A model generated the notes under the pieces. That model was not told the origin of the DNA, did no database searches, and was given only the letters and a program-made list of their open reading frames with translations. A program made the translations under genes and the position numbers. This document shows, one piece after another, positions 1 to 64,000 of a DNA stretch of 64,000 bases. Position 1 is the stretch's first letter; every line of letters begins with the position of its first letter. Source of the stretch: Rhodobiaceae bacterium (GTDB lineage Bacteria; Pseudomonadota; Alphaproteobacteria; RS24); the NCBI GenBank assembly GCA_018673175.1, contig JABHDF010000026.1, positions 1 through 64,000 on the forward strand, in the 5' to 3' direction.

Positions 1-63
1 AATGAAATGCGCCGTAAGCAGGACCAAGCAGAAGCGGCGAAACGCCGCGAGAACGAGGAGTAA
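1..63 (+). CDS. C-terminal fragment of a protein upstream of atpB, probably AtpI (truncated by window edge)
   Basis: Open frame NEMRRKQDQAEAAKRRENEE* ends 3 nt before atpB; position fits atpI in alphaproteobacterial F0 operons. Confidence 0.5.
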   Translation, partial: NEMRRKQDQAEAAKRRENEE

Positions 64-66
64 AGC

Positions 67-843
67 GTGGCTGGTACAAGTAACGCACAAGGTGGCGCTG
101 GCATCGATCCGATGCACCAGTTTGAAGTGCACCCCATTATCGAGCTTCCAACCGGGGCCGGTATTGATACCTCCTTCACCAATGCCTCGCTTTGGATGGT
201 ATTGGCGATCGGTCTTTCTAGTTTGTTTTTAATTGCTGCTTCGCGCCGCACGTCCATCGTGCCGGGCCGCCTGCAGCTGATGGGTGAGATGTCTTACAGC
301 TTCGTCGCCAATATGGTGAAAGAAAACGTGGGCACGGAAGGTATGAAATACTTCCCGTTCATTTTCTCTCTCTTTATCTTCATCTTATTCTGCAACATGC
401 TCGGCATGCTGCCATATAGCTTTACCGTGACCAGTCACCTGATTGTGACCTTCGCGCTGGCTGCCACGGTGTTCCTTTTGGTTACTTTGGTGGGGTTTGC
501 GCGCCACGGCGTCGGCTTTTTGAAACTGTTTGTGCCATCTGGCATTCCGGTTGTTTTGCTGCCGCTTTTGGTAGTGATTGAAGTTATTTCTTATCTGACA
601 CGCCCCGTGAGCCTGTCGGTTCGTTTGTTCGGCAATATGATGGCCGGCCATACGATGCTTAAAATTTTTGGTGGCTTTGTGGTTGGCTTGAGTTCGGCTG
701 GCCTCATTCCGTTGGCGATTGCTCCGTTTGCCTTAATGGTGGCGTTTACCGGTTTGGAACTTTTGATCGCTGGGCTGCAAGCCTATGTGTTCACCATTCT
801 AACTTGTATCTATCTCAACGAAGCCATTCATATGGACCACTAA
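67..843 (+). CDS. atpB: F0F1 ATP synthase subunit a (GTG start)
   Basis: Transmembrane protein with SVRLFGNMMAGH and C-terminal AYVFTILTCIYLNEAIHMDH; followed by c, b', b. Confidence 0.95.
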   Translation: MAGTSNAQGGAGIDPMHQFEVHPIIELPTGAGIDTSFTNASLWMVLAIGLSSLFLIAASRRTSIVPGRLQLMGEMSYSFVANMVKENVGTEGMKYFPFIFSLFIFILFCNMLGMLPYSFTVTSHLIVTFALAATVFLLVTLVGFARHGVGFLKLFVPSGIPVVLLPLLVVIEVISYLTRPVSLSVRLFGNMMAGHTMLKIFGGFVVGLSSAGLIPLAIAPFALMVAFTGLELLIAGLQAYVFTILTCIYLNEAIHMDH

Positions 844-892
844 TTAGAACCTTTACGACTAAATTAACCACCTAACTACGCCTACGGGCAAA

Positions 893-1135
893 ATGGAGAC
901 TAAGACCATGGAAGCAGAAGCAGCAAAATATATTGGCGCAGGTATCGCATGTATCGCTCTAGCCGGAGCGGGTATCTCAATCGGTACGATTTTTGGTAAC
1001 TATTTGGCAGGCGCTCTGCGCAATCCAAGTGCAGCCCAAGGTCAGTTCCCGAACCTCCTGCTCGGCTTTGCCCTTGCAGAAGCCACAGGCCTATTTGGTC
1101 TGATTATCGCTCTTATCTTGCTGTTTGTTGTCTAA
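893..1135 (+). CDS. atpE: F0F1 ATP synthase subunit c (start 893 or 908)
   Basis: [33 protein letters not shown]...[20 protein letters not shown]. Confidence 0.95.
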
Positions 1136-1190
1136 TCAACAAACCTCAAGGTTGAACGTTAAGTAACTTAAAAGTTCTAGGAGACCGCCA

Positions 1191-1700
1191 ATGCCACAGC
1201 TTGATCCAAGCAGTTTTGGCTCCCAGCTATTTTGGCTGGCGATTTGTTTTGTCACGCTTTATCTGGTGATGGCCGTATTCGTACTGCCACGCATTACCGG
1301 AACTTTGGCGGCGCGAGCTGACCAAATGGAAGGCGATTTGGCGGAAGCTGAAGCCTTGCGCGATAAAGCAGAAGCGGCTCTTGCAGCTTATGAAGATGCT
1401 CTAGCCCAGGCGCGCACCCGCGCGCTGGGGCTGGCGCAAGACATGCGGGCGGACGTGCAAGCCGAGACCGAGCGTCAAAAAGGCGAGCTGGATGCCAGCC
1501 TCGCGGAAGCGGCGAAAGCGGCAGATGTTCGCCTCGAAGAGGCTCGCACCAAAGCTATGGAAGGCTTGCAAAACGCCGCCCAAGATATCGTGGCAGACGT
1601 GATGTCTGCGGTTGGTGTCGAACAGGCGGACGAAAAAGCGGTCGCCAAAGCGGTGACGCAATCTTTTGCCTCGGCCTCTGATACAGTTAAAGCAGGATAA
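1191..1700 (+). CDS. atpG: F0F1 ATP synthase subunit b'
   Basis: N-terminal TM plus long charged coiled coil; first of two b-type genes. Confidence 0.85.
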   Translation: MPQLDPSSFGSQLFWLAICFVTLYLVMAVFVLPRITGTLAARADQMEGDLAEAEALRDKAEAALAAYEDALAQARTRALGLAQDMRADVQAETERQKGELDASLAEAAKAADVRLEEARTKAMEGLQNAAQDIVADVMSAVGVEQADEKAVAKAVTQSFASASDTVKAG

Positions 1701-1705
1701 GTCTT

Positions 1706-2188
1706 ATGTTTGATGAAAGCTTTTTTGTCGCGCTCGCGTTTTTTACCGTTATCGGGGCCTTTGTCTATTTTGGCCTGCCGAAAAAACTGATGCAATCTTT
1801 GGACGAGAAATCGACCGAAATTGCCGATGAACTAGAGCACGCTCGCACGTTGCGCGGCGAAGCTGAAAAAGTTCTGGCTGACTATGAAGCCCAGCGCAAG
1901 CAGGCTGAAAAGCAGGCCGAAGAAATTATCGCACAAGCCAAACTATCGGCAGAGCGCACGGCCAGCGAAGCGCGCGAAGCCATGCAAAGCGCCATGGAGC
2001 GGCGCACAGCGCAAGCCGAAAGCAAAATCAAGCGGGCGGAAGAGCTGTTGCAAAAAGAAGTACGCAGCGCAATTGCCAGCTTGGCAGTGGATGCGGCGTC
2101 TAACTTGGTGGCTTCGGGTCTGAGTGCCGCGGCGGCGAAAAAGCTGGTCGATGAAAACATCTCCGAGCTAGGCTCTCGCCTCAACTAA
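1706..2188 (+). CDS. atpF: F0F1 ATP synthase subunit b
   Basis: N-terminal TM plus coiled coil; second b-type gene. Confidence 0.88.
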   Translation: MFDESFFVALAFFTVIGAFVYFGLPKKLMQSLDEKSTEIADELEHARTLRGEAEKVLADYEAQRKQAEKQAEEIIAQAKLSAERTASEAREAMQSAMERRTAQAESKIKRAEELLQKEVRSAIASLAVDAASNLVASGLSAAAAKKLVDENISELGSRLN

Positions 2189-2197
2189 TTTTCTATT

Positions 2198-4030
2198 TTA
2201 TTTTACGCTAGACGCCACGCTTGCGCGCACTTTGTCTTGGGCGTGATAGCGCGGCCAACTTTCGGCGGCCAAGATGCGTTGGCTAATCGGCTCTTGTTTT
2301 AGCCGATCGCGATAGATCCATAGATTGCTCATTACTTTTTGAACATAGTCTCGGGTTTCGGGTGCCGGCAGACTTTCGATGAACAAGAGCGGGTCGGTAA
2401 CGCCTTTCAGCTCGCGGCGCCAGCGGCGAACATTGCCGGGCCCCCCATTATAGGCGGCCAGCGCCAAGATAAGACTTTTATCAAAATAACGATCGCTCAA
2501 CAGCATACTCAAATACCGATTGCCAATCTCAAGGTTTAAGTCGGCATCGAGCAATTGGTCGCGCCCTGAGCGGCGATACAGGCTGCGGTCTCCGGTCACA
2601 AAGGCGGCGGTGCCAGGCATGATTTGCATCAGCCCGCGCGCGCCCGCACGAGATTTGGCGCGCGCCTTAAACCGGCTTTCTTGGCGCACCAAAGCATGCA
2701 CAAGGGCGGCGTCCACCGTTTTCATATCCTGTTTGGTGTTGGGTTTGGAGACGGGCACAATATCGACCACAGGATAGCTGCTTTCATATAAAGGCAGCGG
2801 AAGACCGTTCGAAATACGTCCCCCCAGACGCGATGCCAAAGCCAATTGTACAGCAGGATATTGATTGTCGCGCGCATAAGACAACAGCGCGCGCGCATCT
2901 ATTTCGCTCACTCTTTCTTGTAAATATAACAGTTCCAGCTCGGCCAATTCTTCTTGCTTCGCGTCGCGCAAAGCGCGTGCGCGGCGTAAGGCTGGATGGG
3001 AGGCAAACAGGTTGCCAGTGTTTTGGTCGGCGCGGCGCCAGTCGATAATCAACCCATTGCGCATATGTTGCATGGCCAGAAGGGCATAGAAATTAGGGCC
3101 ACTTCGCGCGGCCGAGCGCAAATGCAATTCGGCCTCTTGTATTTTTCCCTTATCGCGCAAGCCCCGTGCCGTCCAATAAGACGCCTGCGCCCGCAGTTTC
3201 GGGCTGGCGGTTCGGTTCAGGGCTAGTTTTTCAAAATGGTGAATGGCCAGATCTAATTTTCCCAAACGATAGGCGGCCAGGCCTACGTGCCAATCCGACA
3301 TCTGGACATATTGGCGCGAGCGCGTGGCCTCCAATGCCAACTCCAAGGCTTGGGGTACTTTGCCCTCTATGTAATAGGAGCGCGCGATGAGAGATTTTAA
3401 AAAATCTGTTTCAGCCGATTTCAGCCGAACATCTTGCGTTGTTTGCTTGATATATTTCAGCGCTTGGGAAGGGCGCTCTCGGCGCACCATGGAGCTGACT
3501 TCATTTTTAATCCGTCGGGCTGTGCGCGTGCGAAACAGGCTTTGGCCGCTGCTTAATTTCTCGTTGAAATAAACTCGAGAGGGTGGGCGCTTGGGCATAG
3601 AGACGCCGCGCGGTTTGCGCTTTTGCGCCAATTTATAAACCTGCCAGGCGCCGGGTTGGTCGGCATAGTTTTTCAACCAATCGCGCAATTCCGTCCAGCG
3701 CGCCCGATAGGCGGTTGGGTGCATATAGCGCTGAAACAAGACATGGCCCATGAGGGTTGGTTTTTCCAATTGATTGATCAAACGATCGGCGCGCCGCCAG
3801 TTGGCGTTCTGCTGCAGCTCAAAAATATTTTGATATAAAACCGTATCGGGCAGCTTGGTCGCGGTTGCAAAAGCAGGCCGAGCCGGCGGCGCAGGTTTGG
3901 CCGCCGCGGGCACGCTCATGCCAATCCCTATACCCATAACGAGCCAGACAGACAAAATGGCGCGTCTGGCGCGAGGCGCTATTTTTACGATCGGTCTCAA
4001 GCGTTCACCAATTTGGCTTTCAGCGCGCAT
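2198..4030 (-). CDS. Lytic murein transglycosylase (SLT family)
   Basis: ALVRQESRFKARAKSRAGARGLMQIMPGTA...ALAAYNGGPGNVRRW; start chosen at internal ATG (MRAESQIGERL) followed by signal-like segment; longer ORF to 4138 overlaps the UDG gene. Confidence 0.88.
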   Translation of the reverse strand: MRAESQIGERLRPIVKIAPRARRAILSVWLVMGIGIGMSVPAAAKPAPPARPAFATATKLPDTVLYQNIFELQQNANWRRADRLINQLEKPTLMGHVLFQRYMHPTAYRARWTELRDWLKNYADQPGAWQVYKLAQKRKPRGVSMPKRPPSRVYFNEKLSSGQSLFRTRTARRIKNEVSSMVRRERPSQALKYIKQTTQDVRLKSAETDFLKSLIARSYYIEGKVPQALELALEATRSRQYVQMSDWHVGLAAYRLGKLDLAIHHFEKLALNRTASPKLRAQASYWTARGLRDKGKIQEAELHLRSAARSGPNFYALLAMQHMRNGLIIDWRRADQNTGNLFASHPALRRARALRDAKQEELAELELLYLQERVSEIDARALLSYARDNQYPAVQLALASRLGGRISNGLPLPLYESSYPVVDIVPVSKPNTKQDMKTVDAALVHALVRQESRFKARAKSRAGARGLMQIMPGTAAFVTGDRSLYRRSGRDQLLDADLNLEIGNRYLSMLLSDRYFDKSLILALAAYNGGPGNVRRWRRELKGVTDPLLFIESLPAPETRDYVQKVMSNLWIYRDRLKQEPISQRILAAESWPRYHAQDKVRASVASSVK

Positions 4031-4920
4031 AAATCTGCCCAAACATCGGCTTTGGTTTCTGGCCGACGCACCAGATAGGCGGGGTGCAGCATCGGCAAGG
4101 CTTTTAGCTTCAAGGTTTCTGGCTGATAGGTCTGCCATTGGCCGCGAAGTTTGGTGATACCAACTTGGGTGCCGAGTAGCGTTTTGCTGGATATATTGCC
4201 AGCCAGCAACAAAATTTCAGGCTGTGCCAATTCAATGTGACGCTCCACGAAAGGCTGGCACATCGCAATCTCATCGACCGAGGGCGACCGATTTCCCGGC
4301 GGACGCCAAGGCACGATATTGGTGAGGTAAACGTTCTCGTCGCGGCTGAGGCCAATGGAAGCCAGCATTTTATCGAGCATTTGCCCCGCCGGCCCCACAA
4401 AGGGTCTGCCTTCCAGGTCTTCTTCTTTGCCCGGCGCTTCGCCGATGAGCATAACTTTGGAGCCGAGCGAGCCATCTTGAAACACGCAGTTTTTTGCGGT
4501 GGATTTTAGCCCGCAAAGTTCGAAACTTTGTATCGCCTGGTGCAATTGTTCGAGCGTATCGGCGCCAGCCGCGGCTTTTTTGGCCATGGCGATGGCGTCT
4601 TTTATTTCGTTGCCGCCTGCATTTGGGGTCGCCGGTTTGGCAATCGGCATCGCGGGCTTCACAAGAGACGCGGGCGCCAAAGAGGCTTGGCGCGCGTCTT
4701 GCATTTCTGCAAGTCCGGGGGCGCTGGTGGATGGCGTGTGAGCTGGCGTCTCGCGGATGGCGGCGGGCGCAATTTCTGGCGAAGCAACCGAGCCTTGCTG
4801 ATAATAGGGCACGGGCGTTTGAGCCAACACATCGGTGCAGCCTGCGTCTAGGTGCTGGCGCAGCAAGTCGATAATCTGATGTTGGGTCAAACCGGTCATT
4901 GTCTGGCCGCCACTCCTCAT
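3997..4920 (-). CDS. Uracil-DNA glycosylase, family 4 type
   Basis: VMLIGEAPGKEEDLEGRPFVGPAGQMLDKML...NIVPWRPPGNRSP...MLHPAYLVRRPETK. Confidence 0.9.
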   Translation of the reverse strand: MRSGGQTMTGLTQHQIIDLLRQHLDAGCTDVLAQTPVPYYQQGSVASPEIAPAAIRETPAHTPSTSAPGLAEMQDARQASLAPASLVKPAMPIAKPATPNAGGNEIKDAIAMAKKAAAGADTLEQLHQAIQSFELCGLKSTAKNCVFQDGSLGSKVMLIGEAPGKEEDLEGRPFVGPAGQMLDKMLASIGLSRDENVYLTNIVPWRPPGNRSPSVDEIAMCQPFVERHIELAQPEILLLAGNISSKTLLGTQVGITKLRGQWQTYQPETLKLKALPMLHPAYLVRRPETKADVWADLCALKAKLVNA

Positions 4921-5197
4921 GATTTAAGTGTCCTCAAGATAAGCTGCTTCGTTTCCTTTGGCTTAACTAAATATGCTTTTTTTGCTTGATAGACCGCTCT
5001 CGCCACCAACAATGACATAGGGTCGCATGGGCTGTCGTTTGGCTTGGGTGTGCGGCTGCGAAAGCCTATAATTAGCCCAAGGGCGCAGGCTCTCCTCGGG
5101 GGGTCGGCGCAATAAATTTTGTCACAACGGTGACGCAAGGCGGTTTTTCTGCTATAGAAAACTCCAAATTAGCGACAGTTATTTAACGGAGCATAAA

Positions 5198-6910
5198 ATG
5201 AGTGAATTGCCAGTAAATCAGGTCAACACGCGCCAAGGCTGGGCTTTGGCCCCCGAAGAACGCGAAGGCATGGAATATGATGTGGTGATTGTTGGGGGCG
5301 GCCCTGCGGGTCTGTCGGCGGCGATTCGCTTGAAACAAATGGCGGCCGAAAAAGGCGAAGAAGTCTCGGTTTGTGTTCTCGAGAAGGGCTCCGAAATTGG
5401 CGCTCATATTCTCTCGGGTGCGGTTATTGATCCGGTCGGCATCGAGCGTTTGTTCCCCGATTGGAAAGCCATGGGCGCGCCGCTGGAAACAGAAGTGACG
5501 AGCGAACGTTTCTTGGTTCTGGGCCCTGCGGGATCTTTCCCGCTGCCAAACTTCATGCTGCCGCCTTTGATGAAAAACCACGGCAATTATATCGCCAGTC
5601 TTGGCAATGTTGCGCGTTGGTTGGCCGAACAAGCCGAGGGCATGGGCGTCGAAATTTACCCAGGCTTTGCGGCGGCTGAATTGCTATTGGACGAAAATGG
5701 CGCGGTTCGCGGTGTGGCCACGGGCGACATGGGCGTTTCTAAAGAAGGCACCAAAAAAGACGGGTGGATGCCGGGCATGGAATTGCTGGCGAAATATACC
5801 TTGCTGGGAGAAGGCGTGCGTGGCTCGCTTTCCAAAGCGGCCATTGCGCAATATGAGCTGGATAAAGATAGCGACTACCAAAAATTTGGTCTCGGCATTA
5901 AAGAGCTATGGCAAATCGACCCTGCGCAACACAAGCCAGGCTATGTGCAGCACACATTTGGCTGGCCGCTAGATAATAAAACCGGCGGCGGCTCGTGGAT
6001 GTATCACTTTGGCGATGGCCTCGTTTCCATCGGTTTTGTGACCCATTTGAATTATCAAAATCCGCATTTGTCGCCCTATGACGAATTTCAGCGTTTCAAA
6101 ATGCACCCAACCATCAAGCCTGTTTTGCAAGGCGGCAAGCGCATCTCTTATGGCGCGCGCGCGATTACCGAAGGCGGCTATCAGTCGGTGCCTAAATTGG
6201 CTTTCCCGGGTGGTGCGCTTATTGGTTGCTCGGCTGGTTTTGTTAATCTGCCGCGTATTAAAGGCAGCCATAACGCTATGGAAACCGGAATTATGGCCGC
6301 CGAAGCTGCTTTTGACGCGGTCACCTCGGGCCGCTCGCATGATGAGCTAGAAGCCTATCAAAGCGCCTATGACGGCTCGCGCGTTGCCAAAGAACTGTCG
6401 ATGGTGCGCAATGTGAAGCCGCTGCTGACAAAATTTGGCACGGTTTTGGGCACGATGTTGGGTGGTGTAGAAATGTGGATGCGGACTTTGGGCATCGGCT
6501 TGCCGTTCACCATGCACCACACAAAGGCCGACCACGCGAGCTTGAAAAAAGCCTCTGAGTGCAAGCCCATTGATTATCCAAAATATGACAATGAAGTGGC
6601 TTTCGACAAATTGTCGTCAGTGTTCTTGTCGGCAACCAACCATGAGGAAGACCAGCCCGCTCACTTGACGCTGAAAGATGCGTCGGTGCCGATTGAGGTA
6701 AACTTGCGCGATTATGATGAGCCCGCGCAACGCTATTGCCCGGCCGGTGTTTATGAGATTGTAGCGGAAGAAAATGGGGACAACCCGCGTTTGCAAATCA
6801 ATGCGCAAAACTGCGTGCATTGCAAAACCTGTGACATTAAATGCCCAAGTCAGAACATTAATTGGGTGGTGCCAGAAGGCGCAGGCGGGCCAAACTACCC
6901 GAACATGTAA
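5198..6910 (+). CDS. Electron transfer flavoprotein-ubiquinone oxidoreductase
   Basis: FAD motif DVVIVGGGPAGLSAAIRLK; C-terminal 4Fe-4S CVHCKTCDIKCPSQNINWVVPEGAGGPNYPNM. Confidence 0.95.
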   Translation: MSELPVNQVNTRQGWALAPEEREGMEYDVVIVGGGPAGLSAAIRLKQMAAEKGEEVSVCVLEKGSEIGAHILSGAVIDPVGIERLFPDWKAMGAPLETEVTSERFLVLGPAGSFPLPNFMLPPLMKNHGNYIASLGNVARWLAEQAEGMGVEIYPGFAAAELLLDENGAVRGVATGDMGVSKEGTKKDGWMPGMELLAKYTLLGEGVRGSLSKAAIAQYELDKDSDYQKFGLGIKELWQIDPAQHKPGYVQHTFGWPLDNKTGGGSWMYHFGDGLVSIGFVTHLNYQNPHLSPYDEFQRFKMHPTIKPVLQGGKRISYGARAITEGGYQSVPKLAFPGGALIGCSAGFVNLPRIKGSHNAMETGIMAAEAAFDAVTSGRSHDELEAYQSAYDGSRVAKELSMVRNVKPLLTKFGTVLGTMLGGVEMWMRTLGIGLPFTMHHTKADHASLKKASECKPIDYPKYDNEVAFDKLSSVFLSATNHEEDQPAHLTLKDASVPIEVNLRDYDEPAQRYCPAGVYEIVAEENGDNPRLQINAQNCVHCKTCDIKCPSQNINWVVPEGAGGPNYPNM

Positions 6911-6949
6911 GGTCTCGAGGTCGCTTTTCTAGCGCCTTGAGTTGCGCGG

Positions 6950-8749
6950 GTGACTTGTTACACTGGTAAGCAATCAAACGCGCATGAAGGTGTGAGCTCT
7001 ATGAATTGGCGGCAAGGATTATTAATCGGATTGGCTGGCGTCAGCGCGCTGGTGGCCTCGGGTGTCGTGTATATTTCGCAACGCGTGGATGCCTACATCG
7101 TTGAGCAAGGCGCCTCGGGTGCCTATCTCGCGGCTCGTCAAGCGACGTTATCTAAAGATTCTGAAGCCGCAGGCGACTATTGGTCGATGGCTTTATTGGC
7201 CCGTCCAAAGGACCAAAATCTGTTGAGCGCCGCTTTGCAGGCGCAAATTCTAGCTGGCCAAGTCGAGGCGGGTGTTACCTCCGCGCAACGCATTATTGCG
7301 GATAAGCAAGAGCATCGCCAAGCCCGGCTTTTATTGGCTATTGATGCCTTCAAGCAAAAAAATTATGCCGCCGCCCAGAGCCATCTGAGTGCGATGGAAA
7401 AAGGCCCTTTCGCGGAAATGCTCAACCCGAATATCCGGTTGTGGATTAGCGTTGCGCAAAAGGATCAGGCTGCACGCGATCGTGCCATTCAACAATTAGG
7501 GCGCGGCAGTGTGTTTGCTTCTGTGCCGCTGTCGCATTCGGCGCGGGTGTTGGAGCTGGCAGGCGAGCCAGACAAAGCCGAGCGCTATTATCAAGACGGC
7601 GTGCGGGCCGGCGGGGCGCGCTATTTATTCTTCACGCTATCTTATGGCGAATTTTTACACCGACGCGGCGAGCTGCGCCGAGCCCGCAAACTCTATGCGT
7701 TTTATGCCTCGCAGAATTTAGACAATGCTTATCTCAAAGCCGCGCAAGCCCGCCTTGATGTTGATCAGCCCGCGCCGCTCGAGGCCAGTCCGCAAGCCGG
7801 TTTGGCGAGTGCTTTTGGTGCCATTGCAGAGGCTATGGCGACGGAGCAGAGGATGGAATTGGCGCTCGGGTTTTATCGTATGGCCCAGCATTTAGAGCCT
7901 GAAAATGATCGCATCTCCTTCGCCATCGCCAGCCTGATGGGGCAGCGCGAGCGCTTTGTGCGGGCGGCCGAAGAATTTGCCGCCATTGCTGCAGACGCGC
8001 CATCTTATGCGGATGCGCAAATTCAGCGGGCGCAAATGTTGTTTCAAGCCGGCGCCAGCGAGGCGGCAATTGCGGTCTTATCGGCGCAAGCCAGAGCGAT
8101 TCCCGACAATCGGGATATCTTAATTTCTCTGGGCGACCTGTATCGCTCCGAGCAACGCTTTGCAGAGGCCGAGACGGCTTACGACAAAGCGATTGAAATG
8201 GGTACGGAAATAGCGCAAGGGCCCAACCCGCGCGATTGGTTTTTATATTTCGCACGCGGCATGATGCGCGAGCGGCTGGGCAGTTGGGATATGGCAGAGT
8301 TGGATTTGCAGACCGCACGTAAACTGTCTGGCGACGAACCCAATGTCTTAAATTATCTCGGCTATAGCTGGATCAACCAAGGTATCTACCTCGATGAAGG
8401 GCTGAAAATTATTCGCGAAGCGGTCAAAAAAGAGCCGAAAAACGGGGCCTTCGTGGATAGTTTGGGCTGGGCCCATTATCGCTTAGGAAATTACAAACAA
8501 GCGCTGATTTTGCTGGAACGAGCCTCGAAAATCGAGAGCGGCGATCCGGTCGTCACCGATCATTTGGGCGATGCGCTATGGCGCGTTGGGCGGCAAGTGG
8601 AAGCTCGCTATCAATGGCGCAAGGCGCTGGCGTTTGAACCGACCCTGGAAGACCGCGCCAAAATTGAAGATAAATTGTTAACCGGCCTCGGCCCCGCCGA
8701 GAAGAAAAAACCCAAAGCTCATATGCCGCGCGGCGGCACGGCCATCTAG
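6950..8749 (+). CDS. Tetratricopeptide repeat protein (start may be 7001)
   Basis: N-terminal hydrophobic segment; multiple TPR-like units (NVLNYLGYSWINQG..., FVDSLGWAHYRLGNYKQAL...). Confidence 0.85.
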   Translation: MTCYTGKQSNAHEGVSSMNWRQGLLIGLAGVSALVASGVVYISQRVDAYIVEQGASGAYLAARQATLSKDSEAAGDYWSMALLARPKDQNLLSAALQAQILAGQVEAGVTSAQRIIADKQEHRQARLLLAIDAFKQKNYAAAQSHLSAMEKGPFAEMLNPNIRLWISVAQKDQAARDRAIQQLGRGSVFASVPLSHSARVLELAGEPDKAERYYQDGVRAGGARYLFFTLSYGEFLHRRGELRRARKLYAFYASQNLDNAYLKAAQARLDVDQPAPLEASPQAGLASAFGAIAEAMATEQRMELALGFYRMAQHLEPENDRISFAIASLMGQRERFVRAAEEFAAIAADAPSYADAQIQRAQMLFQAGASEAAIAVLSAQARAIPDNRDILISLGDLYRSEQRFAEAETAYDKAIEMGTEIAQGPNPRDWFLYFARGMMRERLGSWDMAELDLQTARKLSGDEPNVLNYLGYSWINQGIYLDEGLKIIREAVKKEPKNGAFVDSLGWAHYRLGNYKQALILLERASKIESGDPVVTDHLGDALWRVGRQVEARYQWRKALAFEPTLEDRAKIEDKLLTGLGPAEKKKPKAHMPRGGTAI

Positions 8750-8761
8750 GGCCCATTTCTT

Positions 8762-9664
8762 ATGCCCAACTCGACGCTCATCTTGTCAGCACCGGCTAAG
8801 GTAAATTTGAGCTTGCGGGTGCGCGCCAAGACCGGCGACGGCTATCATGCTCTTGAGAGCCTCGTGGGCTTTGCCGACATTGGCGACAGGCTGCATTTGG
8901 CGGCCTCAAAGGCCCCATCGACAGTGGAAGTCAGCGGCGAATTTTCTGGCGCCCTAACGGGGATGGCTCCACAAGATAATTTAATCTTGCGCGCCATTGC
9001 AGCCCTAGAGCAAGCCAGGGGTCAGGCGTTTAACACGCATGTGGTGTTGGAAAAAAACCTCCCCGTTGCCGCGGGTTTGGGGGGCGGTTCGGCCGATGCA
9101 GCCGCCGCTTTGCGCGGCGTCATGCAGCTGTATGGGGTGCCAAGAAAAGCGCCAGAATTGGCAGAAATGGCGCTCAGCCTTGGCGCTGATGTGCCGGTCT
9201 GTTTGGCTTCGGCCCCCGCATGGATGACCGGCATAGGCGAGCGACTGACCGCCTTACCTGATTTCCCTGCCGCGGATATTATTTTGGTGAACCCGCGTGT
9301 AAGGATGCCAACCGCCGAGGTGTTTGCCGCCTTACAAGCACCGCAAGATGGCCAATCGGCCCAACCCATTCCCGATGGGTGGTCGGATTTAGCGGCTCTT
9401 TGTGACTTTCTTTTGGCCCAAGGCAATGACCTGCAAAATGGCGCCATCTCGCTGGCGCCCGTGATTGCAGATTGCGTGTCGGCTTTGCATCATGCGGGCG
9501 CAAAGTTTGCGGCGATGAGTGGTTCGGGGGCGAGCTGTTTTGCCTTATGCGAAGCTGGCCAAGGCGCGCATGTTGGCGCGGCCTATCGGGCACAGCGGGG
9601 CCAAGACTGGGTTCAGGTAGGTCGATTAATAGGCGCGGGCGATACAAAAATCGACGAGGCGTAA
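8762..9664 (+). CDS. ispE: 4-diphosphocytidyl-2-C-methyl-D-erythritol kinase
   Basis: APAKVNLSLRVRAKTGDGYHALESLV; GHMP motif NLPVAAGLGGGSADAAAALR. Confidence 0.95.
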   Translation: MPNSTLILSAPAKVNLSLRVRAKTGDGYHALESLVGFADIGDRLHLAASKAPSTVEVSGEFSGALTGMAPQDNLILRAIAALEQARGQAFNTHVVLEKNLPVAAGLGGGSADAAAALRGVMQLYGVPRKAPELAEMALSLGADVPVCLASAPAWMTGIGERLTALPDFPAADIILVNPRVRMPTAEVFAALQAPQDGQSAQPIPDGWSDLAALCDFLLAQGNDLQNGAISLAPVIADCVSALHHAGAKFAAMSGSGASCFALCEAGQGAHVGAAYRAQRGQDWVQVGRLIGAGDTKIDEA

Positions 9665-10651
9665 CAAGACGGCGCGCGTTTCGCTGTCTGGGAATAGGCT
9701 CAAGGCGTCCTTGGCTTTCTCACCATAATGGGTGGCGCGAGCCACGGTGTCCGCCAAAGCGTGGGTTTCTGACATATGTTGGACGGCTTGCGCGAAGCGC
9801 GCCTCATGGTCTATCTCGGAGGGCTCTGCCATAACGGTTTCCCAAAAGACACGCGCACTCGCGTCGCCGCGGTGGTAGGCCAGAATAACGGGCAAGGTCA
9901 TTTTGCCTTCCCGGAAATCCTCGCCCGTATTTTTACCCAAAACTTGCTCGATGCTGCCGTAGTCTAGCGCGTCGTCAATCAGCTGAAAGGCGATGCCGAG
10001 GTTTCGGCCATAGGACGTCAGCGCTTGCATTTGCGCCGGGGAGGCGTCGGATATTTCGCCGCCTACTTCGGCCGCGGCCGAAAACAGCGCGGCGGTTTTG
10101 GCGTCGATAATTTGTAAATATTGATCTTCACTAATCTGCGCGTTGTTCATGGCGGCGAGTTGCATAACTTCGCCCTCGGCAATGACCGCGGCGGCATGAG
10201 AGAGAATGTCGAGCGCAGGCAAGCTTTCCGCCGCGACCATCATGCGAAAGGCTTGGCCGAGCAAAAAGTCGCCAACCAATACGCTGGCCGAATTTCCCCA
10301 TAGCTTGCGCGCCGTCGGTTTGCCGCGTCGCATATCACTATCGTCAACCACATCATCATGCAGCAAAGTGGCCGTGTGCATATATTCGACAGCTGCCGCC
10401 ATGGTGATGTGATGGTGGCCCTCATAGCCCGAAAGTCGGGCGGCAGAGAGGGTTAAAAGCGGGCGCAAGCGTTTGCCGCCGGCGCCGATTAAATGCTCAG
10501 AAATGGCAGGAATGAGGTCGGCAGCCGACTGCATATGTTTGGAAATCCCGCTTTCCACACCCAATAAGTCGTCGGCAAAGAGCGCTTGCAAGTCGGCCAA
10601 AGCATTGTCGGTCGAGCGCGCGGTCTCGCTAAAATTTATAATTTCTGCCAT
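9626..10651 (-). CDS. ispB: Polyprenyl (octaprenyl-type) diphosphate synthase
   Basis: GGKRLRPLLTLSAARL; LLHDDVVDDSDMRRGKPTA; QLIDDALDY. Confidence 0.92.
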   Translation of the reverse strand: MAEIINFSETARSTDNALADLQALFADDLLGVESGISKHMQSAADLIPAISEHLIGAGGKRLRPLLTLSAARLSGYEGHHHITMAAAVEYMHTATLLHDDVVDDSDMRRGKPTARKLWGNSASVLVGDFLLGQAFRMMVAAESLPALDILSHAAAVIAEGEVMQLAAMNNAQISEDQYLQIIDAKTAALFSAAAEVGGEISDASPAQMQALTSYGRNLGIAFQLIDDALDYGSIEQVLGKNTGEDFREGKMTLPVILAYHRGDASARVFWETVMAEPSEIDHEARFAQAVQHMSETHALADTVARATHYGEKAKDALSLFPDSETRAVLLRLVDFCIARAY

Positions 10652-10744
10652 AATTAGCTCCTCGGCGCGATTATCCGCCTATTGGTGGCAAGGTCAAGAA
10701 CCCAGTGTAAGCAAAATGGGGCGAGTGAAAACTGAGGCATAGCG

Positions 10745-11524
10745 ATGCACCCACAAGACGACAACCAAGCAAAATATAGCCAAGACGGGTTTCTGGGCGA
10801 AAAATTGCGTGTGCGCCAGCCCCTCGATGGGTTTCGCTCGGGCCATGATGCGGTGTTATTGGCCGCCGCCAGCGCCCCACCCGAGGGCGGGCATATTGTG
10901 GAGCTGGGCAGTGGCTCGGGGGTTGCGTCTTTATGTTTTGCGGCACGGCGCACGGATGCGCAAATCACCGGCCTAGAAATTGATCCCAAAATGCTGGCAC
11001 TGGCGCAAAATAACGCCGAGGCCAATGATTTGGGCGCCCGCGTTCACTTCAAGCTCGCCGACCTTAATGGGCCGTTCAACGATATGCATTTGGTGGCCAA
11101 TAGTTATGACGAAGTCATCGCCAATCCACCGTTTTATAAATTGGGCAATGTGCCCGAGCTAGAGACCGACGTTAAAGCGCGGGCGCTCATCGGCACGGAA
11201 GGCACATTGGATACATGGGTAAAATGCGCCGCCGCTTTGGCCAAGGCGCGCGGTCACGTCACTTTTATTCACCGCGCCGATGCTTTGGCGCAGCTTCTCA
11301 CGGTGATGCAAAAACGACTTGGCGACTTGCATGTACTGCCGGTTTTGCCCAAGCCCAATAAAGCGGCAACGCGGGTTTTAATTCGCGGACGACGCGATGC
11401 GCGCGCGCCAGTAACTCTTTTGCCGCCTTTGGTGCTGCAAAATAGCGATGGCGAACCCAGCCAAGCCGCAGAAAGCGTCTTGCGACATGGCGCAGCCCTT
11501 GCTTTTGGCGAGGCTGGCAGGTAA
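10745..11524 (+). CDS. tRNA1(Val) adenine-N6 methyltransferase-like SAM-dependent methyltransferase
   Basis: SAM motif VELGSGSGVASLCFAAR; catalytic NPPF motif (IANPPFYK). Confidence 0.82.
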   Translation: MHPQDDNQAKYSQDGFLGEKLRVRQPLDGFRSGHDAVLLAAASAPPEGGHIVELGSGSGVASLCFAARRTDAQITGLEIDPKMLALAQNNAEANDLGARVHFKLADLNGPFNDMHLVANSYDEVIANPPFYKLGNVPELETDVKARALIGTEGTLDTWVKCAAALAKARGHVTFIHRADALAQLLTVMQKRLGDLHVLPVLPKPNKAATRVLIRGRRDARAPVTLLPPLVLQNSDGEPSQAAESVLRHGAALAFGEAGR

Positions 11525-11566
11525 TTATCCTGTCATGCCTTTGTTTCGCGAAACGGAAAAAACCAC

Positions 11567-12490
11567 ATGAGTGTCCCCAGTCAAGGTAAAGCGCCAAGCT
11601 TTCAAGATCTCATCTTAAACCTACAACGCTATTGGGCAGACCAAGGCTGTGTGGTGTTGCAGCCCTATGATATGGAAATGGGGGCGGGTACGTTTCACCC
11701 CGCCACGGTTTTGCGCGCGCTGGGCCCTGAGCCTTGGAAGGCTGCTTATGTGCAGCCCTCGCGCCGCCCCACGGATGGCCGCTATGGCGAAAACCCCAAT
11801 CGGTTTCAGCACTATTATCAGTTTCAAGTGGTGCTCAAACCATCGCCAGATAATCTTCAAGAGCTGTATTTAGAAAGCCTGAAAGTTTTGGGCATTGACC
11901 CAATGCAACACGACATTCGTTTCGTCGAAGATGATTGGGAAAGCCCAACGCTGGGCGCTTGGGGATTGGGCTGGGAGGTTTGGTGCGATGGCATGGAAAT
12001 CTCGCAATTCACGTATTTTCAGCAAGTCGGCGGCATTGATTGCGAGCTGGTAACGGGCGAGCTGACCTATGGTTTGGAGCGTTTGGCGACCTATGTGCAG
12101 GGCATCGACAACGGCTTTGACCTAGATTTTAACGGCAATGGCGTCAGCTACGGCGACGTCTTTCATCGCTCTGAAGTCGAGTTCTCGCATTATAATTTCG
12201 AGGCCGCCAATACCGATGTTTTGCTACGCCATTTCGAAGACGCCGAAGCCGAATGTTTGCAATTGGTAGAAAAAGGCCTGTCCTTGCCCGCCTATGACCA
12301 ATGCATGAAGGCGAGCCATAACTTCAATTTGCTGGATGCGCGCGGTGTTATTTCCGTGACCGAACGCCAAGCCTATATCGGCCGCGTGCGGGCGCTGGCG
12401 AAAGCGTGTGCCGAAGGCTATTTGGAAAATAAATTACAAGCCGAATTAGAATCCGAATTAAAACCCAAGTCAGGAGCTAGCCATGACTGA
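11567..12490 (+). CDS. glyQ: Glycyl-tRNA synthetase alpha subunit
   Basis: [47 protein letters not shown]. Confidence 0.97.
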
Positions 12491-14522
12491 TTTGCTATTG
12501 GAGCTTTATTCCGAAGAAATTCCCGCTGGCCTGCAAGCCAGTGCGGCGGCACAATTAGAGCGTCATCTGTTGGGCTTTTTGAAGAGTTTCGACGTGGTGC
12601 CAGCCCAAGTGAACGCCTATGCGGCGCCGCAACGTTTGGCGCTTTGCGTGCACGGCTTGCCAGTTAATTTGCCAGACCGCAAAGAAGAGAAAAAAGGCCC
12701 GCGCGTCGACGCGCCGGAAAAAGCCATTGAGGGTTTTTTGCGTGCCAATCAGCTCGACAGCGTCGAGGCTTTGCAAATACGCGACGATAAAAAAGGCGCT
12801 TTCTATGTGCTGGAAATCGACGAACCAGGCCGCCCGCTAGCCGAGGCTTTGGCTGGGTTTTTGCCAGATATGATCCGTGGATTTCAGTGGCCAAAATCTA
12901 TGCGTTGGGGCGATGGCAGCCTGCGCTGGGTGCGCCCTTTGCGCGGCCTTCTATGTGTTCTAGATGGCGCTATTGTGCCGTTTGAAGTGGACGGTTTGAA
13001 CAGTGGCAACACAACCTTCGGCCACCGTTTTATGGCGCCTGAAGCGATAACTCTTACGCACGCCAATGACTATTTGGGCAGCCTAGAGAAAGCCTTCGTG
13101 CTGGCCGATGCTCCGGTGCGCGAAGCTATGGTGATGGAAGGCGCGAGCCAATTGGCCGTATCTGTCGGCTGCACTTTGGTGGAAGATTTAGGCCTGATGC
13201 GCGAAACCGCAGGGTTGGTGGAATGGCCTGTGCCGCTTTTGGGTAGCATTGATGGCGAGTTCATGGATGTGCCAGAAGAGGTTTTGGTTTCGGTGATGCG
13301 CACGCACCAAAAATATTTCGCGCTTCGCACGCCAGAGGGAAACCTTGCCCCGTATTTTATCACCATCTCCAACATAGAGACGCCCGATAATGGCGCCGCC
13401 ATCATCAACGGCAACCAACGCGTATTGCGCGCGCGCTTGTCGGATGGGCGTTTTTTCTGGGATCAAGACCGCAAAGAAACATTGCAAAGCCGTCTGCCGG
13501 CTCTGGAGAAAGTTACTTTCCAAGCCAAGCTTGGAACCGTCGCAGAGAAAGCCGAGCGGATTTCGAAATTAGCCGAAGCGCTGGCACCGGCGCTGAAGGC
13601 GGACGCCAAATTATCGGCGCAAGCGGGCCGGTTGGCGAAAGCTGATTTAACCTCGGGCATGGTGTATGAGTTTCCCGAGCTGCAAGGCATCATGGGCGGC
13701 TATTACGCGGCGCATGATGGTTTGGGCGAGGTCGTGGCCGCGGCCATTCGCAATCATTATTCCCCGCAAGGGCCCGATGATGCCATTCCCGAGACGGCTG
13801 AAGGGCGCGCTGTCGCGCTAGCCGATAAATTAGATATGCTGGCGGGTTTCTGGTCGATTGACGAAAAGCCGACCGGTTCGAAAGACCCTTATGCTTTGCG
13901 CCGGGCGGCTTTGGGCATCTTGCGTATTTTGCTGGAAACCAAAACGCGGCTGCCTTTGCGACCCATTTTTGAGACAGGCTTTTCGCTCTATGGGATGAAA
14001 GCCGAGGCGCAAGCCACGCACGCCACGGATTTGGTGAGCTTCATCGCCGACCGCTTGAAAGCGCATTTGCGCGACCAAGGTGTGCGCCACGATGTGGTGA
14101 GTGCAATTTTCGCGCTTGGCAGCGACGATGTTTTCGAAATCGTGCAACGCGCCCAAAGCCTGCAAAGCTTTTTGGCGCAAGAAGATGGCGCCAATTTACA
14201 AGCGGCGTTCAATCGCGCCAATGGGATTTGCCAGAAGGCCGACCACACGGCCATCCAGGTGGACGAGGCCTTATTGGTAGAGCCAGCCGAGCAGGCGCTC
14301 TCGCAAGCCATAGCGGGGCTGAATGATTTAGAGGTCGGTGACCTGGAGAGCTATGACGCTTATCTAGACGGCCTGGCCACCTTGCGCGCGCCCGTCGATG
14401 CTTTCTTCGAGGCGGTGATGGTCAATGACGACGATGCGAAAATCAGGCATAATCGATTATCGTTGCTGCAAGCTTTGGTGCATCTCATGCGTCAGGCCGC
14501 GGCCTTCGACGTGATTGAATAG
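12483..14522 (+). CDS. glyS: Glycyl-tRNA synthetase beta subunit
   Basis: [15 protein letters not shown]...; overlaps glyQ end. Confidence 0.96.
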
Positions 14523-14531
14523 GGGAGCCAG

Positions 14532-17201
14532 ATGACAGCGCGCAAACTTGTATATGCATTTGCTGACGGGTTTGCCGATGGCCGTGCCGATATGAGCGCA
14601 CAGCTCGGCGGCAAAGGCGCGAACCTGGCTGAGATGTGCCTCATGGGCCTGCCCGTGCCGCCCGGTTTCACGCTCACGACCGACGTTTGCACTCATTTTA
14701 ACGCTCATGAACGCGCCTTTCCTGACGGCTTAAAGGCCCAAGTGGAAGCCGCGCTGGAGCGGTTGAGCCAAGATATCGGCATGGTATTTGGCGACACGAA
14801 AAACCCGCTTTTGGTCTCCGTGCGCTCGGGCAGTCGCGCCTCTATGCCGGGCATGATGGATACGGTTTTAAACCTTGGCCTCAATGATGAGACGGTCGAG
14901 AGCATGGCTGCTAAAACCGGAGATGCGCGCTTTGCTTGGGATAGCTATCGCCGTTTCCAACAAATGTATGGCGATGTGGTTATGGGTATCGACCATGATT
15001 ATTTCGAAGATATTATCGACGATTATAAATTTGGAAATTCGCTGTCGCTGGATGCCGATTTGGGGGCCGATGACTGGCGCGATATTTGCACGCGCTTTGG
15101 CGAGATGATGGAACAAGAAGCGGGACACCCGTTTCCCCAAGATGCGCATGCCCAACTTTGGGGCGCCATCGGGGCGGTGTTCGATAGTTGGAACAATCGG
15201 CGCGCGCAGACCTACCGCAAGCTGCACGACATCCCCGATGATTGGGGTACGGCGGTGAATGTGCAATCCATGGTGTTTGGCAATTTGGGCCAAACCAGCG
15301 CGACGGGCGTCGCCTTTACGCGCAATCCCTCCACCGGAGCCAAAGAGCTTTACGGTGAATATCTCATCAACGCGCAAGGCGAGGACGTGGTGTCGGGCAT
15401 TCACACCCCTTTGTATCTCACCAAAATCGCGCGCGAGGAAGCCGGCACGCCCGACCTCTCGCTGGAAGAGGCGCTGCCCAAAGCCTATGCCGATTTGGTG
15501 CATGTCTTTGCCCGCCTGGAGAGCCATTTTTGCGATATGCAAGATGTCGAGTTCACCATTCAAAATGGCCGCTTGTTCATTTTGCAGACGCGCAACGGCA
15601 AACGCACGGTTATGGCTGGGTTAAAAATCGCCGTCGATATGGTGGCCGAAGGGGTGATCACCCAAGAGGCTGCCGTCTTGCGCGTCGAGCCCGAAGCGCT
15701 AGAGCAATTGCTCCACCCGACCTTAGACCCAAGAGCGAAAGTCACCGTCTTGACCAAAGGTCTGCCCGCCTCGCCAGGGGCGGCCAGTGGCAAAATTATT
15801 TTCTCAGCCGACCGCGCCGAAGACATGGCCGCACAAGGTGAGAAACTGGTTTTGGTTCGGATGGAAACCAGCCCCGAAGACATTCACGGCATGTATGCGG
15901 CGCAAGCGGTTTTGACCTCGCGCGGCGGCATGACGAGCCACGCGGCCGTGGTGGCGCGCGGGCTAGGGCGCCCTTGTGTTTCGGGCGCTGGCCAATTGAT
16001 TATTGATTATGACACCAAAACCGCACGCATTGGCCAAGGCGAAAGCGCCATTCAACTGGTCGAAGGCGATGTGATTACCGTCGATGGCACTTCGGGCCGG
16101 GTGATGGCGGGCCAAGTGGCGACTTTGGAGCCAGAGCTAAGCGGCGATTTTGGCACGCTGATGGGCTGGGCCGATGCGGCCGCCCGGATGCACGTGCGAA
16201 CCAATGCCGAGACCGCGGCGGAAGCCGAGCGGGCGCGAAAATTTGGCGCCCAAGGCATTGGCCTATGCCGCACCGAACATATGTTCTTCGACGCGCAGCG
16301 GATTTTCCAAGTGCGGCAGATGATTTTGGCGCAAGACGCAGAGCATCGCCAGAGCGCGCTCGAGGCTTTGGAACCCGAGCAGCGCGCCGACTTTGTGACC
16401 CTGTTTAACATTATGGACACCCTGCCAGTCACCATCCGCTTGCTCGACCCGCCCTTGCATGAATTTCTGCCGACGCCCGACGATAATGTCGATGCTTTGG
16501 CCGAGGCGCTCGACCAAAGCCCGAAGGCTTTGCGCGCCACCATCACGGCAATGGCGGAGAGCAACCCCATGTTGGGTCATCGCGGCAGCCGTCTGGCGAT
16601 TACGACGCCGGATATTTATGCCATGCAATTGCGCGCCATTTTTGGTGCCATGAAAGAAGTTGGCACGAGCGCGAAAGTGGAAATTATGTTTCCGCTGATC
16701 AGTGAGCCACGCGAGTTGGCGGCACTTTTGGAAATGGTGCCTGAAATTGCGGCGCCGTTTGAGATAAGCGAGACGGCCTATCAAGTCGGCACGATGATTG
16801 AAGTGCCGCGCGCGGCTCTTTTGGCCGATGATTTGGCCGCCCAAGTGGGATTCTTTTCGTTTGGAACCAATGACTTAACGCAAACCACCTTCGGCCTGTC
16901 GCGCGATGATGCGAGCGGGTTTTTGCCGCATTATGTGGCCAAAGGCCTCTTGGGGCGCGATCCGTTCTCGCAACTCGATGAAAGCGGTGTCGGTGCGCTG
17001 ATGGCGATGGCGGTTCAAAAAGCGCGGGGCGTCCGCAGCGACATTAAGTTAGGGATTTGCGGCGAACATGGCGGCGATCCAAGCAGCATTGGTTTTTGCG
17101 AAAGCCTAGGCTTGGACTATGTGTCGTGCTCGCCCTTCCGCGTGCCAATTGCGCGTTTGGCGGCGGCCCAAAGCGCCATTCGTGCCCGCGCCAAAAAGTA
17201 A
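14532..17201 (+). CDS. ppdK: Pyruvate, phosphate dikinase
   Basis: GGKGANLAEMCLMGLPVPPGFTLTT; TSRGGMTSHAAVVARGLGRPCVSG; FFSFGTNDLTQTTFGLSRDDA. Confidence 0.97.
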   Translation: MTARKLVYAFADGFADGRADMSAQLGGKGANLAEMCLMGLPVPPGFTLTTDVCTHFNAHERAFPDGLKAQVEAALERLSQDIGMVFGDTKNPLLVSVRSGSRASMPGMMDTVLNLGLNDETVESMAAKTGDARFAWDSYRRFQQMYGDVVMGIDHDYFEDIIDDYKFGNSLSLDADLGADDWRDICTRFGEMMEQEAGHPFPQDAHAQLWGAIGAVFDSWNNRRAQTYRKLHDIPDDWGTAVNVQSMVFGNLGQTSATGVAFTRNPSTGAKELYGEYLINAQGEDVVSGIHTPLYLTKIAREEAGTPDLSLEEALPKAYADLVHVFARLESHFCDMQDVEFTIQNGRLFILQTRNGKRTVMAGLKIAVDMVAEGVITQEAAVLRVEPEALEQLLHPTLDPRAKVTVLTKGLPASPGAASGKIIFSADRAEDMAAQGEKLVLVRMETSPEDIHGMYAAQAVLTSRGGMTSHAAVVARGLGRPCVSGAGQLIIDYDTKTARIGQGESAIQLVEGDVITVDGTSGRVMAGQVATLEPELSGDFGTLMGWADAAARMHVRTNAETAAEAERARKFGAQGIGLCRTEHMFFDAQRIFQVRQMILAQDAEHRQSALEALEPEQRADFVTLFNIMDTLPVTIRLLDPPLHEFLPTPDDNVDALAEALDQSPKALRATITAMAESNPMLGHRGSRLAITTPDIYAMQLRAIFGAMKEVGTSAKVEIMFPLISEPRELAALLEMVPEIAAPFEISETAYQVGTMIEVPRAALLADDLAAQVGFFSFGTNDLTQTTFGLSRDDASGFLPHYVAKGLLGRDPFSQLDESGVGALMAMAVQKARGVRSDIKLGICGEHGGDPSSIGFCESLGLDYVSCSPFRVPIARLAAAQSAIRARAKK

Positions 17202-17209
17202 AACCGTCT

Positions 17210-18091
17210 TTAGGAAATATCGATGTCGAGGCCCAAGTCGAGCGTTGCGGCGGAATGGGTAATGGCGCCGACCGAGATATAGTCTACGCCGCTCTCCGCA
17301 ATCGCGACCACCGTCGTTTCCGACACGCGGCCGGAGGCTTCCAAAATGGCGCGGCCTTGCGTGCGCGCCACGGCTTCGGCCAATTGCTCCGGCGTCATAT
17401 TATCTAGCAAAATGATGCGCGCATCCGCGGCCAGGGCTTCGTCTAATTGGGCCAGCGTATCTACTTCAATTTCGATGGCGACCATGTGGCCAGCGCCACT
17501 TTGTGCGGCTTTCAGGGCTGGCGTTATGCCCCCCGCCACCGCGATGTGATTGTCTTTAATCATAATGGCGTCATCTAGGCCAAAGCGATGGTTGGCACCG
17601 CCACCGGCGCGCACCGCGTATTTCTCGACGGCTCGCAATCCTGGTGTGGTTTTTCGGGTGTCGCAAATCTGGGCTTTTGTATGCGCCACCAAATCCACCA
17701 GATGGGCGGTCTTGCTGGCAATGCCCGATAGGTGGCCAAGGTAATTCAGCGCCACGCGCTCAGCGGCCAATAGAGCCCGCGCCGGACCTTCGATGGTGGC
17801 CACGTCGTCGTTGGGCGCCAAAAGGTCGCCGTCTTGTTTATGACGGATGCTGGTAAGGCCGCTGTTATTGGCCCGAAAAGCCGCCTCGGCCAAATCCAAT
17901 CCAGCCAAACGACCGGCCTCGCGCGCGCGAATGACGGCATGAGCCTTGGCCGATGCGGGGATAACATTTTGCGAGGTGATGTCGCCCGTGCGACCCCAGT
18001 CTTCAGCCAGCGCTGCTTGCACCAGGTTTTCGACGGTAAGGGCAGGCAAGGGGGGCAGGTCTTGGGTGCGGGGCGAATGTAGGTTGGGCAC
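17210..18091 (-). CDS. nadC: Nicotinate-nucleotide pyrophosphorylase (carboxylating)
   Basis: EDWGRTGDITSQNVIP; TRKTTPGLRAVEKYAVRAGGGANHRFGLDDAIMIKDNH. Confidence 0.96.
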   Translation of the reverse strand: MPNLHSPRTQDLPPLPALTVENLVQAALAEDWGRTGDITSQNVIPASAKAHAVIRAREAGRLAGLDLAEAAFRANNSGLTSIRHKQDGDLLAPNDDVATIEGPARALLAAERVALNYLGHLSGIASKTAHLVDLVAHTKAQICDTRKTTPGLRAVEKYAVRAGGGANHRFGLDDAIMIKDNHIAVAGGITPALKAAQSGAGHMVAIEIEVDTLAQLDEALAADARIILLDNMTPEQLAEAVARTQGRAILEASGRVSETTVVAIAESGVDYISVGAITHSAATLDLGLDIDIS

Positions 18092-18100
18092 GGTAGGTTC

Positions 18101-19708
18101 CTAACTGACTTGAGCCAAAGCGGGATTGGCTTCCGGTAATTTTGCGTAAGCCGCTTCCAGCTCAGCCATGGTTAATTGGCTGTGTTCGGGTGTTGCTTTG
18201 GCGGTTGGGAAATCGGTTCTAAAATGCCCGCCGCGGCTTTCTTCGCGGCGCAGGGCCGCCATGGTAATAAATTGTGCGGCCAAAACCATATTGGCAAAAG
18301 GGGCCATACCCCCGGCGGCACGTTGTAGGCGTTTCAATTCGTGCAGCGTATGAATAAGCCCATCGCCATGGCGCAAAACGCCGACATGACGGCTCATCAG
18401 GCCCCGCAGTTTTTCGGTGGCGGGAGCCAATTCCATGGCGCTGGCATCAATGCGGGTTTCCGGCGGCGCTGGACGCGCGCGGCTGGAGGTCGGCACTAAA
18501 TTATTAATGTCTTGGGCAATGCGCGCGCCAAAGACAATCGCTTCCAGCAAAGAATTACTGGCCAATCGGTTGGCGCCATGCAGCCCCGTGGCAGCGACCT
18601 CGCCGCACGCCCAAAGACCGGGCAGGCTGGAGCGGCCATGGATGTCGGTGCGAATGCCGCCCATATGAAAATGCGTGGCGGGTGCCACGGGCAATAAACT
18701 TGTGGTGGGGTCAATGCCTGCTTTTTGGCAATTGGCGGCGACCGTGGGAAAGCGCGCCTCGAGATTGGCTGCCAAACCATTGGGGCGCAAATCTAGGCCT
18801 ACGGATCCGGTTTTGAGTATCTGGTCGAACACGGCGCGCGCCACAATATCGCGCGGAGCTAGTTCGGCGTTTTCGTGGACTTGCGTCATGAAGCGCTCGC
18901 CCTTGGCATTGAGAAGAAGTGCGCCTTCGCCACGCAAAGCCTCAGTGGCCAGCGGCGCTGGGTCTCCCATGCCGGTTAAGGCTGTGGGGTGGAATTGAAC
19001 AAATTCACTATCGCTAACTTGCGCGCCGGCGCGCGCCGCCATGGCCAAAGCCTCGCCATTGGCACCGACCGGATTGGTGGTGACGCCATAGAGATAGCCA
19101 ATGCCGCCGGTCGCCAAAATCGTGGCTCGGGCGCGAATGAGTAGCGGCCCCGACAGCGAACTGGTTTGGGCGGGGCGCGCAAACACGCCGACCACGCGGC
19201 CATCTTCCACGGCCAATTCATAGGCCACATAGCCTTCCATAAAGTCGATGGAAGGGGAGGCGTCGGCTCGCTCAACCAAGGTTTTCATAATCTCGCGGCC
19301 AGCTCGGTCGCCGCGCACGCCGATGATACGATTGTGGCTGTGCGCCGCCTCGCGCCCAAGGGCCAAATTGCCATCGGCGTCTCGGTCGAAAGGCACACCC
19401 ATAAGGTTTAGGTCTTCGATGCGCGCGCTGGCTTCTTCGGCCACCCCTTGCGCGACGCTCTCGTTCACCAGTCCAGCGCCAGCTTGAATGGTGTCTTGTT
19501 TGTGATTGTCGGTATGGTCGTCGGGGCCGACCGCGGCGGCGATGCCGCCTTGCGCCCATTTGCTGGCCGAGCCGCTTTTGCGTTTTCCCGCTGCCATAAC
19601 CGTGACCGGACGCGGCGCTAATTTGAGTGCGGTGAACAGACCGGCAAGACCTGCGCCAATAACCAGCACATCCCCGACATCAATAATATTGGCGCTGGGC
19701 TGGTTCAT
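18101..19708 (-). CDS. nadB: L-aspartate oxidase (ORF extends to 19729; ATG at 19708 preferred)
   Basis: VLVIGAGLAGLFTALKL; HEAS-like flavoprotein motifs; nadA-nadB-nadC order. Confidence 0.95.
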   Translation of the reverse strand: MNQPSANIIDVGDVLVIGAGLAGLFTALKLAPRPVTVMAAGKRKSGSASKWAQGGIAAAVGPDDHTDNHKQDTIQAGAGLVNESVAQGVAEEASARIEDLNLMGVPFDRDADGNLALGREAAHSHNRIIGVRGDRAGREIMKTLVERADASPSIDFMEGYVAYELAVEDGRVVGVFARPAQTSSLSGPLLIRARATILATGGIGYLYGVTTNPVGANGEALAMAARAGAQVSDSEFVQFHPTALTGMGDPAPLATEALRGEGALLLNAKGERFMTQVHENAELAPRDIVARAVFDQILKTGSVGLDLRPNGLAANLEARFPTVAANCQKAGIDPTTSLLPVAPATHFHMGGIRTDIHGRSSLPGLWACGEVAATGLHGANRLASNSLLEAIVFGARIAQDINNLVPTSSRARPAPPETRIDASAMELAPATEKLRGLMSRHVGVLRHGDGLIHTLHELKRLQRAAGGMAPFANMVLAAQFITMAALRREESRGGHFRTDFPTAKATPEHSQLTMAELEAAYAKLPEANPALAQVS

Positions 19709-19712
19709 GGGA

Positions 19713-20789
19713 TTATTTGCTAAGCTCAATCATCCGCTCAACAGCGGCGCGTGCATTGCCGGAAATCGAGGCATCAACGGTAATCTCTGTGCGGTTATAG
19801 ACCAGCGCTTCCAAGATTTTCGGCAGGGTGATTTGCTTCATATGCGGACATAGATTGCACGGGCGAACAAAGTTCACATTCGGGTTTTCTACCGCCACAT
19901 TATCGCTCATCGAGCATTCGGTTACCATCATCACGCGGTCGGGTTGATTGTCGGTCACCCATTTAATCATCGCTGAGGTAGAACCAGAAAAATCGGCCTC
20001 ATCGAGCACATCGGGTTTACACTCCGGATGCGCGATGATGCGCAAGCCAGGGTCATCGGTGCGGTATTGTTGCAATTCTTCTGCCGTGAACTGTTCGTGC
20101 ACTTCGCAGCGGCCTTTCCAAGCGATGACTTCGACACCGGCTTCGCGGGCAATGTTTTGCGCCAAATATTCATCGGGAATGCACAACACGCGATCGGTGC
20201 CCATGCCGTTGACAATTTTTACCGCATTGGAAGACGTGCAGCACACATCGCTTTCGGCTTTCACTGCCGCCGATGTGTTGACGTAAGTGACAATCGGCAC
20301 GCCCGGATAGGCTTCGCGCAGCGCGCGTACATCTTTGGCGGTAATGCTGTCAGCCAGCGAGCAGCCAGCGCCCATGTCGGGTATCAGCACGGTTTTTTCT
20401 GGGTTCAACAGCTTCGAGGTTTCGGCCATGAAATGCACACCGCATTGGACAATCACATCGCCCTCGGCTTTGGCCGCTTCAATGGCCAACTGCAGGCTGT
20501 CGCCAACCACATCGGCAACGCCATGGAAAATTTCTGGGGTCTGATAATTATGCGCCAAAATCACCGCGTTTTTCTCGCGCTTCAGGTCATTGATGGCTTT
20601 TATATAGGGCGCGAAAAAAGGCCATTCGACCGATGGGATAACCGATTTGACCCGCTCATAAAGCGGTGCCATATCGCGCGCCATGGCGTCGCTATAGGCA
20701 ATGTCCATCTCTTCCAAAATCCGCGCTGCGGTTTGGCCAGGAAGAGCCGTTTTTGCTTCGGTAAGTAACGCGTCGCTTAAGTTAGCCAT
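19713..20789 (-). CDS. nadA: Quinolinate synthase (ORF extends to 20882; start at MANLSDALL preferred)
   Basis: [41 protein letters not shown]. Confidence 0.95.
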
Positions 20790-20822
20790 GCTGGGCCCTT
20801 CTTTGTTTGGATGGTCATTCTT

Positions 20823-20841
20823 TATACTCAAATTGAGCATA
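20823..20841. promoter_or_regulatory. 19-bp near-perfect palindrome TATACTCAAATTGAGCATA, candidate NAD-regulator operator upstream of nadA
   Basis: 8 of 9 base pairs symmetric about A20832; 34 bp upstream of the nadA ATG and just downstream of a TTGCTT-18-TATTAT promoter-like pair on the minus strand. Confidence 0.65.
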
Positions 20842-20890
20842 ACTGGTAGGTTATAATATGAACCCCTGAGCCGCAAAAGCAAGCATAATT

Positions 20891-20916
20891 AGAAAAAAGA
20901 AGGGGCGCGCGCGCCC
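20891..20916 (-). terminator. Rho-independent terminator after the nadQ-like gene
   Basis: Minus-strand GGGCGCGCGCGCCC palindrome followed by TTCTTTTTTCT. Confidence 0.6.
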
Positions 20917-20931
20917 AATGATATTGGAGGC

Positions 20932-21903
20932 CTAGGGAGAATTTGGTTTGGCGCGTCCGGCGGTGACGCGTAAACCGGAGAGCGGGCGTTCGGTGCGCTC
21001 ATTATGGCGCAGCCGAAACACTTCGGCCGGGCGCCCACGCGCGCGTTGGGTGCGTCCGGTGGAGATGAGAAATCCTGATTTTTCGACCAAGCGACGGAAG
21101 TTTTGCTGATGCAAGTTCACCCCCATCACCATTTCTGTGGTGCTTTGGAGCGCCCGTAAGGTGAAGCCAGATGGCATGAGATCAAAAATCACCGGCCGAT
21201 ATTTCAACTTGCTGCGCAACCGCCCCAAAGCGGTGGCCAAAATGCGTCGATGGTCGAGATGCAGGGCCAACCCGAGCGCTGGCTTTGGGTGCTTACGTTG
21301 TTTGCCTTGGTCAATCAGGGCTTCTTCCACCAGCGCTGCCTCGTAAAGCAATTCATATCGCTCCAAAACAAATTCTTCGTCCCATTGCGCGCCGTCTCGG
21401 CCAAATGCCAGGCGCACACGGTCGCCAGCATGGGGCTCTTTTTCGAGCCATTTATCGAGGGCAGGCAAAATTCGCGCATCTAATATTTCGGGTCGGCCTT
21501 GGCGCCAATCCTCCCAGGGAAAAAACGCATAAAGGTCTTCCCAGTCACCGTCTTCTGCAGGCGTTTGTTTTTCACTTTCCAGCGTTTGCTCCGGGGTTCG
21601 GGTAAGGGCGAGGTAGCCAACCGAAACAATATGCGCCGCCTCGCCCGAGGCATGACGCCCCTGATCTGCAAACGTATAGAGCTGTTCAACATGGGCCAAA
21701 TCAACGCCCACTTGTTCGCGCACCCAGTGGCGCAAGCCAATTTCCATCGTCCGATGTTGGTCTGGCATGAACGGGCCAAAGGGCAAGCGTTTGGAGAGCG
21801 ACGCCTCTGCTTCCCCCACAAGACGGCATTCCAGCCGATCGTTGTGGTGGCGCAAAATAGCGGTCGAAAGTTCGATTAGAATTTCAGTTTGAGTGACGCT
21901 CAT
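20932..21903 (-). CDS. NAD-biosynthesis transcriptional regulator, NadQ/NrtR-like (Nudix-like domain plus C-terminal winged helix; COG4111 type)
   Basis: N-terminal LPFGPFMPDQHRTMEIGLRHWVREQVG (degenerate Nudix region); C-terminal NLHQQNFRRLVEKSGFLISTGRTQRARGRPAEVFRLR; directly upstream of nadABC. Confidence 0.75.
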   Translation of the reverse strand: MSVTQTEILIELSTAILRHHNDRLECRLVGEAEASLSKRLPFGPFMPDQHRTMEIGLRHWVREQVGVDLAHVEQLYTFADQGRHASGEAAHIVSVGYLALTRTPEQTLESEKQTPAEDGDWEDLYAFFPWEDWRQGRPEILDARILPALDKWLEKEPHAGDRVRLAFGRDGAQWDEEFVLERYELLYEAALVEEALIDQGKQRKHPKPALGLALHLDHRRILATALGRLRSKLKYRPVIFDLMPSGFTLRALQSTTEMVMGVNLHQQNFRRLVEKSGFLISTGRTQRARGRPAEVFRLRHNERTERPLSGLRVTAGRAKPNSP

Positions 21904-21946
21904 GAGCCCACTTTAAAGGCCGCTCTTGATTTCCCCAAGCGACAAA

Positions 21947-23071
21947 TTATCCGACGCGACGAACAATCACGCTGCCCGCAGAATAGCCAGCGCCAAAGCT
22001 ACAAATCACACCCGTCTCACCGGCTTTAAAGTCTTGTTTATACTTATGAAAAGCGATGATAGAGCCGGCCGAGCTGGTGTTGGCATATTCGTCCAAAACC
22101 GTGGGTTGCTGATCAAACTCAGGGGCATAGCCCAGAACTTTTTTGGCAATAAAGTCATTCATATTACGATTGGCCTGATGCAGCCAAATGCGGCGCAGGT
22201 CTTGGGCTTGCAAGCCATTGGCGGCCAAATGTTCGGAAATCATTGTCGCTACCAAAGGCGCCACTTCACGGAAAACTTTTCTACCGTTTTGGATGAATAA
22301 TTTATCGTTATCGTCGCGCGCGTGCGCTGCGGTGCGGTTTAAAAAGCCAAAGTTATTGCGAATATTATTCGAAAACTGTGAGAATAATTTCGTGTCGACA
22401 ACTTCAAACCCAGTTTTATTTCTGGCCATTTCGCTATCTTCCAAAATCACCGCCGTGCAAACATCCCCAAAGATAAAATGACTGTCGCGTTCTCGAAAAT
22501 TCAGGTGGCCGGAACAAATTTCAGGGTTGACCATAAGCACGCGTTTGGCAGAGCCAGAGCGCACCATGTCGCGGCCCATTTGAATGCCAAAGGTAGCTGA
22601 GGAACAAGCCACATTCATATCGAAAGCAAACCCTTGGATGCCCAGCAAGGTTTGCACTTCAATGGAAATCGCCGGATAGGCGCGTTGCAAATTCGAGCAG
22701 GCCACAATCACCGCATCAATATCACTGGCCTCGAGGCCAGCTTCATCCAGTGCTTGCTGAGTGGCTTTGACGGCCATTTCCGCTTGCAGGCTCGGCTCGT
22801 CATTGGAGCGTTCTTCCAATTGCGGCACCATAATATCGGCGTCTAAAATGCCGGATTTATTCATCACATAGCGGCTTTTAATGCCCGAGGCTTTCTCGAT
22901 AAATTCACAGCTACCAGGAGCCAGCGCCTCGATATCGCCGCGCTCAATGGCATCGGCGTTCTCGGTGTTAAATTTTTCTACATATGTATTAAAGCTAGAG
23001 ACAAGCTCATCATTGCTAATTGACTGTTCGGGCGTAAACAGCCCAGTTCCCGTAACAACAACTTGTTTCAT
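21947..23071 (-). CDS. Beta-ketoacyl-ACP synthase III family (long PA3286-like form)
   Basis: [46 protein letters not shown]. Confidence 0.88.
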
Positions 23072-23195
23072 GACTGTCTCCCATCAGTAAGCGGCGAGTT
23101 TAGCATAACCAATTTGTTTGGCCATAAGCTGCGCCACCCTAGGCCTTCACATTGCGTAACATTTTATTACCATTGGGCTATTGCCAAAAGCGCCT

Positions 23196-24029
23196 TCAGC
23201 TTATTTCAGGGGCCGAGGCAGCAAAAACGCCGCCAGAAATAACCACGCTTTGCGTCTCACAAATCAAATCCTCGTCGCTCGCGTCTTCGCGAATAAGGCC
23301 AATCGCGTGGCACCCGTGGCTCGCTACAATGTGCCCGACGGGGCGCGAGCCATGGCTTATCTCGCTGCCGACCAAGGGCGCGTCTTGGGCAAAGGTTAGC
23401 GCATGGATTTTGCGTTTCAGGCTGCCTTTGCGGTGTACCCGAGAGGTGACTTCTTGGCCGATAAAACAGCCCTTTTGAAAATCGACGCCGTGAATTTGCG
23501 CCAAGCCATAATCGAGCGGAAACACCGTGCCGGGCGCCATGTCGAGCGGCCCTTGCACAATGCCCAAGCGAATGCGATTGGCATGCCAAGCCGCAAGGCT
23601 GGCCTCCGGCAAGGTGATGGTTACCTTGGTTTCCACCAGCGCCCGCAAGCCCAGCCCAGGGTGGCGGGGGTCTTGCCCAAAGCCTGCCGTTGGCGGGCAC
23701 GCAAAGCCATCTTCTTGCCACAGGGCAAAAACCCGCAAAGCGGCGTGCGATAGGTCGACGTTGGCGCGCAATTTATACATTGATAATTTTTTGAACAAAG
23801 CGTCGGCCTGGCTGGCATCGCAATCGATATACAGGGCATCGGCTTCTGCGAAGATTAAAAAATCATGCAGCAGCTTGCCTTGCGGCGTCAGCAAAGCGGT
23901 CATTACGCAAGCTCCCTCGGGCAGCTCGGCAACGTTTTGGGTCACTAGGTTTTGCAAAAAATCGACGCGGTCTGGGCCACTGAGTTGCAGCACGCGGCGA
24001 TCGCTTAAATGGGTTTGAAAAATACTCAT
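23196..24029 (-). CDS. Folate-binding YgfZ/GcvT-like protein
   Basis: DFLQNLVTQNVAELPEG; YGLAQIHGVDFQKGCFIGQEVTSRVHRKG (KGCYxGQE-type motif). Confidence 0.88.
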   Translation of the reverse strand: MSIFQTHLSDRRVLQLSGPDRVDFLQNLVTQNVAELPEGACVMTALLTPQGKLLHDFLIFAEADALYIDCDASQADALFKKLSMYKLRANVDLSHAALRVFALWQEDGFACPPTAGFGQDPRHPGLGLRALVETKVTITLPEASLAAWHANRIRLGIVQGPLDMAPGTVFPLDYGLAQIHGVDFQKGCFIGQEVTSRVHRKGSLKRKIHALTFAQDAPLVGSEISHGSRPVGHIVASHGCHAIGLIREDASDEDLICETQSVVISGGVFAASAPEIS

Positions 24030-24128
24030 GCTCCACATGTGCGCTTTTCAGGGGCATTTTTCAAGTCTATTGAAAGCAAAGCTCTTTCCCATCTGGTCTG
24101 GCTTGCAGAGGTGGCCTATAGTGGAGAC

Positions 24129-25136
24129 ATGTCCTTGCGCAAAAACCTTCTTTTGGTGCCGTCCAATCGGCTCGACGCGTTTACCGCGACGGGGGTGTTG
24201 GCGGATATGTTGAAAGCAGAACCATCGGTCGAGGTAGAAATTATCTGCCGCGAGAGCGACGTGGTGTATTTCGAAAATGCGCCCGGGCGGATGAGCTTTA
24301 TCACCCATAATAAAGACGTGCCGCCGCGCTTTAGCTTAATGTTGAAGACCCTTGGGCGCACTTGGCATCGCATTGTTTCGCTTACCAATTTGCGGCTTCC
24401 TTTTCTTTTATGGGCGCAGCATCGCCATAGTTTTAAGTTTACAGCGGGCGCCTATGCTTTGCCCTCCTTGTTTCGTCCAGACCGCGCCACGCCGCCGCAT
24501 ATTTGGGGGCCGGAAAAAATTCATCTGCCGTTGCCAGAAACCCTCACGCCCCTGACCCCTCTGGTGGTTTTTGCCACGCAAGAAAGCGGGCGCGCCGATT
24601 GGGATTGGCGCCATTATGCCGAGCTGGCTTGGCGCCTGGCCGATAGTGTGCCCCAGCTCGCAAACGCCCATATAGTGGTTTTGAGCTCAAAGGATTGCCG
24701 CGTGGCTCAGGGGCTTGTCGATAATTTGCCAGCCGGTCAAATTACCTGTCTGCCCGATTTGCCATATGCCAAGACGGCGGCGCTTTTGCGGCGCGCTAAA
24801 ATGGTTTTGGGTACCGATAGGCTGGTCGCGCGCATGGCGCCCTATGCGTCTTGCGGGCTGGTGTTGCGCCTCGACCGCGCGGAGACCCTTGAAACAGGTC
24901 GCCCCTATGGGCTTTACACTGGCCACGACGCGGGCCAAGTGGCAAGCTATATAGGCGGTGCTTTGCCTAAAGTACCTATGGAGCCAAAGGCCTCCATAGA
25001 GCCAAAGGCCGCGGCGGCAAAAATGGCGACACAAGACGAGAATATTGCTACTGTCGCTCGGCCTCTCGTGTCTCAATCTAAGGCTGAATTACAAGCCCTC
25101 GCTGACCAAATTAATAGGATAAATAATGACCGCTGA
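24129..25136 (+). CDS. Glycosyltransferase family 9 (heptosyltransferase-like)
   Basis: MSLRKNLLLVPSNRLDAFTATGVLADMLKAEP; GRADWDWRHYAELAWRL; LRRAKMVLGTDRLVARMA. Confidence 0.7.
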   Translation: MSLRKNLLLVPSNRLDAFTATGVLADMLKAEPSVEVEIICRESDVVYFENAPGRMSFITHNKDVPPRFSLMLKTLGRTWHRIVSLTNLRLPFLLWAQHRHSFKFTAGAYALPSLFRPDRATPPHIWGPEKIHLPLPETLTPLTPLVVFATQESGRADWDWRHYAELAWRLADSVPQLANAHIVVLSSKDCRVAQGLVDNLPAGQITCLPDLPYAKTAALLRRAKMVLGTDRLVARMAPYASCGLVLRLDRAETLETGRPYGLYTGHDAGQVASYIGGALPKVPMEPKASIEPKAAAAKMATQDENIATVARPLVSQSKAELQALADQINRINNDR

Positions 25137-26451
25137 TATCTATGACCTCGTCGTTAAAAATGGTTCCGTCGCTTTTCCAGACGGCACCCAAGAAACGTCT
25201 ATCGCTTTAAAAGACGGACGCTTTGCCGCTATCGGCGACATCGACGAAGCGAGCGCCAAGCAAGTTTTGGATGCCAAAGGGCTGACCGTTTTGCCTGGCG
25301 TCATTGATACGCAAGTGCATTTTCGCGAGCCCGGCAACGAACATAAAGAAGACCTGCAATCGGGCTCTCTGGCCGCCGTTATGGGCGGCGTGACGGCGCT
25401 GTTTGAAATGCCCAACACCAAGCCCCCCACCACCACGGCCGAAGCGATTGCCGATAAAGTGGCGCGCGGGCGCAATCGGATGCATTGCGATTTTGCTTTC
25501 TACGTTGGCGGCACGCATGAGAACGCCAGCCGATTGCCCGAGTTGGAAAAACTAGAAGGCGTGTGCGGCGTCAAAGTTTTCATGGGCTCATCGACGGGCA
25601 ACCTATTGGTCGCCGATGATGATGGCGTGGCCGATATTTTGAAACACATCACGCGCCGTGCGGCTTTTCATAGTGAAGACGAATTTCGCCTGCGCGAGCG
25701 TCGCCCCCTCGCCTTGACTGGAAAAGTGGAAACCCATGCGGTTTGGCGCGATGAAGAAGTTGCGATTTCCTCGACACGGCGTTTGGTGAAATTAGCCCGT
25801 GCGGCCAATAAACACATTCATGTGCTGCACATTTCCACCGAAGAAGAGATGCAAATTCTGGCCGCCAATCGCGACATCGTCTCGGTCGAAGTGCTGCCCC
25901 AGCATCTCACGCTGGCCGCGCCTGAGTGCTATGAGGAGCTGGGCACATTCGCGCAAATGAACCCGCCCATCCGTGAAAAACGCCATCGCGCCGCTTTGTG
26001 GAAAGCGCTGGAGCAGGGCATTGTCGACCTCATTGGCTCTGACCATGCGCCCCATACGCGCGAAGAAAAAGCCGATGCCTATCCCCATTCCCCGGCCGGC
26101 ATGCCCGGTGTGCAAACGCTTTTGCCGCTGATGCTGAACCATATGAATGACGGCAAATTATCGCTGCAGAAACTGGTGCAATTGACCAGTTTGAACGCGA
26201 AGACATTATTCAAACTGCAAGACAAAGGCGAAATATGCGTTGGCGGACATGCCGATCTGACCTTTGTCGACTTGAACCGCACCGAAACCGTGACCGAGGA
26301 CTGGATTGCCTCGCGCGTGGGTTGGTCGCCGTTTACGGGCATGGCCTTGAAAGGCTGGCCCGTTGGCACGATGATACGCGGACAACAAGTCATGTGGGAA
26401 AACCAATTGGTAACGCCCGAAACGGGCCAACCCATTCGCTTCGATATTTAA
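25126..26451 (+). CDS. pyrC: Dihydroorotase / amidohydrolase
   Basis: VLPGVIDTQVHFREPGNEHKEDL; LIGSDHAPHTREEK; MPGVQTLLPLMLNHM. Confidence 0.92.
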   Translation: MTADIYDLVVKNGSVAFPDGTQETSIALKDGRFAAIGDIDEASAKQVLDAKGLTVLPGVIDTQVHFREPGNEHKEDLQSGSLAAVMGGVTALFEMPNTKPPTTTAEAIADKVARGRNRMHCDFAFYVGGTHENASRLPELEKLEGVCGVKVFMGSSTGNLLVADDDGVADILKHITRRAAFHSEDEFRLRERRPLALTGKVETHAVWRDEEVAISSTRRLVKLARAANKHIHVLHISTEEEMQILAANRDIVSVEVLPQHLTLAAPECYEELGTFAQMNPPIREKRHRAALWKALEQGIVDLIGSDHAPHTREEKADAYPHSPAGMPGVQTLLPLMLNHMNDGKLSLQKLVQLTSLNAKTLFKLQDKGEICVGGHADLTFVDLNRTETVTEDWIASRVGWSPFTGMALKGWPVGTMIRGQQVMWENQLVTPETGQPIRFDI

Positions 26452-26484
26452 GTTTATAATTTTTACATTCGTTAGGAGAAAACG

Positions 26485-27468
26485 ATGAGTGGTACTTTTC
26501 GCGCGCTGCGCTTGAACAAAACAGATGACGGACAATCGCATGAGATTGTTGAGCTGACTGAAAATGATTTGATGGAAGGCGATGTGACCGTTGCGGTTTC
26601 GCATTCGACGTTGAATTATAAAGATGGTCTGGCGCTCACAGGCGCGTCTCCCGTGGTACGGGTCTGGCCGATTGTGCCAGGCATTGATTTCGCGGGCGTG
26701 GTGGAAAGCTCCAACCATGCGGGCTTTCAGCCAGGCGACAATGTTATTTTGAACGGCTTTGGTGTCGGCGAAACGCATTTTGGCGGCTATGCCGGCAAAG
26801 CCCGTGTCAATGGCGATTGGCTGATCAAACGCCCAGACGCTATTTCGCCATCGCGCGCGATGGCCATTGGCACGGCAGGCTATACGGCCATGTTATGCGT
26901 CATGGCCTTGATGGATACGCCAACCGACGCAGGCGAAATTCTGGTGACCGGCGCCGCTGGCGGCGTGGGTTCGGTGGCTTTGGCGCTATTGTCGAAACTC
27001 GGCTATCAGGCTGTGGCCTCGACGGGCCGTCTAGAAGAAACCGATTATCTGATGGGCCTTGGTGCCTCGCGGGTGATCGACCGCGCCACTTTGTCGGAAA
27101 AAGGCCGCCCGCTCGACCGCGAAAACTGGGCCGGTGTTGTGGATGCCGTGGGTAGTCACACATTGGCCAATGCGATTGCGCAAACCAAATATGGCGGCAC
27201 AGTCGCGGCTTGCGGTTTGGCCCAAGGCGCTGATTTACCGGCCACGGTGATGCCGTTTATTTTGCGCGGCGTTACCTTGCGCGGCATTGATAGCGTGATG
27301 GCGCCACTGGCGCTTCGCACACGCGCTTGGGCGCTTTTGGCCGAGCATTTGGACATGGATAAATTGGATGCCATGAGCTCGACCGCCAAGCTGGAAGATC
27401 TGCCTGAATTGGGACAGAAAATCCTAGCTGGCCAAACGCGTGGGCGTCTGATTGTCGAGATCGACTAA
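26485..27468 (+). CDS. YhdH/AcuI family quinone oxidoreductase (acryloyl-CoA reductase-like)
   Basis: STLNYKDGLALTG; VPGIDFAGVVESS; ILVTGAAGGVGSVALALLSKLGYQAVASTGR. Confidence 0.88.
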   Translation: MSGTFRALRLNKTDDGQSHEIVELTENDLMEGDVTVAVSHSTLNYKDGLALTGASPVVRVWPIVPGIDFAGVVESSNHAGFQPGDNVILNGFGVGETHFGGYAGKARVNGDWLIKRPDAISPSRAMAIGTAGYTAMLCVMALMDTPTDAGEILVTGAAGGVGSVALALLSKLGYQAVASTGRLEETDYLMGLGASRVIDRATLSEKGRPLDRENWAGVVDAVGSHTLANAIAQTKYGGTVAACGLAQGADLPATVMPFILRGVTLRGIDSVMAPLALRTRAWALLAEHLDMDKLDAMSSTAKLEDLPELGQKILAGQTRGRLIVEID

Positions 27469-28247
27469 AAAATCGAATAGGCTCCGTCGATAACGAATAA
27501 ATCGCCGGAGTGATAACTGGAGGCATCGGACGTCAAATAGACGGCCATGCCGCCAAAGTCTTCTGGCTGTCCCCAGCGTTTGGCGGGCACGCGCGGAATG
27601 ACGTTTTGCTCAAACTTCTCATTGCCTTGGGCGCCTGCCGTCATATCGGTTGCAATCCAGCCCGGCAAAATTGAGTTGGCGCGCACGCCATAGCGCGCAT
27701 GTTCCACGGCGATCGATTTCATCATCGAAATAACCGCGCCTTTGGTAGCTGCATAATGTTGGTTGCGCGCAGCGCCTTCAATGGCGGCCAGGCTTGCGAT
27801 ACCCACCAGCGAACCACCCGGATCGCCAGCTTTGGCACGTTCCACCATATGCCGGGCGGCGGCACGAAGTGTGAAAAATACGCCATCCAAATTCACCGCC
27901 AAAACATCGCGATAGGCTTGTGTGTCCATTTCGGCGAAAGAGCCGCCTAATTTGCCAATGCCCGCATTGGCGAACACGCTATCGACGCGCCCCATAGTGG
28001 CCAAAGTATCGGCCATGGCCGCGTCGACGCCTTGTTCGTCGGCGACATTTACTTTCCAGCTTGCGGCCTTGACGCCTGTGGCGCTCAGCTCGGCGACAGC
28101 TTTTTCATTGTTCGCTTCATTGGTTCCCCAAATCGCGATATCGGCGCCAGCTTGTGCCATGGCCATGGCCATGCCGAGGCCAATGCCGCGGTTGCCACCG
28201 GTTACCAAAGCAACTTTTCCAGATAGATTAAATGGTTGATATGTCAT
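27465..28247 (-). CDS. SDR family oxidoreductase
   Basis: KVALVTGGNRGIGLGMA; NAGIG; YAATKGAVISMMKSIAVE. Confidence 0.93.
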   Translation of the reverse strand: MTYQPFNLSGKVALVTGGNRGIGLGMAMAMAQAGADIAIWGTNEANNEKAVAELSATGVKAASWKVNVADEQGVDAAMADTLATMGRVDSVFANAGIGKLGGSFAEMDTQAYRDVLAVNLDGVFFTLRAAARHMVERAKAGDPGGSLVGIASLAAIEGAARNQHYAATKGAVISMMKSIAVEHARYGVRANSILPGWIATDMTAGAQGNEKFEQNVIPRVPAKRWGQPEDFGGMAVYLTSDASSYHSGDLFVIDGAYSIF

Positions 28248-28351
28248 GTGTTGTCTCCCTATTTGGCCGCTAGTATAGAAGCTCCACCCAAGTTGCCAAG
28301 AGGTATAAACAGGTCATTGAGTGAAGTCCGCATCAATGGCAAGTTAGACAA

Positions 28352-28810
28352 ATGATTCCTCGTCTCTCTTTCTCGCTGGTTGTTGCGGCGCTTTTGTGGC
28401 TCTCGCCGATGGGGCTGACGCGCGCGCACGCTGTCTCTGTTTTGGAAATCCAAACCCTGGATGGAACCACCCACAAGTTTCGGGTCACCGTGGCCCGAAG
28501 CCCAGCTCAGCAGGCGCAAGGTCTGATGCATGTGTCTACCATGGCGCCGCGCTCGGGCATGTTGTTTCCTATGCAGCCAGCGCGGCGCGCCCGATTTTGG
28601 ATGCGCAATACGCTGATCCCGCTGGATATGATTTTCATTTTACCCGGCGGGCGCATCGAGCAAGTCGTGACGCGAACGGACACGAAATCCGATGTCTCGA
28701 GCGCTTCCTTTGGCAAAGTCAGCGCCGTGCTGGAACTCAATGCAGGCGAGGCCAAAGCGCTCCATATTGGCATTGGTGATTTGGTAAAAATGAACGGAGT
28801 TAGCTTTTAA
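28352..28810 (+). CDS. DUF192 family protein with signal peptide
   Basis: ARSPAQQAQGLMHVSTMAPRSGMLFPM...FWMRNTLIPLDMIFI. Confidence 0.9.
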   Translation: MIPRLSFSLVVAALLWLSPMGLTRAHAVSVLEIQTLDGTTHKFRVTVARSPAQQAQGLMHVSTMAPRSGMLFPMQPARRARFWMRNTLIPLDMIFILPGGRIEQVVTRTDTKSDVSSASFGKVSAVLELNAGEAKALHIGIGDLVKMNGVSF

Positions 28811-29523
28811 TGTGTGGTCGATTTGCCCTCGCGACGCCGCCAGAAGCGATGCGCCAAATGGTCGATTTTTCCAATCGGATGAATTTTCCCGCGCGCTACA
28901 ACATTGCGCCCACCCAACCCGTCTCCATTATTCGCGCCACGCCAGGCCCCGAGATGGCTTTGCTAAGTTGGGGCTTGGTGGCGCCTTGGTTAAGTGCTGA
29001 GCAAGTGGGCGATAAATCGGCCCGCCCGCAAATCAATGCGCGCGCTGAAACCATCACGCAAAAACCAAGTTTTAAAAATGCCTTTCGCCGCCGCCGCTGT
29101 CTCATTCCCGCCGATGCGACCTATGAGTGGGATCGCAAAATCGGCCAGCCATATCGCATCCATAGAAAAGACCAAGCGGTATTTTTCATGGCTGGTATTT
29201 GGGAAATTTGGGAAGGCGCCGACGGCAGCGAAATAGAAAGCTGCGCGATTATCACCACCGCGGCCAATGAGGTTTTATCCGCCGTGCATCATCGTATGCC
29301 CGCGCTGATAGCGCCAAAAGATGCCGAAAGCTGGCTGTCGACGCCCGAAACCCAAGCGCATAGTTTGCTGCCCTTGTTGGGCGATGCGGTACAGGCCGAA
29401 TTTTGCGTTACGCCGATATCGAAACGGGTTAACAAAGTGAGCGAAGATGATGTAGCGCTGTGGGACGAGCATCGCGTGACCCCGCCAGAAGATTTGGCGG
29501 CCGACCAAATGGATTTGTTTTAG
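28810..29523 (+). CDS. SOS response-associated peptidase (YedK/HMCES)
   Basis: MCGRFALATPPEAM; PARYNIAPTQP; INARAETITQKPSFKNAFRRRRCLIPADATYEW. Confidence 0.95.
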   Translation: MCGRFALATPPEAMRQMVDFSNRMNFPARYNIAPTQPVSIIRATPGPEMALLSWGLVAPWLSAEQVGDKSARPQINARAETITQKPSFKNAFRRRRCLIPADATYEWDRKIGQPYRIHRKDQAVFFMAGIWEIWEGADGSEIESCAIITTAANEVLSAVHHRMPALIAPKDAESWLSTPETQAHSLLPLLGDAVQAEFCVTPISKRVNKVSEDDVALWDEHRVTPPEDLAADQMDLF

Positions 29524-29531
29524 GAGAAATT

Positions 29532-30374
29532 ATGACCAGTGTTGTGGACCATATTATTATTGCGGTGGATGACCTAGAGCAGGCCACGCAAGACTATGCC
29601 CTAATGTTGGGTCGCGCACCAAGCTGGCGCGGCACGCATCCTGACTATGGCAGCGCCAATACATTGTTTCGTATTGACAATACCTATCTTGAATTGCTGG
29701 CCGCCGATGGCGAGGGCTGGGCGGGCGACATGGTGCGCAACGTAGTGGCAAGCGAGGGCTCTAATCTGTGTGCCTTGGTTTTTGGCACGCAAGACGCCAC
29801 CGCCTTTTTAGAAAATGCGCGCGCCCAAGGCCTCGAAGTCGCAGACCCCGTTGACGGGCATGGCATCGACACAAAAACCGGCGCGACCCGCACATGGCGC
29901 TCGATGCATTGGGATGGCTCGGCGGCGCGCGGCATTTTTTCTTTCTGCATCCAACACGATGACCTGTCGGCTTTGCCGATGGCCGAGATAGAGGGCGAGG
30001 GCGCCATTCACGCCGTCGACCATGTGGTGGTGCAAACGCAAAGCAGGGCTGCGGCAAAAAAATTCTACGGCGACCAACTCGGCATCCGCTTGGCGCTAGA
30101 GCAGTCGAAACCCGATTGGGGCGGCGAGATGTTATTCTTCCGCACCAATTCGATGAGCATTGAAGTGGTTGCGTCGCCAAAGACCGGCGATACGGATAGT
30201 CTTTGGGGCTTAGCGCTAAAAAGCCAAGACATAGAGGCGACACAAAAACGCATGCGCGAGGCAGGCATTGAGGTTTCGCAGGTGCGCGAAGGCCGCAAAC
30301 CCGGCACGCGCGTTTGCACCGTCAAATCGCATGCCGGCGGCGTGGCCACGCTGATTGTCGAACACGGAAAATAA
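29532..30374 (+). CDS. VOC family protein (glyoxalase-like)
   Basis: VDHIIIAVDDLEQATQDYALMLGRAPSWRG; second VOC half VDHVVVQTQSRAAAKKFYGDQLGIRLAL. Confidence 0.88.
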   Translation: MTSVVDHIIIAVDDLEQATQDYALMLGRAPSWRGTHPDYGSANTLFRIDNTYLELLAADGEGWAGDMVRNVVASEGSNLCALVFGTQDATAFLENARAQGLEVADPVDGHGIDTKTGATRTWRSMHWDGSAARGIFSFCIQHDDLSALPMAEIEGEGAIHAVDHVVVQTQSRAAAKKFYGDQLGIRLALEQSKPDWGGEMLFFRTNSMSIEVVASPKTGDTDSLWGLALKSQDIEATQKRMREAGIEVSQVREGRKPGTRVCTVKSHAGGVATLIVEHGK

Positions 30375-30398
30375 GCTAGCGAGGGTTAGCCTTGTTTG

Positions 30399-30419
30399 GG
30401 GTTTAGGGTTTAGGGTTTA
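30399..30419 (+). repeat. Short tandem repeat (GGGTTTA)x3
   Basis: Direct reading at 30399-30405, 30406-30412, 30413-30419. Confidence 0.95.
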
Positions 30420-31370
30420 GCTTTTGGCGGCACGGCGCAAGCGATCGTTGATGGCTTCGCCCAAGCCGTCCTCGGGAATGGCCATAATGGCGAGGCGTTT
30501 GCCTTGCGCTTCCGCCAAGGCATCCATAGCGTGCAAAGTAGAAAACAGCTGTGCGGCCGCCTCGTTCATATCGCCGCTGGCGCTTAAATTAGCCGCGCAT
30601 GCCTCGGGGGCCTGTGGGCCAAAACCGATCAGCAATTCATCTGTGTTGCCGCTTTGGGCGTTCAACCGAAGACGGGCTTTGGGCGCGTAATGGCGGGCCA
30701 ATCGACCGGGCGCGAGCTTGGCCTCGGCGTCTTGTGTCTCTGGCACTTCGTCCAGTTTCTCGCCCAAACAAGTCTCAATAGAGGCGCGCGAAAGCCCGCC
30801 TGCGCGCAGCCAAACGGGGCCGCCAGGCAAACACCCGATGATGCTCGACTCGAGGCCAATAGCGCAATCGCCGCCATCTAAAACCGCAACATCGGGCAAC
30901 ATGGCGGCCACATGTTCGGCTCGGCTGGGGCTCAACCGACCCGACGGATTGGCGCTGGGCGCAACCACAGGGCGGCCAAACTCGCGCAATAGATTTTGCG
31001 CGAGCCGATGCGCCGGAATGCGAATGGCCAGCGTGTCCAGCCCCGCCGAGGCCAGCGGATGAACGGGGCAATCTGGCGTGCGCGGCAAAACCAAGGTCAG
31101 GGGGCCGGGCCAAAACTGCGCTGCCAGTTTTTCAGCCGTTTCGTTAAAAACGCCCAATTGGCGGGCGCTCTCGAGGTCTGGCACATGGCAGATGAGCGGG
31201 TTGAATTGGGGGCGGTTTTTTAGCGCATAGATTTTGGCAATCGCGTCACCTTGGGTGGCATCGGCGGCCAGCCCATAAACCGTCTCGGTGGGCATGGCCA
31301 TAGCTTCGCCTTGGCGCAATAGCGCGGCGCAAAGTTTCAGGCCTTTCGTATCGGCGGCAATCAGCGTCAT
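30417..31370 (-). CDS. L-threonylcarbamoyladenylate synthase (Sua5/YwlC/TsaC)
   Basis: LRQGEAMAMPTETVYGLAADAT; KNRPQFNPLICHV; APSANPSGRLSPSRAEHV. Confidence 0.92.
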   Translation of the reverse strand: MTLIAADTKGLKLCAALLRQGEAMAMPTETVYGLAADATQGDAIAKIYALKNRPQFNPLICHVPDLESARQLGVFNETAEKLAAQFWPGPLTLVLPRTPDCPVHPLASAGLDTLAIRIPAHRLAQNLLREFGRPVVAPSANPSGRLSPSRAEHVAAMLPDVAVLDGGDCAIGLESSIIGCLPGGPVWLRAGGLSRASIETCLGEKLDEVPETQDAEAKLAPGRLARHYAPKARLRLNAQSGNTDELLIGFGPQAPEACAANLSASGDMNEAAAQLFSTLHAMDALAEAQGKRLAIMAIPEDGLGEAINDRLRRAAKS

Positions 31371-31454
31371 TTTGTGGCTCCCAAATGGGCGAATTGCGCT
31401 TGCCGCACAATCACAATAAGATGGTAGCAATTAGATAGATCAGTGCCAAGTTGA

Positions 31455-32555
31455 TTGGAAGTCAATTCCTTGGCGGATAGGATTGTTGTGAGCGATAGAA
31501 AAACAGGCGCGGGGCAAGCGCACGGTCTGCGGTACCCATTTGAAGATATTCCCCAAGAGGGCGAGCCGATAGAAGTGGCCGACGGCATTTTTTGGGTTCG
31601 CATGACGCTGCCCTATTCGCTCGACCATATTAACCTATGGCTGCTGCGAGATGGCGATGGCTGGACGATTGTCGATACATGTGTCGATACCAAAGGCTCG
31701 CGGGCGCATTATGAAAATCTGTTTGCCGGTTTCATGGGCGGCAAACCGTTGAAAAAAGTCATCGTCACCCATTTGCACCCCGACCATGTGGGCCTTGCCG
31801 GCTGGCTGGTCGAGCGCTTTGACGCCGAATTTTACATGACCCGCACCGATTATCTGATGTGCCGCACCATGGCTGGTGACACCGGAAAAACCGCGCCCGA
31901 AGAAGGCATTCAGTTTTACCGCGCCGCTGGCTTTGATGAGGAGGCCATTGGTCGTTACCGCGAACGCTTCGGCAGTTTTGGCACCCATATTCATCCGCTA
32001 CCCCAAGCCTTTCGGCGTATCCAGCAGGGCGATACGGTAAATATTGATGGCCGGGAATGGCACATTGAAATTGGCTCTGGCCATGCGCCCGAACATGCGT
32101 GTCTGTATTCGCCAGAGATGAAAGTACTGATCTCGGGCGACCAAGTTATCCCGCGCATCTCGTCGAATGTCTCGCTGTTTCCAACCGAGCCGATGGGCAA
32201 TCCGTTGCAAGATTGGATTGATAGCTGCCATCGCTTGAAGTCGGTTCTGCCGGATGATGTTTTGGTTTTGCCAGCCCATAATGAGCCGTTTTATGGGCTT
32301 CATGCGCGCCTGCAAGCGCTTATCGATGGGCACGAAAAATCGCTCGTGCGCCTGCTCGACGTTTGCGCCGAGCCGCGCCGTGCGATTGATGGAAAAGTTT
32401 TCTCGGTTCTGTTTAAGCGCCGCATTGGCCGCGAGGTGTTCTTTATGGCCTCGGGCGAAAGTCTGTCGCACTTAATGTGTTTGGTGCATCGGGGCAAATT
32501 AGAGATGAATTTTGACGAAAACGGCGTATGTTATTACCAACAAACCGCCGCTTGA
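31455..32555 (+). CDS. MBL-fold metallohydrolase (start could be 31488)
   Basis: [44 protein letters not shown]. Confidence 0.9.
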
Positions 32556-32592
32556 TCCTGCGTCCCGCAGGCGAAATGAAAGAGGATTTGGC

Positions 32593-32838
32593 ATGTCGCA
32601 AAAGACCAAAATAGACATCGCAGAAGATATTTTAGCGCTCAGCTTCGAGCAAGCTTTGGCAGAATTGGAAAGCATTGTCGATCGTTTGGAAACAGGCGAT
32701 GTGGCGTTAGAAGAATCGATTGAGATTTACCAACGCGGCGCCCAATTGCGCGCCTATTGCGATGATAAATTGAAAAGTGCACAAGCGCGAATTGAAAAAA
32801 TTACCGGCGGCGTCACCAGCCCGCTGGACGCCGACTAG
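32593..32838 (+). CDS. xseB: Exodeoxyribonuclease VII small subunit
   Basis: [54 protein letters not shown]. Confidence 0.95.
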
Positions 32839-32841
32839 CCG

Positions 32842-33741
32842 ATGCCCGAAACCGCCGCTGACTTCCATACGGCACGCGAGCAAGCCACAGCTCTGGTTCG
32901 CGCCCAATTAGACGATATTTTACGCCTACCCCAAGGCCCCGAAAGGCGCCTTGTCGAAGCCATGCGCTATGCAGCTTTGGATGGCGGCAAGGGGTTTCGC
33001 CCGTTTTTATGTCTGGCGACCAGCGATTTATTTGGCGTGGCGCAATCTCAAGCTGTGCGGGTGGCGGCGGCGTTAGAATGCGTACATTGCTATTCGCTGG
33101 CGCATGATGATTTGCCGGCCATGGATGACGATGATTTGCGTCGCGGTCGGCCAAGCTTGCACAAAGCCTATGACGAGGCCACGGCGATTTTAGCGGGGGA
33201 CGCATTGCTGACTTTGGCATTTGAAATTTTGGCGGATCCCGCCACCCATGCAGAGGCTGAGGTTCGTTTGGCGCTGGTCGCGAATTTGGCGCGTGCGGCG
33301 GGCATGGATGGCATGGTTGGGGGGCAAACGCTGGATATCCTGTCCCCTGATTTATCTCTCGATGTGGCCGAGCTAACCCGCTTGCAGGGGCTAAAAACTG
33401 GGGCTTTGATTGGTTTTTCGGTTGCGGCAGGCGCTGTTTTGGGGGCGGCCGATGAGCCCCAGACGGCGGCGTTAAAAGACTACGCCCAAGACCTTGGCTT
33501 GGCCTTTCAAATTGCCGATGACGTTTTGGATGTCACCCAATCCAGCGCAACGCTGGGCAAAACAGCGGGCAAAGATAAAGCCGACGGCAAAGCCACGTTC
33601 GTCTCGCTTTTGGGGCTGGAGGGCGCCCAACAAGAGGCCGAAAAAAGGGCCGCGCAAGCCGAGGCCCACCTGAGCCCCTTTGGTGAGACGGCTGACCCCC
33701 TGCGACAAGCGGCCCAGTTTGTTATTCAGCGAAAGAACTGA
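32842..33741 (+). CDS. ispA: Farnesyl/geranyl diphosphate synthase
   Basis: GGKGFRPFLCLA; HDDLPAMDDDDLRRGRPS; LAFQIADDVLD. Confidence 0.94.
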   Translation: MPETAADFHTAREQATALVRAQLDDILRLPQGPERRLVEAMRYAALDGGKGFRPFLCLATSDLFGVAQSQAVRVAAALECVHCYSLAHDDLPAMDDDDLRRGRPSLHKAYDEATAILAGDALLTLAFEILADPATHAEAEVRLALVANLARAAGMDGMVGGQTLDILSPDLSLDVAELTRLQGLKTGALIGFSVAAGAVLGAADEPQTAALKDYAQDLGLAFQIADDVLDVTQSSATLGKTAGKDKADGKATFVSLLGLEGAQQEAEKRAAQAEAHLSPFGETADPLRQAAQFVIQRKN

Positions 33742-33774
33742 TAGAACACGGGGAACTCAGAGGGATTTGGTTTT

Positions 33775-35697
33775 ATGACCACGCCATTGCTTGACCGTAT
33801 TCATAGACCTGCCGATATGCGCCAATTAGCGAAAAGCGATTTGGCGCAATTGGCGGATGAATTGCGCACGGAAATGATTTCTGCCGTGTCAGAAACCGGC
33901 GGCCATTTGGGCGCGGGCCTCGGCGTTGTCGAGCTGAGCGTGGCTTTGCATTATGTCTTTGATACGCCCGACGATCGATTGATTTGGGATGTTGGCCATC
34001 AGGCTTACCCGCATAAAATTTTGACAGAACGGCGCGACCGTATGCGCACGCTTCGCCAAGAGGGGGGGCTTTCGGGCTTCACCAAACGCGGCGAAAGCAT
34101 TTACGACCCCTTTGGTGCGGGTCACAGCTCTACATCGATTTCGGCCGGGCTTGGCATGGCCGCGGCACGCGACTTAGCGGGCAAAGATAATCATGTGGTC
34201 GCCGTCATTGGCGATGGCGCCATGAGCGCGGGCATGGCCTATGAGGCGATGAATAATGCGGGCGCCATGGATAGCCGCATGGTGGTTATTCTCAACGATA
34301 ATGACATGTCTATCGCGCCGCCTGTGGGGGCCATGAGTGCTTATTTGGCGCGCATTTTATCGGGCACAACCTATTGCTCGTTCCGCCGCATGCTGAAAGA
34401 TTTGGTCAAACATATGCCAGACGCGGTGCAAGAACGCGCCCGCCAAATAGAAGAATATACGCGTGGCTTCATGACGGGTGGCACGCTGTTTGAAGAAATG
34501 GGCTTTTATTATGTCGGGCCCATTGACGGGCATAATTTGGAGCATTTGCTTCCCGTTTTGGAAAACGTCAAGAAAATGAAAAACGGCCCTGTGCTCATTC
34601 ATTTGGTCACCAAAAAGGGCCATGGCTATGCGCCTGCCGAAGCCTCTGACGATAAATATCACGGCGTATCGAAATTCAATGTCGTCACCGGCGAGCAGGT
34701 AAAGTCGAAACCGAGTGCGCCAAGCTATACCGGCGTATTTGCCGAAAGCCTCATCGAGGCGGCGACCCACGACGAAAAAATCGTCGCCATTACCGCGGCT
34801 ATGCCGTCGGGTACGGGGCTGGATAAATTTGGCAAAGCTTTCCCAGAGCGTACGTTTGATGTGGGCATTGCCGAACAACATGCGGTGACTTTCGCAGCCG
34901 GCATGGCAAGCGAGGGCTTCAAGCCTTTCGCCGCGATTTACTCGACGTTTTTGCAACGCGCCTATGACCAAGTGGTTCATGATGTGGCCATTCAAAATCT
35001 GCCCGTGCGCTTTGCGATTGACCGTGCCGGGCTGGTGGGCGCCGATGGCCCCACCCATGCGGGCTCCTTTGATGCCGCGTTTTTGGGCACTTTGCCAAAT
35101 ATGGTGCTGATGTCGCCGGGCGATGAAGCCGAGCTGAAACATATGGTGGCCACCCAAGCTGCTTTTGATGAGCACCCAACCGCTTTGCGCTATCCGCGCG
35201 GGGAAGGTGTGGGCGTAGAGCTGCCCGCGCGGGGCACGATATTGGAAATTGGCAAAGGCCGCGTTATCCGCGAAGGCGGGCGTATTTGCTTGTTGTCCTA
35301 TGGCACACGGCTGGGCCAAGCCGAACTGGCGGCTGACCAATTGGACGCGCAAGGGTTTCGCACCAGCGTCATTGATGCGCGCTTTATGAAGCCTCTGGAT
35401 GAAGACCTGATTTTACGCATGGCGCGCGAGCATGAAGTTTTGCTTACCCTCGAAGAGGGCGCGATTGGCGGCTTTGGCAGCCATGTGATGAACCTATTGG
35501 CCCGCCACGGCCATCTCGATGGTGGCTTGAAGTGCCGCAGCTTAACTTTGCCCGACACTTATATTGACCATGGCAATCCGGCGTCTATGTATGATTTGGC
35601 CGGCCTCAATGCGGCGCAAATTATAGAGACCGTGCGCCAACTTGTGGGCGCGGATGAGGCGCAACTCAGTGCTGCGCCGCCCAAAGCTGGCGAATAG
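33775..35697 (+). CDS. dxs: 1-deoxy-D-xylulose-5-phosphate synthase
   Basis: [46 protein letters not shown]; transketolase C-terminal half. Confidence 0.97.
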
Positions 35698-35715
35698 CGG
35701 CTTTGGAGTTGGGCC

Positions 35716-36462
35716 ATGAGCGCCACAAAAACCCGCCTCGACCAGCATCTTGTTAATCTCGGATTGTTTGACAGTCGCGCGCAAAGTGCGGCTGCCATTA
35801 AAGCGCACCAAGTCAAAGTCAACGGCGTGGCGGCACGAAAAAGCTCGCAAATGGTATCGCCCAGCGACGAAATTATCGCCGCGCCCGCGCATGGCTATGT
35901 CTCGCGCGGCGGGCTAAAGCTCGAGAAGGGCCTGGCGCATTTTGCTTATCCGATAGAAGGAAAAACCGTCATCGACATTGGCGCCTCGACGGGCGGCTTT
36001 AGCGATGTGGCGTTGCAAAATGGCGCCGCCCATATTCTGGCGGTCGATGTGGGGCGCGACCAACTGCACAAGAAACTCAAAACCGATGCGCGCGTCACCA
36101 ATTTTGAAGGCCTGAACGCGCGCCATATCACCCCCGATACATTCGACACAAACATTGAGGCTTTGGTCTGTGATGTCAGTTTCATCTCGCTGGAATTGGC
36201 TTTGGATAGCGTGCTGAATTTGATTGTCCCAGGCGGCTGGGCTTTGGCGCTCATCAAGCCACAATTTGAGGCAGGCAAGAGCAATCTAGGAAAAAATGGC
36301 GTGGTCAGTGACCCGGATATGCACGCGAAAATCTGTGCGCGTATCGAGGCTTGGTTGAGCGCGCATCCTTCGGGTTGGGATGTCGATGGCATTATTGAAA
36401 GCCCGATAAAAGGCCCGCAAGGCAATGTCGAGTTTCTCATCGGCGCGCGTAAAACGTCATAA
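35716..36462 (+). CDS. tlyA: TlyA family rRNA (cytidine-2'-O)-methyltransferase / hemolysin A
   Basis: S4 domain RLDQHLVNLGLFDSRAQSAAAIKAHQVKVNG; DIGASTGGFSDVALQNGA. Confidence 0.9.
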   Translation: MSATKTRLDQHLVNLGLFDSRAQSAAAIKAHQVKVNGVAARKSSQMVSPSDEIIAAPAHGYVSRGGLKLEKGLAHFAYPIEGKTVIDIGASTGGFSDVALQNGAAHILAVDVGRDQLHKKLKTDARVTNFEGLNARHITPDTFDTNIEALVCDVSFISLELALDSVLNLIVPGGWALALIKPQFEAGKSNLGKNGVVSDPDMHAKICARIEAWLSAHPSGWDVDGIIESPIKGPQGNVEFLIGARKTS

Positions 36463-36497
36463 AAAAACCCGCGTCGGTTTGCCAACGCGGGTTTTTG
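36461..36497. terminator. Bidirectional terminator between tlyA (+) and fba (-)
   Basis: AAAAAACCCGCGT...ACGCGGGTTTTT inverted repeat with A/T flanks between convergent genes. Confidence 0.85.
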
Positions 36498-36513
36498 ATT
36501 TCGCGAAGGCCGC

Positions 36514-37530
36514 TTAGCCTTCTAGGGAGGCATCCCATTTGCCAAGTGCGGCAAGGCCGTTCATTTTAGCCCGATGGGCGAAAGCGGCTTGGGCGGCAGG
36601 CACATTGGCCAGCTCGCCACCCCAGGTTTTCAAAGGTGCGGCTTGCAAAGCGCGGCCATAAGAGAAGCTGAGCTTCCATGGCAAACCGCCAATTTTATTC
36701 ATCGCATCCAAATGGGCTGTCGCGTCGATATCGGACTGACCGCCAGACAAGAAGACAATGCCGGGCACTGCTTCTGGCACACATTTGTGGAAGCAATCCA
36801 AAGTCATTTCCGCTACTTGATCGACCCCCGCTTGCGTCGCGTGTTGCGAGCCCGAAAGCACCATGTTGGGTTTCAAAATTGTGCCCTCAAGGTGGACGCC
36901 TTGCTCGGCCAATTGCGCATAAAGATGGGTTAGCGCGGCGGTGGTTACCTCAAGGCAACGCTCCACCGAATGGCTGCCGTCCATAATCACTTCTGGCTCG
37001 ACAATCGGCACAATCTCAGCTTCTTGGCAAAGCGCTGCATAGCGCGCCAAAGCGTGGGTGTTGGCGGCAAAGCAGCCATCGGAAGGGTGTGTATCGGTGA
37101 TGTTGAGAACCGCACGCCATTTAGCGAATTTAGCGCCAAGGCCGTGATATTCGGCCAAACGATCGCGCAAGCCATCGAGGCCTTCGGTGATCATTTCGCC
37201 TGGCTTGCCGGCCATATCTTTGGCGCCGGCATCGACTTTAATGCCGGGCAGGGCGCCCGCATCTAGCATGATTTGCGTAAGCGGGGTGCCATCGGCAGAC
37301 TTTTGACGAATGGTTTCATCAAATAAAATCACGCCAGAAATATTTTCCTGCATCGCCTCGGTGGTGCGAAAAAACATTTCGCGATAATCGCGGCGGCTGT
37401 CTTCTGTGGAGGTTACGTTGATCGTATCGAAACGCTTTTTAATGGTGCCGGTACTTTCGTCCGCCGCCAGAATACCTTGTCCGTCTGCCACCATGGCTTG
37501 GGCAATTGCTTCAAGAGCCTGTTTGTTCAT
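36514..37530 (-). CDS. fba: Class I fructose-bisphosphate aldolase
   Basis: GQGILAADESTGTIKKRF; EPEVIMDGSHS; EGTILKPNMVLSG; SFSYGRALQ. Confidence 0.95.
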   Translation of the reverse strand: MNKQALEAIAQAMVADGQGILAADESTGTIKKRFDTINVTSTEDSRRDYREMFFRTTEAMQENISGVILFDETIRQKSADGTPLTQIMLDAGALPGIKVDAGAKDMAGKPGEMITEGLDGLRDRLAEYHGLGAKFAKWRAVLNITDTHPSDGCFAANTHALARYAALCQEAEIVPIVEPEVIMDGSHSVERCLEVTTAALTHLYAQLAEQGVHLEGTILKPNMVLSGSQHATQAGVDQVAEMTLDCFHKCVPEAVPGIVFLSGGQSDIDATAHLDAMNKIGGLPWKLSFSYGRALQAAPLKTWGGELANVPAAQAAFAHRAKMNGLAALGKWDASLEG

Positions 37531-37541
37531 CTTACTCTCCT

Positions 37542-38750
37542 CTAGTTATTTTTAAGGGCTGTGACGCCGGGCAAAGGTTTGCCTTCCAGCCACTCTAAAA
37601 ATGCGCCACCTGCGGTGGATACATAGGTGAAATTGGGGCCTGCGCCCGCATGATTTAGGGCCGCGACCGTGTCGCCACCGCCAGCCACAGACGTGAGCCC
37701 GCCTGCCTGGGTAAGCTTGGCGGCATGTTGCGCCGTTTTATTGGTCGCTGTGTCGAACGGCTCGATTTCAAACGCGCCCAAAGGCCCGTTCCAAATTAAC
37801 GTGGCGGCGCTATCAAAAGCGGCACAAATTTCGGTTATGGCGTCGGGGCCTGCATCCAAAATCATTTGGTCGGAGGGCACGCTTTGGCTGGCGACGATGG
37901 AAGGGGTCTGACCCGCAGCAAATTCGGGGGCGACCGCGGCATCGGATGGTAGTAAAATACGACACCCTTGCGCCTCGGCTTGCTCCATAATTTCGCGCGC
38001 CGTATCGAGCATGGCGCTTTCGCAAAGCGATGTGCCAACGTCATGGCCTTGGGCGGCCAAAAACGTATTGGCCATGCCGCCGCCGATAACCAGAACATCT
38101 ACTTTGGCCGATAGATTGCCCAGCAAATCTAATTTGGTGGAAATCTTAGCACCGCCAACCACAGCCACAAGCGGGCGTTGGGGCGCGCCAAGGGCGGCTT
38201 CTAAGGCTTCTAATTCGGCTTGCATGGCCGCGCCGCAATAGGTCGGCAAATGCTGGGCAATGCCATGCGTTGACGCATGGGCGCGGTGGGCGGCTGAAAA
38301 CGCATCGTTTACATAAGCCTCGGCAGGCGCGGCCAGGGCTTTGGAAAAGGCGGCGTCATCGGCTTCTTCACCGGCATGAAACCGTGTGTTTTCCAAAACG
38401 CAAATGCCACCTTCGGGCAAGGCCGCTAGCGCGGAAGCGGCGGGCTCCCCAATGCAATCGGGGGCAAAGGCAACCGCTTGACCCAAGAGCGCGCCAAGCG
38501 CATTGGCGACGGGCGCAAGGCTCATCTCGGGCACCACTTGGCCTTTGGGACGAGCAAAATGTGACAGGATGCCAACGCGAAAACCCGCTTGGCTGAGTTG
38601 TTTTAAACTCGGCAAGAGCCGTTCAAGACGCGTTGCATCTCGCACACCACCGGTTTCGTCGAGCGGCACATTTAGGTCCGCTCGAACCAGAACGATAGCA
38701 CCAGCTGGGGTATTGGCAGCTAGCTCATCAAGTGTTTTAAAACCGGTCAT
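37542..38750 (-). CDS. pgk: Phosphoglycerate kinase
   Basis: [58 protein letters not shown]. Confidence 0.96.
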
Positions 38751-38774
38751 GGGTCAAATCCCTATTTGGTGGAC

Positions 38775-39779
38775 TTAAAGTTTGCCCATAGCAACAGCCG
38801 TGTCGGCCATGCGATTGGCAAAACCCCATTCATTGTCATACCAGCTCAACACACGAACCAATTTGCCATCGACAATTTGGGTCTGCGTCAGATCAAAGGT
38901 CGACGAGAAAGGACTATGGTTGAAGTCGATGGAAACCAGCGGCTCATCGCAAACCCCCAAAACGCCTTTCAACGGGCCTTTGGAAGCTTTTAAAATAGCG
39001 GCGTTCACAGCCTCAACAGTGGTTTTCTTTTTCGCTTCAAACACCAAATCAATCATCGATACATTTGGCGTTGGCACCCGAACGGCCGTGCCGTCCAGGC
39101 GACCGGCAAGCTCTGGCAATACCAGACCGACGGCTTTTGCAGCGCCCGTAGAGGTCGGGATCATCGACAGCGACGCGGCACGCGCACGGCGAGGGTCGGC
39201 GTGCAATGTGTCCACGGTGCTTTGGTCGCCGGTGAAGGCATGAATGGTGGTCATATACCCACGCGCAATGCCGAAGTCTTTGTCCAGCACTTGCGCCACA
39301 GGCGCCAAGCAATTGGTGGTGCAAGACGCGTTAGAGACAATTTTGTGGCTCTTTTTCAGTTTCTTATGGTTCACACCATAAACCACCGTCAGGTCTGCGC
39401 CCGAGGCCGGAGCCGATACCAGCACGCGTTTGGCGCCAGCGGTAATATGCTTGCCAGCGGTTTCTTTCGAAGTGAAAAGGCCGGTGCATTCTAGAGCAAT
39501 ATCGACGCCCATTTTGTCCCACGGCAGATTGGCTGGGTCGCGCTCGGCGATAACTTTAATGGCTTTGCCATTGACGTTAATGCCAGTTTTTGTGGCTTTC
39601 ACCGTGGCAGCAAGCGTGCCATGCACACTGTCATACTTCAGCATATGGGCGTTGTTTTCAATGCTGCCCAAATCGTTGATGGCGACCACATTAATGTCTT
39701 TGCGTCCGCTTTCGATGATGCCGCGCAAGACGAGGCGTCCGATACGGCCAAAACCGTTGATTGCTACGTTAACTGCCAT
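38775..39779 (-). CDS. gap: Glyceraldehyde-3-phosphate dehydrogenase
   Basis: VAINGFGRIGRLVLRGI; SNASCTTNCLAPVAQVL; SWYDNEWGFANRM. Confidence 0.97.
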   Translation of the reverse strand: MAVNVAINGFGRIGRLVLRGIIESGRKDINVVAINDLGSIENNAHMLKYDSVHGTLAATVKATKTGINVNGKAIKVIAERDPANLPWDKMGVDIALECTGLFTSKETAGKHITAGAKRVLVSAPASGADLTVVYGVNHKKLKKSHKIVSNASCTTNCLAPVAQVLDKDFGIARGYMTTIHAFTGDQSTVDTLHADPRRARAASLSMIPTSTGAAKAVGLVLPELAGRLDGTAVRVPTPNVSMIDLVFEAKKKTTVEAVNAAILKASKGPLKGVLGVCDEPLVSIDFNHSPFSSTFDLTQTQIVDGKLVRVLSWYDNEWGFANRMADTAVAMGKL

Positions 39780-39804
39780 TTTAAAATTCCTCTCGTATGA
39801 CTAT

Positions 39805-41820
39805 TTATGAAGCCAGCGCGTCGCGCGCTGCAGCAATGACGGCGTCTGCCGTAATGCCAAAGTGTTGAAACAATTGTGGCGCTGGTGCGCTGGCACCGAA
39901 ATCATTCATCCCGATGAACACATCTTGTTCGCGCAAATAGCGATCCCAGCTCATCTGCATGGCGGCCTCAACGGCGATGCGCACAGGCGTATTGCCCAGA
40001 ACATCGGCTTTGGTGGCGGCGGATTGTTGCTCGAATAATTCCATGCACGGCACGGAAACCACGCGGGCGCCGATGCCTTCGGCTTCCAGCTTTTCGCGCG
40101 CTTCCATGGCGATGGCAATCTCGGAGCCCGAGGCCATAATCGTGACTTGCGGGTCTTTGCCGCCAGCCGCCAATTCATAAGCGCCATTGGCACAGACATT
40201 GCGTTCTTCGTAACTGCGCACGCTCGGCAAGCCTTGGCGGGTCAGCGCCAAGATGCTTGGGGCGGTGTCTAATTGCAGCGCCAATTGCCAGCATTCCAAT
40301 GTCTCAATGGCATCGGCAGGGCGGAACACAAATGTGTTGGGGATAACGCGCAAGGCCGACAAGTGTTCCACCGGTTGGTGGGTCGGGCCATCTTCGCCGA
40401 GCCCAATACTGTCGTGGGTCAGCACATGAATGGTGCGTTGTTTCATCAGCGCCGACAAACGAATGGCGGGGCGCGAGTAATCCGAGAACACCAAGAAAGT
40501 GCCCGAGTAAGGGATAAACCCACCGTGCAACGTCATGCCGTTCATGGCCGCGGCCATAGCGTGTTCGCGAATGCCCCAATGGATAAATTGTCCGGCATAA
40601 TTATCGGCCGAGACGGCGGCTTGTTCTGGCGTGCGGGTATTGTTGGAGCCGGTCAAATCAGCCGAGCCACCAATCATTTCAGGCACATGGGGGACAATGG
40701 CTTTTAAAACTTCTTCCGAAGATTTACGCGTTGCCCAACCTGGTTTTTCTTCCGCCAGATGTTTTTTATACGCATCCACCGCTTCGTCGAGACCCTCTGG
40801 TAAATCGCCAGCAATCACGCGTTCCATACGGTTTTTGGTTTCCGCGGGCTGGCTATTCAAACGCTCTTCCCAGCCTTTGCGAGTCGAGGCATGTGCGCGG
40901 CCTGCCAAACGCCAAGCGTCTAACACGTGCGATGGAATTTCAAATGGCTCAGCCGACCAACCCAAGGCTTCGCGGGTCAGCGCAATTTCTTCGGCGCCAA
41001 GCGGCGCGCCATGCACACCGCTGGTGCCTTGCTTATTGGGCGAGCCATAGCCGATGGTGGTTTTACACGCGATTAAACTCGGTTTATCGGTTTTGCGGGC
41101 GGCGGCAATGGCCGCTTCAATGGCGTCTGTGTCGTGGCCATCAATGCGCACGGCGTCCCAGCCAGCGGCTTGGAAGCGTCCCAAGGCATCGCCGGACTCG
41201 GTCAAGTCGAGGGGGCCATCGATAGAGATATCATTGTCATCATAAAGCACGATGAGGCGGGATAATTTCAAGTGTCCCGCGATCGAGATGGCTTCGTGGC
41301 TAATGCCTTCCATCAAGTCACCGTCGGAGGCCAGCACATAAGTAAAGTGATCGACCAGCTCGTCGCTAAAGCGCGCATTCATCATGCGTTCGGCGAGCGC
41401 CATACCGACTGCGGTCGAGATACCTTGGCCCAATGGGCCGGTGGTGGTCTCAATGCCGCTGGCATGACCATACTCAGGATGGCCTGCGGTGCGCGCGCCC
41501 AATTGACGGAAGTTTTTAATTTCGTCCAGCGTCATATCGGCAAAGCCAAAAAGGTAATGCAAAGAATATTGCAACATCGAGCCGTGGCCCGCCGACAGCA
41601 CGAAGCGGTCGCGGTCTGGCCAGTTTGGCGCCAGCGGATCGATTTTCAAAAACTTGGTGTAAAGCACGGTGGCAATATCTGCCGCGCCCATGGGCAATCC
41701 CGGATGGCCGGAATTGGCAGCTTGAACAGCATCCATAGACAGCGCGCGAATGGCATTGGCCATATCGCCTAATGGCATAGAGGCGGAGCTTTTCAGTTTG
41801 GTTTCAGCGGCGTCAGACAT
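39805..41820 (-). CDS. tkt: Transketolase
   Basis: [60 protein letters not shown]. Confidence 0.97.
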
Positions 41821-41869
41821 TTAAAATCCCTCATATCCGTCTCGCGCCAAGGGCGAGATTTGGACGTTC

Positions 41870-41908
41870 CATATGGCTTCTAAAGGCGTGCCTTAGAAGA
41901 GCCACATG
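41870..41908. repeat. 39-nt imperfect inverted repeat upstream of tkt
   Basis: CATATGGCTTCTAAAGGC-GTG-CCTTAGAAGAGCCACATG; arms near-complementary. Confidence 0.7.
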
Positions 41909-42092
41909 ATTTACACGATCGGCCCTAGATTTGACGTTCGTAATATGGGGCGCACAATGCCCCCGAGGCCTGACAGAGTCAATGCCAGATTCGAAGCTGC
42001 GAGTCTCGTTTTTACTTGTTCCCATGGACTTCTGACTGACTGGCTATTGACTGGCAAAGCTGTGTGTCCTTATGTTGGGGAAAGAGGTTGAT

Positions 42093-42359
42093 ATGCAGAA
42101 AATTCGTCCGGCCATGGAGCGCTTAAACGCGGCTCTGGATAGGCTTGAAAAACATCAGAAAAAATCTGCCGCAAATGGCGGAGATCTGATTGGCAAGCAA
42201 GCGGAAGCCGACGCTTTGGCTATGCAATGCGCCCATTTGCGCGCCGAAGTATCGGGTTTGAAAAAGAAAAAAGCGGAACTGGAAGCCGCTCAAACCAGAG
42301 CCGGTGTGCAAATTGATAAAGCGATGCGCCAAATCGATGACGTATTGGGAGATGCCTAA
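42093..42359 (+). CDS. Small coiled-coil protein (DUF4164-like) upstream of zapA
   Basis: MQKIRPAMERLNAALDRLEKHQKK...; stop overlaps zapA start. Confidence 0.7.
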   Translation: MQKIRPAMERLNAALDRLEKHQKKSAANGGDLIGKQAEADALAMQCAHLRAEVSGLKKKKAELEAAQTRAGVQIDKAMRQIDDVLGDA

Positions 42360-42724
42360 TGGCCGAGATGACGGTTCTCATTAATTCGCGACCTTTCCAA
42401 GTGGTTTGCGCCGATGGCGAAGAGGCGCAAGTCTCGCAATTGGCCGAAGATTTGGCCGCTCGGGTGGCAACACTTAGAAACGGCAATGAAAAAATCGGCG
42501 ATAGTCATTTATTGGTGCTTTCGGCGCTTACTTTATGTAATGAGCTGCGCGACATGAAACATGAGATTGAAGCCATTCGCCAAGATGTCGCCAAAGCGGG
42601 CTCGGCACGCGAAACTTTGGGCGAGAAAATGGGCGACATGGAAGAAGCGCTTTCGGCGGCTCTGGTGCTGGCGGCGGAAAAAGTCGAGGCGATGATACCG
42701 CCTTTGGAGACTTCCCAGAGCTAA
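42359..42724 (+). CDS. zapA: Cell division protein ZapA
   Basis: MTVLINSRPFQVVCADGEEAQVSQLAEDLAARVATLR; HLLVLSALTLCNELRD. Confidence 0.88.
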   Translation: MAEMTVLINSRPFQVVCADGEEAQVSQLAEDLAARVATLRNGNEKIGDSHLLVLSALTLCNELRDMKHEIEAIRQDVAKAGSARETLGEKMGDMEEALSAALVLAAEKVEAMIPPLETSQS

Positions 42725-42734
42725 GTAGAGACTT

Positions 42735-42892
42735 GCCAAAGTAAAGTGGCGTGAGCGCTGAATTCGGTCTATAGGTAAAGACGGAACTGCCCGACGCGAT
42801 ACATGCATATAACGCTCGGGACCTTACGATCCTTCAGGGAGCTGTCCCTGAGGCGGGCCGTGGCCTGCTTCATACGGTGCCCACCTACTTAT
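42735..42892 (+). ncRNA. ssrS: 6S RNA (approximate ends)
   Basis: zapA-[ssrS]-fau synteny; terminal pairing AAGTAaaGTGG with CCACcTACTT; hairpin CCTTCAGGGAGCTGTCCCTGAGG; about 160 nt gap with no ORF. Confidence 0.72.
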
Positions 42893-42962
42893 GTAGGTCT
42901 CCGGGGATTACGCATAAACCGGTTGTGGCGGTTCCGCTTTGAAAGTGCCGATGACAATATCG

Positions 42963-43523
42963 ATGACAGATAAATACACCCTTCGAAAAACTTTGCTGGC
43001 GGCGCGCAAAACCCGACACGCGCAAGCGCCCGAAATGGCGGCGCAGCAATTGGCCGAACAAGCCTTAGCACTGGCCTTCACAAAACCTCACCTTATCGCC
43101 GCCTATCACCCTATGGGCGCTGAGATAGACCCCCGCCCTTTGATGCAGACGTTGGCGGCGCAAGGCCACACGCTTTGCTTGCCGTTTTGCGACAGCCGCG
43201 AGACCGGCATGGTGTTTCGCCGTTTCGCATTTGGCGACACGTTGGCCGTCGATGGCGTGGGCATGCGCGCGCCTTTGCCCGAGGCGGCGAGCGTGCGACC
43301 CGATGTTATTTTATTGCCGCTTCTGGGGTTTGACCGCCAAGGCAATCGGTTGGGGCGCGGGGCGGGACATTATGACAAGGCGTTGCACGCTCTGCGCCAA
43401 GCGGGCCCAATTGTGACTTATGGCTTGGCTTACGACATGCAAATGGTTGACAAATGCCCGAGCGAGCCGCATGACCAAGCCATAGACGGGGTCGTCACCG
43501 AGGCGGCTTTTTATCTGGTTTGA
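42963..43523 (+). CDS. fau: 5-formyltetrahydrofolate cyclo-ligase
   Basis: LRKTLLAARKTR; VILLPLLGFDRQGNRLGRGAGHYDKAL. Confidence 0.93.
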   Translation: MTDKYTLRKTLLAARKTRHAQAPEMAAQQLAEQALALAFTKPHLIAAYHPMGAEIDPRPLMQTLAAQGHTLCLPFCDSRETGMVFRRFAFGDTLAVDGVGMRAPLPEAASVRPDVILLPLLGFDRQGNRLGRGAGHYDKALHALRQAGPIVTYGLAYDMQMVDKCPSEPHDQAIDGVVTEAAFYLV

Positions 43524-43536
43524 AGGTAGACGAAAT

Positions 43537-44349
43537 ATGCGAATTCTTTTTCTAGGCGACATTGTCGGCCGCGCAGCCCGCGAGGCGGTGATCCGCCAAG
43601 TGCCAGTTTGGCGCAATCAGTATGAGTTAGATTTTGTCATCGTCAACGGCGAGAACAGCGCTGGCGGCTTTGGCATTACGCCCGATATTTCCGAAGCGTT
43701 TTTCGAGGCCGGCGTGGATGTTGTCTCGACCGGCAATCATGTTTGGGACCAGCAATCGGTCCGCGGCTATATCGCCAATGAACCGCGCCTCTTGCGCCCG
43801 GTTAATTTTCCACCTGGAACCCCGGGCCGCGGGGTTGGCTTGTTCGAGGCGGGCGATAAGCGCGTCTTGGTGATTAATGTCATGGGACAATTATTCATGG
43901 AATCGCTCGACGAGCCTTTCGCTGCCATTGAGCGCGAGCTGGCCGCTTGCCCCTTAGGCGAAGTGGCCGATGCGATTATTGTCGACATTCATGCCGAGGC
44001 GACGTCGGAGAAAATGGCCATGGGTCATTTTTGCGATGGTCGCGCATCCCTAGTGGTCGGCACGCATACGCATATACCTACCGCAGACGCGCAAATTTTG
44101 CCCATGGGCACCGCCTATCAAACCGATGCCGGCATGTGCGGCGATTACGATAGCGTCATCGGCATGGAAAAAGACGAGCCGGTGAACCGATTTGTGACCA
44201 AATTGCGCGGACCGCGCTTTGGCCCGGCCCAAGGCACGCCCAGCCTTTGCGGCGTGATTATTGAAACCGATCCCAAAACAGGATTGGCCACGGCCATTCA
44301 TCCCGTGCGCTCGGGCGGGAGATTGTCCTCGGCGGCGCCAAGTTTCTAG
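43537..44349 (+). CDS. YmdB family metallophosphoesterase
   Basis: MRILFLGDIVGRAAREAV; VNGENSAGGFGITPDI; STGNHVWDQ; GTHTHIPTADAQILPMGTAYQTDAGMCGDYDSVIGM. Confidence 0.95.
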   Translation: MRILFLGDIVGRAAREAVIRQVPVWRNQYELDFVIVNGENSAGGFGITPDISEAFFEAGVDVVSTGNHVWDQQSVRGYIANEPRLLRPVNFPPGTPGRGVGLFEAGDKRVLVINVMGQLFMESLDEPFAAIERELAACPLGEVADAIIVDIHAEATSEKMAMGHFCDGRASLVVGTHTHIPTADAQILPMGTAYQTDAGMCGDYDSVIGMEKDEPVNRFVTKLRGPRFGPAQGTPSLCGVIIETDPKTGLATAIHPVRSGGRLSSAAPSF

Positions 44350-44441
44350 CTGAGCTATCGCTTTATTAATTGGGTGCATGGGCTTTCTTCTGTGCGGGCA
44401 ACCTTGTAACCTCACGTATGATTCTTTTTCGGAGCGGATAA

Positions 44442-45191
44442 ATGGCAGGCCATTCAAAATTTAAAAACATTCAACACCGCAAAGGCGCGCAAGATAAAAA
44501 ACGCGCCAAAATTTTTGCGCGCCTCACCAAAGAAGTTATGGTCGCCGCGAAAATGGGTATGCCAGACCCAGACGCCAACCCGCGTTTGCGCACCGCCATT
44601 TTGGCCGCCCGCGCACAAAACATGCCGAAAGATAATATTGAACGCGCCATTAAAAAAAGCGCTGATGATGCCGACACAAATTACGACGAAGTCCGCTACG
44701 AGGGCTTCGGCCCTGCAGGCATTGGCATTATCGTCGAGACGCTGACCGACAATCGCAACCGCACAGCGGGCGATGTGCGGTCTACTTTTTCCAAAAATGG
44801 CGGCAACCTTGGCGAGACAGGCTCGGTTTCTTTCATGTTTGATAAAGTTGGCGCCATTGAATTTGACGCCGATGTGGCCGATGCCGAGGCCGTGTTTGAG
44901 GCAGCCATTGAAGCGGGCGCTGACGATGTAGACAGCTCGGGCGATGGCCATGAAATTATTTGCGCAGCCGATGAATTGCACGCCGTGATGACCACCCTGC
45001 AAGGCGCCTTGGGCGAGCCACGCGGCGCGACGATTGTTTGGCGGGCCCAAAATGACATTGCGGTAGAGGGCGAAGCAGCGGAAAAAGTATTGAAGCTAAT
45101 CGACGCTCTGGACGATGTGGACGACGTGCAAAATGTCTATGCCAATTTTGATATTTCCGAAGATTTGTTGGAACAATTATCGTCTGAATAA
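44442..45191 (+). CDS. yebC: YebC/PmpR family protein
   Basis: [32 protein letters not shown]. Confidence 0.97.
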
Positions 45192-45215
45192 TATTGCCAA
45201 CGTGAAGGATAAAAT

Positions 45216-45755
45216 GTGAGCTCCCAAACACGACGCCTTATCGGTCTAGATCCGGGTCTTCGATTTCTCGGCTGGGGCGTTGTGGATATGAGCGGCACAA
45301 AACTAAAACATATCGCCAATGGCTCGGTACGCTCGGATGCCAAGCTGAGCCTGGCGGAGCGCTTGCTGCAATTAGAGCAAGGGCTGAGCACCGTCTTCGA
45401 CCAATATGAGCCTGAATTTGCCGCCGTCGAGCAGACATTTGTAAACCGCGATGGCGCCGCCACGTTAAAGTTGGGCCAAGCGCGCGCCGTGTGTTTGCTG
45501 GAGCCCGCTCGACGCGGATTATCGTTAGCCGAATATGCGCCAAACTTCATCAAGCGCAGCGTCACGGGCGCAGGCCACGCCGATAAAAACCAGATTAACG
45601 CCATGGTGGGCATGTTATTGCCGCAAGCCGACATTCAAGATGAACATGCCGCCGATGCTTTGGCGATTGCCATTACGCTCGCTCATGCTGGCGATTTTGG
45701 CGGCAAAATGCAGGCCGCGATAGCGCGCGCCGAAGCCAAAGGAGCGGCTTTATGA
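45216..45755 (+). CDS. ruvC: Holliday junction resolvase RuvC (GTG start)
   Basis: RLIGLDPGLRFLGWGVVDMSG; AAVEQTFVNRDGAATLKLGQARAV; followed by ruvAB. Confidence 0.96.
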   Translation: MSSQTRRLIGLDPGLRFLGWGVVDMSGTKLKHIANGSVRSDAKLSLAERLLQLEQGLSTVFDQYEPEFAAVEQTFVNRDGAATLKLGQARAVCLLEPARRGLSLAEYAPNFIKRSVTGAGHADKNQINAMVGMLLPQADIQDEHAADALAIAITLAHAGDFGGKMQAAIARAEAKGAAL

Positions 45756-46354
45756 TTGGACGATTGCGCGGACGCGTCGATGGACATGGCGATAATTGGG
45801 TGCTTATCGATGTGGGCGGGGTCGGCTATATGGTCGAGGGCTCGCCGCGCATGATGGATAATTTGCCCGCCGATGGAGAGGCCGTGAGCTTGGCCATTGA
45901 AACCTATGTGCGCGAAGACCAATTGCGCTTATTCGGATTTTTAAACGAAGAAGATAGAAGCTGGTTCCGCTTACTGATGAGTGTGCAAGGGGTGGGCGCC
46001 AAAGTGGCGCTGGCCATTCAGGGCGTGCTATCGGGGGCTGAATTATCGCAAGCGGTTGCCGCCGAAGATAAAGCCATGGTCGCGCGTGCGCCAGGGGTGG
46101 GCCCCAAAGTGGCGCAGCGCATTGTCACCGAGTTGAAAGATAAAGTGCCGGACGCGCAATTCGCGGTGGTGACGCCGCAAGGCGATGTCAGCGAAGTCAG
46201 CAAAGCGCTGGGCGAGGCTCTATCGGCCCTGACCAATCTTGGCTATCCGCGCGCGCAAGCCAATGCGGGGCTGATGGCCGCACGAGCCAAATTGGACGAT
46301 GCGGAGAGCAGTGTCGAAGCGCTGATTAAACAAGCCCTGAAGGAGCTGGTGTAA
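45752..46354 (+). CDS. ruvA: Holliday junction helicase subunit RuvA
   Basis: [41 protein letters not shown]. Confidence 0.97.
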
Positions 46355-47418
46355 TGTCAGACCGGCTGATCGACCAAAATGAAATAGAGGCAGATAGTGC
46401 GGAGGGTCGCGCAGGCGGTGATACCGACCACGCCATGCGTCCCAAAACGCTGGCCAATTTTGTTGGCCAGAAAAAAGGCCGCGAAAATCTTGCGGTATTT
46501 ATCGAGGCGGCCAAAAAACGCGGCGACGCGCTCGACCATGTTTTGCTGGCGGGTCCGCCCGGTCTAGGCAAAACCACATTGGCGCAAATTGTCGCTCGCG
46601 AATTGGGCACAGGCTTTCGTTCCACTTCTGGCCCAGTGATTTCCAAAGCCGGCGACTTGGCTGCCTTGCTGACCAATTTGGAGGCGCATGATGTTTTGTT
46701 CATCGATGAAATTCATCGCCTCAGCCCCGCCGTGGAAGAAGTTCTCTATCCGGCGATGGAAGATTTTGAGCTAGATTTAATCATCGGCGAAGGCCCAGCG
46801 GCGCGCTCGGTGAAAATTGATTTGCCCCCCTTTACTTTGGTCGGCGCCACCACGCGCTCGGGCTTGTTGACCACGCCCTTGCGCGACCGTTTTGGCATTC
46901 CTATTTATCTGGGCTTTTATACGCATGAAGAATTGGAGTTCATCGTGCGTCGCAACGCCGAGCTGATGGGGCTAGAAATGAGCGATGATGGCGCCAAAGA
47001 AATCGCCTCGCGCGCGCGCGGCACCCCGCGTGTGGCGGGTCGGCTTTTGCGCCGTGTGCGCGATTTTGCCAATGTCGAAAACGCCTCCATCATTGATGCC
47101 AAATTGGCCGATGCCGCGCTAACGCGATTGGAAGTCGATGGGCGAGGGCTCGATAATCTTGACCGCCGCTATTTGGTCGTTATGGCCGAAAAATTCATGG
47201 GCGGGCCCGTTGGCATTGATACTTTGGCGGCCGCTCTTGGCGAGCCTCGGGATGCTTTGGAAGATATCGTTGAGCCCTTTCTTATCCAGCTCGGCTTTGT
47301 CAATCGCACGCCGCGTGGGCGTGTATTAATGCCAGCCGCTTTCGCCCATTTGGGGCTAGATGTGCCCAAGAGCGCGAAAGATGCGGCGGCCGATTTATTT
47401 GATGGTTCTCAACCCTAA
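46354..47418 (+). CDS. ruvB: Holliday junction helicase RuvB
   Basis: [52 protein letters not shown]. Confidence 0.98.
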
Positions 47419-47427
47419 GGAGACGGC

Positions 47428-47940
47428 ATGAATAATCTATTGTCCCGCGAAGATGCGCTAGACAAAGTCGGCTCCCAGGCCGCCTTGATGGGCATGTTTT
47501 GCAAAACCGAAACCGGCGTTAGCCATGTGATGCAAGTGGTGATGCAATATGAAGACACGGATTTTTCGGGCTTTGTGTATCACGCTAATTATTTAAAATT
47601 TGCCGAGCGCGGGCGCTCAAACTTTCTTCGTTTGGCGGGCGTGGAGCATTCGGCTTTGCTAGAGATGGAACCTCCCTTGGCCTTCGTGGTTGGGCGTATG
47701 GAAATGGACTTTGTGGCGCCAGCCCGCATTGACGACTGCCTGTTGGTCGAGACGGTGTTCACCCAATTCCGGGGTGCCAGACTGGTTGCCGAGCAAAGCA
47801 TCACGCGCGTGGCCGATACCCAGCCGATTTGGCAAGCCCATATTTTGGCTGCTTGTGTTGACCTGCAAGGGCGCGCCAAAAGGATGCCCAAAGCCATGCT
47901 GGCCGATTTAACGCCTTATCTAGGCGCCCCGCTTCTATAA
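47428..47940 (+). CDS. ybgC: Tol-Pal associated acyl-CoA thioesterase YbgC
   Basis: VMQYEDTDFSGFVYHANYLKFAERGRSNFLR. Confidence 0.93.
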   Translation: MNNLLSREDALDKVGSQAALMGMFCKTETGVSHVMQVVMQYEDTDFSGFVYHANYLKFAERGRSNFLRLAGVEHSALLEMEPPLAFVVGRMEMDFVAPARIDDCLLVETVFTQFRGARLVAEQSITRVADTQPIWQAHILAACVDLQGRAKRMPKAMLADLTPYLGAPLL

Positions 47941-48056
47941 GGGTGCAGATTAGAGATATTTAAATAGGGACGGGCCCGACAAAGTTTGGTCACATTTAAA
48001 GACTAAAACCACACTGACGCTCTCCACTCGCAAACGTATCATCAAAAAGGCTATTT

Positions 48057-48776
48057 ATGGATCCGGTTCTTGTGCAACAAACGACGCAACTTGCTGCGTC
48101 GGATTTTTCGCTTTGGTCGCTTTTTTTACGGGCTGATATTGTCGTTCAGGCGGTGATGTTGGGCTTGATTCTGGCCTCGGTTTGGTGCTGGTCGATTATT
48201 ATAGAAAAAACTGCCACGCTGCGGCGGGTGCGCCAGCAGGCCGATGCGTTCGAGGCCTTGTTTTGGTCGGGCGAGACTTTGCAAAAAATATACAAACAAG
48301 TCGGTGCCTATGACGGTGGGCCTTCGGCGAAAGTTTTCAATGCCGCCATGGGCGAATTTGTGCGTTTCGGGAACAGTAAAAAAGTCTCCCAAGGTCTCTC
48401 GCTTGTGCAATTTGTCGAGCGCGCTTTAAGCGCCTCTGTGGCGCGCGAAATGGAAAATTTAGAACAACGCCTCTTGGTGCTGGCCACGGTAGGGGCGGTG
48501 GCGCCCTTTGTTGGTCTGTTTGGCACCGTTTGGGGCATTATGAATTCCTTCCAAGCGATTGCGATGAGCCAGGACACTAATTTGGCCGTTGTGGCGCCTG
48601 GCATTGCCGAGGCTTTGTTTGCCACCGGCCTCGGGCTTTTGGCGGCCATTCCGGCGGTGATTGCTTACAATAAAATCTCCAATGATTTAGGCCGTTTTGG
48701 CGCCCGTCTCGATCGTTTCGCCGATGATTTTGTGGCCCTTGTGGCGCGCCAAACCCCTGGCGATAAGGAAGCCTAA
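48057..48776 (+). CDS. tolQ: Tol-Pal system protein TolQ
   Basis: TVGAVAPFVGLFGTVWGIMNSFQAIAMSQDTNLAVVAPGIAEALFATGLGLLAAIPAVIAYNK. Confidence 0.96.
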   Translation: MDPVLVQQTTQLAASDFSLWSLFLRADIVVQAVMLGLILASVWCWSIIIEKTATLRRVRQQADAFEALFWSGETLQKIYKQVGAYDGGPSAKVFNAAMGEFVRFGNSKKVSQGLSLVQFVERALSASVAREMENLEQRLLVLATVGAVAPFVGLFGTVWGIMNSFQAIAMSQDTNLAVVAPGIAEALFATGLGLLAAIPAVIAYNKISNDLGRFGARLDRFADDFVALVARQTPGDKEA

Positions 48777-48780
48777 TCCA

Positions 48781-49209
48781 ATGCAGCCATCGAGCCGAAA
48801 CCAGCGCAAGCGCTATCAGCCGATGGCGGAGATTAATGTCACCCCCATGGTCGACATTATGTTGGTCTTGCTGATTGTGTTTATGGTCGCCGCGCCTTTG
48901 TTAACGGTCGGGGTTCCGGTCAATTTGCCCAAAGCGGGGGCCAAGCCCTTGCAAGGCGATGGAGAACCGCTGGCGATTAGCGTCAATGCGCAGGGGCAGA
49001 TTTTTCTGCAAGATAATGAGATTGCGCTCGAAGCCTTGGTGCCGCGCTTGAAAGCCATTGTGGGTACGGGCTATCAGCAGCGCATTTATGTGCGCGGCGA
49101 TGAGGCGGTATCTTATGGCCGCGTGGCCACGGTGGTGGCGCGCATTAATGCGGCGGGCTTTGCCCGCGTGGCTCTGGTTACCGATACGCCCAAAGGCCCC
49201 TTGAGATGA
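48781..49209 (+). CDS. tolR: Tol-Pal system protein TolR
   Basis: AEINVTPMVDIMLVLLIVFMVAAPLLTVGVPVNLPKA. Confidence 0.96.
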   Translation: MQPSSRNQRKRYQPMAEINVTPMVDIMLVLLIVFMVAAPLLTVGVPVNLPKAGAKPLQGDGEPLAISVNAQGQIFLQDNEIALEALVPRLKAIVGTGYQQRIYVRGDEAVSYGRVATVVARINAAGFARVALVTDTPKGPLR

Positions 49210-50006
49210 GCCTGCGCCCCGATGTTTTGGGCTCTTTGGCCCTACACTTGGGGCTGGCTTTGCTGGTGACCTTATGGACGCCCATGCTGCGCAATATGGA
49301 CATACAAGATTCTGTTTTGCCGATTGAGATTATCAATCTCGATGAGTTCACTCAATTGGTAGAAAAAACCGCCAAGCCTGCCGAGGTGCCAGAAAAATCA
49401 AAGCCGCTACAGGCTGCCGTGCCCGAGCGTGCGGCGCCCGAACCTGTGGTCGCGCCCCAAAAGGCTGTGCCCTTATTGGAGGCGAGCACGCCAGAAAAGA
49501 AAACACCCGAAAGGCCTCGCGAAGAAAAACCTTCGCGCTTTAAAGTGGCGCAGCCTACGCCTTTTGCACGGCCGCAAATTAAGCCCAAGCCTTTGCTGGA
49601 TATTGGCCAGACGCGGGCGTTGTTGAACAAAATTCCCGATGCGCCCAAAGTGCAAGACGAAGTCAAAGCCGACGACAATCAGGCTTTGGGGGAGCGGTTG
49701 ACCTTTAGCGAGGTGGATGGGTTTCGCGCGCAGATGCGGCGCTGTTGGTCGCCGCCCTCGGGCGCGCGCGAGGCGGCCAATCTTGTGGTCAGCATTCGCC
49801 TGTCTTTAACGCCTGCGGGAACCCTCTCGGCCGGCCCCGTTGTGGTCAATCGGGCCCAATTGGGCGACCCGTTTTTTAGGGCGGCTGCGGAAAGTGTGCT
49901 ACGAGCCATTCGCAGATGCCAACCGTTTAATATGCCAGTTGAGAAATATAAAAGTTGGCGCGATATTGAATTGACCTTTGACCCGCGTAAGATGCTCGGA
50001 AGCTAG
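49206..50006 (+). CDS. tolA: TolA/TonB C-terminal domain protein
   Basis: N-terminal TM, Pro/Lys/Glu-rich linker, C-terminal QMRRCWSPPSGAREAANLVVSIRLSLTPAG; between tolR and tolB. Confidence 0.85.
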   Translation: MSLRPDVLGSLALHLGLALLVTLWTPMLRNMDIQDSVLPIEIINLDEFTQLVEKTAKPAEVPEKSKPLQAAVPERAAPEPVVAPQKAVPLLEASTPEKKTPERPREEKPSRFKVAQPTPFARPQIKPKPLLDIGQTRALLNKIPDAPKVQDEVKADDNQALGERLTFSEVDGFRAQMRRCWSPPSGAREAANLVVSIRLSLTPAGTLSAGPVVVNRAQLGDPFFRAAAESVLRAIRRCQPFNMPVEKYKSWRDIELTFDPRKMLGS

Positions 50007-50018
50007 GAGACCCAGACG

Positions 50019-51341
50019 ATGAGATATATAAGCCATGCTATATGCCAAATGCGCCTGCCAATTTTGGCTCTCGCGTTTTTTGCTATGCTGCCGTTTTATG
50101 CGCAGGCGGCGCTGAAAATTGACATCACGCAGGGCAATGTTGAGCCGTTGCCAATCGCGGTTCTCGATTTTGAGAGCGAAGGCGGCGTCGGCCAAGATTT
50201 GGCCAAAGTTGTGGTGGCGGACTTGGAACGCTCAGGGCTGTTTCGTCCGGTCGACCGCGAGGCTTTCATCGAGACACAAGTGGGCGTCAATACGCGCCCC
50301 AAATTTAAAGACTGGCGCGTGGTCAATGCGCTGGCCTTGGTGACGGGGCGCGCCGTTTTGCAAGGCGATGGCCGTTTGCGGGTGGAGTTTCGCCTTTGGG
50401 ATGTTGTGGCCGGCCAGCAAATGACTGGCTTGCAGTTTTTCACCAAACCAGAAAACTGGCGCCGCATCAGCCATTTGGTGGCCGATGCGATTTATGAGCG
50501 TCTGACCGGCGAAACCGGATATTTTGATACGCGTATCGTTTACGTGTCGGAATCGGGTCCGAAAAACCAAAGGGTAAAGAAACTGGCGGTAATGGACCAA
50601 GACGGATTTTCGCAAAGCGAATTGACCAGCGGTCGTGCCTTGGCTTTGACGCCGCGCTTTTCGCCAACGGCGCAAGAAATAACCTATCTGTCTTTTGCCA
50701 ATAATAAGCCGCGGGTTTATTTGCTGAACATCGAGACAGGCCAGCAAGAGGTCGTGGGTGATTTTCCGGGCATGACTTTTGCCCCTCGGTTTTCGCCCGA
50801 TGGCCAAAAAATTATTCTGAGCCTAGAGCGCAATGGCAATTCCAATATTTATACGATGGACCTGCGCACCCGCGAGACCCGGCGTTTAACCTCGTCTTTG
50901 GCCATTGATACCGCGCCTTGTTTTGCACCCGATGGCAGCCGCATTGTGTTTGAGAGCGACCGCATGGGCACGCAGCAGCTTTATGTTATGGAAGCCGATG
51001 GCTCGAATGTGCGCCGCATTTCTTATGGCGAAGGCCGCTATGCCACGCCCGTTTGGTCACCGCGCGGTGATTTGATCGCCTTTACCAAAACTCTAAAAGG
51101 GCGGTTTTTAATCGGCGTGATGAAGGCGGATGGCTCTGGCGAGCGTATTTTAACCGAAGGATTTCACAATGAAGGCCCCGCTTGGTCGCCAAATGGTCGG
51201 GTTATTTCCTTCTTCCGCGAAGGAAAAGGGGCGGATGAAGGTTCTACCTTGTGGACTGTGGATGTTACAGGCTATAATGAGAGACCGATAGCGACACCGG
51301 GTTGGGCTTCAGACCCCGCATGGTCGCCGCTTATTCGTTAA
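50019..51341 (+). CDS. tolB: Tol-Pal system beta-propeller TolB
   Basis: [35 protein letters not shown] and similar repeats. Confidence 0.96.
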
Positions 51342-51469
51342 GTATATTTAAAGTTATTTTGTGTAAATCTGTGTTTCAGTTCAGCAAATGATTGCATTTG
51401 AACTGTTTTTGGGTATTTTAACTTAATAATTCGGACAAAATGTCTGATGGAAGTCTTGAGGAGCATTCA

Positions 51470-51964
51470 ATGGGACCGTCTTTAAAATCAAAAATTATCC
51501 TATCCATGGCGTTGTTAGGCCTGGTAATCTCTGGCTGTGCTTCGACAACAGACGGCCGTGTAAATAGTTCATCCTCCGCGAGAAGCGCCAGCTCTGCAAG
51601 CTCGCTAAACGCGGAAGTGCAAGATCTCGTTGCCAATGTTTCTGACCGCGTTTTCTTCGCGACAGACCAATCCAACCTAGATGGGTCTTCCCGCGCCACT
51701 TTGCGCGACCAGGCTTCTTGGTTGAACCAAAACGCATCCGTGCGCTTGACCATCGAAGGTCATGCGGATGAGCGTGGCACACGTGAATACAATCTGGCCT
51801 TGGGCGCACGTCGTGCCAATGCCGTTCGTGACTTCCTCATCAGTGAGGGCGTTTCTGGCGATCGCTTGCAAACCATTTCTTATGGTAAAGAGCGTCCAGT
51901 ATCGCTTTGCTCCGAGGAAAGCTGCTGGTCGAAAAACCGCCGCGCTGTCGCAAACATTCGCTAA
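51470..51964 (+). CDS. pal: Peptidoglycan-associated lipoprotein
   Basis: Lipobox LVISGC; VFFATDQSNLD; IEGHADERGTREYNLALGARRANAVRDFL. Confidence 0.96.
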   Translation: MGPSLKSKIILSMALLGLVISGCASTTDGRVNSSSSARSASSASSLNAEVQDLVANVSDRVFFATDQSNLDGSSRATLRDQASWLNQNASVRLTIEGHADERGTREYNLALGARRANAVRDFLISEGVSGDRLQTISYGKERPVSLCSEESCWSKNRRAVANIR

Positions 51965-51989
51965 CTAAAGCGAATTTGAAATGAGATTA

Positions 51990-52015
51990 GGGCACCTTCG
52001 GGTGCCCTTTTTTTT
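51990..52015 (+). terminator. Rho-independent terminator after pal
   Basis: GGGCACC-TTCG-GGTGCCC-TTTTTTTT. Confidence 0.95.
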
Positions 52016-52070
52016 GAGGGGTGCGCGTGTGTGCCCTAATTTTGACGTGATTAAGGACGATATCAGCCTC

Positions 52071-53237
52071 ATGCACATGTTTTCGAAATTATGTTTGGCT
52101 TCGACTTTGGGTCTGCTTGTCAGCGGTCTTGGGTTGGGCCCCGCTCAGGCACAATATGTGTCCTCGCCGACAACCCAGGCCGCGCGCTCGGCACCGTCGG
52201 GATTGTTAACGCCGCAAAACTCGGCTCGCGATGGATTGTTGGAAGCCGATGGCGCACAGCGTTTGGAAATGCTCGAGTTGAAATTGGTGCAAATCGAACA
52301 ATTGTTGAATGCGCAAAACAACCTGCGCGCGCGCAGTCAGTCGAACGAAGTTATGAAACTGCGGCAACGCATTGAGTTTCTCGAAGCTCAAGCTGGGGCG
52401 CAAAATGTTGGGGCTTCATCAGTTGCGCCAGTTGCAAATGCGTCGCGCGCGGCACCCTTCGAAGGGTCGCCAAACCAAGATGCGGCCGAGCTGCGGATGC
52501 GGTTCAATGATATGGCCGAGAGCTTGCGCGCCCTGCAAGCCCATACCGATCAATTGCTGCTGCAAATGCAAACGGTCACGCGGCGTATCGAAAGCGGCAA
52601 AGCCGATAATGAGTTCCGTTTCCAAGCGCTGGAAAGCGGTGTCCGCCGCGCGAATTCGGGTATTTCCTCCACCTCCAGCGAGCCCGAAGTTATCGGCTTT
52701 GTGCGCCGTTCGGCTCCGGTGGAAGGCTTGTCAGAGCCAAGCGCACGTGTCTCTTCTTCGGCCGCTTCCGCGGCGGCGGGGCCACTGGTGGGCGAGGGCG
52801 ACTTATCAACTTTGCAAAATTTCGGGCGCCAAACCCGCGCGCCCTTGAAAGACCCAAAGGCTTTATACAATCGGGCTTTGAGAGATTTACAAGCCGGAGA
52901 TTATGGCGGCGCAGAGGCTGATTTCGCGTCTCTGGTCGGCGCCTATCCGTCGCATAAATTGGCGGGAAATTCGCAATATTGGTTGGGCGAAACGTTTTAC
53001 GTACGCCGCCAATACAAGCAAGCGGCGGAGGCCTTTTTGGCTGGCTATACAACCTATGCAAGAAGTAAAAAAGCGCCCGATAGCTTGCTCAAGCTGGGCA
53101 TGACCCTGAACGCGCTGGGCGAGAAGAAAACCGGCTGCGATGCTTTGGCCGAGCTTGGGGCGAAGTTCCCCGATGCGTCGAGTTCCATTCGTAAGCGGGC
53201 TCAGATCGAGCGCAAACGAGCTGGTTGTGGTCGCTAA
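52071..53237 (+). CDS. cpoB: Tol-Pal system protein YbgF/CpoB
   Basis: Signal peptide, coiled coil, C-terminal TPR: ALYNRALRDLQAGDYGGAEADFASLVGAYPSHKLAGNSQYWLGETFYVRRQYKQAAEAFL. Confidence 0.92.
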   Translation: MHMFSKLCLASTLGLLVSGLGLGPAQAQYVSSPTTQAARSAPSGLLTPQNSARDGLLEADGAQRLEMLELKLVQIEQLLNAQNNLRARSQSNEVMKLRQRIEFLEAQAGAQNVGASSVAPVANASRAAPFEGSPNQDAAELRMRFNDMAESLRALQAHTDQLLLQMQTVTRRIESGKADNEFRFQALESGVRRANSGISSTSSEPEVIGFVRRSAPVEGLSEPSARVSSSAASAAAGPLVGEGDLSTLQNFGRQTRAPLKDPKALYNRALRDLQAGDYGGAEADFASLVGAYPSHKLAGNSQYWLGETFYVRRQYKQAAEAFLAGYTTYARSKKAPDSLLKLGMTLNALGEKKTGCDALAELGAKFPDASSSIRKRAQIERKRAGCGR

Positions 53238-54537
53238 AACGCCAGCGGCATTTCTAAAAACGTTAACTCGCTTGCGCGCAGGCGCCCATGTGGCGCTGGC
53301 AGTGTCTGGTGGCGGCGATAGTCTTGGGCTTTTGGCCTTAGCGGCTAAAGCCAAGGATTTAAAGGGCGCGCCAAAGTTTAGCGTTCTCACGGTCGATCAT
53401 GGGCTGCGCCCCGAAGCTCGACTGGAAGCGAAAAGCGTGGGCCAAGCCTGCAAAGAGCTGGGCTTAAAACACGTGACTTTGCGGGCCAACGAAAAACTAG
53501 CGACCCAAGATATTCAGCAACAAGCGCGGCTGTTGCGCTATGGCCTTATGGCGCAATGGAGCGTGCGCCATAAGGCACAGGCTTTGGTTTTAGCGCATCA
53601 TCAGGACGACCAAGCCGAGACCGTGTTGATGCGCTTGGCGCGCGGCAGTGGCGTCAACGGGCTGTCGGGCATGGCCGAAAAACAAATCTTGGGCACGCAA
53701 TTTGGCGATTTGGTTTTGCTACGCCCTTTTTTGGCGTGGCGCGGGGTGGAACTGAAAAAAATCGCCAAAAAAGCAGGTTTGCAAGCGGGCGAAGACCCGA
53801 GCAATAGCGACCGCCAATTCGAGCGCGTGCGCTGGCGCCAAGCCTTGCCGCAACTGGCCGAAGCGGGGCTAAATGTGGAAGCCTTATCCGGCCTAGCCGA
53901 TACGATGCGCGAGGTTCGCACGAGCCTGGATGCGCAGCTTGTTGCTTGGCTGAATGCCCATGCCACATGGCATGCGTTTGGTGTTTTATGTTTGTCCAAG
54001 CCTGCCTACCTCGAGTTAGACGTGGCGCTAAAACAGCGTCTTATGGCGGCTTTTGTGAGATATTTTGGCGCCCAGAAACATCCGTTAAAACGGGCCCAGA
54101 TTGAGGCTTTTGCGGCCCGTCCCCATGCCAGTGTTGCGGGCGGCGCAACTCTTGGCGGGGCGCAGATGCGCTGGCGTCAACATTCCGTTTTCCTCGGTCG
54201 CGAAGTGGCCGCTTGTCGCGACCCCATGCCCGTGACCTCCAAACCAGCGCTTTGGGACAATCGAATGCAGGTCAAAACTCAAGAAAAGGGTCTTTTTGTC
54301 GCGCCATTGGGCGCTGAGGGTATGCAGGCTTTGCGAGATGCGCGGGGTCCAAAGGCGGCCAAAGCGCGTTTCGATGCGGCCCTACCGGCTTGCTATATCG
54401 CTGCTTTACCAGCGTTTTATCGGGGCAAGCGCAGGCTCGCGTGTCCCTCGCTAGAGCCAAAGACAGGTTTTTCGGTCGCGAGCGTTTATTCACAAGAGCT
54501 CTATTTGACGATTTTGCGGGGTGGGCAGCACTGGTAA
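53227..54537 (+). CDS. tilS: tRNA(Ile)-lysidine synthetase (GTG start inferred; ORF runs from 53140)
   Basis: ALAVSGGGDSLGLLALA (PP-loop SGGxDS); LAHHQDDQAETVLMRLARGSGVNGLSGM. Confidence 0.92.
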   Translation: MVAKTPAAFLKTLTRLRAGAHVALAVSGGGDSLGLLALAAKAKDLKGAPKFSVLTVDHGLRPEARLEAKSVGQACKELGLKHVTLRANEKLATQDIQQQARLLRYGLMAQWSVRHKAQALVLAHHQDDQAETVLMRLARGSGVNGLSGMAEKQILGTQFGDLVLLRPFLAWRGVELKKIAKKAGLQAGEDPSNSDRQFERVRWRQALPQLAEAGLNVEALSGLADTMREVRTSLDAQLVAWLNAHATWHAFGVLCLSKPAYLELDVALKQRLMAAFVRYFGAQKHPLKRAQIEAFAARPHASVAGGATLGGAQMRWRQHSVFLGREVAACRDPMPVTSKPALWDNRMQVKTQEKGLFVAPLGAEGMQALRDARGPKAAKARFDAALPACYIAALPAFYRGKRRLACPSLEPKTGFSVASVYSQELYLTILRGGQHW

Positions 54538-54623
54538 TGTTGCCTTGGCGTCCCTATATTAAGCTTATGGAAGCGCGCCCCTGAGGGCGACGTAATTTTG
54601 GTAGAAAACGAAAAGGTGATGCC

Positions 54624-56534
54624 GTGAATGGTATGAGAAACATAGCTGTTTGGTTGGTCGTTGGTCTAATGCTGATCACGCTGTTTAACGTGTTCCAAAA
54701 CCCGGGCGCGCAAAACTCTGGTCGCAGTATTAATTTTTCCCAGTTCGTCGCTGAAGTCGACGCCGGTTCCATCGCAGATGTCACTATCGAGGGCGATGCG
54801 ATTACCGGCCATTATTCCGATGGCAGCGCCTTCTCGACTTATTCGCCACCCAATGATCCAAACCTTGTGCAGCGCTTGCAAGAGCGCGGCGTCTCGATTA
54901 CCGCCAAACCCGATAGCTCCAACTCGCCCACTTTCCTCGGCGTGCTGATTTCGTGGTTTCCGATGTTGCTGCTTATCGGCGTCTGGGTGTTTTTCATGCG
55001 CCAGATGCAAGGTGGCGGCAAAGGCGCGATGGGCTTTGGTAAATCGAAAGCCAAGCTGTTGAACGAAACGCACGGCCGCGTGACGTTCGACGATGTCGCC
55101 GGCATTGATGAAGCCAAAGATGATTTGCAAGAGATTGTCGACTTTCTTCAAGACCCAACCAAGTTTCAACGCCTCGGCGGACGTATTCCAAAAGGCGCTT
55201 TGCTAGTAGGCCCTCCAGGCACAGGTAAAACACTTTTGGCGCGCGCCATTGCGGGCGAAGCCAATGTGCCATTTTTCTCCATTTCGGGGTCTGACTTTGT
55301 TGAGATGTTTGTCGGCGTGGGCGCCAGCCGCGTGCGCGACATGTTTGAGCAAGCCAAAACCAATGCGCCGTGCATCATCTTCATCGATGAGATTGACGCG
55401 GTCGGTCGCCATCGTGGCGCGGGCCTCGGCGGCGGCAATGACGAGCGCGAGCAGACGCTAAACCAACTGCTGGTCGAGATGGACGGCTTTGAAGCCAATG
55501 AAAGCATTATTCTGATTGCTGCCACCAACCGTCCAGACGTGTTGGATCCAGCGCTCTTGCGCCCGGGTCGGTTTGACCGCCAAGTTGTGGTGCCCAATCC
55601 AGATATCATTGGCCGCGAGAAAATTCTCAAAGTCCACATGAAGAAAACGCCCTTGGCGGCCGACGTAGATGCGCGCACGATTGCGCGCGGCACGCCCGGT
55701 TTCTCGGGCGCCGATTTGGCCAATCTGGTCAATGAAGCGGCTTTGCTCGCGGCACGTCGCGCCAAACGTTTGGTAGCGATGCAAGAGTTTGAAGACGCCA
55801 AAGACAAAGTGATGATGGGCGCCGAGCGCCGCTCTATGGTGATGACGGAAGACGAGAAAAGTCTCACCGCCTATCACGAAGGCGGCCACGCTTTGGTAGC
55901 CATGAATATGCAAGCCTCTGACCCGGTTCACAAAGCGACGATTATTCCTCGCGGTCGTGCACTCGGCATGGTGATGCGCCTTCCAGAACGCGATCAACTG
56001 TCGGTTTCGCGCGGTAAAATGAAGGCTGACTTGGCCGTGGCCATGGGTGGCCGCATTGCCGAGGAACTGATTTTCGGCCACGAAAAAGTCACCTCGGGCG
56101 CCTCGTCCGACATTCAAATGGCGACCAGTATGGCCAAAGCCATGGTTACCGAATATGGCATGAGCGAAGAAATGGGCCCGCTTTCCTATAGTGAAAACGA
56201 GCAAGAAGTCTTCCTCGGCCGCAGTGTGGCACGCACGCAAAACATGTCGGAAGACACGCAACGCCGTATTGATGCGGAAGTCCGTAAATTGGTGGAAGAG
56301 GGCTATGACATGGCCAAGAAAATCTGCCAAGAAAAAATGGATGACCTGCATAAGATTGCCAAAGGCTTGTTGGAATATGAAACGCTAAGCGGTGATGAAA
56401 TTGCAGGCCTGCTGAAAGGCGACCTGCCGCATCGTCCCGACGATGATAATAAGCCGCAAGCGGGTGGCCCTTCTTCGCCATTCCCGACGACCGGCGGCGC
56501 TGGCGTGGGCGGGGCAGAACCCCAAGGCACCTAA
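54624..56534 (+). CDS. ftsH: ATP-dependent zinc metalloprotease FtsH
   Basis: [51 protein letters not shown] zinc motif. Confidence 0.98.
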
Positions 56535-56542
56535 AATTAGCT

Positions 56543-57379
56543 ATGGCGTCCGTTCCGACGCAAATTTTTGGCATCGTCAATATCACCACCGATAGTTTTT
56601 CGGATGGGGGAGATTATCTCGACCCCGAGGCAGCGATATCGCATGGGAAAAATTTGCTGTCGCAAGGGGCGCACGTGTTGGACGTTGGGCCAGCCTCGAG
56701 CCATCCCGATGCGGGCGATGTATCGCCCGACACAGAAATGGCGCGATTGGAAAGCGTTTGGGCTGGCTTAAAAGCCCTTGGCGCGCCGATAAGCGTCGAT
56801 AGTTTTCAGCCCGCCACGCAGCGCTGGTCGATGGCGCAAGGTGCGGATTGGTTGAACGATATCAATGGCTTCCAAGACCCAAGCCTGCATGATGAGCTGG
56901 CCGATTACAGCGGTAAGCTGGTGGTGATGCACGCCATTCAGGCCAAAGGCATCGCCACGCGCGAGGCGCCGCCCGAAGGCGATATTTGGTCGATTATCTT
57001 TCGGTTTTTCGAACAGAAATTAGAGACTTTTGCCCGCGCAGGGATTGCCCGCGACAAGCTGGTGCTAGACCCCGGCATGGGGTTCTTTTTGGGCAATCGG
57101 CCCGAGACTTCGATGGCGGTTTTGGCAGGCCTGCAGCGCTTGAAACGCGAGTTTGAGGTGCCGGTTTTGGTCTGTGTCTCGCGCAAAAGTTTTCTGCGCG
57201 CGCTGGCCTCGCCAAATGACACGCCCATTGGCGTTGAGCAATCGGGCCCGATTTCCTTGGCCGGTGAAATGCTGGCCTTAGAGCAACAGGTCGATTTTAT
57301 CCGCACGCATGCGCCCGAGCCCCTAACGCAAGCCATACGGTTGCGCGCGGCAAGCCAGCGTCTGGGGCCGCAAAAGTAA
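56543..57379 (+). CDS. folP: Dihydropteroate synthase
   Basis: IFGIVNITTDSFSDGGDYLDPEAAI; LVLDPGMGFFLGNRPE. Confidence 0.95.
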   Translation: MASVPTQIFGIVNITTDSFSDGGDYLDPEAAISHGKNLLSQGAHVLDVGPASSHPDAGDVSPDTEMARLESVWAGLKALGAPISVDSFQPATQRWSMAQGADWLNDINGFQDPSLHDELADYSGKLVVMHAIQAKGIATREAPPEGDIWSIIFRFFEQKLETFARAGIARDKLVLDPGMGFFLGNRPETSMAVLAGLQRLKREFEVPVLVCVSRKSFLRALASPNDTPIGVEQSGPISLAGEMLALEQQVDFIRTHAPEPLTQAIRLRAASQRLGPQK

Positions 57380-57434
57380 CATATTGCAACAGCATGTGAT
57401 TTGGGTGCGCCTGCGAAATTGGCGATAAACAGGC

Positions 57435-58778
57435 ATGACTAGAAAATATTTTGGAACCGATGGTATTCGCGGCCGTGTAAACGGCGAGAAAATGAACGCC
57501 GAAACCGCTTTGCGTTTGGGCATGGCGGCGGGCACTTATTTCCGCCGTGGCGAGCATCGCCATCGTGTGGTGATTGGCAAAGACACGCGTCTTTCTGGCT
57601 ATATGATTGAGCCTGCCTTGGTGGCGGGTTTCACGTCTATGGGCATGGATGTGTTTTTGTTCGGGCCCATCCCCACGCCTGCGGTGGCGTTTTTAGCGCG
57701 CTCCCTGCGTGCCGATTTGGGCGTGATGATTTCTGCCTCGCACAATGCGTTTGAAGACAATGGCATTAAATTGTTCGGCCCGGATGGCTATAAATTGTCG
57801 GATGCGATTGAGCAAAAAATCGAACAATTAATGGATGCCCCCGCCGATGACCTCGTGCCCTCGGCCGAGCTGGGGCGCGCCAAACGGATTGATGACAGCC
57901 AAGCGCGCTACATTGAGTTTGCCAAGCGCACCTTCCCGAAAGACCTTACCTTAGAAGGCATTAAGCTGGTTATCGATTGCGCCAATGGGGCGGCCTATAA
58001 AGTGGCGCCCACGGCTCTTTGGGAGCTGGGCGCGGAAGTGATTTCCATGGGCGTTTCGCCCAATGGGGTGAATATTAACAAAGGCTGCGGCTCCACAGAC
58101 ACCGCCGCTTTGGCCGATCGCGTGCGCGAAACCCGCGCCGACATTGGCATTGCGCTAGATGGCGATGCCGACCGCCTGATTATTTGCGACGAGAACGGCA
58201 CGATGATTGATGGCGACCAAATTATGGGCCTGGTGGCGCGCGATTGGCAGAGCCGCGATTTACTTTCCGCCCCTGGCATTGTCACCACGGTCATGTCGAA
58301 CCTCGGCCTCGAGCGGCATTTGCAAGACAACGGCCTATCCATGGCGCGCACCCAAGTGGGCGACCGCTATGTGGTGGAGCATATGCGCCAGCATGGGTTC
58401 AACCTTGGCGGCGAGCAATCGGGCCATATGGTGATGTCTGATTTCTCGACCACGGGCGATGGCCTCATCGCGGCTTTGCAAGTTTTGGCGGTGATGAAGA
58501 AAACCGACAAGCCCGTGTCCGACTTATGCCGCGTGTTCACACCGGTGCCGCAAATTCTAGAAAATGTACGTTTCAGCACTGGCGCGCCGCTAGAGCATGA
58601 CGACGTGAAAGCCATTATTGCCGCTTGCGAAGTGAAGCTTGGCAATCAGGGGCGTTTGCTCATTCGCAAAAGTGGCACCGAGCCGCTCATCCGCGTGATG
58701 GCCGAGGGCGATGACGCGGCCCTAGTGCAGCAATTGGTCTCTGAGATTGTCGACACCATTCAAACGGTTGCTGCGTGA
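57435..58778 (+). CDS. glmM: Phosphoglucosamine mutase
   Basis: [50 protein letters not shown]. Confidence 0.97.
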
Positions 58779-59629
58779 GCGAAGCTAAATTTGTGCCGGG
58801 TAAAGTTATGGTCGTGGCGGGCTCCGACAGCGGCGGCGGGGCCGGCATTCAGGCCGACATAAAAGCCATTATGGCGCAAGGCGCTTATGCCACCACTGCC
58901 ATTTCGGCGCTGACGGCGCAAAACACCCAAGGCGTGCAAGATATATTCGACGTCCCGCCGGCTTTCGTGGTCAGCCAAATGACTTCTATTTTGTCAGACA
59001 TTGACGCCGATATTTTAAAAACCGGCATGTTGGCCACCCGCGCCACCATCGAGGCGGTGGCCGAGGCGCGCGATCGGTTGAAGCCCAAGTTACCCATGAT
59101 TGTCGACCCCGTGATGGTGGCCACCTCGGGCGACCCGCTGCTGGCCGAAGACGCCATTGCGGCGCTGGCCTCGTTGCTGGTGCGCCATGCGCTTATCGTG
59201 ACGCCTAATTTGCCCGAAGCCAGCCTGCTGGTAGGGCGCGACACCGACACGCTAGACGACATGAAACGCGCCGCCGATAAATTAATGGAGGGCGGCGCGC
59301 ATGCGGCTCTCATCAAGGGCGGCCATGCCAGTGCCTCGGGTAATTCGGTAAGTGATTTATTGGCTTTGCAGTCGGGCATGCATGTGTTCGAGCAAGCCCG
59401 CCTCGAGACGACCAACACGCATGGCACAGGCTGCACTTTGGCCAGCGCGCTGTCGGGTCAATTGGCCAATTCGATGGGGCGAGAGGATGGGGAGTTGGAT
59501 AGCAAAGGCCACCCATCAGACGCCACGCTGCTGCACGCCACCGAGACGGCGGTTGCTTACGTCCACCGAGCCATAAAAGCCGCGCCAGACATCGGCCAAG
59601 GCCATGGGCCGGTTTGGCATGGGGTTTAG
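58775..59629 (+). CDS. thiD: Bifunctional hydroxymethylpyrimidine kinase/phosphomethylpyrimidine kinase (GTG start)
   Basis: [54 protein letters not shown]. Confidence 0.95.
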
Positions 59630-59634
59630 GGTTC

Positions 59635-59665
59635 CGTTTGCGGTTGCAAACGAGATGGCTTTTTT
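59635..59665 (+). terminator. Candidate terminator after thiD
   Basis: CGTTTGC-GGTT-GCAAACG 7-bp stem; T6 tract starts about 7 nt after the stem, so imperfect. Confidence 0.45.
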
Positions 59666-59767
59666 CTAGTCTTGAACGATAAATAAAAACAACGCGTTAA
59701 GCGGTTTGTCGCCTTTGGTTTGTCTGTTGCATTTGTATAGCCCTCGCTACTTTCTGTGGAGGATATA

Positions 59768-59995
59768 ATGGCACTTATAAAAGAATTCGAACCCGAATGG
59801 CTGGATGACACAACAGTTCAAGAGCCCGTGGTAAAAGCGACTTACTCAATGTTTAAGGCAGGGCGTGGCAAGCGATATCTTTACATTAGAACTTTCGGCT
59901 CGAAGGACAGGGTTAAAAAAGGTCAACCTAGCCAGTTTTTTCAGCTTGATACCGAGGCTATTGAGCAGTTGAAGAAAATTCTGGAGGATTTTTGA
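59768..59995 (+). CDS. Small conserved-type protein of unknown function (about 75 aa), translationally adjacent to the Ntn-hydrolase ORF
   Basis: GGAGG 5 nt before ATG; RYLYIRTFGSKDRVKKGQPSQFFQLDTEAIEQLKKILEDF resembles a recurrent short family (RYLQIDTYGSxDR...SQxxQFD); stop 1 nt before the next ATG. Confidence 0.7.
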   Translation: MALIKEFEPEWLDDTTVQEPVVKATYSMFKAGRGKRYLYIRTFGSKDRVKKGQPSQFFQLDTEAIEQLKKILEDF

Positions 59996-59996
59996 T

Positions 59997-60683
59997 ATGA
60001 CAGCCGAAGTAGCAGTTATAAATCTGGGCGGAATTGCATTGGCGGCTGACAGCGCTGTTACCTTCGGCGCAGGAGGAGAAAGTAAAAAATCCTTTACTCA
60101 TTCAAATAAAATATTTGAATTATCTAAGACACAACCGATTGGTATAATGATTTACGGCAATGCGTATTTCGGTCGATTGCCTCTCGAAGCACTGATTAAA
60201 GAGTTTAGAAAAGCTTCAAGCAGACGGGATTATCCAACGGTTGAAGCTTGTGCGGATCACTTCATAGAATTTTTATCTGACGATAAATTTTTGGAGACGG
60301 TTGATGATACGCTGAATACGCTTTCGGCATTTACTCAAGTTCTCACAGATCTAATTGAAGGTTGCATAGCTGTTGCAAAAGGCTCTGACAAGAGAGCTTT
60401 GACGGAAACTGTAGGCAACATGATTTTAGCTCAGAGAGCTGAGGTGCTCTCAAGTAGTGGGCTTTTCGAGCCACTTGAAGTAGGCGAATATTTCCCCTCG
60501 GCGGTGGTGGATGATTATGTAGAATTTGCTAACAAATATTGCAGTGACGTATGGCGAGCCAAAGAAACCGAAGGTCAAGAGTTGTTGCAGATGGTTCTCA
60601 CTGAAAAAAGTACCGTAAAAGCTATTTTACAGTCATGCGTTTTCATTCAAAGCCGGCCCATAGTGCTCGAATTGCTTTACTGA
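59997..60683 (+). CDS. Proteasome-beta/HslV-like Ntn-hydrolase family protein, apparently frameshifted at the 3' end
   Basis: MTAEVAVINLGGIALAADSAVTFG...SNKIFEL...PIGIMIYGNAYF; after Met removal Thr1, Asp17 and a Lys at 37 (K33-like) line up with the proteasome active site; continues in +1 frame to 60804. Confidence 0.7.
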   Translation: MTAEVAVINLGGIALAADSAVTFGAGGESKKSFTHSNKIFELSKTQPIGIMIYGNAYFGRLPLEALIKEFRKASSRRDYPTVEACADHFIEFLSDDKFLETVDDTLNTLSAFTQVLTDLIEGCIAVAKGSDKRALTETVGNMILAQRAEVLSSSGLFEPLEVGEYFPSAVVDDYVEFANKYCSDVWRAKETEGQELLQMVLTEKSTVKAILQSCVFIQSRPIVLELLY

Positions 60684-60797
60684 TTTTCCAGGGTTGATAG
60701 AAACTTTAGAAGACTATTTTGCAAGCAACAATCCGAAATCGCTGGACGACATTATGTCGAAAGTTGTGATTGAAGAATCCTGGGTCAAAAAGAAACC

Positions 60798-60827
60798 AGT
60801 TTGAATGTGCTCAGGCACATTCAAACT
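60798..60827 (+). terminator. 13-bp perfect hairpin at the end of the Ntn-hydrolase locus (terminator-like, weak T tract)
   Basis: AGTTTGAATGTGC-TCAG-GCACATTCAAACT; overlaps the TGA (60802-60804) that closes the +1 frame extension. Confidence 0.6.
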
Positions 60828-60958
60828 ATTTCTCGGCAGAATTTAAATCAGGAAGTAAATTGAACTTTAGAAGATGACCGTTTTTATTCGTCTCTAACCT
60901 TTTGCCACCCCTTCCTTTCCCCCCACACATCTGCTAGCCTCTTCTTATCAACGCGCGA

Positions 60959-61049
60959 ATGGTGCGTTGGTGGGGCTAGTAACCCCTTCCGAAAGCCGCA
61001 ATTTGTATTGCGTATGTGGCTTAACGCTCTTGGCGTTAGGCCTTTTTTT
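60959..61049 (+). ncRNA. Candidate trp-leader-like attenuator / orphan attenuator sRNA
   Basis: ATG GTG CGT TGG TGG GGC TAG (MVRWWG*); antiterminator AAGCCGCAAT-TTGT-ATTGC(GTATGT)GGCTT 60993-61022; overlapping terminator GGCTTAACGC-TCTTG-GCGTTAGGCC-TTTTTTT 61018-61049. Confidence 0.5.
61018..61049 (+). terminator. Rho-independent terminator
   Basis: 10-bp stem GGCTTAACGC/GCGTTAGGCC (one T-G pair), 5-nt loop, T7. Confidence 0.88.
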
Positions 61050-61154
61050 ATAAATTGCTGCAAAAATCCGTTCACTCCGCTTCGTCGGGGTGGCGGCGAA
61101 ATAAGGTTTCGACTGAATACGTCGCGGCCGGTCTTTTGGACGGTTTACTACGCC

Positions 61155-61185
61155 CCGACACCTGCGAAAGCAGGTGTCGGTTTTT
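61155..61185 (+). terminator. Terminator-like or REP-like palindrome
   Basis: CCGACACCTGC-GAAA-GCAGGTGTCGG (11-bp perfect stem, GNRA loop) then TTTTT. Confidence 0.7.
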
Positions 61186-61313
61186 GCGTTTGAGTTGGGG
61201 GTAAGGGTTGAATAAGGCGAACTCCAGGCTGGAGCCCGCCGAATAGGCCCTAAGTGAGCCAGACGCAAACTGCCGTTAAGAAGCATGCGCGCCAAGCTCA
61301 TTGCATAAATGCC

Positions 61314-61442
61314 CCCAGCACCCGCAAAGCCCAAGTTGCCCCCGTCTCCAAGGTTTTACTGCGCAAAACCTCTCCGCTTGGGGTAGGCGGGCTGGGCTTG
61401 CCCTTCGGGCAAACGAGCCCTTTTACCCAGCACCCGCGAAGC
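61314..61442 (+). repeat. Direct repeat pair CCCAGCACCCGC[A/G]AAGC
   Basis: Copies at 61314-61330 and 61426-61442, 16/17 identical. Confidence 0.85.
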
Positions 61443-61509
61443 AAACCTTCCCACAAAAGAAAACCCAACCAAAGTTGACGACTCTCAACGCACGCCCTAT
61501 ATCTCTTCG

Positions 61510-61557
61510 TGGGACACCTCTCCCCAACGAGAGGCAACGATCTGAAAGGGTTGCGAT
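61510..61557 (+). ncRNA. serC leader RNA motif (Rfam serC-type), abutting the serC start codon
   Basis: Hairpin CCTCTC-CCCAAC-GAGAGG followed by CAAC...GTTG hairpin ending 4 nt before the serC ATG; known alphaproteobacterial serC-serA leader arrangement. Confidence 0.68.
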
Positions 61558-62730
61558 ATGACAACTTTGACTAAACCGGACGTACGTCCGGCAAACCCCA
61601 ATTTTTCTTCTGGGCCATGTGCAAAACGCCCAGGGTTTTCCTTACAAGCTTTAGATGACGCCGTGCTCGGCCGTTCGCATCGCTCGAAACCGGGCAAAGC
61701 GAAACTGGCCGAAGCCATCGACCGCACGCGTGCGGTTTTGGGCGTGCCAGATGACTATCACATCGGCATCGTACCGGCCTCCGACACCGGCGCCTATGAA
61801 ATGGCCATGTGGTCTATGCTCGGCCAACGCGGCCTCGATATTCTGGCATGGGAAAGCTTCGGCTCCGGCTGGGTCACCGATGTGGTGAAACAATTAAAAC
61901 TAGACGATGTGCGCATCATGGAAGCCGACTACGGCCATCTGCCTGATTTAAGCGCCGTCGATTTTTCCCGCGATGTGGCCTTCACCTGGAACGGCACCAC
62001 CGCCGGCGTTCGGGTGCCAAACGGCGACTGGATTAGCGACACCCGCGAAGGCCTAACGCTGTGCGATGCCACCTCCGCCGCCTTCGCCATGGATTTGGCT
62101 TGGGACAAACTCGATGTCACCACCTATAGCTGGCAAAAAGTGCTGGGCGGGGAAGCCGCGCACGGCATGCTGATTTTGAGCCCGCGCGCTGTGGCTCGCC
62201 TCGAAAGCTATACGCCCGCTTGGCCGCTGCCAAAAGTGTTCCGCCTTACCAAAGGTGGCAAACTGATTGAGGGTATTTTCAAAGGCGAGACCATCAACAC
62301 GCCCTCTATGTTGGCCGTGGAAGATTATCTCGACACCTTAAAATGGGCCGAAAGCATCGGCAGCCTGTCCGGCCTTCTGGGTCGCGTGGCTGACAATAAC
62401 AAAGCCTTGAACGACTGGGTGGCCGCAACCGATTGGGTGGCCAACTTGTGCCAAGACGAAGCCAATCAGTCGACCACCTCGGTCTGCTTGCAAATCGTCG
62501 ATGCCGAAGTGGTCGCCATGGCGCCAGAGGCCCAAAGCGCTTTGGCCAAAAAAATCGCCAGCCTTCTGGATACACAAGCCGTGGCCTATGACATCGGCGC
62601 CTATCGCGATGCCCCTGCGGGCTTGCGCATCTGGGCCGGCGCGACGGTGGAAGCATCCGACCTCGCAAACCTAACTCCGTGGCTCGATTGGGCCTTCGAA
62701 ACAGCCAAAATGGAGGCACAAAATGCCTAA
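61558..62730 (+). CDS. serC: Phosphoserine aminotransferase
   Basis: [58 protein letters not shown]. Confidence 0.96.
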
Positions 62731-64000
62731 AGTATTAATTGCAGATAAAATGAGCCCTGCCGCCGAGCAGATTTTCAAAGACCGTGGCGTTGAAGTCGAC
62801 GTGATTACAGGCTTGGAACGCGATGAGTTGATGAAAATCATCGACCAATATGACGGCCTCGCCGTGCGCTCCTCCACCAAAGCCACCCCGCCCGTGCTAG
62901 AAGCCGCCACCAACATGAAAGTCATTGGTCGCGCAGGCATTGGCGTCGATAACATCGACCTGCCCACCGCCACCGCAAATGGCATCGTGGTCATGAACAC
63001 GCCGTTCGGCAATTCCATCACCACCGCAGAACACGCCATTGCCATGATGTTCGCCTTGGCGCGCCAAATTCCCGAAGCCAATGCCTCGACGCATGCTGGC
63101 AAATGGGAAAAGTCGCGCTTTATGGGCGTCGAGCTGACGGGTAAAACTTTGGGCGTTATCGGCTGCGGCAACATTGGTTCCATCGCCGCCAGCCGCGCCT
63201 TGGGCTTGAAAATGAAAGTGGTCGCTTTTGATCCGTTCCTCACGCCAGACCGTGCGGTGGAAATGGGCGTCGAAAAAGCCGAGCTGAATGAGCTTTTGGC
63301 GCGTGCTGATTTCATTACTTTGCACACGCCGCTGACCGATAAAACGCGCAATATTCTGGATGCGGACGCTTTGGCCAAATGTAAAAAAGGGGTGCGTATT
63401 ATCAATTGCGCGCGTGGCGGTCTTATCGATGAAGCGGCTCTCAAAGGTGCGCTCGAAAGTGGCCAAGTCGCCGGCGCGGCCTTGGATGTGTTCGAAGAAG
63501 AACCGGCCAAAGCCAATGCTTTGTTCAACATGGACAACGTCGTTTGCACCCCGCATTTGGGCGCCTCTACCGCAGAAGCGCAAGAAAACGTGGCCCTGCA
63601 AGTGGCGGAACAAATGGCCGATTTTCTGATGACAGGCGCGGTCAATAACGCCATTAACGTGCCGTCCATTTCGGCCGAAGATGCGCCGCGTTTGCGCCCC
63701 TTCGTCGCCTTGGCCGAACAGCTGGGTCTGTTCGCGGGTCAATTGACCGAGAGCGGCATCGAAGGCGCAGAAATTGAATATGTCGGGGATGTTGCCGGCC
63801 TCAATGTGGCACCGCTCACTTCCGCCATTATGGCGGGTCTGTTGCGCCCGCTTTTGGCCGATGTAAACATGGTCTCGGCGCCCGCCATCGCAAAAGAGCG
63901 TGGCATTACGGTGTCGGAATCGAAACAAGATAGCAAAGGCGCGTTTGATAGTTACATCCGCCTGACCTTGAAAACCGAACGCCAGCAGCGCTCGGTTGCG
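62723..64000 (+). CDS. serA: D-3-phosphoglycerate dehydrogenase (3' truncated by window end)
   Basis: [30 protein letters not shown]...; NAD-binding [14 protein letters not shown]; open to end of window; overlaps serC stop. Confidence 0.96.

Follow-up and report, generated by a model that had tools for sequence, protein, structure and literature searches.

The window analysed here is a stretch of 64,000 nucleotides from a Rhodobiaceae bacterium (contig JABHDF010000026.1 of GenBank assembly GCA_018673175.1). Judged by comparison of its copies, a unit of about 215 nt lies at approximately 60947-61162, and the segment singled out by an earlier sequence-only reading (60959-61049) is its 5′ half. 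The next gene after the unit is serC, which has its own leader directly 5′ of it (RF00517, 61507-61558, 68 bits); the serC leader is a separate element and was rejected as the identity of the unit. On the other side, two accessory open reading frames without a clear Pfam family occupy 59756-60683, between the RNA unit and a gene whose end is at 59629; genome G010 has another gene at the equivalent site, by eye one with TPR-like repeats, which gives the site the look of an insertion hot spot. The unit is followed by a second three-way-junction-like element (61194-61330) with an AATA/GAATA internal loop and a closing stem of the GTTGGGGG/CCCCCAGC type, also found in G010 and in genome G004; a search for pairing between this element and the 5′ module of the unit yielded helices at chance level only. 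Elsewhere in the window, 6S RNA (RF00013) is located at 42781-42938 (60.2 bits).

Layout of the unit

The features of the unit are collected in Table 1. At the position of the extended -10 element the aligned copies show TGC-TAGCCT, TGC-CATAGT or TGC-TATCGT; there is no good -35 upstream of it, as had been remarked before. Compared with shuffled sequences, folding gave z = -3.1 for 60959-61049 and z = -4.4 for 60940-61049. The earlier claim of a hairpin competing with a terminator was borne out, since both are present and alternative folds are predicted: a transcript ending at 61022 or 61030 is predicted to form the AAGCC:GGCTT hairpin and the complete transcript the terminator, which in the full transcript is thermodynamically preferred over the antiterminator hairpin. 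The 'a' segment extends into AAGCC, the antiterminator's 5′ arm. One strand of a terminator-like hairpin with a T5 run also belongs to the stem that closes the three-way junction, an arrangement likewise seen in G010 and G004, and transcripts that pass the first terminator may therefore end there.

Table 1. Features of the unit in window coordinates
Feature	Position	Strand	Basis and remarks
Extended -10 promoter-like element, TGC-TAGCCT	60932-60940	+	Kept in aligned copies; probable start near 60947
P1 hairpin, ATCAACGCGC/GTGCGTTGGT	60947-60971	+	Predicted fold; includes the ATG of the leader peptide read earlier
P2 hairpin, GGGG-CTAGTAA-CCCC	60972-60986	+	Stem with compensatory changes; loop (60976-60982) is the 'b' target
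'a' target segment, TCCGAAAG	60988-60995	+	8-bp complementarity (one G-U) to CTTTTGGA, 61133-61140
Antiterminator-like hairpin, AAGCC (60993-60997) able to pair with GGCTT (61018-61022), inner CGCAAT/ATTGCG	60993-61022	+	Alignment of 27 copies; fold of 60947-61022 and 60947-61030
Intrinsic terminator, stem GGCTTAACGC/GCGTTAGGCC (61018-61042) then T7 (61043-61049)	61018-61049	+	Stem (helix 3) with compensatory changes
sRNA-Xcc1-like three-way-junction RNA, AATA/GAATA internal loop; proposed antisense RNA	61084-61162	+	RF02221 match; covarying helices 4-7
Putative antisense recognition arm: a′ CTTTTGGA (61133-61140), b′ TTTACTA (61144-61150)	61133-61150	+	Own-versus-swapped test
Terminator-like hairpin, CCGACACCTGC/GCAGGTGTCGG and T5	61155-61185	+	5′ strand shared with closing stem of the three-way junction

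Copies in a single family

A DNA search of 61 genomes, including metagenome-assembled genomes (MAGs), detected related copies in the source genome and in sister genomes. A covariance model (R1), which covers the 5′ module only, found five copies in the source genome and 44 copies in 18 of the 61 genomes, all within one family, and none in 33 sampled genomes of other alphaproteobacterial families. The relatives carrying copies include marine Rhodobiaceae MAGs and strain IMCC14465. Phage and plasmid collections gave no DNA match to the window element.

Across 27 aligned copies 98.3% of the cells were paired and 16 pairs had changed on both sides, a result as high in none of 500 shuffles; the relatedness of the copies inflates such shuffle tests, and the swapped-pair and held-out tests described below are less exposed to it. 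The P1 hairpin is present among the copies with variable sequence. The antiterminator-like hairpin is the most conserved stretch of the unit, near-invariant in the 27 copies; its inner stem is paired in 99% of cells yet scarcely varies, so covariation is no test of that stem.

In 12 of the 27 copies a gene for an HTH_3-like protein of about 111 amino acids starts roughly 30-50 nt after the unit (one such gene is apparently broken). This gene is absent after the unit in the window and at the equivalent place in G010 and G004; at the site in G010 two units stand in tandem. Units and partial 3′ modules also occur close to genes that look by eye like toxin-antitoxin genes, and at contig ends (L024 1321-1690; contig ends G000:C31, G000:C61 and G004:C13), the latter position suggesting that the units are repeats that break assemblies.

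Self-complementarity in the window family and at sRNA-Xcc1 loci

The Rfam model RF02221 (sRNA-Xcc1) matched 61084-61167 with 28.9 bits (E 0.0046), under its gathering score of 53, and the best score among copies in the same family was 47.7 bits, again below this cut-off; the 3′ half is thus a divergent relative of sRNA-Xcc1 and not a member. Common to both is the three-way junction with its AATA/GAATA internal loop, the presence of which in the window is supported by the alignment, covarying helices 4-7 and the predicted fold. The sRNA-Xcc1 family occurs across Proteobacteria and has been discussed mainly as a virulence-linked small RNA; in X. campestris, Northern blots showed an RNA of about 88-100 nt, for which mapping gave a length of 88 nt (PMC2996969). 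No covariance match to C4 (RF01695) or isrK (RF01394) reached the gathering score in the window, where isrK scored 14.2 bits at the 61158-61185 hairpin and c4-a1b1 scored 10.2 bits, both at chance level.

Above-cut-off sRNA-Xcc1 matches in plasmids, phages and genomes often lie directly 5′ of phage regulatory genes. The downstream genes include Bro-N, ORF6N, KilA-N, P22_AR_N, AntA, Rha and SymE (the last in agreement with PMC12444791), and at several loci they are of other or uncharacterised types. Upstream of sRNA-Xcc1 there is a short unit in which a hairpin is combined with an AGCGG-like motif and a T run. The pattern AGC[CGT]G, with at least four T no more than 40 nt behind it, was found upstream in 30/39 and 23/39 loci (control 1/39 and 1/38), and a stricter hairpin-plus-T scan placed a terminator upstream in 24/40 loci versus 23/298 control windows. 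sRNA-Xcc1 has an arm whose sequence complements both the upstream hairpin's loop with the segment after it and the ribosome-binding region of the gene that follows.

RNAduplex applied to whole modules without intramolecular structure was uninformative. Instead, complementarity was scored as the best two ungapped helices inside a locus relative to swapped loci. The sRNA-Xcc1 loci at which the pairing pattern had first been noticed by eye formed the discovery set and gave z = 12.4 upstream and z = 9.4 for the 60 nt downstream that contain the ribosome-binding site. With the scoring unchanged, 37 held-out loci gave z = 9.1 upstream and 6.5 downstream (controls 0.3 and 1.0). The controls for these tests, the RNA's other half and a region 100 nt further upstream, ranged overall from -0.8 to 1.0.

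The same scoring was applied to the 27 copies of the window family, where the match of arm III to the P2-spacer scored z = 8.6 (control -0.1). The pairing segments vary among copies and correspond inside each copy, as in the divergent self-matching examples CCGAGTAAAAG/CTTTTACTCGG, CCGAACGATGG/CCATCGTTCGG and CCGCATCAAGAG/CTCTTGATGCGG from other copies; a few of the 27 lack a self-match (ranks 16-26). For the window copy its own match ranks first of 27, with both recognition segments complementary to the leader site upstream: TCCGAAAG/CTTTTGGA and TAGTAA/TTACTA (the 60976-60982 loop with 61145-61150), short helices of 8 and 6 bp. The gene-bearing copies of the family showed no significant complementarity to the ribosome-binding region (p = 0.87), except in one small cluster, and the window unit has no downstream antirepressor ribosome-binding region with which to pair. 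Read from its sequence, the unit is thus a promoter-like element and a two-hairpin short RNA with an antiterminator-like hairpin and a terminator, followed by a junction RNA with a matching third arm.

This arrangement has known counterparts. At sRNA-Xcc1 loci, as in the window family, an antisense arm matches a terminated short RNA upstream and many copies lie directly 5′ of a small gene; however, the downstream genes of the window family are HTH_3-like and not antirepressors, and its 5′ module, longer and of a distinct type, is confined to this family. The order short terminated RNA, antisense RNA, ribosome-binding region and antirepressor-type gene is that of isrK and C4 in Gifsy/P1-type phages and is also found at sRNA-Xcc1 loci; the window copy differs in having no downstream gene. 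IsrK either ends at its terminator or is extended by read-through into an antirepressor mRNA (PMC4825925), and C4 represses Ant synthesis (PMC8546580, PMC12197685). Both orders occur in tandem in an E. coli prophage (L185 162-1308), where isrK-C4-Rha is followed directly by short RNA-sRNA-Xcc1-ORF6N. Here, C4 matches isrK through CCTTGATTG/CAATCGAGG and GTGAGAA/TTCTCAC and the Rha ribosome-binding region through CCTTGATTG/CAATCAAGG, the same pairing logic as that of sRNA-Xcc1 with its own upstream RNA. None of the sRNA-Xcc1 RNAs scanned gave a C4 or C4-2 covariance match, indicating that by covariance model they are a different RNA family. The CI RNA of phage P4, with seqA and seqC, is likewise a leader-derived antisense RNA that pairs upstream and downstream of itself, this pairing with flanking sites causing termination (PMC4825925); here the likeness is one of description only. 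The Group 1 sRNAs of Acinetobacter baumannii, which are C4-like and processed from longer transcripts (PMC5320573), resemble the window family in their many chromosomal copies with variable a′ regions, although they belong to the C4 family, are not sRNA-Xcc1-like and come from another class of bacteria.

Alternative explanations and a proposed mechanism

The sequence-only reading had interpreted the 5′ half as a ribosome-mediated trp attenuator, or as a relic or free-standing trpL-like element with the leader peptide MVRWWG. The window copy does contain an ATG followed by tandem TGG codons (ATGGTGCGTTGGTGGGGCTAG at 60959-60979, read as ATG GTG CGT TGG TGG GGC TAG), a competing hairpin and a terminator, and shares with trpL/rnTrpL the logic of antiterminator versus terminator. 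Among the copies, however, the codons are not conserved: TGGTGG occurs in 3/27, and only 2/27 have WW in a frame that begins with ATG (MVRWWG and MERWWG). The Trp-codon region is stem sequence, with the TGG codons falling within two hairpin stems; in the predicted folds TGGT pairs with 60947-60950 to close one hairpin and GGGG (60972-60975) pairs with CCCC (60983-60986), and the '1:2' pairing postulated between TGGGGCT and AGCCGCA is absent. The conserved extended -10 implies a probable start near 60947, which makes it unlikely that the ATG at 60959 is leaderless. Nor does the element end at 61049 as proposed, since conservation continues for about 110 nt beyond the terminator, to about 61162. 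No copy examined was linked to a trp gene, there is none in the neighbourhood of the window copy, and the best trpE match of the source genome (G000:C31) begins 10 nt past the upstream gene, which leaves no room for a leader. We therefore give a trp attenuator hardly any credence. The suggestion of a transcription attenuator, perhaps as a free-standing RNA, stands as far as the mutually exclusive antiterminator and terminator are concerned and falls with respect to tryptophan: judged by the alignment, the Trp codons of the window copy are accidental. The window element, unlike trpL/rnTrpL, has no conserved Trp codons and no trp gene, and the role of sensor most likely falls to the antisense RNA encoded immediately downstream and not to a translating ribosome.

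The unit could also be a dispersed structured DNA repeat or the end of a mobile element (attC-like or MITE-like), its RNA features being incidental. Such an origin would fit copies that are numerous, lie beside accessory genes and at contig ends and stand in tandem in G010, as well as the report of sRNA-Xcc1 in integron cassettes (PMC12444791). We consider it improbable: the conserved extended -10, the intrinsic terminator, the position about 30-50 nt 5′ of genes and the restriction of the antisense match to one arm are all features of an RNA, and the original sRNA-Xcc1 was seen as RNA on Northern blots (PMC2996969). An integron attC site was considered as the identity of the window element and rejected. 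Similarly improbable is a trans-acting sRNA family whose main targets are other host mRNAs, as proposed for sRNA-Xcc1, so described in the title of Chen et al. 2011 (cited in PMC12189769); an orphan copy with no gene in cis would suit this explanation, but the variable arm fits its own upstream leader, which makes self targets the conserved ones. Still more doubtful is a two-stage ligand-sensing, riboswitch-like leader in which the highly conserved core and the three-way junction would serve as aptamers. While the near-invariant core GCCGCAATTTG..TTGCGTATGTGGCTT and the alternative stems at both terminators point in this direction, variable arms that match copy by copy are what antisense pairing, and not ligand binding, would lead one to expect.

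Our preferred reading, to which we assign a probability of about 0.8, sees the window unit as an orphan copy of an antisense-RNA attenuator that is self-specific and of the type represented by phage C4/isrK. The complementarity within the unit is observed, whereas its transcription and the control of termination are what we infer from the layout. According to this model, transcription would start near 60947 and cutting of a read-through transcript would free the three-way-junction RNA, whose a′ and b′ segments would pair with a and b in newly made transcripts. Because the 'a' segment overlaps the antiterminator 5′ arm, this pairing would block AAGCC and leave GGCTT to the terminator, so that transcription would stop at 61049. 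As the terminator wins thermodynamically, the putative effect of the antisense RNA on termination would be kinetic. Where a unit is complete, at other loci, the junction RNA would also cover the downstream ribosome-binding site (of an antirepressor, Rha or SymE gene at sRNA-Xcc1 loci). With no gene inside the unit and serC under its own leader, the window copy probably yields nothing but short RNAs that control their own production.

An unlikely extension is that a phage-type antisense attenuator has been turned into a multi-copy host family with copy-specific pairing that controls small HTH proteins, the gene-less copies acting as trans immunity RNAs against incoming elements with the same leader. 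For sRNA-Xcc1, the proposal supplies a testable mechanism, that of a leader-encoded antisense RNA directed against the preceding terminated RNA and the following ribosome-binding site, which would often concern phage antirepressors and SymE; within the open-access literature searched, of which the main 2011 paper is not part, nothing ties sRNA-Xcc1 to antirepressors or antisense attenuation. The layout of C4/isrK and P4 control would thereby extend to a further RNA family, with a divergent chromosomal version in small-genome marine Alphaproteobacteria.
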